The notes under the pieces are model-generated. The model did no database searches, was not told the origin of the DNA, and saw only the letters and a program-made list of their open reading frames with translations. Below are positions 1 to 64,000 of a stretch of 64,000 nucleotides of DNA, one piece after another. The DNA comes from Typhlomys cinereus. Its lineage: Eukaryota > Chordata > Mammalia > Rodentia > Platacanthomyidae. The DNA lies in the NCBI GenBank assembly GCA_023101885.1, contig JALPQD010000818.1, positions 20,001 through 84,000 of the forward strand. Direction: 5' to 3'. The position numbers were made by a program, and so were the translations under genes. Within the stretch, counting starts at the first letter, position 1; the number at the start of each line of letters is the position of its first letter.

Positions 1-1135
1 AACCCTAAACCCTAACCCTAACACTAAACCCCTAAACCCTAACCGCTAACCCTAAACCCTAAACCCTAAACCCTATAACGCCTTAACCGAACCCTAACGC
101 CTAGACCCTAACCCTAAAAAACCCTAAACAGCTAAACCCTAACCCTAACCTAACCCTAACACTAAACCCTAACCATAACCATAAACCTAACCCTAACCCT
201 AAACCACTAACCCTAACCCTAAACCCTAACCCGAACCCTAACCCATAACCCCGAACCCCTAACCCTAACCTAACCCTAACCCTAAACCCTACACTACCCT
301 AACCCTCTAACCCTAACCCTCTACCCTAACCTAACCCTAACCCTAAACACTAACCCTAAACCCTGAACCATAACCTAACCCTACCCTAACCCTAACCTAA
401 CGCTAAACCTAAAAACCCTAAACCCTAACCCCAACCCCAACCCAACCACCCCAACCCTAACCATCTAACCCCTAAAACCCGAAACCCTAACCCTAACACC
501 TAACCCTAACCTAACCCTAAAACCGCAACCCTAAAAACCCTAAACCACCCTAACCCTAAAACCTAACCTAACCCTAACCCTAACCCTAACCCTGAAACCC
601 TAACCTAACCGCGAACCCCTAAACACCGACAACCCTAACCCTTAACCCTAACCAACCCTAACACGAACCCTAACCTAACCTAAACCTAACCCTAACCACT
701 TAAAACCCAACCCACCTAAACCCAACCCGAACCCTCACCCTAACTCTAACACTACCCGTTTAACCATAACCCTAACCCTAACCCTAACAACCGCCCTCAC
801 CCAAACCCTAACACCCTCACCCAACCTACACCCTCACACCTCAAAACCCACGCCTAAACCCTACAAACCCTAACAACCACTCACCCTCACACCATAACCC
901 CCTCTCACCTGAAACCTAACTCAAACCCAAACCTAAACCCAAACCCTAAACCTAAACCCTGACCTGACCCTCCACCCTCACCCTCCCCAACACCCTCTCC
1001 TCACCACTGAACCCTCACCTCACCATACCCTGACCTCACCCTCACCCTCAACCTAAACACCCACCCCTCAACAACAAACCTACAACACCGGCCTCACCCA
1101 ACACCTCACACCAGCCCTCAAACACCCTACCCTCA
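1..1135. repeat. Telomere repeat, C-rich strand, grading into variant repeats
   Basis: The window starts in CCCTAA units, so base 1 is at or near a chromosome end and the chromosome reads inward. From 1 to about 780 the units are mostly CCCTAA mixed with CCCTAAA and single-base variants. From about 780 to 1135 they shift to CCCTCA-type units (TGAGGG on the other strand), with spacers such as ACACC and CAAACC. The irregular spacing could be real proximal-telomere degeneration or consensus error in long-read telomere sequence. No gene is present. Confidence 0.93.
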
Positions 1136-1139
1136 CCCT

Positions 1140-1620
1140 CACCTGGATTCCCTTTGGATCCTCACCCTGATCCTGATCCCTCACCCTCATCCCTGATCCC
1201 TCACCCTGATCCTGATCCCTCACCCTGATCCCTCACCCTGATCCTGATATCCCTGATCCTGATCCTGATCCTGATCCTGATCCCTGATCCTGATCCCTGA
1301 TCCTGATCCCTGATCCTGATCCTGATCCCTGATCCTGATCCCTGATCCTGATCCTGATCCCTGATCCTGATCCTGATCCCTCACCCTGATCCCTGATCCT
1401 GATCACTGATCCTGATCCTGATCCCTGATCCTGATCCTGATCCCTCACCCTGATCCCTGATCCTGATCCTGATCCCTCACCCTGATCCTGATTCCTGATC
1501 CTGATCCTGATCCCTCACCCTGATCCCTGATCCTGATCCCTGATCCTGATCCCTGACTCTCACCCTAAACCCTCACCCTGATCCTGATCCATGACTCTCA
1601 CCCCTGACTCCATCCCCTAA
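1140..1620. repeat. CCTGAT / CCCTGAT telomere-variant block
   Basis: This is a nearly uninterrupted tandem run of CCTGAT and CCCTGAT, with occasional CCCTCA units marking its start and internal breaks. It reads ATCAGG/ATCAGGG on the other strand, one or two steps from TTAGGG. Long open frames across it (Asp-Gln or Gly-Ser repeats) are artefacts of the 6-7 bp period. The block ends near 1620 in decayed CCCTAA-like units. Confidence 0.9.
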
Positions 1621-2937
1621 CCCTAATCCAAACTCCTAACTCCAATTCTAATCCTATTAGTAAACCTCTAGCTCTGAACTGTACTCCTAACTATAATGTC
1701 TGCCAACCCCCACCATGCCCCACAAAGTGTCTTATTTCACTTACCTTAGGCTTTTCTTTTTCTGAGGCTCCATAATCTGTCGGTACGTACTGACAATTGT
1801 TCAAGGTCCAGTTTCTCCTCTCCCCTGTGAGTACATTTTGCTCAGAGCAAGAATAAGTTCTAGGCCTGAAGCTCACCTGTTATGTCATCTCTCTATGGAA
1901 ACCTTCAATGCCCAAAGCTTGAATTTATGCAGCTGTCTTCTTCAAGCAGACAGGAAGTTCAGCTTCTGAAGAGGAAGTCTCTTCTCCGCAGAAGGGACAG
2001 TTGGACATGTAATCTCTCTCTGCTCCCGACCCCAGGGGTTTCTGAGGGGAGCACGAAAGTGTGCACATCTCCAGGACTTCAGCCCGCTGCTGAAGGAGGG
2101 CTTGCAGGATGCCACACGCTGTGCTGTGAGTAGACCACAGCTGTGAGAAAACCTTCTTTAAGTGGTGGCTCATGGATCTTCATTGCAGTAACTCTTGGTC
2201 AGCTTATCTTCACATTTCAAGTCTCCAGCTGATTTGTACATGTGAATTGGTGCACGATGCCATGTGGGATGTGCAGTTTTTTCAGAGTCTAACTGTGAAG
2301 CAGGCAAGGAGAAAGATGTAGGGACCTCAGGGCCCAGCTCTCTTGATGTTAGCTGGGTGATGGGAACCTGGGAGCCCCAGTATTTTACACAGTTGTTTAG
2401 CTGCCGACGGACAGGAACTCCTGCTCTCTATTAGAAATGGGATTCAGCTGTGGAATGAGTCACGCTAGAAAGGAGACTCTGGTACCGGAACCTGCGGGGA
2501 CAGGCCTGACGTGTCTGAGTGACTGTTGGGCCAAGTGGGGATCCAGCAGCCTGAGCCAATCCTGGAAGTGCAGCAGTCACTGGGCTGCACATCACCCTAA
2601 TCCTAATGCTAACACATTCCTGCTGGAGTTGACTGGCTCTGGTCTCGGTTGGGAGCGCAGGCCTCTGCTCTACTAGAAGATACCATGCATGGTCTCAGGT
2701 CTCTGCGAGCCATTCAGCCATCATTCAGCTCAGTCCATTCCTAACCCTAAGGGTCACAGCTGACGCTGCCCAACACTGGGCGCGGCAACGTGCAGGTCGC
2801 CACAGCTCCTGACAGGGCCCCTGATAGCCCAGATAGGGGCACAGGTCTCTACTGACTGCACAACAGGCCTGTCACCCCCACGACCCCTCTGCTGAAACCC
2901 TGCAGACTGGGAACACTCCTCCACAGGTGGCGCGTGC
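1621..2937. other. Low-copy subtelomeric DNA, no gene recognised
   Basis: Complex sequence begins here. Short open frames on both strands (up to about 83 codons) show no domain. Isolated telomere-like words recur, for example CCCTAATCCTAATGCTAA near 2594 and CTAACCCTAAGGG near 2742, as expected of old subtelomere. Confidence 0.5.
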
Positions 2938-3060
2938 TGCCTTCTGGGATTGGTAGTTTTTCCCTATTAAGTAAACTTGGGAGAGAAAGTAAACTCGGGT
3001 GACAAAGGTTCTGTGAGCTACAAGGCCCAGCATCCTCTGAGCTGTGTGGGCGGGGCCAAC
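2938..3060. promoter_or_regulatory. Possible promoter: two ZNF143/Staf-like motifs and a GC box
   Basis: On the minus strand 2938-2960 reads AACTACCAATCCCAGAAGGC, close to the ZNF143/Staf consensus ACTACAATTCCCAGAATGC. On the plus strand 3017-3035 reads GCTACAAGGCCCAGCATCC, a second version of the motif. A GC box (GGGCGGGGCC) follows at about 3048, in locally CpG-rich sequence to about 3200, with a GAGGGTAAG donor-like string near 3067. This looks like a small subtelomeric promoter, but I recognise no downstream coding exon. The motif matches are direct; promoter function is inference. Confidence 0.4.
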
Positions 3061-4635
3061 GCCGGGGAGGGTAAGCCCCGGCGCTCAGGGGGCCACAGGC
3101 TACAGGGACAACCTGAGTCCTCTGCGCAGGCCTGACCCCTGGCCACCGAGGCCGGGTATAGAGTCAGTGCGCTGGAAATGGGAGCCCCTGGTGGGCAGGC
3201 CCGTTCCCTGGGATGGGATGGGTAGAGCTGGTTCAGTGAAAGTACATTCCTCTCTCGGCTTGCAATATTGGTATAAATTCTGCTGGCGCTGGTGGAGCGT
3301 CACCATGATTCATAAACAAAATTAACCCTTGTTCACCTGTGCTGCTTTGCTCAGGTATTTAGACCAGCAACTTGAAGGTCCAAACCGCAGAAGACAAAAA
3401 CCTTACATCTGATTATCACACACATACAAAAAAAAAAAAAAAAAAAAAAAACACTAAAAAACTCTTTTAAAAATGAAACTCGAAATCCTTAACTTACACC
3501 TTTTAACCCTCTTCTCAGCCCCTGCCCTCCACTCTCCCAGCACTAATTCTGACGCCAACCCTCCAGCCACATCCACCCTAACCCTACCCATGCCCATGGG
3601 CAGCAGACACTTGCCCGAGCTCTCGCTGAAGCTGACGCTAAGGGTCCACAATGCAGCCGACAAGGGCACAGATCTCAGGTTTCAGCTGCTGCTGAGTGGA
3701 GGCTGGGACGAAGTTCCTGTCAGGGCCGCGAGCTGTGCACCTCCTGGTGACACCCTCATGGGGACACTTCTCCACGTTCAAAACCCTGAGGGTGCGGCTG
3801 AGGCCAGAGTCAAGCCACAATGAGCGCTGACAGGTGTGCAGACTACCTCAGCTAGAGGCCTTGCAGGCAGTGTCAGGGGCTCCCGCCCCTGCTCCGACTA
3901 GAGGAACAAGCTAACCCTAAATCCTCAGGATCGAGAACCTTCTCAAGAATCCTATCGCCCCGCCCCCTCTCACAGCCACAAGTGCTCTAGCCCCACCAGC
4001 TCTCCCCCCCCTCCACTCGCAGCCACCAGAGTTCTAGCCCTGCCCTGCCCCAGCCCCAAACACAGCCACAGGTACTCTAGCCTCATCCCACTCCACATAC
4101 AGCCACAGGTGCTCTAGCCCCGCCCTGTGAGCTCTGAGTTGCCCAGGAGGCACACGTTGCCTCCTGGGATTGGTAGTTTTTCTGTAATCTAATCTCAGGA
4201 GAGCAGAGAAGAAAAGGCTCCAGGGACTACTGGCCGAGGCTCTGGCATGGTGTGGGAGACATGAACCTAGAAGCAACGGATTGGGGCTGCAACAGACTCA
4301 CAAGGAATTCCCAGTGTCCCCTGTGTCAGCAGGGAGGGTAGAGCTAGGACTTTTCCTCTCTGAGAAAGACGGCTACAGCTTCTCTGGAGCCAAGTGGGTG
4401 GACTTTGAGCTGCAGTTGCTATGCGGCCATCCCTGAGGGTCTCAGGCTGCAGCTGGAAGTATGGTGCCCCCCTCCACTTTCCACTCCTGGAGATTTCTGG
4501 CAAGTCAGGCCTTCCTGTCAGGATTTTTGAGGTTTGAGGCACTACATCTTCAGTCAACTTTATTCATCTCACAAACATTTATGATGCCTTTAAAAGCATT
4601 GTGTTGTCATTTTGCCAGACTGACAAACTAGAGTC
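3061..4635. other. Subtelomeric DNA, partly GC-rich, no gene recognised
   Basis: This holds a pure A tract at about 3429-3451 and short telomere-like words (CCACCCTAACCCTACCC near 3576, GCTAACCCTAAATCC near 3910). Between about 3950 and 4125 are degenerate tandem copies of a roughly 60-70 bp unit carrying 'agccac...ctctagcc'. Open frames of 60-116 codons lack recognisable domains. Confidence 0.45.
4158..4180 (-). promoter_or_regulatory. Third ZNF143/Staf-like motif
   Basis: The minus strand reads AACTACCAATCCCAGGAGGC, almost the same string as at 2938-2960 some 1.2 kb away, and the flanking bases are also similar. The two sites may be duplicated promoter fragments. Confidence 0.35.
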
Positions 4636-4639
4636 AAGT

Positions 4640-5395
4640 TCAAGCTGTTCTGACTACTCACAATAGCAAGTCATGGAATCAACCTAAAAGCCCCACAGTT
4701 CAGAATGGATAATGAAAATGTGGTAGCGATACACAATGGAACACTACATGGCTATCAAAGTAATTAATGAAATTTGCTAGTAAATGGATGGAGTTGGAAG
4801 AAGGAGTACTAAAGAAAGTATTCCTTATCGGACCAGCCAACTCTTTCTCCATACAAAGGCTCAGAGAACCTTGCGGGAAAGGGGGCAGTAAGATTGTAAG
4901 AGCCTAAAAAGAGGGGAAGGGCCACCGCTAGAGAAGACATTCCACTCAAGGCAGGGCTGCTGCATCCAGCAGATCAATGAAATGGGACTGGTCCTTATCC
5001 GACCTGCACAATGATGGACACTTCAACATATCCCCATAAACTAGCAAGGATTTGAGGAGAAATAATTTCAAGCAGTAGGAACCCTTCGGATAGGGCTAGA
5101 CAGATTCAGTATCCCTATCAGTGGGTCTGCCCAAGGCAGGGCCACTCAGTCTGCCACAGACACCTGAATCCCCACCAGAGGAGATGATCCAGAGGGAACC
5201 CTGGGAATCACAGAAGAAAGTGCATAGGAGGGTGAAATGAGTGGGATACAGTGACGAAGAGAGGGTAGGGAAAGAGGGAATGAGGAAGAAAGGGTGAGAG
5301 GAAAATGAAATGAGAAGGGAAAGAGAGGAGCTGGGATTATTACTCACTGTGCTTCTAAAGCCAGGGAAAACAAATAAATAAAATAAAATGTATGT
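4640..5395 (+). mobile_element. L1 3' end (ORF2 tail and 3' UTR)
   Basis: The text from 'caagtcatggaatcaacc' through 'aatgaaatttgct' is the C-terminal end of L1 ORF2. It is followed by a 3' UTR with a purine-rich tract at about 5230-5335 and an AATAAA-like A-rich tail at about 5368-5390. The same 3' UTR type recurs at 54.9-55.4 kb and 45.0-45.6 kb. It is 5' truncated and non-coding. Confidence 0.8.
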
Positions 5396-5839
5396 AAAAA
5401 AGCATGATAGCAGATATCATTTTTTAAATGCTAACAGATATATCGTGCACAACAAAAACAGAGGTGGGGAGAAATATAAAAGCAAAACTACTCTAAGAAG
5501 ATCTTAATAAAAGCCATAAATTATAAAATCAATTCCAAATACCAGACCCCTGTTGGTCAGTCAGAGAAGCCCCACCCCCAAAGCCTTAAAAGAATATAGG
5601 CATTTTTCTTGCTCTTGGTTACCCTTCAGAACCTCTTAGTAACACTCCATTTTTGAAGACATCACATATGAGGTCCACAGGACATGAAGAAAACAAGCAG
5701 CTTTGGATCGTGAAACTTTCTCCTTGCAATCCAGAATGTAGGACATGGACCATGGGTGCCCAGCAGCACTCACTTGCTTGCCTGCCACCTCTGCTACTGT
5801 GGGCTGCCTCATGTCCTCTGATTGCAACATGACCCCTTA

Positions 5840-7470
5840 CACTCTGTTGTTTGGAAGTCCCCTGGAGACCACCAAGCTGCAGTGCCCACGAAGATGCTGT
5901 TCACACAATTCATGCTGGAGCCACATATGGACCCCTGTTCTCCCTTTTCCACTGATCCTGAGGCTGATGTGTGGCTCAGGGGATTATGGGAGGTCACCCT
6001 GGAACTCAGCCCCCAGGATGTTGAGGTGAAAGCCCAGTGGATGCAGAAAAAGGGGCAGGTGTAGGTGGGAGCTCTAGGCAGAAGATCCCTGCTGGAGATA
6101 GCAGACGACTTGAGGCGGAGAAATGCAAAGGGGTTTATATGGGTGCCAAAGCATCAACCCTGGAGATCCAGGAGGTGCAGAAAAAAGTAGGCAGGGAGTG
6201 GATGTTTTCCCAACCAAAGAGGAGTGCATTTGCTTTGAGGCCTCCTGTAGCTAGATGTGATGTGCTTCCCAGGTGCCCAGGCACTAGGGGATGGAGGTCC
6301 AGATATGAAGTCATGCCTTGGAGGATGGGTCCAGCATGTAGGATGGAGCCAAATTTGTACATAAGCTGGGGCCTTTCAGGCATCTGTGGCACCTTGACCC
6401 AATGGAAACACTTACTCTGTTGTCTGGGAGCACTTGGGGTCCACTGTATGGGACTCCTGGAGATGGAAGCCAACAACCACAGAGGGATAGGTTGTATCCA
6501 GGTCATCCCGATGCAGGAAGGTGGTCTGACAGCCCACTCAAAAAGAAGCACTGCAAGCACGGACCTAAGTCCAGGAGCAACTGACTGGAGAATTCAGAAT
6601 GCCATCTGGTTTCAGAACTAAAGAAACTGACATGGCCTGTGCAGATGCAGGGCACAGGGCTCTGAGGGGGCTTTCTGCATACAGACCCCCACAGTTCAGG
6701 GAAGATCCTGGCCCCTGGGTTCCATGAGGCAGTATGCCAGAAGGAAGATGACCCTGCTCCTTCATCTCCAGCTCACCTCCACATACTGGCCCCAGCTTTC
6801 CACACCCACCCACACCCCAGGTTTGCTATCAGAAGAACTGGCCAGAAAGACCAGCCTGTTGAAGGACAGGATTCATATATGGTTACAAAACCAAAGAGCC
6901 AACACCCAGAGCACAGCATGGCACTGGGCAAGCACAGCATGGCACTGGGAGACGTCCCCAGCTCTTGGCCCCACAGCCAGCTTGACTTGCCAGATGCCTC
7001 TGCTCCTGTGGGTGGCCCCAGATCCTCAGAGCCCTCCCTGCCACACTCCTTCTTGCCCTCTGCTGAAAGGGAATCCCCTGGAACCTCCTAGAGCCAGGCT
7101 GCAGTGGCCACAAGGATTCTTTCCACACAATTCTTGCTGGTGCCCAACTCTCGCCTGCCCTCTCCTCCTCTACAAGATCCTGCGGGGCCCCTCTCCAGCC
7201 CAGCAGCACAGTTCTTCCTTGCACAGATACCCTTGTGTTTCCCTCTCCACACCAGAAAGACCCGCAGATGGAGCACATCCATCCTAGGAAGAGTGAATAC
7301 CCACCTTTGGCTCAACTTCCATGCACAATCCCTAAGCAAAACTGTCCATCTCTGGCTGGTCCACTTTTGGCCACCAGAGACCCTCCAGGGGCAGCATCAG
7401 GCAAGACTAGCCACTCAAATGGCTGTACAACACACCTGGAATTAGGCCAGCCTAATCTCGCCCCATCCTG
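5840..7470 (+). pseudogene. DUX-like double-homeobox relic, internally duplicated
   Basis: In the frame open from 6724 to 7287, residues encoded at about 6739-6906 resemble a homeodomain. They start with a basic RRK, run through EELARKTSLLKDRIHIWLQN and end in QRAN, with the helix-3 W-x-Q-N core at 6880-6891. This is most like the second homeodomain of DUX4/DUXC-family proteins (EELAR...SRIQIWFQNRRA). About 280 bp upstream in the same frame, 6592-6621 encodes RIQNAIWFQN followed by a TAA and then Arg. That looks like helix 3 of a first homeodomain with two extra residues and a stop. The two-homeodomain order fits the DUX family. The block around 5846-5950 resembles 7075-7180 (shared 'cacacaattc.tgctgg'), so a repeat unit was probably duplicated. 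Downstream frames are Pro/Ser-rich without a recognisable DUX activation tail. No intact gene is present. Another PRD-class homeobox is an alternative. Confidence 0.5.
6739..6906 (+). other. Homeodomain-like segment (second homeobox of the relic)
   Basis: About 56 codons remain open, with RRK at 6739-6747, helix 2 around EELARKT, and helix 3 IHIWLQNQRAN ending at 6903. Phe of the W-F-x-N core is Leu, and the Arg at the residue after Asn is Gln, so DNA binding would probably be impaired even if it were translated. An 18-bp direct duplication (GCACAGCATGGCACTGGG, twice) follows at about 6913-6950. Confidence 0.55.
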
Positions 7471-7937
7471 AAGCTCAGGGAAATTTGTGGAAGAGGAGGC
7501 AGTAAGATTGTAAGAGTACAAGGATGGGAGGAGCAATGATATGCAAGACGCTCCACACAAGTTAGGGCCGAAGCAATCATTTTTGGACTTTACATGCCCT
7601 GTGCAATGTCCACACACTATTGACCTCACAAAGTCTAGCATTTGCTAAAGGCACTAGGATCCTGGGAGGCAAGGGATTGACAGCCACAGTATGTTCCTAT
7701 GCTTAACAGGAACACAGGAAAGGGTTCTGGGAAATGCCACTGGGTCCTTGCACCTCATTGGAGAGGAGGACCCAGAGGAGAGTTTGGCATGCAGATTAAA
7801 GGATGCTCCGGGGATGGGAGGGGGAGGCACTGGGGAATGGGGAGGGAGAGGGAGGGGAGGGGGCACAGGGGGATGGGGGTTGGAAGGAGGGGGGTACCAG
7901 TGTACCTGTTAAGTTTGTATGAGCGGAAATAAAAAAA
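7468..7937 (+). mobile_element. L1 3' UTR fragment with G-rich polypurine tract
   Basis: It shares long stretches with 26,030-26,465 and 35,960-36,236 ('ccactgggtccttgcacctca', 'gcatgcagattaaaggatgctcc'). A G-rich polypurine tract lies at 7809-7895 and the tail AATAAAAAAATGG is at 7929-7940. G-rich tracts are typical of L1 3' UTRs. ORFs over the tract are low-complexity. Confidence 0.75.
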
Positions 7938-9624
7938 TGGCTGCACAACAGGAAGGAACCCCCCAGTGGGTTCTGCCAAGACAGCTGCTCTCCAGGGAGC
8001 ACCTGCTACCACCCATTCTGCCCTCTGCCCTGGAGGAAGGACAGCCACCACTCCCAGCACAAGACTTCCCAGTCTTGGACCTCCTTGAACATGTGCTATT
8101 GGGGCCTGGATCTGTCCAGTAGCCACACACCTGATGCAACGCAGGTGCACGGGGTGAGCAGCTACCATTGCCCAAGAGGCCCCTCACGTGGACATTCTGT
8201 GAAGAAAGAGCAGGGCTGCATTTGGTGGCAGAGTGGAAGCTTGCCTCCTTCACTGTCACCAGGAGTGGCATCATCTGGACATGGACCTTGATTAGCACAT
8301 GCAAGCTGAGGGCCACGCAGAGGCTTGCACAGGCCTGAAGAACCAAAGCAAGGAGAGTGGTAACAAGCCCACAAAGAAATGGCAAATGCCGCCTCCACAC
8401 TCATTTCTCTAGGCCCAGTTTCCTTGCTGCCACTCAGGTGAAGTAAGCAGAGATACAGCTCCCATCTGATCCTGGAGCTGGGGTGCCTTCAGCACCTCAA
8501 GGCTGCGGGGCTTCCAAAGGGTGGGGGAGGAGAGAAAAGGGCAGGAGTCTTGAAGGCCTTGAGGATGGCCACCTTTCACAGAACTCGGTTTTGCCTCTCT
8601 CTCACCATGGGCTATCTGATACAGGGTGACACTGCCTCTCCACCTGCAAAGAACTCCTGGGGGGAGAGGTTCCAGGAGCGTGCCTGGACATAGTCCGGCA
8701 CAGGACATTTCATGGAGCACAGACACAACCAGTTGAAACTCATGGCCCCAAGGGGAAGGAGGAGCTGGGCAGCACTCCAGACTCACAATGATGTGACCCA
8801 CTCTTCCAGTGCCAAACTGCACTCTGTTCAAAGCAGAGGAAGAGATGGTTGTGCCTGAATTGTCAAACCAATACCAACTCTTATCTACTTCTGTGCCCCC
8901 CATCAAACTCTTTCTTCTTAGGACTGTGCATACAAATTTCCCTTTGTCACACCACTTCTGGCCCTCAGCCATCTCAGCTGCTCATCCATACACCGTATTC
9001 CTTAACTCAGCACTTCATCCATGCATGATGACTGTACCAGCGTCAGGCTTATTTCCATTATCTGCCACCATCTCTAGAACACTGGGGCTGATGATCAGGA
9101 TTCACACACTGAATCTCCCACCCCTTAGCTTCAAGAAAACATGCATTTTTGCCAAAAGACCTTTCCACAGTGTCTGGAAACTGCCTTCATTTGTGTCAAT
9201 GCTTTCAAAGGATTCTCTCTCTCTCTCCTTGGGTCTGTATTCTGACTTGACTCCTGTCTACCTCTTCTTCCTCTGACTCTCATCTCCCTTGTCTCTGTGA
9301 GCCTCCTCCTCCCTCTTTATAAATCTGCTCCCCTTCCCTCACTTACATTCTGGGTGGTCTTTATGGCTTTGCTTCCATGTTTTGCTACAAGCCTTGCCAC
9401 CCTCATAGAGGGTCTCTGTGGGGATTTTCCTCTCCCACTAGTTTCATTCACTGCTTGCTGTTACAGAGGTGAGATGTAAAGCCAATGACCACAGCCACCG
9501 CTATACAGCTTGAGGAAATTTGAAGTTTCTGGGTGCTCCTCTTGGGAGACCATGACCTTGGTCTGAAGCTTGTCAGACTTCTTGTCAATCTTCTGGAAAT
9601 GTATACACATTTGTCATGCTTGCT
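7938..9624. other. Unassigned subtelomeric sequence
   Basis: Minus-strand open frames reach 163-187 codons (7909-8400, 8409-8972), and a plus-strand frame covers 8809-9276. None shows a domain, splice-linked continuation or repeat identity that I can recognise. Pyrimidine-rich sequence lies at about 9200-9320. Confidence 0.4.
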
Positions 9625-9910
9625 TTGGACTGCAAGAAGTAGGATGCCAGACAGTTACCAGCCTCCTTTTCCCAAGACTGTTTTCTCAGTCACCAGAAGC
9701 TGGGAGATGGGACTCCAGTGCTTCATTACTCCCCTCAGCTTTCAAGCCTGTTACTTTTCTAGAGAGGTTCCCCAGACTCCTACATCCTTCCTTGGGGGAG
9801 GGTTTGGAAAGGGAAGAAATGGTGGTCCCAAGCTGTGATTGTCTCTTTCTTGGGTGCCCTTTACTTAGCTGGGACCACTCCTTTGAAGGGAAGTGGCTGT
9901 GTAGGGAGCC
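9625..9910 (+). repeat. Inverted repeat, left arm (286 bp)
   Basis: This arm is the reverse complement of 10,976-11,261 with only three mismatches by eye over 286 bp. Both arms start at TTGGACTGCAAG and end at GTAGGG(A/G)(A/G)CC in arm orientation. The arms are separated by 1,065 bp. Outside them the sequences diverge at once. The arm itself belongs to no element that I recognise. Confidence 0.93.
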
Positions 9911-10975
9911 TTAAAGGCCCATTTCCTGATTGTGCCTGTTCTGTCTTTGAACATCGAGATGCACGGTGTGGACCTTTTGAAAAGGAAGCCAATACGGTAT
10001 GAGGGTCTGTATGTAAAGGCAATCCTGAGGCAGGAAGGTAATCCTGAGGTAGCCCATTAATAAGGAGCCATTGGAAGCAGATTTCAAGCAGAAACCTTAT
10101 TCGGGGATCAGAGTCTGTGAGCACCTGGCAGAGCATTTGGATTGTCGGCATGACACATCCACGTGTAGTTTCAGAACCAAAGACTAGCTAGGGTAGTGAA
10201 ACCTTTGCTAGACACAGCTATAGTTAACACTTGTCTCTTTGTACTTCTCCAAGGCATTGCCCTAAAACACTAAAACTTGTTATGAAAGCCTCTGGTCTGA
10301 AAATAGTCTTACTTGTCGGGCCATTGCACAGATACCTGAGTTACTTCCAGAAGCAGTCATGTGCACAGACCTTGCAGCTTTGTTCCTAATTGTGTGTCCC
10401 TTTCCATATCCCTATAATGTTCTGCTAATATAAAGGAGGGTAGACTCTAGACCTGGGTCCAAATCTTCCCTCCAAAGTCAAATAGGGCATTCCAGCCCTA
10501 TTTGTAATCCCAGCACTGAGGAGAATGAGGCAGGAGGAAACATGGCATGGCTGAGAGAAACCTGGACTGCTGATTTTGTTCAAGGCTGACCTGGCAAACT
10601 TAGAAAACACTGTCTTTAAAAAGACCTCGAAAAAGCCCAGGATGGGCCAGCTTTAATTTTATTTAAGAGACTGAGGAAAGACAGAAAGTCAGAGAGAAAG
10701 AAAGAAACAAAGGCATGATCATGCATGCATGTTGTGGGGAGAACTTTTATCACAACTTGCAGACAATACTTCTATGAGTTAGGATTCTAGCAATCAATTT
10801 CACTTCAACATGTTTGTGAGCAAGCTATTTCACCAGACACCAAGGAACAGTTCAATGGTAGAAAGTGTATCTCCAGGGTCCAGGGTCCTGGCTTCTATTC
10901 CCAATCACAATATGCCTGTGGAACCTCAGAGTAGCTGCTCATAATTCTCGTGACAGATTTTTTTTGATGTGGTAT
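9911..10975. other. Spacer between the inverted arms, with SINE fragments
   Basis: The spacer contains a B1-like SINE at about 10,480-10,625, an AG-rich stretch near 10,680-10,710, and a probable ID-like fragment at about 10,838-10,915 ('aatggtagaaagtgtatctcc...'). The rest is unassigned. Confidence 0.5.
10480..10625 (+). mobile_element. B1-like (7SL-derived) SINE
   Basis: The strings 'tgtaatcccagcactgagga', 'gaggcaggagga' and 'caaggctgacctggcaaact' are in B1 order, ending in a short A-rich tail. It is diverged. Confidence 0.7.
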
Positions 10976-11261
10976 GGTTCCCTACACAGCCACTTCCCTT
11001 CAAGGGAGTGGTCCCAGCTAAGTAAAGGGCACCCAAGAAAGAGACAATCACAGCTTGGGACCACCATTTCTTCCCTTTCCAAACCCTCCCCCAAGGAAGG
11101 ATGTAGGAGTCTGGGGAACCTCTCTAGAAAAGTAACAGGCTTGAAAGCTGAGGGGAGTAATGAAGCACTGGAGTCCCATCTCCCAGCTTCTGGTGACTGA
11201 GAAAACAGTCTTGGGAAAAGGAGGCTGGTAGCTGTCTGGCATCCTACTTCTTGCAGTCCAA
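10976..11261 (-). repeat. Inverted repeat, right arm (286 bp)
   Basis: Partner of 9625-9910. The differences I count are near 11,231, at 11,006 and at 10,978. Identical 71-residue theoretical translations of both arms confirm the near identity. Confidence 0.93.
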
Positions 11262-12212
11262 TTTAGCTCACTGTATAAAAAGGGATGCCAGGTCAAGTAG
11301 GCAGCACTTAGGGTGGTGAGAGGCAAGACACAACAGAGTTTCACAAGTCTGAGTCTGCACCAGGGTCTATGTGAACGAGCATCTCTTGCTAAATGTTCAT
11401 AGTGTCTCAGGCTATATGTGGGATGAACAGATTGGGAGGACAGGCTGTGAGGGAGGATAGGACATCCACCTGGAAGAGTCTGTGGTTGAAAGGTGGGAGG
11501 TCATAGTGGTGAGGTCAGTTTCTAAGGAAGGACATGACCCCTGAAAAAGGATGTGAACTAAGAGACAAAGTGTAAAGGTCTAATGGTCTGAGGTAGAGGG
11601 TGAGTACCCAAGTGAGCAGGTAAGAGTGTGAGTGAGAGTGCTTATGAACTGCTATCTTACCCACCCTTCCAATACATGACACACTATAAAGTAGGTTGCA
11701 ACTTAGAAAGCATTGCTAGACTTCATGGAGCTTTTAAAAAGTTACTCTGTGTCCATACATTTGGTAAAATGCTCCTCACTCTCCTCACTCATTAGGACTC
11801 AGCTTCTCCATTTGGGACAAAGAGAATTTTCCCACCTGTTTGCCCATGATGCTGTTATGATGATTTTCCCTCTTTCTCTGACTTTCAGCTACCGCTTCTG
11901 TTCCAGTGCTCTCACCTTAACACTAAACTATAGTTTCTTTGGCCATCATACACTCAGCTTTAAATACACTCAATTGTTAAAGTCTCTTTTGTGTGATAGC
12001 TTCTCTTTATTCATGGATGTCCATGTGATGTGCACACTTGTTTGGAGTCGCTCTTCATTTGTTTTACCTACTGACCTTTAAGCAATTTCATAGCAGCCAT
12101 GTGAAGATGTAAAGATCTTTGAAAGTCATTCCCTACTGCTGGGATTACCCTGAAAGAGAACACCCTATTAATCTGGAGGAACTGACGCTAATCCTTCACA
12201 GAGATAAGGTCC
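11262..12212. other. Unassigned sequence
   Basis: A TATAAAA-like string lies at 11,274, just beyond the right arm. 'ataaagtaggttgcaacttagaaagcattg' around 11,688 resembles 28,998-29,025, so both may be fragments of one unnamed dispersed repeat. No gene is recognised. Confidence 0.35.
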
Positions 12213-12640
12213 TGTTGCAGTTTGCCTGCAATATGGCTGAAAAATGATCATCAAATGGCCTAAGGGAACAAGGGGTTTATTTTCTCTGGTGATTACTGGT
12301 TACAATTGTTAGTCCAGCTTGATGGGAGAGCATGCACCAACACCAGGGTTGAGGGAACTGGCCACACCATCACCACATAATGACTAAGGGAAGGACGATC
12401 CTCATTTGCCAGACCAGCATGTGAGGCCAAGTGTACACAAGGATGCCAACTCTCTCAACCACTTCTCTGTCTTTTATTCCAGGGCCTAATCTCACTCACC
12501 ATAGACTGAGCCTTCCCCATCAGGTAGACAAATCTCTTACAGGTTTGCTCTGGGCTTAACTCAACCAATTAATTCTCTACAAATGTGCCCAGAGCTCAAA
12601 CCTTCAACTGTCAAGTTGACATCTGTGCCTAACTATGACA
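12213..12640 (-). mobile_element. MaLR-type solo LTR
   Basis: Read on the minus strand it begins TGTCATAGTTAGGCACAG and ends GCAAACTGCAACA, the same LTR family as those at 40.6, 42.2, 59.1 and 60.6 kb. GTCC is present on both sides, so the target duplication is imperfect or decayed. No internal region is attached. Confidence 0.8.
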
Positions 12641-13179
12641 GTCCCCAACATCCCCCAACCCTCTGTTTAGGAAAGAATATAGGGATGAGTTCCCCATTGC
12701 ATATAAGCTGGACTATGAGGTCAGCCACAAGATCACTTGTGTTGGTCCTTATTATGAACAGTTCAAGGAGATTAGAGATCCAAAAGCTCCAATCAGGTTT
12801 GCAGAAACTGGAGCTAACTAATGAGGAAAAGCCACATTTCTCAGGCCTGCCTAAACCTATAAATACCTCTGACTTTGCCAGCCATCTTTGGCTTTCTCTT
12901 ACTCCTCATGGATGCCAAGGCCTGGAGTCTGTGAGTTTTTTCCAGCTGTCTTCATAGCCACTGTCCCTCACAGACTCCATGTCTGCGAGTTCTAGTCCAG
13001 CCCTCTTGCCCATTGTGGAATCATGTCCATGAGTTTAGTTCTTTCTCTTCTCTAATAAACTCTGTCTTAATCCTCCACACTGGTTTAAATCTTTGATTCT
13101 CAAACACATGAACCTGAAAATAAAAAACCTCCCCCACAACAATGTAACTATGAAAAGGGAAAAATGGATTAACATAGAT

Positions 13180-13390
13180 AGTGGTTGGATATGTCCACCA
13201 TTCCAGCATGTGGGAAGCTGAGGGAGTAAGAATGCCATAAGATCATCCCAGTCTGGGTTACAAAGGGGAAACTTGCCTTGAACAAAAATGAACAAAACAA
13301 AACCAAAAATCTTGGGGCTCAGCTAATATTATGACAAAATATATGGATAGCATGAGCATGCAGGGTCCTCTAAGTTCCATCCCAGCGCAC
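13180..13390 (+). mobile_element. Composite B1-like plus ID-like SINE
   Basis: A B1-like left part at about 13,180-13,305 ('ccaccattccagcatgtggg', 'aagctgaggg', 'catcccagtctgggttacaa') is followed by an ID-like part at about 13,313-13,378 ('ggggctcagc...gcatgcagggtcct...ttccatcccagc'). An AG-rich simple tail follows to about 13,452. Fused B1 and ID parts suggest a B4-like element. Confidence 0.5.
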
Positions 13391-13454
13391 ACATACACAG
13401 AGATAGATAGAGAGAGACAGAGACAGAGATGGAGAAATAGAGACAGAGAAATAC

Positions 13455-13899
13455 CCTATAATAAACTCTGAAGTGGGCTACCAATCCCATGTCCTAGCAA
13501 CCAAAGTCCCAAGAAACCCAAAGAATATACCAGCCAGTGCTCTGAGAGAAAGATGATCATCAGACATGTAGTATATGACAGACGGATAGTCTCAGATATT
13601 TATAAATGCAGAGAAACCAGACATTTGTGGATAGGAAGAGAATTACAAAATCCTGCTGGGTCGAGCTCACAGATGTTGGTCATGTCTGAAAGAAGGTAAA
13701 GCAGTGATACATAATAGACACAGAAAGCACAGATTCTGAGGGTTTAGAGAAATGGAGAACAAAAAGGCATTCCACCTAGCTCTTAGGCAGAGGCAGAAGT
13801 CCTGAGTCTTAACCGCAGAAAACCTTTATTCACTCAGCAAGAGCAGAGTTCAAAGAAAAAGTTTCCTAGGAAGCTATAAAGGGATGGAATTTAGAGGAC
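13455..13899. other. Unassigned sequence
   Basis: AT-rich sequence without recognisable genes or repeats. It ends at the AGGAC target duplication of the adjacent LTR. Confidence 0.35.
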
Positions 13900-14241
13900 T
13901 GTATTAGTAAGGTTCTCTAGAGATGCAGAATCGACACAATTAGTGTTAGTCAAGTGGGTGATGGCTGAAGGCTGGAGTATTCCTAGAGTCTTTAGTATGG
14001 AGAGTAGCCGGAAGGAAGAGCAATTCTTAGCACAGCTACAAAAAGCATGTCTTCTCTTTGATAGCTCCTTTTTATATAGTCCAATACTGGGAGGATCCTA
14101 TGAGTTTGATGGAAGTTCTGATGGGATCTAGGGTGGCTATAATCCTTTTAAGTAGTCTCAGTTGATCCTTCCAGCTGTGGTCTCAGCTCATCTTAGTTAA
14201 TAGCAGGTGTGTCAAGTTGACACCCAGACTGAACTATCACA
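13900..14241 (-). mobile_element. MaLR/ERVL-type solo LTR with 5-bp target duplication
   Basis: The minus strand reads TGTGATAGTTCAGTCTGG at the start and CTTACTAATACA at the end. AGGAC flanks both sides (13,895-13,899 and 14,242-14,246). A 5-bp duplication fits ERVL/MaLR integration. Confidence 0.88.
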
Positions 14242-14498
14242 AGGACCCTGCATGCTCATGATTTGTATCTATTCTTATATAATATTATCTAAGGAATAGT
14301 GTGGAATTTTCCAAGGAACACTATGATTTAAGCAGGACAGGGTAGTTGAAGTCCCTTGTATCTTAAAGATGATTTTGCACATCCAACAGAAATGTGTATG
14401 CAAATTTCAGATAGAGCAGAATACTCCAGTCAAAACCCAAAAGAAGCAATCCGACCTGAGGAGGACTTCATGAGGTCATGAGTCCTGGCTTTATACAC

Positions 14499-16673
14499 TG
14501 TACTAGTTACTCTTTTCTGTGTTGCTATGAGAGAAGACCCAAAGTCAAGCAACTTAAGGGAGAAAGGGAGATTTATTCAGCTTATGGTTCCAGAAAGGAG
14601 ATGCAGTCTTTCGAGGCAGAAGTTGGAGGCGGCCTAAGTCACACTCATCTAGGAGGCTGAGAGCTGCAGGACTTCCTCTGCTAGAAGTCTCCTGGAAGTA
14701 GGGTGGGACTAATCCACCTCAAGGCCCACCCCCTCAGACTGCCTTCCTCCAGCAAGTCTCACCCTCCTAATGCTGCCATGTCCTTCCCAAACACATGAGT
14801 CTGGGGGGGATATTCTACTCTGGGGGTTATTCTACACAGGCTCATTGACATCTCATTATGCAAACCGTATTTAGTCCAGCTGTGAAAGTCCCAACACAGA
14901 CTACATCAGTAATCCCAACACAGTCCAAACGTCCACATTCTAAAGCCTCCTATAAAATCAAAACACAAGTTCTGTACTTCAAACATATGGTGGCACAGAA
15001 TAAAAGTTACAATTCCAAAAGGGGGAAATGGGGGTGTATCCAGTAAAGTGGTACGTAATATGACCGAAAACTGTAGGAAAAACCTAAATCTTGCAATTCT
15101 ATGTCCAACAGATGAACTTATTGTTGAAATCATCTCAGTAATAAAGGTCTTTGATTCCATCCCTTCAGCAAAATAACCCATATCACAAAATTGTATTGGG
15201 CTAGCTCCTTCCAGGAGATTCAGCTCTTCTTGGCAGATGTCTGTCCCACATTGGCTCTGGTATCTCTAACATCTTTACTTTTTATGGAAAACCAAGCTTT
15301 AACTCCACAGAGAAAAATGCCCTTCTTTGGCTTCTAAACTGCAGGCTGCCTGCCACATGCTGCCTGGCTTCCACCAATCTCTGAAGCCTTGGAGAAGGGT
15401 TCCAAGACATCCTCTGTCTTGCATCTTTGATGCCTTTGAACCACCACCACATGGTTGATATTGCCAAGTTCTGTTACAGCCTTGCATTGGAGACTGACCA
15501 CCCTTGACTCACAGCTGGTTCAGCTTTTCCATGTTGATGCTGGGGAGGGGGAGAAAGAGGCCTTTCCTTTGGACTTCTGTCCTTTATTTCTTCCCTTTCT
15601 GAAGAATTTGCATTCTTAAGGGTGGGAGCACCCTTTGAGGATCTTGCCCTCAGGGTAGGGCCTCTCTTATAATCCAAATAAAGAGCAGTTTTTTATTTAC
15701 TAATGGAGCTAATATGTTCAACAATAGTCACCATTTTGCTTTCGATCTCTTCCTGGTTCAGCTCTTCAAATTTTCTACTGCATTTTTCTTATCAGACTTC
15801 ACAGCTTTGCTTCTTTCTGCTGGATTGCTTGCTCTTTTTTGTAACTCTGAACAAGACTTTCTTGCCTTGCAAAGTTCTGCCAAACACTTGCATTTAACTT
15901 CAGGCAAGCTCTCAGGAGGAGGACAAAACTTCACTAAACTCTGCCAACACATGGCTCCATTTGCCATTCATTTAGTTCCAAACGCAGTCTCTGTTCCTCT
16001 TTGGACCATCACAAGCTGGACTTCTACTCCCTGTGTCTCTAACAGTTTTACTCTCTTCCAAGCTCTCACAAGAATGACTTTTTTGGCCCAGTCGACAAGA
16101 TGCAAAGACTTTCCCAACACAAAGTTCCAAAATTCCCACAACAAACTTCCAAAGGCACACTAGCCACATTGCAACAATTGCCACACTGCTTGATACCAAC
16201 TTCTCTCAACTTCATAAAAAAACAACTTCACAAATTTCTCTCAACTTCACAGCAATTCATCTTGTGGTACCAGATGATCTTAATCACAGCAATACCCCAC
16301 TACTTGGTACCAATATCTATATTAGTTATTCATTTCTATGTTTCTGTGAGAGAAAACCTGAAGTCAAGTAACTTAAGGGAGAAATGGAGATTTATTCAGT
16401 TTATGGTTCCAGAGAGGAGATACAGTCTTTCCTGGTGGAAGCAACTTAACTCGTGACAGAAGTTAAGGGCAGGCTAAGTCACATTCATCTATGAGGCTGA
16501 GAGCTAACAACTGCTCCTGCTAAATCAGACCTCTCCCAGAAGCAGGGTGGGATCAATCCACCTCAAGGCTCACCCCCTGTGACTGTCTTTCTCCATAAAG
16601 GCTCCACCTCCTAAAGGTGCCATGACTTTCCTAAACACATGAGTCTGTGGGGGACACATTTCAAACCATGACA
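14499..16673 (-). mobile_element. Full-length non-autonomous MaLR element
   Basis: Two ORR1-like LTRs lie at 14,499-14,850 (3' LTR) and 16,318-16,673 (5' LTR), both read on the minus strand, starting TGTCA and ending near CTAATA or CTAGTACA. Beside the 5' LTR the minus strand reads TGGTACCAAGTAGTGGGG at about 16,294-16,311, a near match to a leucine-tRNA primer-binding site, as expected of ERVL/MaLR. The 1.47-kb internal part has no long gag or pol frame, which is normal for MaLR. It is the same internal family as 39.2-40.5 plus 42.6-42.8 kb. Flanks TACAC and GCCAC are poor target-duplication matches. Confidence 0.85.
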
Positions 16674-16814
16674 GCCACCTTGGCACAAGGCAGCTAGAAT
16701 GTGGGAATCATCAGAGGCAGACAGGATGCCTGAAAGGACTGTATGGTTATGACTCTATTCCTGCTGACCAGAGCCCCTCCTGTTTCACTAGCCACAGGGA
16801 GCCTGTGTCAGGGA

Positions 16815-17605
16815 TGCCAAGGCCGATTTCTTGGTGTTTAATTTTCTTAACTCTTTGTGTATGCTGTATACCAATTCCCTACCAGATATGTGACTCATAC
16901 AGACCTCCTTCTATTCCATAACTTTCCATTTTGCATTATTCACAGTATCATTGCAGAACAGAAACTTTACAGTTCTGTGAGATCCTATTTGTAGAATTCT
17001 GGCCTTATTTCCTATGCAGATAGAGTTCTAGTAAAAAAAAAAAATCTTTTCCTAAACCAATGACTTCCAGTAGACTGCTTATTTTTCTTCTGTTTTCACT
17101 GTTTCTAGCATAACAATGATGTCTTTGGTCGATTTTGACCTAATTTCTATGTAGGGTGAGGAATACAGCTCCAGTTTTATTCTCCTACATGTAGAGATCC
17201 AATTTTTCTAGCACCACTTTTTTAAGTTGCTATTCTTTTTCCAGTGTGTGTTTTAGCATCTTTATCAAGTAACAGATGATGGTAGATGCATTGGCATATA
17301 TCTGGGACCTCAACTCTAATCCACTGTTCTGTGTCTGGTTTTGTGCCAATACATGCTCTTTTAATTTATATGGCTGTATGGTACACTTTGAAGGTGGGTA
17401 GTGTTATAACTTCAGAGCCTTCTTATTAATTGATGACTTTCATATTTGTGCTTCCAAATGAATTTTAAGGTTTTTTTCAATATCTGTGAAGAATTCCATT
17501 GGAATCGTGATTGGAGTTACATTGTTTCTGTATATTGATTGCCTTGCTAGCATGATCATTTCACCTTGTTTATTGTTCTGATTCATGAGCTTGGGAGACC
17601 TTTAT
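16815..17605 (-). mobile_element. L1 ORF2 fragment
   Basis: Plus-strand text such as 'tctttatcaagtaacagatg', 'ccactgttctgtgtctggtt' and 'gaattccattggaatcgtga' is antisense L1 ORF2. Many stops show an old copy. Both ends are truncated. Confidence 0.75.
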
Positions 17606-19617
17606 GTCATCTGATGTCTTCTTGAACTTATGAAGCTTCCAGTTCTATATCTTGAAGTACTTTCTCCTGACTTGGGCCCTTGAAATGGTGCAATTGTAGT
17701 TCTATGCCACAATTACTGGGCTTGAAGTAACATTTTTTGATTCAAGATACATGGTCTCTCTTCAGTTGCACTTTAATAGGGTACTCAAGGAGGACATCCA
17801 GAAAGAGAAGGCAATGGTGTGGACTGTTACAGTATAGGGCTTTTTGGCTGTGCATCATATAATGCTATCTTGAGCCTTATATCAGCAAGAACATATGAAC
17901 CAAGATGATGAACCATTGCCCAAGTTACACAATGACACAATGACTCCTGGGGAGAGAGAGTAAGAGACCCTGAGACTTCAGGAAAACAGGTTTAGAGTGG
18001 TATGAAAATCCCTCTGTCTGGACATTCAAGGATAATTACAGAAGCTCAGAGACTGAGATAGACCAGCAAAGACACAAACCCAGAAGCACATGCAGCCCCT
18101 CAAATGAATGGAACTCAGAATTGGCACTGGCTGTGCTGGCTCAGGAAACCACTGTGGTGACTGGAATTCTCTAGATTTTCAGGAGCAGAGAGGTCAACTG
18201 TCATGGCCCTGAGTGCAATATTCCCTTCACTTCATCTGGCCGTCTCATGGTGCCATGGAGAGGGGGGGACCATGTGTACAGCCCCCCCCAAAGAATTAAA
18301 GCTCAGCAAGTACTCCCACACACAGTCTCTAGAGCCCAATGCTCCCATGGTATTCAATCTCCCTTACCCAGGACACGTGCATGACTGCTGTGAAGCTTTG
18401 GAAGAGCCTAGACACCATCACAGCTTGGCCAGGCTAGAAGAGCTTTAATGGAAGGGTTAGTGGGCTCCCTTCAGTTTCTTGGCCAAGAGGGCAACAGTGC
18501 AAGTCACTTGAACACTGGAGAAAGAGCACAGGATACAACTCATAGGGATTGAGCCTCTTGGGATTTAGAAAGGAGCCTAATGTTAGTGAGATTATCACGG
18601 AACCAGGCTGTGACATACTAGAACTGAAATAGGAGAATCTCAAATAAGTGAAGAAAATCTATTTTCTTCAATGATATACTTGCTGATATGTCATCCAGGC
18701 CACACCAAGGACCCGCATACATGCTAATAGAGGTAACTTTGATGAAATTCAGGGGATCACACATACCAAATGTATTAAAGTAGGCAGCAGACAGGTGGAG
18801 ATCTCCAGTGGCAAAGGAAGGGAGATGCGATTGGGTAGTAAAGCATGAAAAGTGACATAAACTCACTGTGTTCATTCAAAAGAACTGGTAAATGAATTAA
18901 GAAAATAACAAAATAGTAGTAAAAAAAGGTGTGTAGTTGGAGAAGCATTAGATAGAAACACAAAGTTCGAGGGCAGTGTACAACCAGGAGTCGGGGAGTG
19001 TGTGTGAAGTTGCCAATAAGGGGATTTCAATGTCCATTCTATTTACAGAAATCTGATTATACACTCCAAAGCAGACCTGCAGAGAGTGCTGGGGATTGAC
19101 TCTAAGCCACATGCAGAGGTAGGCTAGCTGCCTGTCATCCAAAATCAACACAGAATCTTGCCCACAGGTTGAGTGGACAATTCACAGTAATTACACAGTG
19201 AAATATGGGAAGACTCGGCCACCACTGGCCACTCCTCGGTTACACATGGCTTTCCTAATCTGCTCAGATGGTGCCAGACTCACTATTTGGGATTTCTGGG
19301 ACAACCAGCACATGTGCTATGGGTCTGTCTCCTTGCAGCTGCACGTCACAGCATGACAGAGGTCTCAAGATGGAAAAATCACATTGCTCACCTCAGATTG
19401 ATAAGTAGTAGTTTACTCTAGAGATACATATGACTGATCATGACCAAGGAATACAGATTTAGGTTATACCTACTCTCATGTTTTCCAGTCTTCAGAGTTT
19501 TTGCAATCATAAAACAAAATGAAAGAGAAATCAAGGAATTCCTGATCCTGAGTGAAAATACATGGCAGGAACCTATAGGTAAGTGAAGACACAATCACAA
19601 TTTAGTCCTACTTGAGA
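17606..19617. other. Unassigned sequence
   Basis: Open frames of 60-85 codons have no domain support. Nothing beyond scattered AT-rich and simple tracts is recognisable. Confidence 0.3.
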
Positions 19618-20080
19618 ACTCATTTCTGTATCTTCAGCAATAGGGAGGCTGAGGCAGAAGGACCAGGAGCTCCAGACTGTAGCAGTCTCGGGGGCCCATG
19701 GAGACCCTTGGGGGCGGGGATAAGCTGGCACAGAGTCAACGACACAGACTCCGGAAGTCAGGCAAGTGGCAAAGCAGGCAAGCAGGCTTGCAGGCTCGTT
19801 TATTGTAAGTATCGGGCTGCTTATATACCCCACCCAACATCTCATAAGTCCCAGTGAGCTTTTGCTGAGTTGTCCTGTCTGGGTTGGTCCTCTCAGCCAG
19901 GTGGTTTGACATCAGCAGCAGGCCTGCCAGCAGGTTCTAATTTGGGGAAGTTGCATTTGCACGTGTGACCCATACAGACAATACAGGCCTGCCTGGTGCA
20001 TTCCTCCTACACCAGACGAATATGGGCTACAAAGTAGGTGCCAGTTTGAGTACATGAGAACCTGGAAAAAAAATTAAACA
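19618..20080 (+). mobile_element. B1-like SINE split by an LTR insertion
   Basis: The left part (to 19,677) carries 'gggaggctgaggcagaagga' and 'ccaggagctccagac'. The right part resumes at 20,012 with 'ccagacgaatatgggctaca' and ends in an A-rich tail near 20,075. The break is exactly at the duplicated CCAGAC. Confidence 0.7.
19678..20011 (-). mobile_element. Class II (ERVK-type) solo LTR with 6-bp target duplication
   Basis: The minus strand begins TGTAGGAGGAATGCACC and ends ACTGCTACA. It contains a TATATAAGC TATA box (plus 19,818-19,828 region) and a CAATAAACG polyadenylation signal. CCAGAC flanks it at 19,672-19,677 and 20,012-20,017. A 6-bp duplication is typical of ERVK. Confidence 0.88.
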
Positions 20081-20189
20081 CACAAAATACAGCTAAAGCA
20101 ATGACATCAAACCAAAAGAGGAACTTGGCCAAAATTACTTGAAGACAAGGTTATTCTTGTGGAAGGAATTACCAGCAACTGAACATGTA

Positions 20190-20960
20190 AACTGTACACG
20201 GGACTACTTCATCTTAATAATTATATACAGAAAGCATTCTTATTTACACATAGGGAAATGCAAGTATTTTAATATTTTATTCTGAGGGAGAGAGAGAGAA
20301 CTGGCATGTACTTCCCAAGAAGCAGTTTTATAGGTACACATATATATACATTGGAAGAATATTTAGCTGTCAAGAAAAATTAAATGATTAAATTTGCTGA
20401 TAAATGGATGGAACTGGAAATACACCAAGTCAGGTATCTCAGACATTAAAAATAAATGCCATATGTTCTCTCTTATATGCAGATGCTAGCACTAACCTCC
20501 AGAATTATTTTCTTAATTTGGAATTTCTATAATTTTACCAGCAGGAAAATTTGAAAAAGTCCATTATGTGGGGGTCAAGGGGTACAAATATGCTAAAACC
20601 TTAGAGGATAAGATACAAAAGACCACATGTGGTAAGTTGGATAGGAGAATGGGGAAGAGGGAAATGAGGGCCTACTGTGCAGGAATAGCTGGGGATTAAC
20701 ATATAACACTAAAGCTGTAAGATTTAAGCAGCCAGACACCTCCTATATTGTAAGCTTATTTTAAAAACAGAATGAACAGGCATGTTGCTACACAGGGAAG
20801 CATAGAGAGGAAGACAGAGTATTGTGGAAAATATTATGTGACATTCTTACCAGAAGATATAGACAATTAAACTTCTCAGGAGGGAACACATAACTGATAC
20901 TGTAAAACTTATTTTTAAAAACCTATAATATGAGAGGATATAGGCCCTAGGTGGGTACAA
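20190..20960 (+). mobile_element. Old L1 3' portion (probable)
   Basis: The strings 'caagaaaaattaaatgatta', 'tgctgataaatggatggaac' and 'atatgttctctcttatatgc' match the L1 ORF2 C-terminus and 3' UTR. It is more diverged than the other L1s here, and its ends are approximate. Confidence 0.55.
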
Positions 20961-21689
20961 AAGGTGTAGAATAAGTTATAAGGATTTTATATTGGACTGC
21001 CTTGTAATCATTTATCATTATAACCATAGATTAGAGTTTGCAATGTTAAATTCATTGTAGAAAACAGAAATGGGGTAAACTGCAGAAAATAAGGAACTAT
21101 GGATAGTGAGGCCCTAAACAGAACATTGAAACCTGCCCTCACCCCAAGGCTAAGGGAACATTATAGAGGAGAGTGTGGTAGGAACACAACATCAAGTGGG
21201 AAGGAGTGCATACAGCCCTTATCTTCTGGACATAACAGTGTTGTGGCCTACAGATTGGCCTGCTGCATCATCTCAGTTTCTATTGTTAGAACATAGCATT
21301 GCTAAGACAAAACAAAACAAAAAAAACAAAGTCAAGATATGCTATTATACATTTACACAAGACAAAGGTGCCTTATTTAGGGCAAAAATTCCTTAAGAAA
21401 TGCTACATGATTTCATAGAAAGATTTGAGTACAGTAATTAGATAATATGTGTATTTGAAATAAAAGGGGCTAAAATGACATTTTTTCAAAATAATTTTTA
21501 TGGATATGGAATGCTTCATAAAATGTTTCCAATTTTCGTTGACCAAAAGGAAAAAAATGTCATTGGTCTTTGATATTGTGATACAGCTCTGAACAAAAGG
21601 AAGACTCTCGTAACTCAGGCTCAACCCCTACTGAAGTGGAGATAGGAAAATCTTTAAACTGGCTTTTAAGAACTGAAGGTACAAGGTAA
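20961..21689. other. Unassigned AT-rich sequence
   Basis: No coding domain is seen. A low-complexity AAACAAAACAAAAAAAAC stretch is at 21,308-21,328. The segment borders the class I LTR. Confidence 0.3.
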
Positions 21690-21920
21690 TGTGGGGGTAA
21701 AGGTCATGACTATTACCAGAACTGCCCTTAGCAAATGTGTGATGTTCCCATGGAACCAACTTGTTATCTGGAAATGTAGGTTACACCTTAAGTGCCTTTC
21801 CATGTGTTTTAAAATTTATATAACCACCTTTGAAACTCTTCTGTGTTTGTAGGCCCACTGAATAAAGAATAAAAAAAGACTTTCTATTCAGCTAAATGTT
21901 TTTATTATTTATTCAATTGT

Positions 21921-21965
<45 letters not shown>

Positions 21966-22227
21966 ACCATGGGCGAATTCGGGAACCACCATGGACTGCC
22001 TCCACCTCCTCCTTGTTTACTCTGCCCCGGGATTCACAGGCTCCGCCCTACCAGGACCAGAAACACAGGCCACCCCTGCTTCTGCCTGGCATCTATACGT
22101 GGGGTCTAGGATCCGAATTCAAGACCTTCTGCCTGCAAGGCAGAGGCTTAACCACTGAACCACCTCTCCAGCCCCTCTATTCAGCTAAATTGAGGTATCG
22201 AGTTTCATTACTGGCTGGCACCTCACA
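21690..22227 (+). mobile_element. Class I ERV (ERV1) 5' LTR, interrupted by a SINE
   Basis: It begins TGTGGGGGTAAAGG and ends CCTCACA. A TATA-like ATTTATATAACC lies at about 21,817-21,828 and AATAAAGAATAAA at 21,861-21,873. The next bases (22,231-22,248) read TTTGGGGGCTCATCGGGG, a proline-tRNA primer site as used by gammaretrovirus-like elements. The SINE at 21,898-22,175 sits inside it. Confidence 0.75.
21898..22175 (-). mobile_element. tRNA-headed SINE, copy 1
   Basis: On the minus strand it starts GGGGCTGGAGAGGTGGTTCA (pol III A-box-like) with a B-box-like GAATTCGGATCC region, a GC-rich body and a (CA)n-AATTGAATAA tail. A 15-bp target duplication (TCTATTCAGCTAAAT) lies at 21,883-21,897 and 22,176-22,190. 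Its TG run is a (TG)n microsatellite. Confidence 0.92.
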
Positions 22228-22248
22228 ATATTTGGGGGCTCATCGGGG

Positions 22249-23530
22249 AATGCCAGGATGGAACCCCAGACACGGGTGAGAGGTTTCCTTCTCAGCCAGG
22301 GCAGATGGCAGGTGAACAGGGATACTCACACCTGCTGGCAGGACCTTACACCCCAGAATCTGGAAGAAGTGCCAGCTCCCACCAGCAGAGCCAATGCCCC
22401 TTCATGGCTTAGATCAGTGAGATGGCTCCAAGACGCCTGTTGGTGATAACTTCTGTTTCCGAGCCTTGCAGCACTGGTGGTTGCAGGAACCAGGGAAAGT
22501 GTGCAGACCCGAAAGTATTCCAGGGTTCCCTTTTCCTGGAGCTGGGAGAAGACTGAAGTGTCCTGTACTGGAGTTCAGAGATGGAAGGCCATCTGCATGA
22601 TGGGTAGACAGTGAGAAGCCAATTGCAGTCTTGATCACCCCAAAAGAGAAGTTTTCCTAAGCCCCTTGATAGTATTCTGAGGAGCAGAAGTGGGTCTGTT
22701 AGGGAGCTTTGAAAATTCTCTACAACAGAAAGAAAGGAAATTAAAATGGGCATGTGTGACATTTGAATGATTGTTGAGTGAGATGTATATGCCTGTGTCT
22801 TAATACTTATCAGTGCTTGAAACATCATGGCAACCAGGGAGGTCAACAGTCTGATTTGGTCATAGGGTGAATATCATGGTCTCATAGCCTTGTACTTACC
22901 TGAACTGAGTGGGACTTAATGTACACTTCCATGTAACTAAGCTTAACAGCACTTTCCCAACTCCTGGAAGGGCCTAGCAAGGAGAGAACAACCATGTGGT
23001 GTAACATGTGGTTCTACTGCTGAGACTTCCCTAAGTCTCTGTGAGGAGGCTGGCCAAGCAGGCAACTGAATGCGGGGTAGGCTGATCCTCCTCAACACAC
23101 CATCCTCTTTGTGCACCACACACAGGGTTATACATATGTAAAACCCCTGTGAGAGAGCCCTTCCCACTGAGACAGAAAAGTCTAAAGAAGTCCCAGTTTT
23201 AGCCAGGGAGGTTATTTCATGCTTAGAGTTCCACTTAGCACTGAATTAGATAATAGAACTAGATAATGGGCCTGCATTTCTCAGAAAAGTCATTAAACAA
23301 GTTCCCAAACAGGTTGGGATATTTTGGGACCTGCAACACATTTATCTTGGGATGGTCAAGTAAAGAAGAATGAGGGACTTAGATTTTAAGTTGGATCTCA
23401 AAGAAAGGACAGCTTTTAATGTTCAAAGATGAGAGAAAAAAGAGAAAATTTGTTAAAGGCTAAAGTGGGGAAACCTGAAAATTTTAAAATTAAGTAGAAC
23501 CACTTGGGATTTGATGTGAATTGGACAACT
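22249..23530 (+). other. Probable ERV1 leader and gag remnant
   Basis: It lies between the proline primer site and the L1 insertion, in the position of the leader and gag of the provirus whose pol remnant resumes after 26.48 kb. I see no gag motif, so the assignment rests on position only. Confidence 0.35.
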
Positions 23531-23547
23531 AAAAAGTAAAAAAATAG

Positions 23548-26468
23548 CATGGGTTCTGCAATTTCTTTCTTTAGGGTTTTAAAGTTTTCATTGTAAAAGT
23601 CTCTCACTTCCTTGGTTAGGTTTATACCAAGGTATTTCATTTTTTTAGGGGCCACAGTAAATGGGATTGGTTCTCTTAGGGCTTTTTCACTTCTTTCATC
23701 CTTGGCATATAGGAAGGCCACTGATTTTTGCATATTTATTTTGTAACCTGCCACTCTGCTGAACTTATGTATTAGTTCTAGGAGTTTCCTGTATTAGTTC
23801 TAGGAGTTTCAAGCTAAGGCTTCAAGTACAATATTGAATAGAAGAGGTGACAATGAACAGCCTTGTCTAGTTCCTGATTGAAGTGGGAATGCTTCCAGTT
23901 TTCCCCATTCAGTATAATCCTTGCTGTTGGCTTGTATATAGCTTTTATTATGGTGATAAAGGTTCCTTCCATTTCAACTGTCTCAAGGGTTTTGATCATA
24001 AAAGGCTGTTGGATCTTGTCAAAAGCTTTTTCTGCATCTATCGAGAGTATCATGTGGTCTTACACTTTGGATTGGTTTATATGGTGAATTACATTTATTG
24101 ATTTGTGCATGATGAACCAACCTTGTATGCCTGAAATAAAGCCTACTTGATCAAAGCAGAATCAGCATCATAAAAATGACCATCCTACCAAAGAATATAC
24201 AGATTCAATGCTATACCAATCAAAATCCCCAAGCAATTCTTTAAAGAAATTGGCCAAACAATCTTAAATTCATATGGAAGCACAAAAGATCCAGGATAGC
24301 AAAAACAATCCTGAGTAACAAAAACACTGCTGGAGGTATCACCATATGAAACCTTAATCTATACTACAAAATCATAGTAATAAAAATAGCCTGGTACTGG
24401 CTCCAAAATAGACATGTAGATCAATGGATAAGGGTTGAAAACTCAGATATAAACCCACACAATAATAGCCATTTGATCTTTGACAAATGGCCCAAAAAAT
24501 TTAATGGAAAAAGAACAGCATCTTCAACAAATTGGTGCTGGCAAAACTGGATGTCCACATGCATAATATGAAAACTGGACCCGTACTTGTCACCATGTAC
24601 AAGACTTAATTCCTTGATATAAGGCCAGAGACTATAAAAACCATAGTTGAAAAGGTATGGAACTCCCTCGAGCTGATTGGGCTAGTCCAACAGTTCCTAA
24701 ACAGAAATCCAATAGCACAGTCACTAGAACCAACACTCAACAAATGGGATCTTATGAAATTAAAGGGCTTCTGCTCAGATAAAGAGATTATAAACTGAGC
24801 AAAAAGGTAACTCACAAAATGGGAGAAAATCTTCACTAACCACATATCTGATACAGCTGTATTATTCAGAGTGCACAAAGAATTTAGAAAACTAAACACC
24901 AAGGAGATAAATGGCCCAATTTAAAAATGAGCCATCCTTTTCCAAGGATGATATTAAAATGTGTAACAAATACCTTAAAAAATGCTCCACACCCTTAGCC
25001 ATCAGGAAAATGAAAATCAAAACTTATCTGAGATGTCATTTCACACTGGTCAGGATGGCAAAAATCCACAATACAAACAACACCGAATGCTGGAGAGAAG
25101 GAAACTCTCCTACATTGCTGGTGGGAATGCAGTCTTATACAACCACTCTGGCAATCAGTCTGGCAATTTTTTAAAAAGTTAAAGATCGAAATGCCATATG
25201 ACCCTGCTATACTACTTCTGGGAATAACCCCCCATGCAGCAAAAATTCACCTCGATAGCAGAAGCACGACCATGTTCATAGCAGCACTGTTTACAATAGC
25301 AAAGTCATGGAATCAACCCAAATGCCCAACAGTTGACAAGTGGATAAGGAAAATGTAGCATATTTATACAATGGAACACAACTCAGCCATCAAAAAAGAT
25401 GAATTAATGAAATTTGCTGGAAAATGGGCGAAATTAGAAAAAGTTATATTGAGTGAAGTACCCCAGACACAGAAAATTAGACACGGTATGTATTCCCTAA
25501 TAGGTGGGTCCTAGTACCAAACCCACTTAATGACATATTCAAAGATAAATCTCTGTAATACCTATAACAATTGCAAAGATTATAAACAGGAGGGAAGGGG
25601 AAGGAGGGCTACCAGAAATAAGGAGAGAGGGGATCATGCTTCAGTAGAGAAAATAGGTCACCATCAATTACTGCAAGTAAGTAATGAGACATCTGGTGAA
25701 GCTCACTCTCAATTTCCTTCTTCACTTTCCCTTTCTCACTTGCGAATGAGGGAGTTTGATCTCACTAATCAGTGTATAGACTGGCAGATAGATGGTAATC
25801 ATCCTGCAAATGAGACACTGACCTCCCCCCCCTACTGCGGTCTCATACTCCTATTCCATCTACCTTTGAATCTCCTCTTATAGTAAGATTTCTTTTTTTA
25901 GTCTTTGATCTCTGGTTAGGAGGTGACCTCCAGTACCAATCAGGATGGAGCCAAGCGTGATGCAGGAAGAGCAAAACTGAAAACAACAACAAACTATAAT
26001 TCAGAATACCAGAGAGCCTAAAGAAGGGGTGGACCAATGATATGTAAGATATTCCACACAAGTTAGGGCTGCAGTAGCCATATTTGGATTTTGCATGACC
26101 TGAGCAATGACTGACATGTCAACCACACCCTCAAACTCCAGCATGGATCACAGGCACTAGGATCCTTAGAGGCAAGGGATTAACAGTCATAATAGTGTTT
26201 CCATACTAAAGGGGAGCCCAAGAAAGGGCTCTGGGCAATGCCACTGAGTCCTTACACCTCACTAGAGTGGAGGACTCAGAGGTAAGTTTGGCATTTATAC
26301 AAAAGGATGCTCCTGGGAATGTGAGGGGGTAATGGGGAGGCACTAGGAGAAGGGGAGGGAGGGGAGTGAAAGGAAGGAGAAAAGGGGCAAAGGGTGGAGG
26401 GAGGGAGGGGACCAGGGTACCTATTAAGCTTGTATGATTGGGGAACAATAAATATAAATTAAAAAAAA
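23548..26468 (+). mobile_element. L1 with 5' inversion (twin priming)
   Basis: From about 23,548 to 24,160 the ORF2 reverse-transcriptase region lies on the minus strand ([12 protein letters not shown], then the segment ending NENFKTLKKE). From about 24,165 the element continues on the plus strand with the part of ORF2 that comes next (KMTILPK-like, then the C-terminal end). A 3' UTR follows with a G-rich tract at about 26,325-26,418 and an A-rich tail. The inverted piece ends just where the direct piece begins, as in twin priming. AAAAGTAAAAAAATAGC at about 23,531-23,547 resembles AAAAGTAAAAAGTAGC at about 26,464-26,480, a probable target duplication. It splits the ERV1 provirus. No intact ORF remains. 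Confidence 0.85.
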
Positions 26469-26479
26469 GTAAAAAGTAG

Positions 26480-28910
26480 CTCATTCTAAAATCTCAACAT
26501 TTAAGGTGCATTGTATATCATTCTAAATATTCTCTGGCTGTGTGGGACATGTAAAATGTGATCCCAGGACACCCCAGGGAAACAGTTGATAACTAAAGAT
26601 AAAATAAACATTGCCTTTGTCACCTAGTTACCTCCTGATATAAGGACAAATTTACCAGAGTTGAAAGGATTTAATGAGTATGTCTCAGTTGCTATGAATT
26701 GCCTGGAAGACTTATAATAACCTGATCCCCACTGGAGAAAGACAGAATAAAAAAACAGCAAGGTTAATGATGACAGATTTAAAGAGATCTAAAATGGGTG
26801 AGACTACGTGGCAGGGAAGACACGGAGATAAGGACAGAGAAATGAGAGAGGGAAAAAATGCTTTTTCTCTCTGCTTCCAATCAGCCAGATCATCTTTGCT
26901 TTTAAATGGATGGACACCAAAGGGGGGTATAGGGCAAATTACCTGGACTAGGATGCCCCAGGGATTCAATCACTTATGGACTTTGATGAGGCTCTAAATT
27001 CTCTTTGAATTCCAACAAGAGCACCCTGAATATGTGGATGATCTTACTGCAACTAAAACTGAAGACTGCTGCAGTCAAAAAAGGACTCCTACAGAGACTT
27101 CAGACAATGGTATACATGGGTGTCAGCAAAGTAGCCCAGCTCTGTGAGTCTACAGTCAACTACTTGAAGCATCTCCTGCAAGGAGTTGAGCACGCCCATT
27201 GAATTGGGATGAGACATGAGAAATGGCCAAAGTTGACACAAATCAAGTTTTAGGGCCACAGAAGACACTGATGCCATACCTATGCAAGAAATTGAACCCT
27301 GCAGCATGTAAATGGCCAGCATACATCCAAACAGTAGCAGACCTGCTCTACTGGTCAAAGAGGCAGATAAAGTAACTCATAGCCCTAACACTTGCCTTGA
27401 GATGGGGAAAAGATGATTTCCCCAGGGCATGAGGGAAAGAGGTGGCAGATCAGGTAGCATGACCAGCTATCCAAGAATCAGTGGGGCCACTGCAGACCTT
27501 AGTGACTGTTCCAGAAGTGGGCTTGCTAACAGACCCAGTCTACATAACTGACAGGGAAGACTGGGCACAAAGAGAAGAAACAAAGAATGAGGAATGATGG
27601 ACACATGTAAGGCTGATAATCTCTCTGGTCTTAGGGAGAAGAATGATAAATCAGCTCCATGAAGCTCCTCACCAAGGATACACAAAAAAATGAGTCAGTT
27701 TCTTTGACCCAGATATTACATTCCACAGCTGAACAATAGTCAGATCTGACATCCAAATGTGTTGTATGTACACAACTAAACAGAGGTGAGAGAGCCCCAG
27801 AAGGGATGTGGGCCCATGACATGCTGCCTGGAGAATGTTGGTGAAATCAACTGTATTTTTGGCCATAAGTACTTTTTGGCATTTATGGACAGATTCTTGG
27901 TATGGGTAAAATCATTCCCCACCTAGGTCAGTGTGATAGTTAATCCTGGGTGTCAACTTGACCACACCTGGCATTAACTAAGATCATCTGTGAGACCACC
28001 TGAAGAGATTATTTGGATTAATACATTTACAATACAAGACCAGCTCTAGATCTCCTTGGAACTTCCCAGTAGGAAACCGGATAAAAGGAGCCACAGAACA
28101 AGAGACTTTGAAGAGAAACCCTCACTTCTTAAACTCTTCAGGATGTCTGCAGTGACGTAGCTGCCTCCAGCTTCAGCCACAGCCATGCTACCTCCTCCAT
28201 GAAATACTTTCTCCTCTGGAACCGTAAGCTGAATAAATCTCCCTTAAATTGCTTGACTTAGAATGCTCTCTCACAGCAAGTTAAGAATACCTAACACAGT
28301 CAGAAACAGCTTCTATAGTAACAATACAAGAAGTAGAGCATGGAGTCAGACTGCCCCTTTTTCTGTGGTCTGATAATGGCCCAGCCCACATGGCTAGGAT
28401 CTTTCAAATTGTGACAAAAACATTAAATATAAATTGGAGATTATATTGTGCTTAGCTCCACAGAATTCAGGAGACAAAGAACGAATTGAACTCTGAAGGA
28501 AACCTAAATTATTTCTTGAAACAGATGATAGTTAGGCCAACCTCTTTCCATTTGCTCTTCCAAGTACCAGGTATATATTTGAGACGCCTTGACAATCTCA
28601 AAATGAAGGGCCATCCCATAGGCTAAAATAGCTAATCATTCCCTCCTAAAGTTACTACAGCAGACACAGAGAGCCTGCACACTGTATGCAGGCCACAATT
28701 TTGGCCCAACTCTGAATTGATGCACCAGCTCCAGCCCAGTGACACTGTCTGGGTCAGGAGAATCCCTTCAGAGTACTCAAAACACAGATGCAAAGACCCA
28801 CTTTACTGATCTGGCACAAACAGCTTGGTCTGCTTTGCCTTATCAACAGAAAGATTAGCTTTAGATGCTAAGTCAAAAGTTTTCTACAGTATTTATAAGT
28901 GTCCCATATT
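26480..28910 (+). pseudogene. ERV1 pol remnant (reverse transcriptase to integrase), broken
   Basis: A PQGF-like segment near 26,950 is followed by YVDDL, the reverse-transcriptase active-site signature, at 27,031-27,045. Downstream come RNase-H-region-like text near 27,240-27,340 and, after an LTR insertion, an integrase core with SDNGPA at about 28,369-28,386. Several stops and frame changes interrupt every frame, so nothing functional is encoded. The proline primer site of the upstream LTR and the pol type agree on a gammaretrovirus-like class I element. The integrase tail runs to about 28,910, where env and the 3' LTR are not recognisable. Confidence 0.8.
27932..28298 (+). mobile_element. 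MaLR-type solo LTR inside ERV1 pol
   Basis: It starts TGTGATAGTTAATCCTGG and ends CCTAACACA, with AATAAATCTCCCTTAAATTG as its polyadenylation signal region. GTCAG flanks it at 27,927-27,931 and 28,299-28,303. The pol sequence continues on either side. Confidence 0.92.
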
Positions 28911-30236
28911 TTAAACCATGGTGGTGATCCTACATTGGCTGTAAATTGATGAAGTAACCTGCTCGAGAACTGTTATGTGCCCATCTTTGGTATGGTATAA
29001 AGTAGGTTGTGTCTTAGAAAACAAGGGTAAACTTCACAGGATTTTTCAGGAACTACCCCACAAACATACACTTTTCTTTTGTTCGTTTAATAAATTCTCC
29101 ACATTCTCTGCACTCAAATAGAGTTATCCTGCAATATATGATTAAAAGTATCAGTGGAATTCCAGTTTTGTGTACTTGCTAAATTCAATACAGAGGTGCT
29201 ACAGTCACTCTTCTTTGGTGTGGACAACAACTTATCTTATTTCTTTAACAATTTATCTTACAATAACTGAGGGACTACAGTCCAGGATGGCAGGAATCAC
29301 ATATCAGAAGGCAGTCAGGAGACACATAATGCTCACAAACATCAGGAGGAAAAAATAAAAATAGAAAGGCAAGGCTAATAAAACCAAAGGCCTGATCTTA
29401 TAATGTGCCTTCCTCTATTATGGCAAAACCTCTTAAAGAGGCAACAACCTTCCCAAACTGTAACCTTACGCAAGTATTCAAAAACTATTCCTGTGGGAAG
29501 CAACTCATATTCAGACCATGACCAGAGGCTATGCATCATTCTGAACTACAATTTGCCATGAGATATCCTGTTCAATCACAAGTCTTGAAACAAGGGTCTT
29601 GATTCCCAAAATTCCTGCCACCAGCAGTGATGAAGGGGAAATTTAAAAGCTGGAGGGATCAACTTCTACTCTGCCCACATCCCTCTGGACTCTCTGCTGC
29701 TCAGGCTTTCTTGGGTCTGCACCACTCTAGTTGTGGGCAACAAGAAAACAGTCTCTAGTCTTATAGCCCTTTGGCTACTCTGACTGTACCTCCGACTGAC
29801 TGGAAGATCAATAGGAGGAAATAAGGAAAAGATTTAAGAATAACCCTGTGGAGATAAACTCTCTGGTCTCCAGTGGAAGAACCATAGTCCCATCTGACAC
29901 AAACTGGTACAAAGCGTAAGAAAAAAGAAGCTGAAAAAGCCTAAAAGTTTATCTTTTCAAGGCCTGCCACCAAGTGGTTATGTGAAATTGTTGGGAATGT
30001 TAGGGCAGGATTCTACAGGAACATTGGATGAACAAAAGGAAACTCTAGTGACTTGTCTCACCGTAAGGCAGGCAGATCGTGTGGCTAATAGGCTTGGATG
30101 TACCTGTGGTAGAATGCATCCTTCAGGAGGCCTATGGATGTAGATAAGGCAGGAAAGTAGCAAGTGTGAGAAAGGTCGCGGTAAAAAGAACAAAGAGTGT
30201 AAACAACAACAAATTCAAAATCCAGGTGGGATAAAG
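28911..30236. other. Unassigned sequence
   Basis: It includes a segment at about 28,990-29,040 shared with 11,688-11,735, and possible 3' proviral remnants around 29,040-29,110 (TTAATAAATTC). No gene is recognised. Confidence 0.3.
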
Positions 30237-30960
30237 TGGTTTTTTTTCCTTTTCATGGTAAAGACTGCTTTATTGGTGGCAGTTAGTACAGTCAATAAAT
30301 ATTGGTCCCCAAAGAAGAGTTAATCATCAGATTATTGGTCCACATAGAGCTGAATGAAAACTGAACCAAGGATGACTCAGGTCAATACTGCTTCTTGGGA
30401 AGGGCAGCCAAAACAAAAAAAATACAAGACTTACTTTTTCAGGCAAATACCAGAAGCATGGTGGCTCTGTACAGCAGGGCATTGGATACCCCATCCTTCA
30501 TTATCCTCCTGAAATAGCTTTTTTTTTTTATTTATTCAATTGTGCATGTATGCGTATGTATGTGTGAGCGTGCGTCTGTGTGTGTGTAGAACCACGGACG
30601 AATTTGGGAACCACCATGGACGCCTCCACTTCCTCCGCCCCGGGATTCACAGGCTCCGTCCTACCAGGACCAGAAACGCAGGCCGCCCCCGCTTCCGCCT
30701 GGCATCTATAAGTGGGATCTGGGATCCGAACTCAGGACCTTCCACCTGCAAGGCAGAGGCTTAACCCCTGAGCCACCTCTCCAGCCCCTCAAATAGCTTT
30801 TGTTTCTCCAGAACTTTATTTTGAAAATGCCTGCATGAGGCTGTGCTGATGTTCCTCCCAGCAATCTGGCAGACCCCCTGCAGATTGTGAAGCATCTTGG
30901 CTTAGCTGCTGCCTGCCAATCATGACAAGAACGAAGTCCACCACCCAGGAAATGGAACTC
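30237..30960 (-). pseudogene. COX7A2: COX7A2 processed pseudogene, interrupted by a SINE
   Basis: On the minus strand an ATG at 30,895-30,893 starts MLHNLQGVCQIAGRNISTA, then C-R-H-F-Q-N-K-V and E-K-Q-K-L-F, matching cytochrome c oxidase subunit 7A2, a small inner-membrane protein of respiratory complex IV. After the SINE the frame resumes with D-G-V-S-N-A-L-L-Y-R-A-T and hits a stop (L-V-F-A-stop). The copy has no introns, and a 3' UTR-like stretch runs to an A tail (plus-strand T run at about 30,239-30,246). It is a dead retrocopy. COX7A-family assignment is secure; the choice of 7A2 over a paralogue is a judgement. Confidence 0.82.
30522..30790 (-). mobile_element. tRNA-headed SINE, copy 2 (inside the COX7A2 retrocopy)
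   Basis: Same family as at 21,898, with a GC-rich body and a (CA)n-AATTGAATAAATAA tail. AAATAGCTTT is duplicated at 30,512-30,521 and 30,791-30,800, showing insertion after the retrocopy landed. Confidence 0.92.
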
Positions 30961-31325
30961 CATTGAAGAAATGGTTTTACAGTATAGATACCCAATCATC
31001 TATCCATCTCTATTTTACAATTTTAGGTGTTAATGCACCCTTATCAATAGCCTGATTTGTTAAATAACATCTTTTCAAAATATTCTTAGTCCCTTGCCAT
31101 TACTTTCTTACTAGGGATTTTTAAAAGCCTTCATGTCATATGAGCATGGGTTGCAATGGCAAGGTTTCTTTAGTTCACAAGGCAATCTTAAAACACATGT
31201 GATGTAAGCAAATAAGTGGGTGTGCATGCATGTGTGTGTGTGTGTGTGATGTCTTAGGTTCTGAGGTCTTCAAGATGCTTACTGTTGAGTCAGGCCATAA
31301 ATTCCTAGGAACACTAGGTATACAA
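30961..31325. other. Unassigned, with a short (TG)n tract
   Basis: AT-rich sequence with a TG-rich microsatellite at about 31,219-31,248. No gene is seen. Confidence 0.4.
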
Positions 31326-31638
31326 GCCACTACTAGTGTTGCTGTAAGACAATACTTAGTCAAGCAACTTAAGGGACTAAAGGAGACCTATTCTGCGTAT
31401 GGTTCCAGGGGGAGATAGACTTTCATGGCGGCAGCAGCTTGGCTGGTGGCAAAAGCTGGAGACAGGCTGTCCCAGCCATCTGGGAGGCTGAGAGCAACAA
31501 GACTGCCAGCTCAAGAGCAAAGCTCTCCTGGAAGCAGGGTGGAGCTAACCTCAAGGTCTAACCACTGTGACTGCCATTGTTCAGCAAGTATTTAGCAAGA
31601 CACATAAATCTGTGGAGGACATATTTCAAAACATGACA
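31326..31638 (-). mobile_element. ORR1/MaLR-like LTR, 3' edge decayed
   Basis: Plus text 'gtcaagcaacttaagggact', 'tatggttccagggggaga' and 'ttcaaaacatgaca' matches the LTRs of the 14.5-16.7 kb element. It begins TGTCATGTTTTG on the minus strand at 31,638. The other boundary is uncertain and I find no target duplication. Confidence 0.7.
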
Positions 31639-32439
31639 AAAGAGAAAGATGGACTAAGGACAACAGAGAATGTAATAGTCAAAAGGGTTGCTTTTGGTTT
31701 GAAGTGGTAGATCCTATGCTGCCAAGTTACCTTTTAACCCCAAGTCTCAAATGAATTTGTTCCAAGACACACATAGACTGGACCAAAAGTTCATGTGAAT
31801 ATACCTCACTAATTTATTTGTTATAGAGTGTTTTACCCATAGGGGTTCCATTGTACTTGGAGACCTGACTTCTGCTTCAAAGATTTTCCATAATGGTTTC
31901 CTAACTTTTGTAAACTTTCAAATCTGAACATTGCAAAGAGCCCTATGACCTTACATTGCAGATTACTCATCTTCATGAATGCTATGATGTAAGTTGTTAA
32001 AGACAGGTAGTCTTCCCTACACAATTGAATCCAAACGTGATTTTTGTTCAGCATATACCATGTCAGTAAAAACTTCAAGCAACACTTGTTACAGATGTAT
32101 CAGAAATGACATTTAATAAGAGCTAATTACAAAATTAATTTCTTACAATTCTAAACCTGAAATACTTACATACTCTGATGCACAATGCAGACTATTTTAA
32201 GCTTCCATACATTTTACTTTGTAGGTATTCTCATCTGTGCTTTCACGGGCAAATGAGTAACCTAAAAAAGTACCTATCAATCTTTTACATTTACAGGGCT
32301 TTACCTACCAATCCATAAAATGGAGTGACTTCTAAATTACACATGAAATCATATTTACATTATGCATAAGCCGATTCACCTTTACTTTTCATACATAGTA
32401 CAAAAATTTCTTTCATCCTGTGTCATCATATAGCTTGCC
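31639..32439. other. 3' flank of the zinc-finger gene
   Basis: AT-rich sequence. A minus-strand AATAAA (plus TTTATT at 31,813-31,818) could serve as a polyadenylation signal of the zinc-finger transcript, but this is unproven. No other gene is seen. Confidence 0.35.
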
Positions 32440-35949
<3,510 letters not shown>

Positions 35950-36238
35950 TGTAAAAAAATGATATACGGAGTTCCAATATTAGTGGGCAGCCCAAGAACG
36001 GGCCCCAGGCTATGCCACCGAGTCCTGAACTCCCACTAGGGTAGATGGCTCAGAAGGAGGTTTGGCAGCCACATGAACAGATGCTCTGAGGGATGAGAGG
36101 AAGGAAGTGGGAGGTGATGGGAGAGGGGGAGGAGAAGGGAGGAAGAGTGCAATAGGGGATGACAGGGAGGGGAAGAGGGAAGGAGAGGGGAGCACATATT
36201 GAGCTTGTATGACTAGGCAAAAAAATGTATAATAAAAA
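35950..36238 (+). mobile_element. L1 3' UTR end fragment
   Basis: It shares 'gcccaagaacgggcccc...aggctatgccaccgagtcct' with the L1 3' ends at 7.7 and 26.2 kb. The G-rich tract lies at 36,080-36,195, and the AATAAAAAAA tail at 36,230-36,239. Confidence 0.75.
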
Positions 36239-37659
36239 AAGATGTACAGGATCAAATATATTACAATTCACGAAATTTTTTATTACATTTAATGAGAACA
36301 TATATGGGTTGTCAGTTGCCCTGAAATTCATCAGACTGTCCTCCAAACAGGATCTTATGAGCGTTACAAGTGAAATGATACTTGCGTTATCTTGTGTATA
36401 TGTGTTGGTATATTTTCATGCAGGTTTGTACACATCCACATTTATAAAGGTATATGGAAGATCACAGGATATCTTCTTTAAATAAAACGCTCCCAATTTT
36501 TCTGAGAATATCTTATTGATCAAGTCATTGCTGACCTAGAATAAACTTCATAGCCAGAAATAGCATGACTTTTCCTGTGTTCTTCATTTTCTAAGCATTG
36601 TAATAATGCCACCACACGTTTTCCATATGGTAGCTTGGAATGCAAATCTGTCTTCATATTTTCACAGTAGCCTCTTTGAAAGTAAACTATTTGTTAATAT
36701 TTTCCTCACTTCACATTTATTTTCTCATGAAATATTTTACTTACTTCAGCAAACCCTGCAAGTGATGGCTTCCTTGGTTGGATCATTTCCCACAAATATT
36801 TTCCATGTTGGCTGGGGTCAACTTTGGCAGACACTTTATCATCAACTAAAGAACAAAAATATCCTCATCAATAATTCAATTTATACTCCTCTTGCCATTA
36901 AAACGTACTGTCTTTATTCTTATGGAAATATATAATTCTGATTTACAGGAAGTGTACATATTTTCCATATTCCTGAACATAATAAATTACTGACTTATAC
37001 TTAATTACTAATTCATATTTGTTTGACCCTTTAATCACATCACTGTTGAAGCATATGAAAAAATTATTATGGTATTGTTCACCTAGAAGATTGTAAAAAC
37101 CAATCATTGCCAGCCATTTCTGGTTATTACATAATTTATTTCAATAATGACAAATACTATGATACTATACCATGTCTTTCACATGTGAAGTAGGAAGGAT
37201 TTGTCAGCTAGCACCAACTCCCATGCAAGAAGCATGGCCAAGTATACACACTACTAATGGGAATAGAGGCAAAAAAAAAAAAAAATTCCTACACCAGTGT
37301 GTTTACATTTGTTTATTTCATCCTGAGAAAGTCTCAGCATTAAAAGATGTTTGAAGATGGCCTTAAATACATAACATGCTTCATCAAGTGGTCAGAAAAG
37401 CAAATGACAAAGAATATCTATAAAGGGATAGGATTTCTGGCAAACTAAGAAAACAATACTCAACAAAACAAACAAGGAGAAATCAAAAAGGGAAGGGATT
37501 TTACAAAAGTCTATTCAGAAACAGAAAATGCCAAGCTTTGGATCCACAAGAAAAGCTGCAATTCACCCTGTGCTGAAACAAAACCTGAAAAAGGAGCTCG
37601 ACATCATCAATAACTGATAATTGTTGCAGAATTTTCTCTCTCAGAATGTACACACTGAC
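36239..37659. other. Intron between KRAB B and finger exons
   Basis: AT-rich, with an A tract at 37,270-37,285. I searched for a small coding exon that would repair the reading frame between KRAB B and the finger exon and did not find a convincing one. Confidence 0.4.
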
Positions 37660-37752
37660 CTGGTAGTCTCCATACTGAGTAGTCTGCAGGTATACAAGGT
37701 ACAAATCCATGTTCAAGCTTGAAGATCAAGTCAGGTTTGGTCATGTTGTGTC
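37660..37752 (-). CDS. KRAB B-box exon
   Basis: The 93-bp exon lies between acceptor TTTTCTGCTTACAG and donor CAG/GTCAGTGTG. Taking the single G left by KRAB A, it reads G-H-N-M-T-K-P-D-L-I-F-K-L-E-H-G, matching the B-box pattern T-K-P-D-[LVA]-I-x-K-L-E-x-G. The usual E-E-P-W that follows is F-V-P-C. The exon ends in codon phase 1, as is usual for KRAB B. The B box strengthens KRAB-TRIM28 repression but is not essential. The match is direct; membership in this gene follows from strand, order and phase with KRAB A. Confidence 0.82.
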
Positions 37753-38812
37753 CTGTAAGCAGAAAACAATACATACATAAAATCAGTGTTAAGTTAGATA
37801 TACACTGATGAAAGACCACAGTTCCAAGTCATAAACTGTGCTGTTCATGGGAAACTGTTTATGGAGAACTTTGGTTAGAGTGGGTTCACTGTCAGATTTT
37901 TCAATAACTACTATGTCATGTACTACTGAATTACACAATAAATAATAGAAACTGAGGATTCAAAGAAAAATTTAAATATCACTGCAATGGTAACAAAGCC
38001 TTGGTGAAAACATGAGAATCTGAAAAGGGAAAAATGCACTCAATTATGGTAAACAGTCTGAGAGTCTACAGTTCAACTGACAATATGTAGGGGAAAAGTA
38101 TTAAAATAACACAGGGAGGCAAAACCTTAAGAAAGCTTACAGATGGACCATTTCATACATATATATTACAACTCACAAAACAAACGCAAGACTTATCATT
38201 CTTCCACAAGAAAACAAAGTCCTTCATACTACTAAGTGAAGGATATTTACATCGCAGGATTGACATTCAGATCCAGAAAACATGAAAGAACCTTAGGACA
38301 GTTCACCAGACAATCATTCTTTTTCATATTATGATGAATTGTCAAAGCTCCAAGTTAAGAAACACATAAATATTTAACAGGAACATTGCATACAGTTCTT
38401 TTTGTACCATACAGTATGATAGACAGCCAATTTTTCAGCTGTCACCATACACTACAGCATCACAATGATTTCAATGTTAGACATGTGGTGTTCATCCCAG
38501 TCCACATCCCAGTCCACATCAACACATAAGATCAAAACAGCACCTAAAAAAAAAAAAACAAACTAGCAATCACCCCAGGCACACAACAATCATGATAGGC
38601 AAATTAAATGTATAAACTTCTCTATCAACATAATAAAACTAAAATCCAATATCAACACATACATCTAATGAAAAATAAAAAATCTTGGGTCAGCTACACA
38701 GCCTGATAGGCAAAAACCCTATCCCAGATTTTCTTCTGTTGATGATATAAATACATGATCAACATAAATTAAGGCAGAAAGAAGTTTTTATTCTAATTCA
38801 TGATTTGTCTAA
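37753..38812. other. Intron sequence, AT-rich
   Basis: No gene or clear repeat recognised. A tract at about 38,547-38,559. TCCCAGTCCACA is tandemly duplicated at about 38,496-38,518. Confidence 0.4.
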
Positions 38813-41800
38813 TGTCATGATTTTGGTTAGAAATGTGTCCCCCACAATTTCATGCGTTTGGGAAGGTCACCTTTGAGAGGTGGAGCCTTACTGGAAGAAG
38901 ATGGTCTCAGCAGATGAGCCTTGAGATGGATTAGCCTCACCTTACTCCTTAAGAGCTCTGCTGTTGTAGCAAACACTGATAGCTCTCAGTCCCCAAGATG
39001 TTTGCAGTGACTTAGCCAACCTCCAGCTTCGGCCACCAGCTATGCCACCTCTGCCATGAAAGACAGTATCTCTTTTCTGGAACTGTAAACTGAATAAATG
39101 TCCCTTTCTCCCTTAAATTGTTTGACCTGGGTGTTCTCTCACAGCAACACGTAAGAGTAACTGTTACAGAAATTGGTACCAAGTAATGAGGTATTGCTCT
39201 GCGATTAAGAGCACCTGGCACCACAACATGAAGTGTTTTGAAGTTGAGAGAAATTATATCAGAGAAGTGGGGAGTCTTGCTGTGAGAGACTAAGAGGGTC
39301 TTGCTGTGAGAGACTAAGAGAATCTGGTACTTAAAAAGTGAAGTTATTTCTGAAGCTGAGAGAAGCTGGTACCTAGCAGGATGCTGTGATGTGACTAGTT
39401 TGTCTTTGGAACTGTATGTTGGGAGAAATGAGGACAACTTTGAGACTTTGTGCTGGGAAACTCTGCATCTTAGCAATGGGGCCAAATGATCCTTTCTCGT
39501 GAGAGCTCCGAAAACAGCAATGCTGTGAGAGACACAGTCAGTGAAAGCCCAGATTGTGATGGTCCAGAGGGAAACAGAGACTGTGTTTGCAACTGAATGA
39601 GTGACAAATGGAGCCAGGTGTTGGTGGAGAGTTTAGTGAAATTTTACCCTCCTGAAAGCTTACTTGAAGTGCTTGCCAGAGGAAATTTCAAAGCAATGTA
39701 TTCTTGACAATGTGATATGCTTGCTTTTTAGTTCTCTTCTTCAGATATATGAAAATGAGTGAGAAATCAAGCAGAAAAAAAACAGTAAGGTCTGATGAGG
39801 AAAAATGCAATGGCAAACACAGGGTTAAATGAGGGAGAAGAAGAGAAGAAAATGACAGCTGTTGAAAAGATTAGTAGTTCCATTAGCAAATAAAAGCCAG
39901 CTCTTAATTTGACTCAGAGGACAAGCTCTACCTTGAAGGCAAGATTCTCCGAGAAGACTCCCACCCATAAGAAGGCAAATCCTTTTGGAAGGAATGAGCT
40001 AAAGAGTGGAGTTCCAAAGCAAGAGTCTATTTCTCCCCTAAAGCAACTGCTCAAGAGAGGGAAAGAGAGAGATTTTTCTTACACTCAGCACAGAGAAGTT
40101 GAATCAACTTGATTCCAGGGGGCAGTCTTGGAAAAGTTGTCCACCTGGTTCTGGTTTTAGAGGCATCAAAGATGTAAGAGGGAGGAGGTTGTGGGTTCCT
40201 CCTCCAAGATTTTGGAAAATGGCAGAATCCAGGCAGCACGGGGCAGAAAGCCTGCAGTTGGGAGGCCCAAGAAGAGCAGTTTGTGCTGTGGAGTTAAAGC
40301 CTGGTTTGCCATTGAAAAGTGAAGATGTTAGAGATGCCAGAGAACGTGGGACATCTGCCAAGGAGAAATGTATACCCTGGGAGAGCCAGCCTGAGAGTGA
40401 TGTGCTCCACGGGCAGCTGCATGGGAAGGGAGCAACCAAAACTCTTTAGAACTGCAACAATTTCAACGAGAGGTTCACCTGTTGGACTCATGGTTTGGAG
40501 TTTGTCCTGCTGGTACTTGGTCTTGTTATAAACCCACCTTTCCTGGATATACCCTTGTTGCAGTTTGCCTGCATGGTTGACAAATGACCATCAAAACGGC
40601 TTAAGGGAGCAAGGGGTTTATTTTTCCTTGTGATTACTGGTTACAGTTCAGAGTCTGGTTTGATGGGAGAGCATGCACCAACACCACAGCTGAGGGAACT
40701 GACTACACCATCTCTACATAATGGCTAAAAGAGGACAATCCTTACTTGCCATGCCAGCATGTCTGGCCAAGTGTACAGAAGGATGCCAACTTCCTCAATC
40801 AACTCTGTATTTTATTCATCTGTTCAGGGCCTAGTCCCATCTACCATAGGCTGGGTCTGCCCCATCAACTAGACAATCTCCTTCAGGTTTGCTCTGGGCT
40901 TAACTCAACCACCAATTCTCTACAAATGTGCCCAGAGCTCAAAGCTTCAACTGTCAAGTTGACACCTGTGCCTAACGATGACACTCAACACCCAAAACAC
41001 AGCACTTTAAAACTGTAACCTTCAATCCTTGTCCCTATAGTTGTTAAATTTAATCTTAAAATATAATTTCATAGACAAATTTAAAATATCCTCTCATTAA
41101 AACTTCAGTTCCAGCATTTGGAAAATTCAAAGTTTCTTAACCTTAAAAGGGTACTAAATCAGACTAAGCTAAGTACTTTAAGACAAAACATTAAAACAGA
41201 AGGATCTTGAAAAATAAGAAAACATTAAAAAGACCAAAATCCAGCAAATCAAATACTGTATCCTTTACTTCAATGTCCATCTGTTGCTTATCACATAGTG
41301 AAGGTGGCTCAAAGATTCTAGGCATTCCCAGTCCCTGTTTGCAGCTCCAAGTTGTAAAAGCAGAGTTCCTCTGAACCAGGCTAAATCTCCACTCACAGTC
41401 ATCCTCACTAGCAGTCCCATGGTTCTGGCATATCAAACACTACTCTGGGTGCTTCTGCAGCTATAAGCTTCACCTTTCCTTGCAGGAACTCCATGCCTGC
41501 CACTTGGTGCCAAACTTTTGCTGCTTCCCATGAAGCCCTCAAATAGTTCACCAAAACCAGTACCACCTGGGGGACACTGTTAGATTCCCAAGTGAGGATG
41601 AAACGTAGCTTGATCCACTCAAGCCACAGCTGTACCAAGTTTTGTGTGCTGATGCTGGAAAAGCCTCTTTTTTGGCAACCAAACTTCTAAAGGGCAAGAA
41701 AGGGCTTTAACTTGGGCTTTCGGCCCTGAATTAATCTGGGTTTTCAAACCAAAAACTCCCCATATGGTGGTATCCATGTTTTCCACCATCCCAGTGCAAG

Positions 41801-43097
41801 TCACTAGGTTTTCCTTCATTGATGCTCACTTTTCCAACAACACCACCAATTCGGGCTACCTGACCTTTCCTCATGCAAATCATCAAGGCTGCCAACACAG
41901 TTCTCCTCAATCAAGCAAACTAGTCCATCATCTTTAAATTCAGCTTTACCAAAGTCCTTGTTCTCTTCCTCACAAACTGTGCCCAAACAATCCATAAATC
42001 TCTCAGCACTACTATTTTCCAAATGGCCCACCAAATTCTGCAGAACGGTATCTGTAATCCACAAAGTCAAAATCTTCAAACATTTCAAACTTTATCCAGC
42101 AAAACCGTTCAAAAGCCACAAAATCCACAGTCACATTTATCAGGAACATCCCACTTCCAGGGTACCAAATACTGTTGCAGTTCGCCTAAGTGGTTGCAGA
42201 TAAGTGATCACCAAACAGCTTAAGGAAACAAGGTGTTTATTCTCTTACAACTTTCTAGTTACAGTTCTCAGTCCAGCTTAAAGGGAGAGCATGCACCAAC
42301 ACCACAGCTGAGGGAACTGGTTACACCATCTCTACATAATGGCTGAGAGAGGGACGATCCCTACTTGCCAGACCAGCATGTCTGGCCAAGATACACAAGG
42401 ATGCCAACTTCCTCAACCAGCTCTCTGCATTTTATTTACCTGTTCAGGGGCCAGACCATGGGCTGGACCTTCCCCATCAACTAGACAATCTCCTTCAGGT
42501 TTGCTCTGGTAACTCAACCAAGCCCAGAGATCAAAGCTTCAACTGTCAAATTGACACCTGTGCCTAACTATGACAGCCCTCATTCCTCCCTGTAGAATGG
42601 GAATGCTTATTCTGTGCTGTTGTATGTTGTCTTTTGATTTTACAAGAGGCTTTGGACTTGGACTTTTGCACTACATTGGGACTACTGATGTAGTCTATGA
42701 GGACTTTTAATGTTGGACTGAATATGGTTTGCATAATGAGATGGCAATGAATCTGTAGGGGCCAGGGTTGGAATGTCATGATTTGAAATTCATGTGTTTG
42801 GGAAGGCTCATGGCACCTTTAAAACTCACAACGGGTGGGCCTTTAGTGGATTAGTCCCAGAACACATCCTGGAGAAATCTACTTATAAATTTACAGCAGG
42901 AATCTGGGAGCCCTCAGCCTCCAAGATGTCTGCAGTGACGTAGCCTGCCTGCCTCCAGTTTTGGCCTGCCAGCCACGCCACCTCCATCATGAGAGACTGT
43001 ATCTCGCCTCTGGAACCGTGATCTGAATAAATCTCCCTTTAATTGTTTGACTTGGGGTGAATCTCACAGCACAGAAAACACAGAAAAGAGTAACAAC
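38813..43097 (+). mobile_element. Full-length MaLR element, split by a nested MaLR
   Basis: The 5' LTR is 38,813-39,168 (TGTCATGATTTTGG to CTGTTACA), followed by TTGGTACCAAGTAATGAGG at about 39,173-39,191, a leucine-tRNA primer-like site. The internal part runs 39,169-40,555 and resumes at 42,576-42,772. A purine-rich GGGGCCAGGGTTGGAA lies at the edge of the 3' LTR (42,773 to about 43,097). There is no long gag or pol frame, as expected of MaLR. The flanking target duplication is not clear. Confidence 0.82.
40556..42575 (-). mobile_element. Nested MaLR element, opposite strand
   Basis: LTRs lie at 40,556-40,983 (3') and 42,173-42,575 (5'), same family as 12,213 and 59,121. Beside the 5' LTR the minus strand reads TTTGGTACCCTGGAAGTGGG at about 42,150-42,169, leucine-primer-like. 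ACCCT (40,551-40,555) and GCCCT (42,576-42,580) form a 4/5 target duplication. The internal region matches 59.5-60.6 kb. Confidence 0.85.
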
Positions 43098-44063
43098 ACT
43101 ATGGTTATACCTCATCGGCATGGCAGGAAAGCGCATACCAACATTGGGTCAAGAGAACTAGCTATGCCATATCCACACCAGATTGTAGAAAAGGGCAATC
43201 TTCCTTTATTGTTAGACTGTGTGCATGTCAAGTTACTGAACCAGCTCTCTCCCATTTAATCCACTTTCCCTGGACATCATTCCAGCCAGCATAGCATTGG
43301 TCTTCACACATCAATTCCATCATCTCCCACAAACCTGCTCATGACTTACCTTAACTACTAACAGAGATGTGCATGAAAGGCTCACGTTTCACTAGGCAAA
43401 TTGTTATCTACAAGTAACTATCTGTGGGAATCATACAAAGGTAGGACGAGGCAACTAAATCCACAAGGTTGAATGCTGACTGCCACACATATCATGCATA
43501 CATCCAAACACATAATGACAAAATATAAGAAGATAAAATGTACCACATATATAAACCATTAATAAATTTTAAAAATATACCTACCTATATTGCTTAGAAA
43601 ATGGAGAAAACAAAGAAATGCTATGTCTGAGGTCTGACATTGAACTCTACAGATACACGTGGTAAAAAGAAAAAAAGAAGACATGGAAAAGAGGAAGGGG
43701 AGCATTAAAGTGAACTTTTGTGTATAGAAAATGACTTTATATAAGAAAAACACTCCAAAACCAAGAAAAATGGATGGAAATCATGTTACAAAATATTTCA
43801 AAAAGAGCACAATTATTTCTTTGGGTTCTTGAATAACTAAACAGGTGCTGAACCTCGTCAACAATTCTGATCCTCAATTAGATCCTTTAATTCACATGGT
43901 GAGGAAAATCACTCCCCAAGCTGTTCTGTGACCTCCACACATGCTAGAGATCTCTAGAAGATACACATACACACACACGCACACACGCACGCACACAAAA
44001 CATAAAACACACGCACACACAAAACAAATTAAAACACATACACACGCACACAAAACATAAATT

Positions 44064-44106
<43 letters not shown>

Positions 44107-44378
44107 TCACGCCAAATAACAAAAAGCTACAAGCCCTGGTTCCTTATGGCCAGGAAACACACTCTGGATACTGTAAACCTATTCAAACAACAGTGGAAGG
44201 TGAGAAAATAGACCACTAGACATTTTAAAGTTAACTATAAATACTTGATAGTAAATTATCATCTAAACATTTCTTATTGTGCCCATATATAAGAAAAACT
44301 TTCAGCACCCAAACAAGATGCACCTTACTGGAATGCAAGATTAATGAAACAGGAAATCACAACTGGCCAGAGTATTGG
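43098..44378. other. Intron sequence with a CA microsatellite
   Basis: Unassigned except for CA-rich tract 43,958-44,103, including a pure (CA)n run at 44,065-44,101. It may be the tail of an ID-like SINE ('cacatgctagagatctc'). Confidence 0.45.
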
Positions 44379-45024
44379 TATTATGGTTGCATTTTGGTGT
44401 CAACTTGACAGCAGCAGACTGTTTGGGGGCAGCTGTGGAAGGTTAATGGTTGGAATGGCCCCTGAATAAGTCTGCAGGTACTTGACTGATTGCTGTGGAG
44501 AACCCAACCCATAGTGGGTGGCACTTTCCAGTGGCCCCAGATAATAGGAAGTGCAAGGAGGAGGGACTTGCTCTTTCCTTATACTTTATCAATTTGCTGT
44601 GGAGTCCACTCTGACAGCGTCATTCCCTTTTAGAGCATTGTAGCATTCTTTGCTTCTGCTGCTGCTGCTGCCTCTGTCTTTGGATAACCTGGAGCTTTAT
44701 CTTTTCCACCACATTGTTGCTGTTCCTGCTGCCTTTGAAGCATGGTCTCTATGCTTTGCTGCTGTTCGCTGTTCATTGCTGATATCACAGCCCAGCTGCT
44801 CTTCATCGACCTTGGAGCCCAGCGTCTTTGACACTCCAGAGAAGTAAACGCTTGAGACCTTCTTGGGACCTTTTGGCTTTGTGGAACATTTTGGTCAAGA
44901 GCAAGGCAGCTGCGGGTGGCTACTTTGAAGGACACCAGTTTTTACTGTGAGTTATTTTAATAAACTTATTTTTATATATTACATTCTATAGATTCTGTTT
45001 CTTCAGATAACCCTGACTAATAAA
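44379..45024 (+). mobile_element. Long ERVL/MaLR-type solo LTR (646 bp)
   Basis: It starts TATTATGGTTGCATTTTGG and ends CCTGACTAATAAA, with AATAAA at about 44,960. ATTGG flanks it at 44,374-44,378 and 45,025-45,029. Inside, a (GCT)n-rich stretch at 44,655-44,670 yields a Gln/Ala-rich antisense frame that is not a gene. Confidence 0.82.
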
Positions 45025-45590
45025 ATTGGTGGCCCTGGAAAGATCAGCCCCAACAAGACCATCAACGTCTCTCCCCATCCCAACTTCAGGGAACCTTGAG
45101 GAAGTAAAGACTCTAAGATTGTAAGAGCCTCAAGACAGCAAGATGTTCTGCTGGCCAAGACACTCATTCACAACAGGCTGCTGTATCCAGGAGCGGACAG
45201 CAATGAGATCTACTATATTAGATCTACACGATGGCTGATATATCAACACCCCTCCCTCATGAACCAGTAAATTTCTCAAGAGAAACAACGACACACAAAA
45301 AAGAATCCCAAGGGGCAGATGGTGGACAAAAGGAGGAGAATCTCCCCACTTTGGAGTTTGCCCACTGAAGGGCCACAAGTGCTACTGCAGAGAACTGGAT
45401 CCTTCTGAGCACAGGCAACCCAAAGGCAGCCCTGAGATTCACATTTTCAGAGGGACAGGAGAGTAGGAAGGTCTAGAGGGATAGGTGAAAGGAAATTAGG
45501 ATAGCAGAGTAGGGAAATTGGAGGAGAGAGTGAAGAAGAAAGGATATAAATAAATGCATTTTGTTCATTTATGGAAAAATTCTCAACAAA
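45025..45590 (+). mobile_element. L1 3' UTR fragment
   Basis: The text 'aagattgtaagagcctcaag', 'caagacactcattcac' and 'gctgtatccaggagc' matches the L1 3' ends at 4.9 and 55.0 kb. It includes a purine-rich tract at 45,450-45,545 and the AATAAATG tail near 45,550. Confidence 0.65.
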
Positions 45591-45668
45591 AAGATGGGAT
45601 TATCTATTCATTTATTAGACCTTATTTTTGTAGTCCTGGCAAGTGAATCTTATACATACTATTCAGCC

Positions 45669-46038
45669 TGTGATAGTTAATCTTGGCTGTCAACCTGACT
45701 ACACTGGAATTAACAGATTAACTGTCAGGTCATGTGGAGAGATAATTAGGACTCAGACATTTGCAACACAAACATCTACCCTAATTCTGGATGGAATCAT
45801 CCGGTAGCAGATCAGACAAAAGGAACCACAAGGCAGAAGAGCTGAAGGACTCTTTCTCTGTGCTGCCGAACTCTTCCTTCCTCCGTGATGAAGGACTGGA
45901 CCCGAGTCACCTCACCAGCCATGCCTTTCCTGTCATAATCAAGTGTGTCTCTCCTCTGGAAACGTAAGCTAAGTAAGTCTTCTTGTCTCCCTGAAGCTTA
46001 AATCTCAGTGTTCTCTCACAGCAGCAGAGAAAGTAACA
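45669..46038 (+). mobile_element. MaLR-type solo LTR with 5-bp target duplication
   Basis: It starts TGTGATAGTTAATCTTGG and ends GTAACA. CAGCC flanks at 45,664-45,668 and 46,039-46,043. Confidence 0.88.
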
Positions 46039-46097
46039 CAGCCATTGTACAATTAGCTTTAATACCAAACTATTTTGCAATTTACAATGAAGGCAAT

Positions 46098-46453
46098 TGT
46101 GATAGTTAATCTTGGGTGTCAACTTGACCTCACGTGGCATTAACTAAGATCAGCTATGAGACCACCTAAGGAGATTACCCAGATCAATACAAAGACCAGC
46201 TCCGAATCTGATGGAAACCTCCCTGTAGTAGACCAGATAACCATGGAACAGGAGACATGGAAGAAGAGAGATTCTCCAAGGACTCCTGCAGTGACTTAGC
46301 CTGCCTCCAGCTTCAGCCACCAGCCACATCATCTCCACCATGAAAGACTGTTTCTCCCCTCTGGAACCTTAAACTGAATAAATCTCCCTTTCTCCCTTAA
46401 GTTGTTTGACTTTGGGTGCTCTCTCACAGCAATAGTTTTAAGTGACCATTATA
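46098..46453 (+). mobile_element. MaLR-type solo LTR, second copy in tandem
   Basis: Same family as the copy 60 bp upstream but with its own target duplication, GCAAT, at 46,093-46,097 and 46,454-46,458. They are therefore independent insertions and not one provirus. The terminal CA has decayed to TA. Confidence 0.85.
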
Positions 46454-48479
46454 GCAATGAAAAGCAGTATAATGAAAACTGAAATGTTGAAGTACAAAGC
46501 TAAAGAGGTGTGATATGCATAAAATTTCATCTAGCTACAATATTACTTTGTTTTCATTGTAGCCTAAGAGTGGCAGCTGGATTTTATCTCTGTTTGCCAA
46601 ATATTGGAAATATTACATTTTGGAAAGAGACTCATTACAGTCAAAAGGTTCTTAAATATGTCAAAATGGGAGGGGGCTGGGTTCCCACTATAAGGAAATC
46701 AACAAAGGGCTGCTTCAGAAGGCACTCCTGCAGTACAGCAGTCTGAAGGAACCTGAGCAACCAGGCAGGAGGGGTTCTCCTGCAGTCAGAGCTGGCTGCA
46801 CATCACACAGAGAGCTCCACAGTCACAGCTTCCATGAGTCTCACTCAGTAGAGGGAGGATTTTAGTGAACAGTTGCTTTTGAGTCCTCCCTGCTCCTGTA
46901 AGAAACTTTCACTGGTAACACTGCAAGCAAGCAGAATAAATGACTGAATTTTTAACTTGGAATTCAGCCTGAATCTCCTGTGGCCTATACCTGAATCCAT
47001 ACCAAGAGAACTGACATATGGGCTGAATCTCCACAGGAAAATTGTAAATCAAGAATGACCTGTGGGCCAGTGACATGCTCAGTGATAAAAATCTCCTGAT
47101 CACAAATCTAATCACTTGATCCTGGAAGCAGACATGACAAAAGGAGAGAATTTGTTGGGAAATAGGAATCAGCTTGCCCCTGACCGGCTGGAGACAGACT
47201 TACACTTGGAATGTATTCCTGGATTCCATTCAGCAAGCAAACCTGTGAACACAAACATCTTGCAAACAAGATAAACCTGCCTCTTGAGCAAACTCAGAGG
47301 AAAATAGGTCCTGCACACAGGACAGAGGTTCAGGATGCCTATCTGGGAAGGTAAGCACGACAGGTGGGGACCTTGCTGATACACAAGGCTTATTGCCCCA
47401 GGGGAGTCTTTCTCTGCTTTTTGATTCATTCTTCCTGCTTTTAGCAAAATAAAAAGGGCTGGTAATTAACAGCAGGTGCCTTTAGTTTTTGCCACTGTTG
47501 GTCCATGCCATTTTGCCTTCAGTTCCAAGTTCTTGTTCCTTGAAACAGGGATCACCAGATCACCTGCAAGAATTGACTTCCAAAAACTGTCCTTTGATTC
47601 CCCACATGAAAATCATGGCATTTACATATCTCATTTCTATGTCTCTATTGGTGTGTGTGATGTGCATACACGTATGCGTGTATGTGTGTACTCCTAGAAT
47701 TAAGAAAAGGAAAGTAAGAGGAGGATAAAAGACTTCCAAATTATAGAAAGATCCCAGGATCCAGAACAGGGAATAAAGGGCACCAATACAATTTTAAGAA
47801 TCTCCTTCTGCTACACAGTGAGGTCAAGTGCAGCCTACAGTAAGTATCTCCTGAAACACTGTCTCGGCAAAGTTAATGTGAACGAGTATCACAAAGTATC
47901 CACACACAAAAAATGACACACATATACCACTGAGATCATGGAGAGCTTACGTGACATAAATAAGTGAATAAACCACTGATAATCTTCAGATGTAAAGAAA
48001 AACACTGATTGAAAAATCGCAGGCAATCTCCCAAGCAAGTTATATCGAGGAAAAAATACCCTAATCATTAAAGCTACAGAAATCAAACATGCAAATCTGA
48101 AATATTTATACTGCCAACCTTCAAAGCACAATGACCAAAACAGCAATGTAAAGGCAGATGCTACAGTCTTCTTTAAGAGTCCACAGAGAAGAGGGCAGTC
48201 AGAGCCAAGGAAACATGGGTGGTCACAGAGCACCTGCCCTATAAGGAATGCTGAGACATCAGCATCTCTTTGGTTCCTGAGGTCAATGAGGTGAACAGCT
48301 CTGGAACACCATGTGCTCCTACCATGACGGAGCAAACAAAAGTGGCAAACTGACCATTGACTACAACCTAAAAATCTATGCACCAACAAAAGGAACCTTC
48401 TTCCTATAATGGTGCTTTTTTCATGTTTTTAGTCAGAATGATGGGCAGCTAGCTGACTAACACAGTCAATTAGTTTTCA
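46454..48479. other. Unassigned intron sequence
   Basis: A B1-like fragment is possible at about 47,800-47,870 ('gctacacagtgaggtcaag'). The 166-codon minus frame at 47,889-48,389 has no recognisable domain. The last part may belong to the 5' UTR of the following L1. Confidence 0.35.
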
Positions 48480-49330
48480 ACAAAGGTCGTAGTGCAGAGC
48501 AACCAGCCCAGCTCCCAAAGCCCCAAGATGTGACCCAAAGCCACATAACCAGCTAGCCCAGCTCCCATTGCCCTGGAATGCAACTGCGCTTCAAGTGACC
48601 AGTAAACATGCCAGAAACCACAAATCAGGGACCAGTGGACCAACACAATACAGCCTATGACCCCAAAGAGCATGGATTTCAACCAGAATAACTTCTTGGT
48701 TATTAGCCATAAAAGCAATAACCAAGATAATGATTTTCAAAGATTGATTATTAATATGACCAAAACAACTGATTGAAACAACAACAGAGGAAAACTGAGA
48801 AGAGTGAAACAACTGCATAGGTAAATATGAACAGGAAAATAACAGGCACCTGGATGAGATGGAAAACACAGTTAAAGAAACAAAACAAAGCACAGAGCAG
48901 TGAAAAAAATTTCATGTAGAGATTAAACTTGAAATTAAAAACAGGATAACTACCATCCAAACCTCAACAGAAAATCTCAACACCAGCACTAACGAAGCAG
49001 AAAACCTACTATCAAAACAAGAGGACAAGATGGCAGAACAAAGTTGCTCAAGAGATTGAAAAAGCTTAAAAAAAATACTCGAGAGGAATGTGCATGGACA
49101 CCTTGCAGAAGCCAAACCTGCATATTCATTGAATTTCAGAAGAAAAAATGAAAACCTCACACCAAGGGATTTTTCACACTATCATCATTGAAAGTTTTGC
49201 ACATTAAGGAAAGAGATCCCAACCCAAGTAGAGGACGCACATCACACAGCAATGAGATATGACCAGAATAGAAACCACGGCAAATGATAGTCAAAACACT
49301 ACAGATACAAGGCAAAGAGAATGTGTTGAG

Positions 49331-49617
49331 GGGCTGGGGATGTGGCTCAGGGGTTAAGCCTCTGCCTTGCAGGCAGAAGGTCCCGAGTTCGGATCCTAGA
49401 CCCCACGTATAGAAGCCGGGCGGAAACGGGGGTGGCCTGCGTTTCTGGTCCTGGTAGGCAGAGCCTGTGAATCCCGGTGCAGAGTAAACAAGGAGGAGGT
49501 GGAGGCAGTTCATGGTGGTTCCCGAATTCGTCCGTGGTTCTACACACACTCACATACACACACACATACATACACACATGTGCATACACACACAACTGAA
49601 TAATAAAAAAAAAAAAA
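49331..49617 (+). mobile_element. tRNA-headed SINE, copy 3 (inside L1 ORF1)
   Basis: It starts GGGCTGGGGATGTGGCTCAG and ends in (CA)n then ACTGAATAATAAAAAA. Imperfect duplications GAGAATGTGTTGAG and GAGATATATGTTGAG flank it. Confidence 0.9.
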
Positions 49618-51709
49618 GAGATATATGTTGAGAGCTTTGAAAGAGAAAATCCAAGTTGCATTTAAAGTTAAGCCTATTAGAATAACAGATGATCTTTCAA
49701 TGGAAACAGTAAAGGCCAGAACAGTTTGGAGAGATGCACTTCAAGTCATGAATGTGCACAAATGCCAAGTCAGGCTAATATGCCCATCAAAACTATCAGT
49801 CATAATTGGAGGTGAAAGAAGAACTTTCCACCATAAGGACAAGGTGAAGGTCTACATGACCACCAAACCAGACTTAAAGAATCTAGAAAAGATATAAAAG
49901 GACAAAGGACAAACACGCCAAGAGGACAGAAGGGAAAAACAATACCAATACAACTACTAAGCAAAGAAACACACATAGAAAAACCACAAAACCTAGAACA
50001 TAATGGGAATCAACACACATTTCTCAGTTATAACCCCTAAACGTCATTGGAAATAACTCTCCAATCAAGAGACATAGACTACAAACACTTATTAAAACCA
50101 TAACCTCTCAATCTGCTGCCTTCAGAAAAGACACCTCACCAAAGAAGACAGACCAAACTAACACAACAAGCAATTCTAGTATCTGACAAAACAGACTTCA
50201 AACGAAAAGAAAACAGAGACACAGGATACTACTTCACAATTTTCAATGTTTATGCGCCCAATGTAGGCTCACCCACATTCATTAAACAAATACTACAACA
50301 TCTAAAACAACAAATCAACCCAAACATAGTAATAGGAGGAGACTTCAACACCCCACACTCACCACTGGATAGATGAACAGACCAAAAACAGAACAGAGAC
50401 ACAATGGAGCTTTATCAAACCATAACACGCATGGATCTGACTGACCTGTACTGAACCTTCCATCCTCACACCAAGGAAAACACTTTCCTTTCAGCAGCCC
50501 ATGGAACTTTCTGCACAACAACCCACATATTGAGTCACGAAGCAAGCCTCCACATACACAGGAAAGTAGACATTATATTCTGTGCTTTATCAGACCACCA
50601 TGGAATAAAGCTAGACATCCATGACAAGGCGAATGACAGAAAGTACACTAATTCTCAGAAATTAAATACCATGATACTGAATGAGAAAATGGGTTCAGGC
50701 AGAAGCCAAAGTGGAAATTCAAAAATTCCTAGGAAGTGTATGATAATGAAAACACAACAAAAAATCTCCAGGATGAAGACTGTACTAAGAGGAAAGATTA
50801 TAACACCCAATCCCTATATTAAAAAAATGGAAACATTACAATAAATAACTTAATAATGCAACTTAAAACATTAGAGAAAGAATAATCTACTCCCAAAATA
50901 ACTAAACCAGGAGAGAATAGTAAGATCAGGGAAGAAATATCTGAAATGGAGATAAGGAAAACAATACAAAGAAATGACCAAGCGAAGAGCTGGCTCTTAA
51001 TTAATTAATTAATCAATCAAGACTGTTAAACCCCGAGCCAAATTTGCCAAAATCAAAAGAGGGAAAACCCAAATTAATAAAATTAGAGATGAAAATGGAG
51101 TTATTACAACAGATATCAAGGAAATCAGAGAATCATAAGGTCTATACTTCTACACCACAAAATTTTTAATCAGAAAGAAATGGATGAATTTCTAAGTACA
51201 TGCAACTTAGAAAAATTGAATCAAGATGAACTAAGTTATTTAAATAGGCCTAAATCAAACGATATTAAAGAATTACAAATCTGCCCACCAAAAAGAAGCC
51301 CAGGATCAGACGGTTTCAGTACAGAGTTCTACCACATATTTAAAGAACTAGCACCACTACTCCTTAAACATTCCATAAAACAGCAAAGGAAAGGACACTT
51401 CCAAACTCTATGAAACTAATATTACACTGAGCCTACAACCAAATGAACATACAACAACAATAACAAAAACAGAAAACTAAAGACCAATATCATTAATGAA
51501 CACTGATGCAAAGATCCTCAAAAAATTTTAGCAAATCAGATTCAGGAAACACATCAAAAGATCATTCACCATGATGAAGTAGGATTTATTTCAGGCACAC
51601 AATCTTGGTTCATGATATGCAAATCAAGAAATGTAATCCATCTTATAAACAAATCCAAGGGCCAAAACCACATGATTCTCTCCATAGATGCAGAAAAAGC
51701 TTCTGAGGA

Positions 51710-52177
51710 TGTGGGGCCTCAGTCTAGGTGACCTCAATAATCTCGCAAGGTTAGACAAAGATGTTTTGATAGAGGAAATCTGAAGGGCAGCTCAGGATGT
51801 TTTGACCAACTCAGGGGAAGTCAGGAGGGGGCGGCTCAGGATGTGTTGAATAGCTCAGGATGGAGGAAGTCAGGAGGGAGTAGCTTAGGATGTTTTAAAG
51901 AAATTTCACTACATACAGCCTGCGTGCTGGCCTGACCTTTAAGATGATTGGTTGCCCGTATCCCCACTCTGTAATCCCCTATGCTGTTTCTGCCTTTATA
52001 AGATGGTTGTGGACTTACAATAAAGGAGTTCCTGCTTGGCTAGACTCCCTGTCACCTCTGATTGTCCTCAGGAAGGAGGGCTGGGAGCAGGCGGACAGCG
52101 CACTCACCTTTCCCCAATCCCCCTTGTGGAGGACCCGTGGGACCAGCCTGCAGCTGCGATCCCCGGGGACCCCCACA
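51710..52177 (+). mobile_element. Class II (ERVK-type) solo LTR, 468 bp, in L1 ORF2
   Basis: TGTGGGGCC to CCCACA. A TATAAGATGG TATA box (about 51,996) and AATAAAGG signal (about 52,019) define U3-R. TGAGGA flanks at 51,704-51,709 and 52,178-52,183. The 6-bp duplication fits ERVK. Confidence 0.9.
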
Positions 52178-52558
52178 TGAGGAGATCCAGCAACTGTTTA
52201 TGCTAAAAGCCCTAAAGACAACAGAATGGGAGGAACTTATGGCAACATATACAACAAGATCAGGGCAAGGATCATCCTAAATGGTGATAAGCTTGAAACA
52301 GTCCCACTTTGATCAGGATCTAAGCATGGCTGTCCACTCTCACTACTTCTATACAGCACTGTACTTCAATACTTAGCTACGGCCATAAGAGGGAGATAAA
52401 AAGGGATTCAAATTGGAAAAGTCAAGATATCCGTATTTTCAGATGACATGATCCATACTTGAGAGACCGCAAAAACTCCACCAGCAAACTCCTAGAAATA
52501 ATACATAAGTTCACAGAGTAGCAGGTAATAAAACTAAAGTTCAAAAATCAGTGGCTTT

Positions 52559-52852
52559 GGGAGCTGGAGAGGTGGCTCAGGGGTTAGCCTCTGCCTTGCA
52601 GGTGGAAGGTCCTGAGTTCGGATCCTAGACCCCATGTATAGACACCGGGCGGAAGCGGGGGCAGCCTGTGTTTCTGGTCCTCGTAGGGCGGAGCCTGTGA
52701 ATCCCGGGGCAGAATAAACGTGGAGGTGGAGGCGTCCATGGTGGTTCCCAAATTCCCATGGTTCTACACACACACACGCATACATACATAGATACACATG
52801 CACCCACACGCATACACGCACAACTGAATACATAATTTTAAAAATTTTTTTT
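52559..52852 (+). mobile_element. tRNA-headed SINE, copy 4 (inside L1 ORF2)
   Basis: It starts GGGAGCTGGAGAGGTGGCTC, with a CA-rich and ACTGAATA tail. AAAAATCAGTG(G/C)CTTT is duplicated at about 52,543-52,558 and 52,853-52,868. Confidence 0.92.
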
Positions 52853-55603
52853 AAAAATCAGTGCCTTTTTTATACGCCAAGGATGAAAAAAGTTAAAAGG
52901 CCTAAGAGAAACAATTTCATTTACCATAGCTCCTAAAAAAATGAAATATCTTGGTATAAATCTAACAAGGATGTAAGAGACCTGAGAGAAGAAAACTTTT
53001 AAAACCCTAAAGCAAAAAATTTCTGAAGATACGAGAAGGTAGAAAGACCTCCCAGATTCCTGAATTGGGGCAATTAAAACCAAAGGCAATATACAGATTC
53101 AATGCAATGCTAATCAAAATTCCAAGGCAACTCTTTACAGAAACTAACAAAACAATTACAAAGTTCACATGGAGGCACAAAAGGCGCAGGATAGCAAAAA
53201 CAATTCTGTATTATAAAAACTCTGATGGAGGTATCATCATACCAGACCTTAATCTATACTTCAAGTCCATAATAATAAAGACCACATGGCACTGGCTCCA
53301 AAACAGACACATAATCAATGGATAAGGGTTGAAGACCTAGACATAAGCTCATGCACCTACAGAGATCTCATTTTTGACAAAGGTACTCAGAAAAGCCAGC
53401 AGAAAAAGGACAGGATCTTCAACAAATGGTGCTGGCAAAGCTGGAGATTTACATACAGAAGATTGAAACTGGACCCTTACTTGTCACCATGCACAAAAAT
53501 CAACTCCAAATGAATGAAGGACTTTAATATTCGACCAGACTATAAAAACCCTAGAAGAAAGAATAGGGAATCCCCTTGAACTGATTGGCTTAGGCCATCA
53601 TTTTCTAAACAAGACCCTGACTGCACAGGAAATACAGCCAAAGTTCAAGTGGACTCTCATGAAATTAAATAGCTTCTGGTCAGCAAAAAATATTGTTAAC
53701 CAAGCAAAAAGACAACCCACAAAATGGGGAAAAAAATCTTCACTAACCAAGCATCTGATAGAGGAGTAATATCTACAGAGCACAAAGAACTCAAAAAAAA
53801 AAAAAAAAAAAAAAAACCAAGGAGGTAAACAGTCCAGTTAGAAAACAGGCCTTGGAACTTAAAAAGAAACTTCTCCCAGGACAAAATTAAAATGTTCAAC
53901 AAATACCTTCAATAAAAAACCACCCTGAGGTATCATCTCACCCCAGTCAGAATGGCTAAAATTCAAAACACATACAACAACGAATGCTAGGGAGGATAAG
54001 GGGAGCAGTGAAACCTCATATATTGTTGATGGGAATGCAGACTTGCATAACCGCTCTGGAGATCAGAATGGCAGTGACTAAAAATGTTACAAATTGAAAA
54101 ACCATCTGACCCAGCTATACCACTCCCAAACATATTTCCAAAGAATGCTTCATCTTACCATAGAGACACATGTACATCCTTGTTCACTGCAGCACTTCCA
54201 CAGTAACAAAGTCACAGAATCAACCTACATGTCCAACAGTTGAGGATCAGATAATGAAAATGTGGTACATATACACAATGGAATAACAGTCAGTCATCCA
54301 AAAAATGAATTAATGAAATTTGGTGGTACTGAGTGGAACATTGCAGAGAAAAACAGTCGTCTCATGTTCTCCCTTATAAATGGAACCTAGTACTAAGTCC
54401 TCATAATGACACACTCCTTATGAGTAATCTCTTTAATATCCATTAAAACTACAAAGTACCATAACTGGGGAGGTACTGGGAAGAAGACCCCAAGAGAGTA
54501 GAGATAAAGAAACACAGTTCAATAGATAAATTTGGCCATTGTTAAGAAAAGCCCCTTGGTATTGAGACAACTGATCCTGTCCACTGTCAGTTTCCTCCCC
54601 AAACACTGCTGTTCCGACTGGTTTCCAGGTACCCTTGTCCTGTGGAGCGGGGAGTGAGGGTTAGTAAGCAGGTGGTTGGTTATCTGGAGGCCAACTCCAC
54701 TCACTACTGTGCCCTACTCCTGTTCTTCCCTGCCTTTTACACCTTTTCTTACAGTTGTTTTTCTTTTTTTAAATCTATGGATAGAAGAGGATCTCGACAC
54801 CTGGACAGGATGCAGCCTGGTCCAGAGGCAACTGAAATACACAACAGCCAACCAGAATATAGAGACCCTGAAAAAAAATCTCATAGAATCAGGCCAGCCA
54901 AATCTCTTTCACTCTCAAAGCTCAAAGAAACTTGCAGGGGAGTGGGGGGTGCAGTGGTAAGATTTTTAAGACCCTAAAGACCAGAGGGTTCACCACTGGA
55001 CAAGACATTCCACTCAAGGCTGGGCTGGGCTGCTGCTTCCAGGAACTCACTGTAATGGGAGTTGTCCTTATCAGACCTGCATAGTGGCTGACAAATCACC
55101 ATTCTCCATAGGCTAGTGAGGATCAGAAGAAATCACTTCAAGCAGTAGGAACCTTGGGGATTAAGGCTAGACATGTCAAGGAGAGCGCCGCTGTGAGTGG
55201 GTCTGCCCAAGGAATCCAGAGTGAACCCTGGGAATCACAGAGGCAGATGGACTGCAAGGTAGGAGGGAGTAGGATGACTGATGAAGGCGGGAGAGGGAAA
55301 GAGGAGAAAGGGAGAGAGGACAGAGGGACAAGGGGAGGGAAGCAGGTTTATTACTCACTGTGCTTGTACAACTAAGGAAAAAATAAAATAAAAAAGAAAT
55401 CAGGCTGAGAAACATGGATATCCATATCATATTTGTGACTTCCTATCCACATAGAAAAGTCAAATGAAAGTGTTTAACATAAATACCTGAGACTTACCTT
55501 TGCTGTTCTAAGAACCCTAGTAATCTTATTTATTCACCAATCAGGAAAAGAAGTATTTCTTTTGGCACCCTTTCTTTCCATATTTGTGAAGATGAGCTAC
55601 TTC

Positions 55604-55932
55604 TGTTGGGCCCACCCAGAAATTACGGCAGGGCATAGTTGAGCACATGGGACCAAAGATGGCGCTGACAGCTAGTGTCCTGGGCGTAACCCTGATCACA
55701 TTACAAAGAGCCCTAATTGGCTTACAGGAGTCGATCTGCCTTCCTTACAGAAATACATTGAGTCTGAAGTGTAAAGCTTGCATGCTGTGTTGACCTTTAA
55801 CATAACTGGTTGCCCCTTTCATGCCCTGTGGTCTTTTGTCTATTTAAGCTGTTTTGTTACCCCCAATAAACAACTCCCTGCCATGTTGGAGTCTCCGGAG
55901 AGTTGATTCGTCCTGATGGCCTGAAGCCGTCC

Positions 55933-55990
<58 letters not shown>

Positions 55991-55999
55991 AACCCCACA
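55604..55999 (+). mobile_element. IAP-like class II solo LTR with a GT expansion
   Basis: It begins TGTTGGGCCC and carries AAGATGGCGCTGACAGC, a string shared with rodent IAP LTRs. TATTTAAGC (about 55,840) and CAATAAAC (about 55,865) follow. A (GT)n tract at about 55,936-55,988 is followed by CCCCACA ending at 55,999. ACTTC occurs at 55,599-55,603 and 56,000-56,004, suggesting the tract lies inside the LTR. The end is inferred. Confidence 0.7.
55936..55988 (+). repeat. (GT)n microsatellite
   Basis: About 26 GT units, uninterrupted, immediately followed by AGAAACCCC. Confidence 0.9.
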
Positions 56000-56004
56000 A
56001 CTTC

Positions 56005-57852
<1,848 letters not shown>

Positions 57853-58122
57853 TTTATTATTTATTCAATTGTGCGTGTGTGCATATGTATGTGTGCGCGC
57901 GCGTGTGTCTGTGTGTGTGTAGAACCACGGACGAATTCAGGAACCACCATGGACGCCTCCACTTCCTCCGCCCCGGGATTCACAGGCTCCGCCCCACCAG
58001 GACCAGAAACGCAGGACGCCCCCGCTTCCGCCTGGCGTCTATACGTGGGATCTGGGATCCGAACTCAGGACCTTCTGCCTACAATGCAGAGGTTTAACCC
58101 CTGAGCCACCTCTCCAGCCCAC
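57853..58122 (-). mobile_element. tRNA-headed SINE, copy 5
   Basis: Same family. CAATTGTCTTTTTT flanks at 57,839-57,852 and 58,123-58,136, a perfect 14-bp target duplication. Confidence 0.93.
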
Positions 58123-58690
58123 CAATTGTCTTTTTTACTTGAACTCACTTAGTGGCCAGGGTTTCACTGCAACTTACAAACCTTCCTCTATTTTAAACTG
58201 TCTGAGGAAGTACTGTGTCCATGCCAGGATTACAGGTGAGATGAATGAAAAGACAGACCCTTCTCCTATTACACCTTAAAATGGCACTAAGAAAAAAGCC
58301 ATATGCATGGGATGAGGTCTCCCACCACCCAGAAAGGGTGAGGTCAACAAGCAACTTCAGTCTCCTCTGACCCCAATCCATGCTCCACACTCACTATGAG
58401 TATCTCAGAAACAAATCACTGAGGACAAAGACAGAGAAGCAATATCTGCCTGGACATCAAAAGTGCTTCACATGGTGGGTGTGGTCTGAAGCCCCTGTCC
58501 AATGCCTCCCATCACCCACGGAATTAGAGAGCGACTTCCCATAATGGTAAGTTTACCAAGGACCCCCAGGACTGTGAAAGCCCATCTGCTTCTTTCTCTC
58601 GGTAGGCCTGACTGAACATCCATCATTCCATGTGTCCTCCACTGGCCAGTGCGTCCAGTCCTAAGAACAAGGCCCTTGACAAAAGACCGA
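58123..58690. other. Unassigned intron sequence
   Basis: A B1-like antisense fragment is possible at about 58,137-58,240 ('gccaggattacaggtgagat'). No other identity is seen. Confidence 0.35.
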
Positions 58691-58925
58691 ATGTCCTGAA
58701 ACTGCAAGAGGAACAATATATTTCAACACATGGGCTCTGGTAGCACAGAAAGGAAAACCAACAAACAAATGGGGTCTGATGTAAACAAAGACCTGCTGCA
58801 CAGCAAAAGAACATGTCAGACAGTGAAGAGACAACACCGAGAGAGAAAATCTTTGCCAGCTACACATCACACAAAGGAATAGTGTCTAGAATACACAAAG
58901 TGCATGGTAATCTACATATAGGGTT
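58691..58925 (+). mobile_element. Small L1 ORF2 fragment
   Basis: The frame at 58,813-59,019 contains EKIFASYTSHKGIVSRIHK, similar to the C-terminal part of L1 ORF2. It is short and truncated at both ends. Confidence 0.5.
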
Positions 58926-59120
58926 GTGTGTGGCATCTCGCAGGAAAAGTATTAAGACAACAGCCTATTATATTCCCTACATTAGAGGAGAAGTGAGGAA
59001 GCAAACTGAGTTGATCTGAACCTCCTATTAAAGGTCTAGGGACTGTGTGTCCCAAGGTCTGCTGGTCTATTTATGCCTCTTGGTGCATCTCCTTCTGTCT
59101 TTCATTATTTGCAGACATCT

Positions 59121-61060
59121 TGTTGCAGTCCGCCGGCATGGTTGCTGATAAATGACCATCAAACAGCTTAAGGGAACAAGGAGTTTACTTTCTTACGATA
59201 GTCCGGTTACAGTTCATAGTCCAGCTTGACGGGAGAGCACACACCAACACCAGGGCCGAGGGAACTGGCCACCATAATGGCTGAGAGATGGACGATCCTT
59301 ACTAGCCAGACCAGCATGTCTGGCCAAGTATACAGAAGGATGCCAACTCTCTCAACCAGCTCTCTGATTTATCCAGGGCCTAATCCCACCCACCATGGGC
59401 TGGGTCTTCCCCAGCAGCCAGACAATCTCCTTCAGGTTTGCTCTGGGCTTAACTCAACCATCAACTCTCTACACCTGTGCCCAGAGCTCAAACCCTCAAG
59501 AGTCAAGTTGACACCTGTGTTTAACTATGACATTCCACCCCTTGTCAACTTGACACAAAAACAGTAGCACTTTTATACTGTAACCTTTCCTTGTCCCCAC
59601 AGATGTTAAAATATAAATACATTCCCTGGACAAATTTAAAATGTTCTCTCATTAAAACTTCAGTTCCAATATTTTAAAACATTAAAACAGAAGGATCTTA
59701 AAACAATAAGAAAACATTTAAAAGATCAAAGTCCAGCAAATCACCGCATCCTGTACTTCAATGTCCATCTTCTGCTGCTCATCACGTAGTCAAGGCGGCT
59801 CAAAGATTCGAGGTATTCCCAGTCCCTGTTTGCAGCTTAATGTTGTAAAAGCAGAGTTCCTCTGAACCAGGCTGAATCTCCACTCGCAGTAGTCCTCAGC
59901 AGCAGTCCCACAGTTCTGGCATCTCAAATACAACTCTGGGTTCTCCTCTGCAGCTTTAAGCTTCACCATCTCTTGCAGGACTCTACGCCTGCCTCTTGGT
60001 GCCAAGCTTTTGCTGCTCTCCATGAACCCTTCAGTAGTACACGAAAACCAGCATCACCTGAGGGACGCTGCCTGATTCCGAAGCGAGGTTGAAATACAGC
60101 TTAGTCCACTGGAGCCACCGCTGCACCAACTTCAATGTGCTGACGCTGGAAAAGCCTCTCTTCTAGGCAACCAAACTTGCAAAGGGCAAGAAACAGCTTG
60201 AACTAAGGCTTTCGCCCCCTGAAGGAATCTGAGCTTCCAAACCACGAACTTGCCATACGGTGGTTTCCAGGTCCTCCACCGTCTCAATGCAAGTCACTAG
60301 GTTTTCCTTCACTGATACTCATTTGTCCAACAGCAGCAGATATTCTGCTGCCTGCCCTTTGTACATCCAAACCTTCAAGGTTGCCAACACAGCTCTCCTC
60401 AATCAAGCAAACCAGTCCATCGTCCTTATATTCAGTTTTACCAAAATCCTTGTTTCCCTCATCACAAATTGAGCCCAAACAATGTATCTCAGCAATTGGC
60501 CCACTAAACACTGAAGAACGGTATTTGTAAATCCACAAAGTGAAAATTCTCAAGCATTTTCAACTTTGTCCAGCGAAACCGTTCAAAAGACACAAATTCC
60601 ACATAGTCAGATTTATCAGCAACACCCCACTTCCTGGGTACCAAATTCTGTTGGGGTCTGCCTGCATAGTTGCTGATAAATGACCATCAAACAGCTTAAG
60701 GGAACAAGGAGTTTACTTTCTTACGATAGTCCGGTTACAGTTCATAGTCCAGCTTGACGGGAGAGCACACACCAACACCAGGGCCGAGGGAACTGGCCAC
60801 CATAATGGCTGAGAGATGGACGATCCTTACTAGCCAGACCAGCATGTCTGGCCAAGTATACAGAAGGATGCCAACTCTCTCAACCAGCTCTCTGATTTAT
60901 CCAGGGCCTAATCCCACCCACCATGGGCTGGGTCTTCCCCAGCAGCCAGACAATCTCCTTCAGGTTTGCTCTGGGCTTAACTCAACCATCAACTCTCTAC
61001 ACCTGTGCCCAGAGCTCAAACCCTCAAGAGTCAAGTTGACACCTGTGTTTAACTATGACA
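59121..61060 (-). mobile_element. Complete, young-looking MaLR-type element
   Basis: Two 412-bp LTRs lie at 59,121-59,532 (3') and 60,649-61,060 (5'). CATCT flanks at 59,116-59,120 and 61,061-61,065, a perfect 5-bp duplication. Next to the 5' LTR the minus strand reads TTTGGTACCCAGGAAGTGGGG-like sequence (about 60,624-60,645), a leucine-tRNA-type primer site. Next to the 3' LTR it reads CAAGGGGTGGAA, a polypurine tract. The LTRs differ at about five bases, all in the last 20 bp of U5 as read. The internal 1.1 kb has no retroviral gene, so mobility would have needed ERVL enzymes in trans. Confidence 0.93.
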
Positions 61061-61913
61061 CATCTATCTTCAAGTACATCTCTGTGTAACTGGGATCCCC
61101 TTATGCTACAAGGACTTTATCTTGGTGTGGGACGACAAGGCAAGATTCAGTGCTTCTGCACATCTCTGATACCTCCAGACCTGCTCCAGGAGCCAGCTGC
61201 AGGAGGACTTGGGAAAATCAGGTAGACAAAAGAGTGACTAAGACCTTTCATGTGATGGTCACTGCCTGGACTCTTCTCCTCACTGGGACAAAGAAGGACC
61301 CAAAGCCAGCTCTGAAGGAACAAGCTTGTAGTCACAGGTAAAAGAGAAGGCAAGACACAAGGATCCCAGGTCAAGGACAGCAGGAGCTAAATGCTTTCAT
61401 CTCCAAAGAAAACAGTCAACCTATCAGTGGCAGAGAAGATGCCTAGCATGTGGAAACCTCCAAGCTCCATCCTATCACCACCCACACACACACGCAACAC
61501 GAATGTACACACATATATACATACAAAAATACATGTAATACATACACACACACAAATACATATACAAAAACATACAGAACACACACACACAGAGCTAAAT
61601 TAGTGCCCTCAGAGAGGGCAAGTGCCTAATCCAAGTCACCAAGCTATCAGGTGGGAATCCTAAGTCCAGCCAGTCCTAGGAATACCACGAACTGAACGAA
61701 AAGCATCACACAGAAGAGGTTGTGACAGCTGAGGGTCATCAGGCAAAGATGGACAAGTGACGCAAAGACAAACGGGGTGCTCACGTGACAAAATCTGGAC
61801 ATCCAGATGACAGTCCCATATTCACAGACAGCAGAGAGGAGACAGCGTCCCTTTGCACACACACAGGATCAGAACTTCCCTGACCTATTCAGGAATTCAG
61901 CCCAGCTACTCAC
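61061..61913. other. Intron sequence with CA-rich tract
   Basis: A CA-rich stretch at 61,482-61,592, perhaps an ID-like SINE tail ('gaagatgcctagcatgtgga'). The remainder is unassigned. Confidence 0.4.
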
Positions 61914-62002
61914 CATCTCTGGCATCTGGAGCAGAAGGTGTTCTGTCCTGATCCTCACACAACAGGTTGTGAGTTAAATCCAAGGACCCTCCAAGTTTGT
62001 AT
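61914..62002 (-). CDS. Start-codon exon of the KRAB zinc-finger gene
   Basis: The 89-bp exon lies between acceptor TACTCCTTTTCCAG and donor ATG/GTGAGTAG. The ATG at 61,925-61,923 reads M-P-E-M and runs straight into G-L-V-S-F of KRAB A in frame. A second ATG at 61,916-61,914 has the stronger context (GAGATGG across the splice join) and would also be in frame. The upstream 77 bases are 5' UTR. A four-residue leader before KRAB is typical of the family. Confidence 0.85.
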
Positions 62003-62549
62003 CTGGAAAAGGAGTAAGGCCATATACATTAATGACTTAAACACTGGTTTCCTTACTATTTTGTCAGATCGTGCTGTTTAAAGGGGATATTTTCCACATT
62101 TGTTCAAAATTTCACAGCAAATACTTCCAAGTGCTGGAATCCTTCACTTCAACTCTCAGCTGACAAGACACTTTAAACAGACATCAGAGGAGTGGCTCTT
62201 CCCCCTTCCCAAATCTTACTGTTCCCTCTTTCCATCCTGCCTGTCAACACCCTGAGGGCTGCCCACTGGCTTAGACCCCCAGGTCTGTACAGTGAGCCAA
62301 CATCTACACCACGCCACTTCAGGAACTCAGTCAGGAGGAACGGTGGGCTTTAAACCAGCTAAGTAAATCCCGGCTCTTGTTTTGTTATGGCCCCATCACC
62401 GGACATGTCACTGGACAGCAGGGGCGACAGTCCCTCGTTCTTCACAAAGATACCCAGATCTGTGACTCGCTTCTCTCAGATTTCTGAGAGATTTGATGCC
62501 AGGGCTGAACCCTTTCTTGGTACACATTCCACCATTAAACTGATTCCTG
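62003..62549. other. Intron 1, proximal part
   Basis: No repeat or gene recognised. Confidence 0.4.
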
Positions 62550-62756
62550 CATTTGGTGAGATACCTTGGCTGGTAAGGTGCTTGCTCACACATAAGACAA
62601 ACTATATTTGACCTTTGGAAGTCCATCTAGTAGAAGGAAACTGACTTCTGAAAGTTGTCTTACGAATTCTCTTCCTGTACTATGTTATATATGAGCAAGA
62701 GTGCCTGAATCTACCTGTCTCTCAAAAGAAATTAAAAAAAAAAAAAAAAAAAAAAA
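62550..62756 (+). mobile_element. tRNA-derived SINE (ID/B2-like), diverged
   Basis: The text 'ggtgagataccttggctggt', 'aaggtgcttgctcacac' and 'tttgacctttggaagtcca' resembles a tRNA-derived SINE head. It ends in an A tract at about 62,731-62,756. Confidence 0.5.
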
Positions 62757-63239
62757 GCGCCTGCTTATCTTTTTTCTTGGGAGGAACTTTCTTGGAGACG
62801 GCTTCATGGCCTAGGACTCCTGCGGGAACCTTGTTCTGTTTCCTCCCGGCTCATTCTCCTGAAATACTGTCAGCACACTACATTACTCTAAGGGGATTTG
62901 AGCTCGGGTCCAGCCCCCGTTCCCTGTTTGCACTCAAAAGAGCAAGGAAGGGAATATGTGAACAGACAAACACACACGCAAAACAGGCAAAAGGGGCAAG
63001 GCCGCTGTACAAGGTTGCTACGGAGCTGACCGTCACCCCTCTGTGTGAAGGATGAGCCAGCAACACAACTTTCCACACTAGACACTTTAACAACCAGTTT
63101 TACAGTGTCGGGAAGCTGCAAAACCAAGAGGACAAAAGAGACTAGTAGAGGGTGTCTTGTTCAAGCACCGGGAGGCTGGGCGGGCGAGTGCCAGAAGCTC
63201 AGCCTGGCCCGGTGTAGAAAGGGAACCTTGTCCCGTGAA
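62757..63239. other. Intron 1, distal part
   Basis: Moderate GC, rising toward the CpG island. No gene recognised. Confidence 0.4.
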
Positions 63240-63930
63240 AAACGATAAAAAACAACTGGAAAGGTGGGTCGTGTCCTGCCGAAGGGCGCCGGGACACATC
63301 CCCCGCCCTTTCCAAGCCCTGCCGCGCTCCGGCTGGGGCTTACACCACCAGCCCGGGACCCCCAAGCGGCCCGAGCGCAGTGGAGCCCCCTGAGTCCCAC
63401 GGCTGCGCCAACAGCGCCCTGCGCCCCTCGGGGAGCCCGCCGGCACCCCCAACTTCTGTGCGGCGCTCCCGCCGCCCGCCCGGCCACGGCAGCCTCACGG
63501 CCGCGCTCGGCGGCGCTCACGGCTCCGCGGCCCCACGCGCCGCACCCCGGCTCCAGGCTCCGCGCAAGGCCGGGGCAGGACGCCCGGGGCCCGACGCCCG
63601 GGGCCCGCCGCCAACCTGGACCCGTGCAGCCGGAGAATATGGTGCGCACAACGGCCGCAAGGCGGAACCCGGGGCGCCGGGACACACAGCTTCCCGCCGG
63701 CCGGGACCCGCCGCACTCACCGCTTCCTTCCGGCGGCGTGGACAACCCGCGTCGGCCCGCGCTTGTCTCCAGCAGCAGAGGATCCGGAACCACAGCAAAG
63801 AGACAGACACGGACGGCCCCAAGATGGCGGCAGAGGGTGGATTGGACGCAAAAGCCCATGGGAGGCCCTGGAAGCCCGCCCCTTCTCGCTCTCTGTCATC
63901 TGATGGGACGTTCTCATTGGACAACGACAT
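63240..63930 (-). promoter_or_regulatory. CpG-island promoter of the KRAB zinc-finger gene
   Basis: Very GC- and CpG-rich from about 63,260 to 63,830. AAGATGGCGGC (63,821-63,831) is a YY1 site in the sense usual just inside KRAB zinc-finger first exons, since it reads GCCGCCATCTT on the coding strand. CCAAT boxes occur on the minus strand near 63,837-63,848 and 63,912-63,921. Long frames across the island (up to 232 codons) are GC artefacts. Confidence 0.7.
63721..63850 (-). other. Non-coding exon 1 (5' UTR), start uncertain
   Basis: The donor GAAGCG/GTGAGTGCGG places the exon end at 63,721. The upstream edge is set by the YY1 and CCAAT sites and is approximate. The donor consensus is strong and faces the start exon 1.7 kb away on the same strand. 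Confidence 0.6.
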
Positions 63931-64000
63931 GATACCTATAGGAAATGAGACAAGAGCCACAATTTCTTGGTATTTTGAAGTATGACTTCCTCCAGGCAAC

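Follow-up and report, generated by a model that had tools for sequence, protein, structure and literature searches.

Mouse Dux and human DUX4 are transcription factors of the early embryo, and the human DUX4 at 4q35 reads toward the telomere. According to excerpts of a previous paper, the Dux arrays of mouse and rat are intronless, the homeoboxes of DUXA, DUXB, DUXC and Duxbl are split by introns, DUXA, DUXB and Duxbl are without the DUX4-type C-terminal domain, and DUXC was not found in rodents or primates (PMC3004920). Many dispersed D4Z4-like copies in apes are described in the same excerpts (PMC3004920).

Here we describe a decayed DUX locus of the rodent Typhlomys cinereus, located in a window of 64,000 nucleotides (C818:20001-84000) from a genome of 2.68 Gb in 1235 contigs. 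As far as the excerpts describe the related systems, the locus shared with mouse and rat Dux an intronless double-homeobox frame, a conserved C-terminal domain and an origin in tandem arrays, with primate DUX4/D4Z4 a probably subtelomeric array and dispersed decayed copies, and with DUXC the two homeodomains, the conserved C-terminal domain and tandem copies (PMC3004920). The unit length of about 3.3 kb was also similar to that of primate D4Z4 in the sources as excerpted. Unlike rodent Dux, the relic was dead and adjoined telomere repeats; unlike DUXC with its intron-split homeoboxes, it had no intron-like gap; and unlike DUX4 at human 4q35, it read away from the telomere repeats. Among the literature titles and abstract openings searched, none was about a rodent DUX relic linked with telomere repeats.

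Intact arrays and identity of the relic

A homeodomain search of the genome, in which 150 of 653 candidates were scored, revealed series of matches spaced about 3.3-3.5 kb apart, for example on C527. The intact units were 3.3-3.5 kb long, and each contained one frame of about 413 residues with two homeodomains. For one such frame (L012, from 7590, 413 residues), the DUX4 structures came first, with 6e8c at an E-value of 6.6e-37. A protein search with the live-array protein gave no close named relative: the top 20 of its 71 matches were mammalian DUX-like, unnamed or hypothetical proteins with identities of 34-55% over 14-98% of the query length, and the rest were other homeobox proteins. A comparison of the DUX protein with its own genome gave at least 104 listed matches (a lower bound, with 101 of 4269 candidates scored), at least 20 of which covered residues 1-413 at 98% or more, were free of stops and were distributed over eight contigs.

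Intact DUX macrosatellite units were observed on C527, C1, C28, C653, C1169, C1071, C1128, C214 and other contigs. There was also an older DUX array (L018, C178:4205901-4219673), where the two units fetched were about 7 kb apart and both had an early stop. More distant DUX-relic pieces of 67-78% identity were dispersed over C45, C252, C144, C194, C337, C450, C475 and others.

The first-pass annotation of the window had suggested the DUX/DUXC family from a homeodomain-like frame preceded, in the same frame, by an IWFQN core and a stop. Both elements were real: EELARKTSLLKDRIHIWLQN was read at 6832-6891 (+) within an open stretch at 6631-7287 (+), and the IWFQN core of the same frame was followed by an in-frame stop. 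However, the second homeodomain alone scored 18.1 bits against the Pfam Homeodomain profile (E 0.0023), below the cut-off of 22.9, and no homeodomain was found in the frame 6025-6618 by the same kind of search. Since the profile match stayed below the cut-off, the DUX case needed other evidence, and it was the unit of the animal's own genome that carried the homology.

In blastn comparisons with an intact DUX locus of this genome, the region 6423-7129 matched with both homeodomains in one alignment (E 2.5e-50, 61%), as did 7938-8125 (E 5.6e-31, 74%) and 10019-10178 (E 6e-19, 70%). The homeodomain region scored 193 bits against the intact unit, compared with at most 29.7 bits in 30 dinucleotide-block shuffles. 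With three DUX loci as queries, the window parts that were used matched at 35-208 bits, the best shuffle again being 29.7 bits. At 28.3 bits, the match at 7167-7204 fell inside the shuffle range and was discarded. When 72 proteins were compared with window positions 5501-10500, the DUX array protein of the same genome was at the top (76, 67 and 41 bits), and it alone matched, in the order of the unit, both homeodomains, the C-terminal part and, at the DNA level, the spacer. Some non-DUX homeobox proteins reached 34-48 bits on the second homeodomain. A better match to another homeobox class, which would have spoken against the first proposal, was not seen among these proteins. The protein match at 10002-10139 (E 3e-6) was like noise level and was retained solely on its DNA support (70%, E 4e-20); matches at 63279-63904, with E-values down to 4e-6, were regarded as Pro/Ala-rich noise.

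When the window copy was aligned with the intact unit, its homeoboxes contained no insertion longer than one base, hence there was no intron-like gap. The first part of the conserved C-terminal domain was matched, and its last part was damaged by shared deletions. Judged by these alignments, the relic is a member of the DUX family of the intronless Dux/DUX4 type. It is not DUXC, because no intron splits its homeoboxes; DUXA, DUXB and Duxbl were ruled out by the DUX4-type C-terminal match together with the absence of introns. Therefore, the DUX double homeobox of the early proposal was upheld by the unit-level homology and by the DUX4 structures that the array protein found first, and its DUXC part was abandoned.

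The relic was larger than first described, with unit pieces spanning 5777-9337 and an additional first-homeodomain piece further on (Table 1). The order was the same as in the arrays: a C-terminal fragment, a near-whole unit and the first homeodomain of the following unit. The two first homeodomains were about 3.5 kb apart with the inserted 505-bp repeat and about 3.0 kb without it, compared with 3.3-3.5 kb in the arrays. The partial 5.85/7.08 kb duplication that had been reported was also present (5872-5922 and 7094-7144, 82% alike); the short fragment before the main unit may belong to a preceding unit or may be a local duplication. As shown by the aligned pieces, at least two units once stood in tandem. 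The former tandem array that had been suspected was thus borne out by the spacer and the second first-homeodomain piece at about the array spacing, with weaker support from the fragment before the unit.

Table 1. Features of the relic and its surroundings, in window positions
Feature	Position	Strand	Details
Telomere-type repeats	1..1600	no strand	CCCTAA at 1-790; CCCTCA-rich at 790-1160; CCCTGA/CTGATC-rich variants at 1160-1600
Block flank, unique-looking	1600..5777	no strand	telomere repeats on one side, DUX relic on the other
C-terminal unit fragment preceding the main unit	5777..5821	+	35.4 bits; repeat reaches 5872-5922 (82% to 7094-7144)
Upstream part of DUX unit	5928..6275	+	82.5 bits, E 9.5e-18
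Broken DUX frame	6423..7145	+	start region, homeodomain 1 (IWFQN 6604-6618), linker, homeodomain 2 (best 6832-6906), start of C-terminal part
Short C-terminal-region piece	7377..7441	+	35.4 bits
505-bp high-copy interspersed repeat, inserted in relic	7433..7937	no strand	at least 27 places listed elsewhere, 92-94%
C-terminal domain part of DUX frame	7938..8140	+	136 bits; 48% protein identity, 97 columns
3' spacer of DUX unit	8203..9337	+	208 bits, E 1.4e-55, to the older array unit L018 (C178)
Homeodomain 1 of next unit	10019..10178	+	89.7 bits, E 4e-20

The 505-bp repeat was flanked by a near-identical 13-bp duplication (7420-7432 and 7938-7950), and an older copy of a high-copy repeat occupied about 4828-5390 of the flank. 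Elsewhere in the window, an 849-residue open stretch of C2H2 zinc fingers was located at 33145-35694 (-), with 28 stretches recognised by Pfam zf-C2H2 and no near-identical protein among the 120 matches listed. Another pair of stretches, each of about 412 bp and very much alike (59121-59532 and 60649-61060), belonged to a family with further members at 12212, 40556 and 42173 that may represent the end of a retroelement. A SINE of about 280 bp was repeated; two of its copies carried tRNA-Ala heads and a third carried a tRNA-Thr head. tRNA-Ala heads are linked to rodent ID elements, and the SINE thus pointed to a rodent genome. No Rfam match passed the gathering thresholds.

Copies of the block and their common inactivation

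Searches with the window segments 5600-8200, 5640-7425 and 1650-5600, with 40 candidates scored for each, showed that the block recurs in at least 13 further copies, distributed over nine other contigs: C638, C265, C310, C696 (two), C153 (three), C24 (two), C34, C1040 and C312. The C265 copy was observed as two inverted halves (L025 and L021, C265:650077-651217 and C265:665525-666984) with a 13-base overlap at window 7047-7059. On C1040 (49050-92600), DUX units were present at about 49-58 kb, and the telomere-repeat junction of the block followed about 30 kb further on, at about 87.8-89.1 kb.

Stops and frameshifts were compared in ten copies, namely those of the window, C638, C696 (two), C153 (three), C24 (two) and C34. 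The C265 copy was left out because of its inverted halves, as were the copies on C310, C1040 and C312, where the homeodomain stretch of this unit was missing. In one MAFFT alignment, on which the exact positions depend, all ten copies had the same stops (unit codons 23, 67, 102 and 110) and the same frameshifts (codons 56, 80, 116, 288 and 371), and further changes of these kinds were common to subsets of them. With these four stops and five frameshifts, the relic had no open DUX reading frame, that is, no working gene. Since all ten copies had the same inactivating changes, the unit broke once, before spreading. In a FastTree phylogeny of 22 sequences, the ten relics formed one branch (support 1.000) separate from the 12 array units. 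Of the copies compared for the 505-bp repeat, those of the window, C638 and C265 contained it, whereas the copies on C696 (two), C153 (three), C24 (two) and C34 were without it, and such a limited distribution indicated its late arrival.

Differences between relics were nearly even over the codon positions (17, 16 and 19% for the window and C34), and this would fit decay without selection after the copies split. Between the relic and the live unit, the corresponding values were 30, 29 and 42%, and the higher value at third positions may be due to the live side only.

The junction with telomere-type repeats

The first-pass annotation had placed the relic near a telomere. The telomere-type repeats of the window were in terminal orientation, with a gradient from canonical to variant repeats running toward the block. 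Since they filled positions 1 to about 1600, the homeodomains were about 5 kb from the edge of these repeats. Another 5 kb of telomere-type repeats (C818:10001-15000) was separated by a gap of N from the approximately 1.6 kb in the window; C818:1-10000 and 15001-20000 consisted of N, so that 15 kb of N stood within the initial 20 kb of the contig. Exact (CCCTAA)10 was found at 71 overlapping places on 22 contigs, most of them away from contig starts. The place on C818 was the closest to any contig start (13.8 kb), and a place on C696 was 16 kb from the contig end, within a tandem of blocks. Because of the longer graded repeats and of this closest place, C818 is likely a true chromosome end, although this is not proven and N gaps intervene.

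For eight of the 13 other copies, the match could be followed to the block's outer edge (about window 1600), and in all eight (C638, C310, C265, C696a, C24a, C1040, C24b and C153c) telomere repeats lay beyond it in one orientation. The remaining copies were not counted for the junction: C153a was cut by other DNA at about 1895, the last match of C696b was at about 3164, the C312 match ended at 3331, and for C153b and C34 no match up to the edge was seen. Thus, the closeness to a telomere was supported in the form of a recurrent junction with telomere repeats. On C696, the second block began directly at telomere-like repeats after the first block. On C638, C310 and C265, the telomere repeats extended for about 0.4 kb and were followed by common non-telomeric DNA that was 96-98% alike, and therefore these copies were considered interstitial and recent. 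A distant paralogue of the flank on C336 (75%) also had telomere-like repeats at its edge, with no DUX match among the matches listed.

Two scenarios had been offered for the subtelomeric location, an ancestral position shared with primates or repeated movement to chromosome ends. Spread of one dead block by duplication was shown here. For a position in common with human 4q35, no support was obtained: FRG1 is the neighbour of human D4Z4, and its matches in this genome were on C11 and C380, both unplaced contigs, with no DUX there among the matches listed. The direction of the relic, away from the telomere repeats, also argues against kinship with 4q35.

Origin of the block

At the level of sequence, homology of the relic to the unit of the living arrays (frame and spacer), the tandem order, the common death and the common junction were all shown. 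The locus is quite probably a fossil DUX macrosatellite within a subtelomeric duplicon, the remains of intronless double-homeobox genes once arranged in tandem in the manner of D4Z4. A DUX array would have been located beside telomere repeats, at a chromosome end when it died. After its decay, the dead block and its telomere border would have spread from one chromosome end to others as terminal segments were exchanged or added, and some copies would now be trapped beside interstitial telomere repeats inside contigs. The relic would make no DUX protein and would be a passenger, and the role of early-embryo transcription factor would belong to the intact arrays elsewhere.

It is rather improbable that a DUX unit strayed into a duplicon with interstitial telomere repeats and that a DUX array never existed at a chromosome end. 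In favour of such straying, other decayed DUX pieces with 67-78% identity were dispersed (C45, C252, C144, C450 and C475), the exact (CCCTAA)10 places were mostly away from contig starts, and the C336 paralogue combined a telomere-like edge with no DUX among the matches listed. The repeats on C638, C310 and C265 were short and interstitial, and with the non-telomeric DNA beyond them they also speak against a subtelomeric origin; the junction may be a part of the duplicon and need not have been at a chromosome end. Closeness to contig ends is of little weight for the relic, since duplications are where assemblies break. However, the presence of the junction in all eight edge-reaching copies, in one orientation, and the tandem of at least two units argue against a stray unit.

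We regard a continued activity of the relic or its block, be it as RNA, as promoter or as regulatory DNA, as very unlikely. Transcription of subtelomeres occurs in other systems and would be in favour of such activity, but the even relic differences over codon positions, the retroposon within the frame of the window copy and the loss of the homeodomain stretch in 3 of 14 copies point the other way. A pseudogene of another homeobox class is hardly credible: although the homeodomain profile alone was below its cut-off and the second homeodomain also attracted non-DUX proteins, the top rank of the DUX protein of this genome and its unique ordered match across the unit decide against it.

Starting from the fossil DUX array as the preferred reading, we tentatively suggest that DUX macrosatellites settled beside telomeres in this rodent line separately from primates, that exchange between chromosome ends helped to amplify and kill arrays, and that the dead block kept its telomere junction and was copied from end to end. 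Several live arrays ran to or near contig ends; since assemblies break at duplications, such closeness proves little, and exact (CCCTAA)5 was not found on C1, C28 and C34 among the matches listed. Why DUXC and DUX4 in particular were repeatedly duplicated and kept copies is stated as an open question in the excerpts of PMC3004920. If our suggestion is true, life at chromosome ends would recur as a condition of DUX arrays, rather than being an accident limited to human 4q/10q. The many live DUX arrays and the graded dead series tied to telomere repeats provide a non-primate test case for the part played by chromosome ends.
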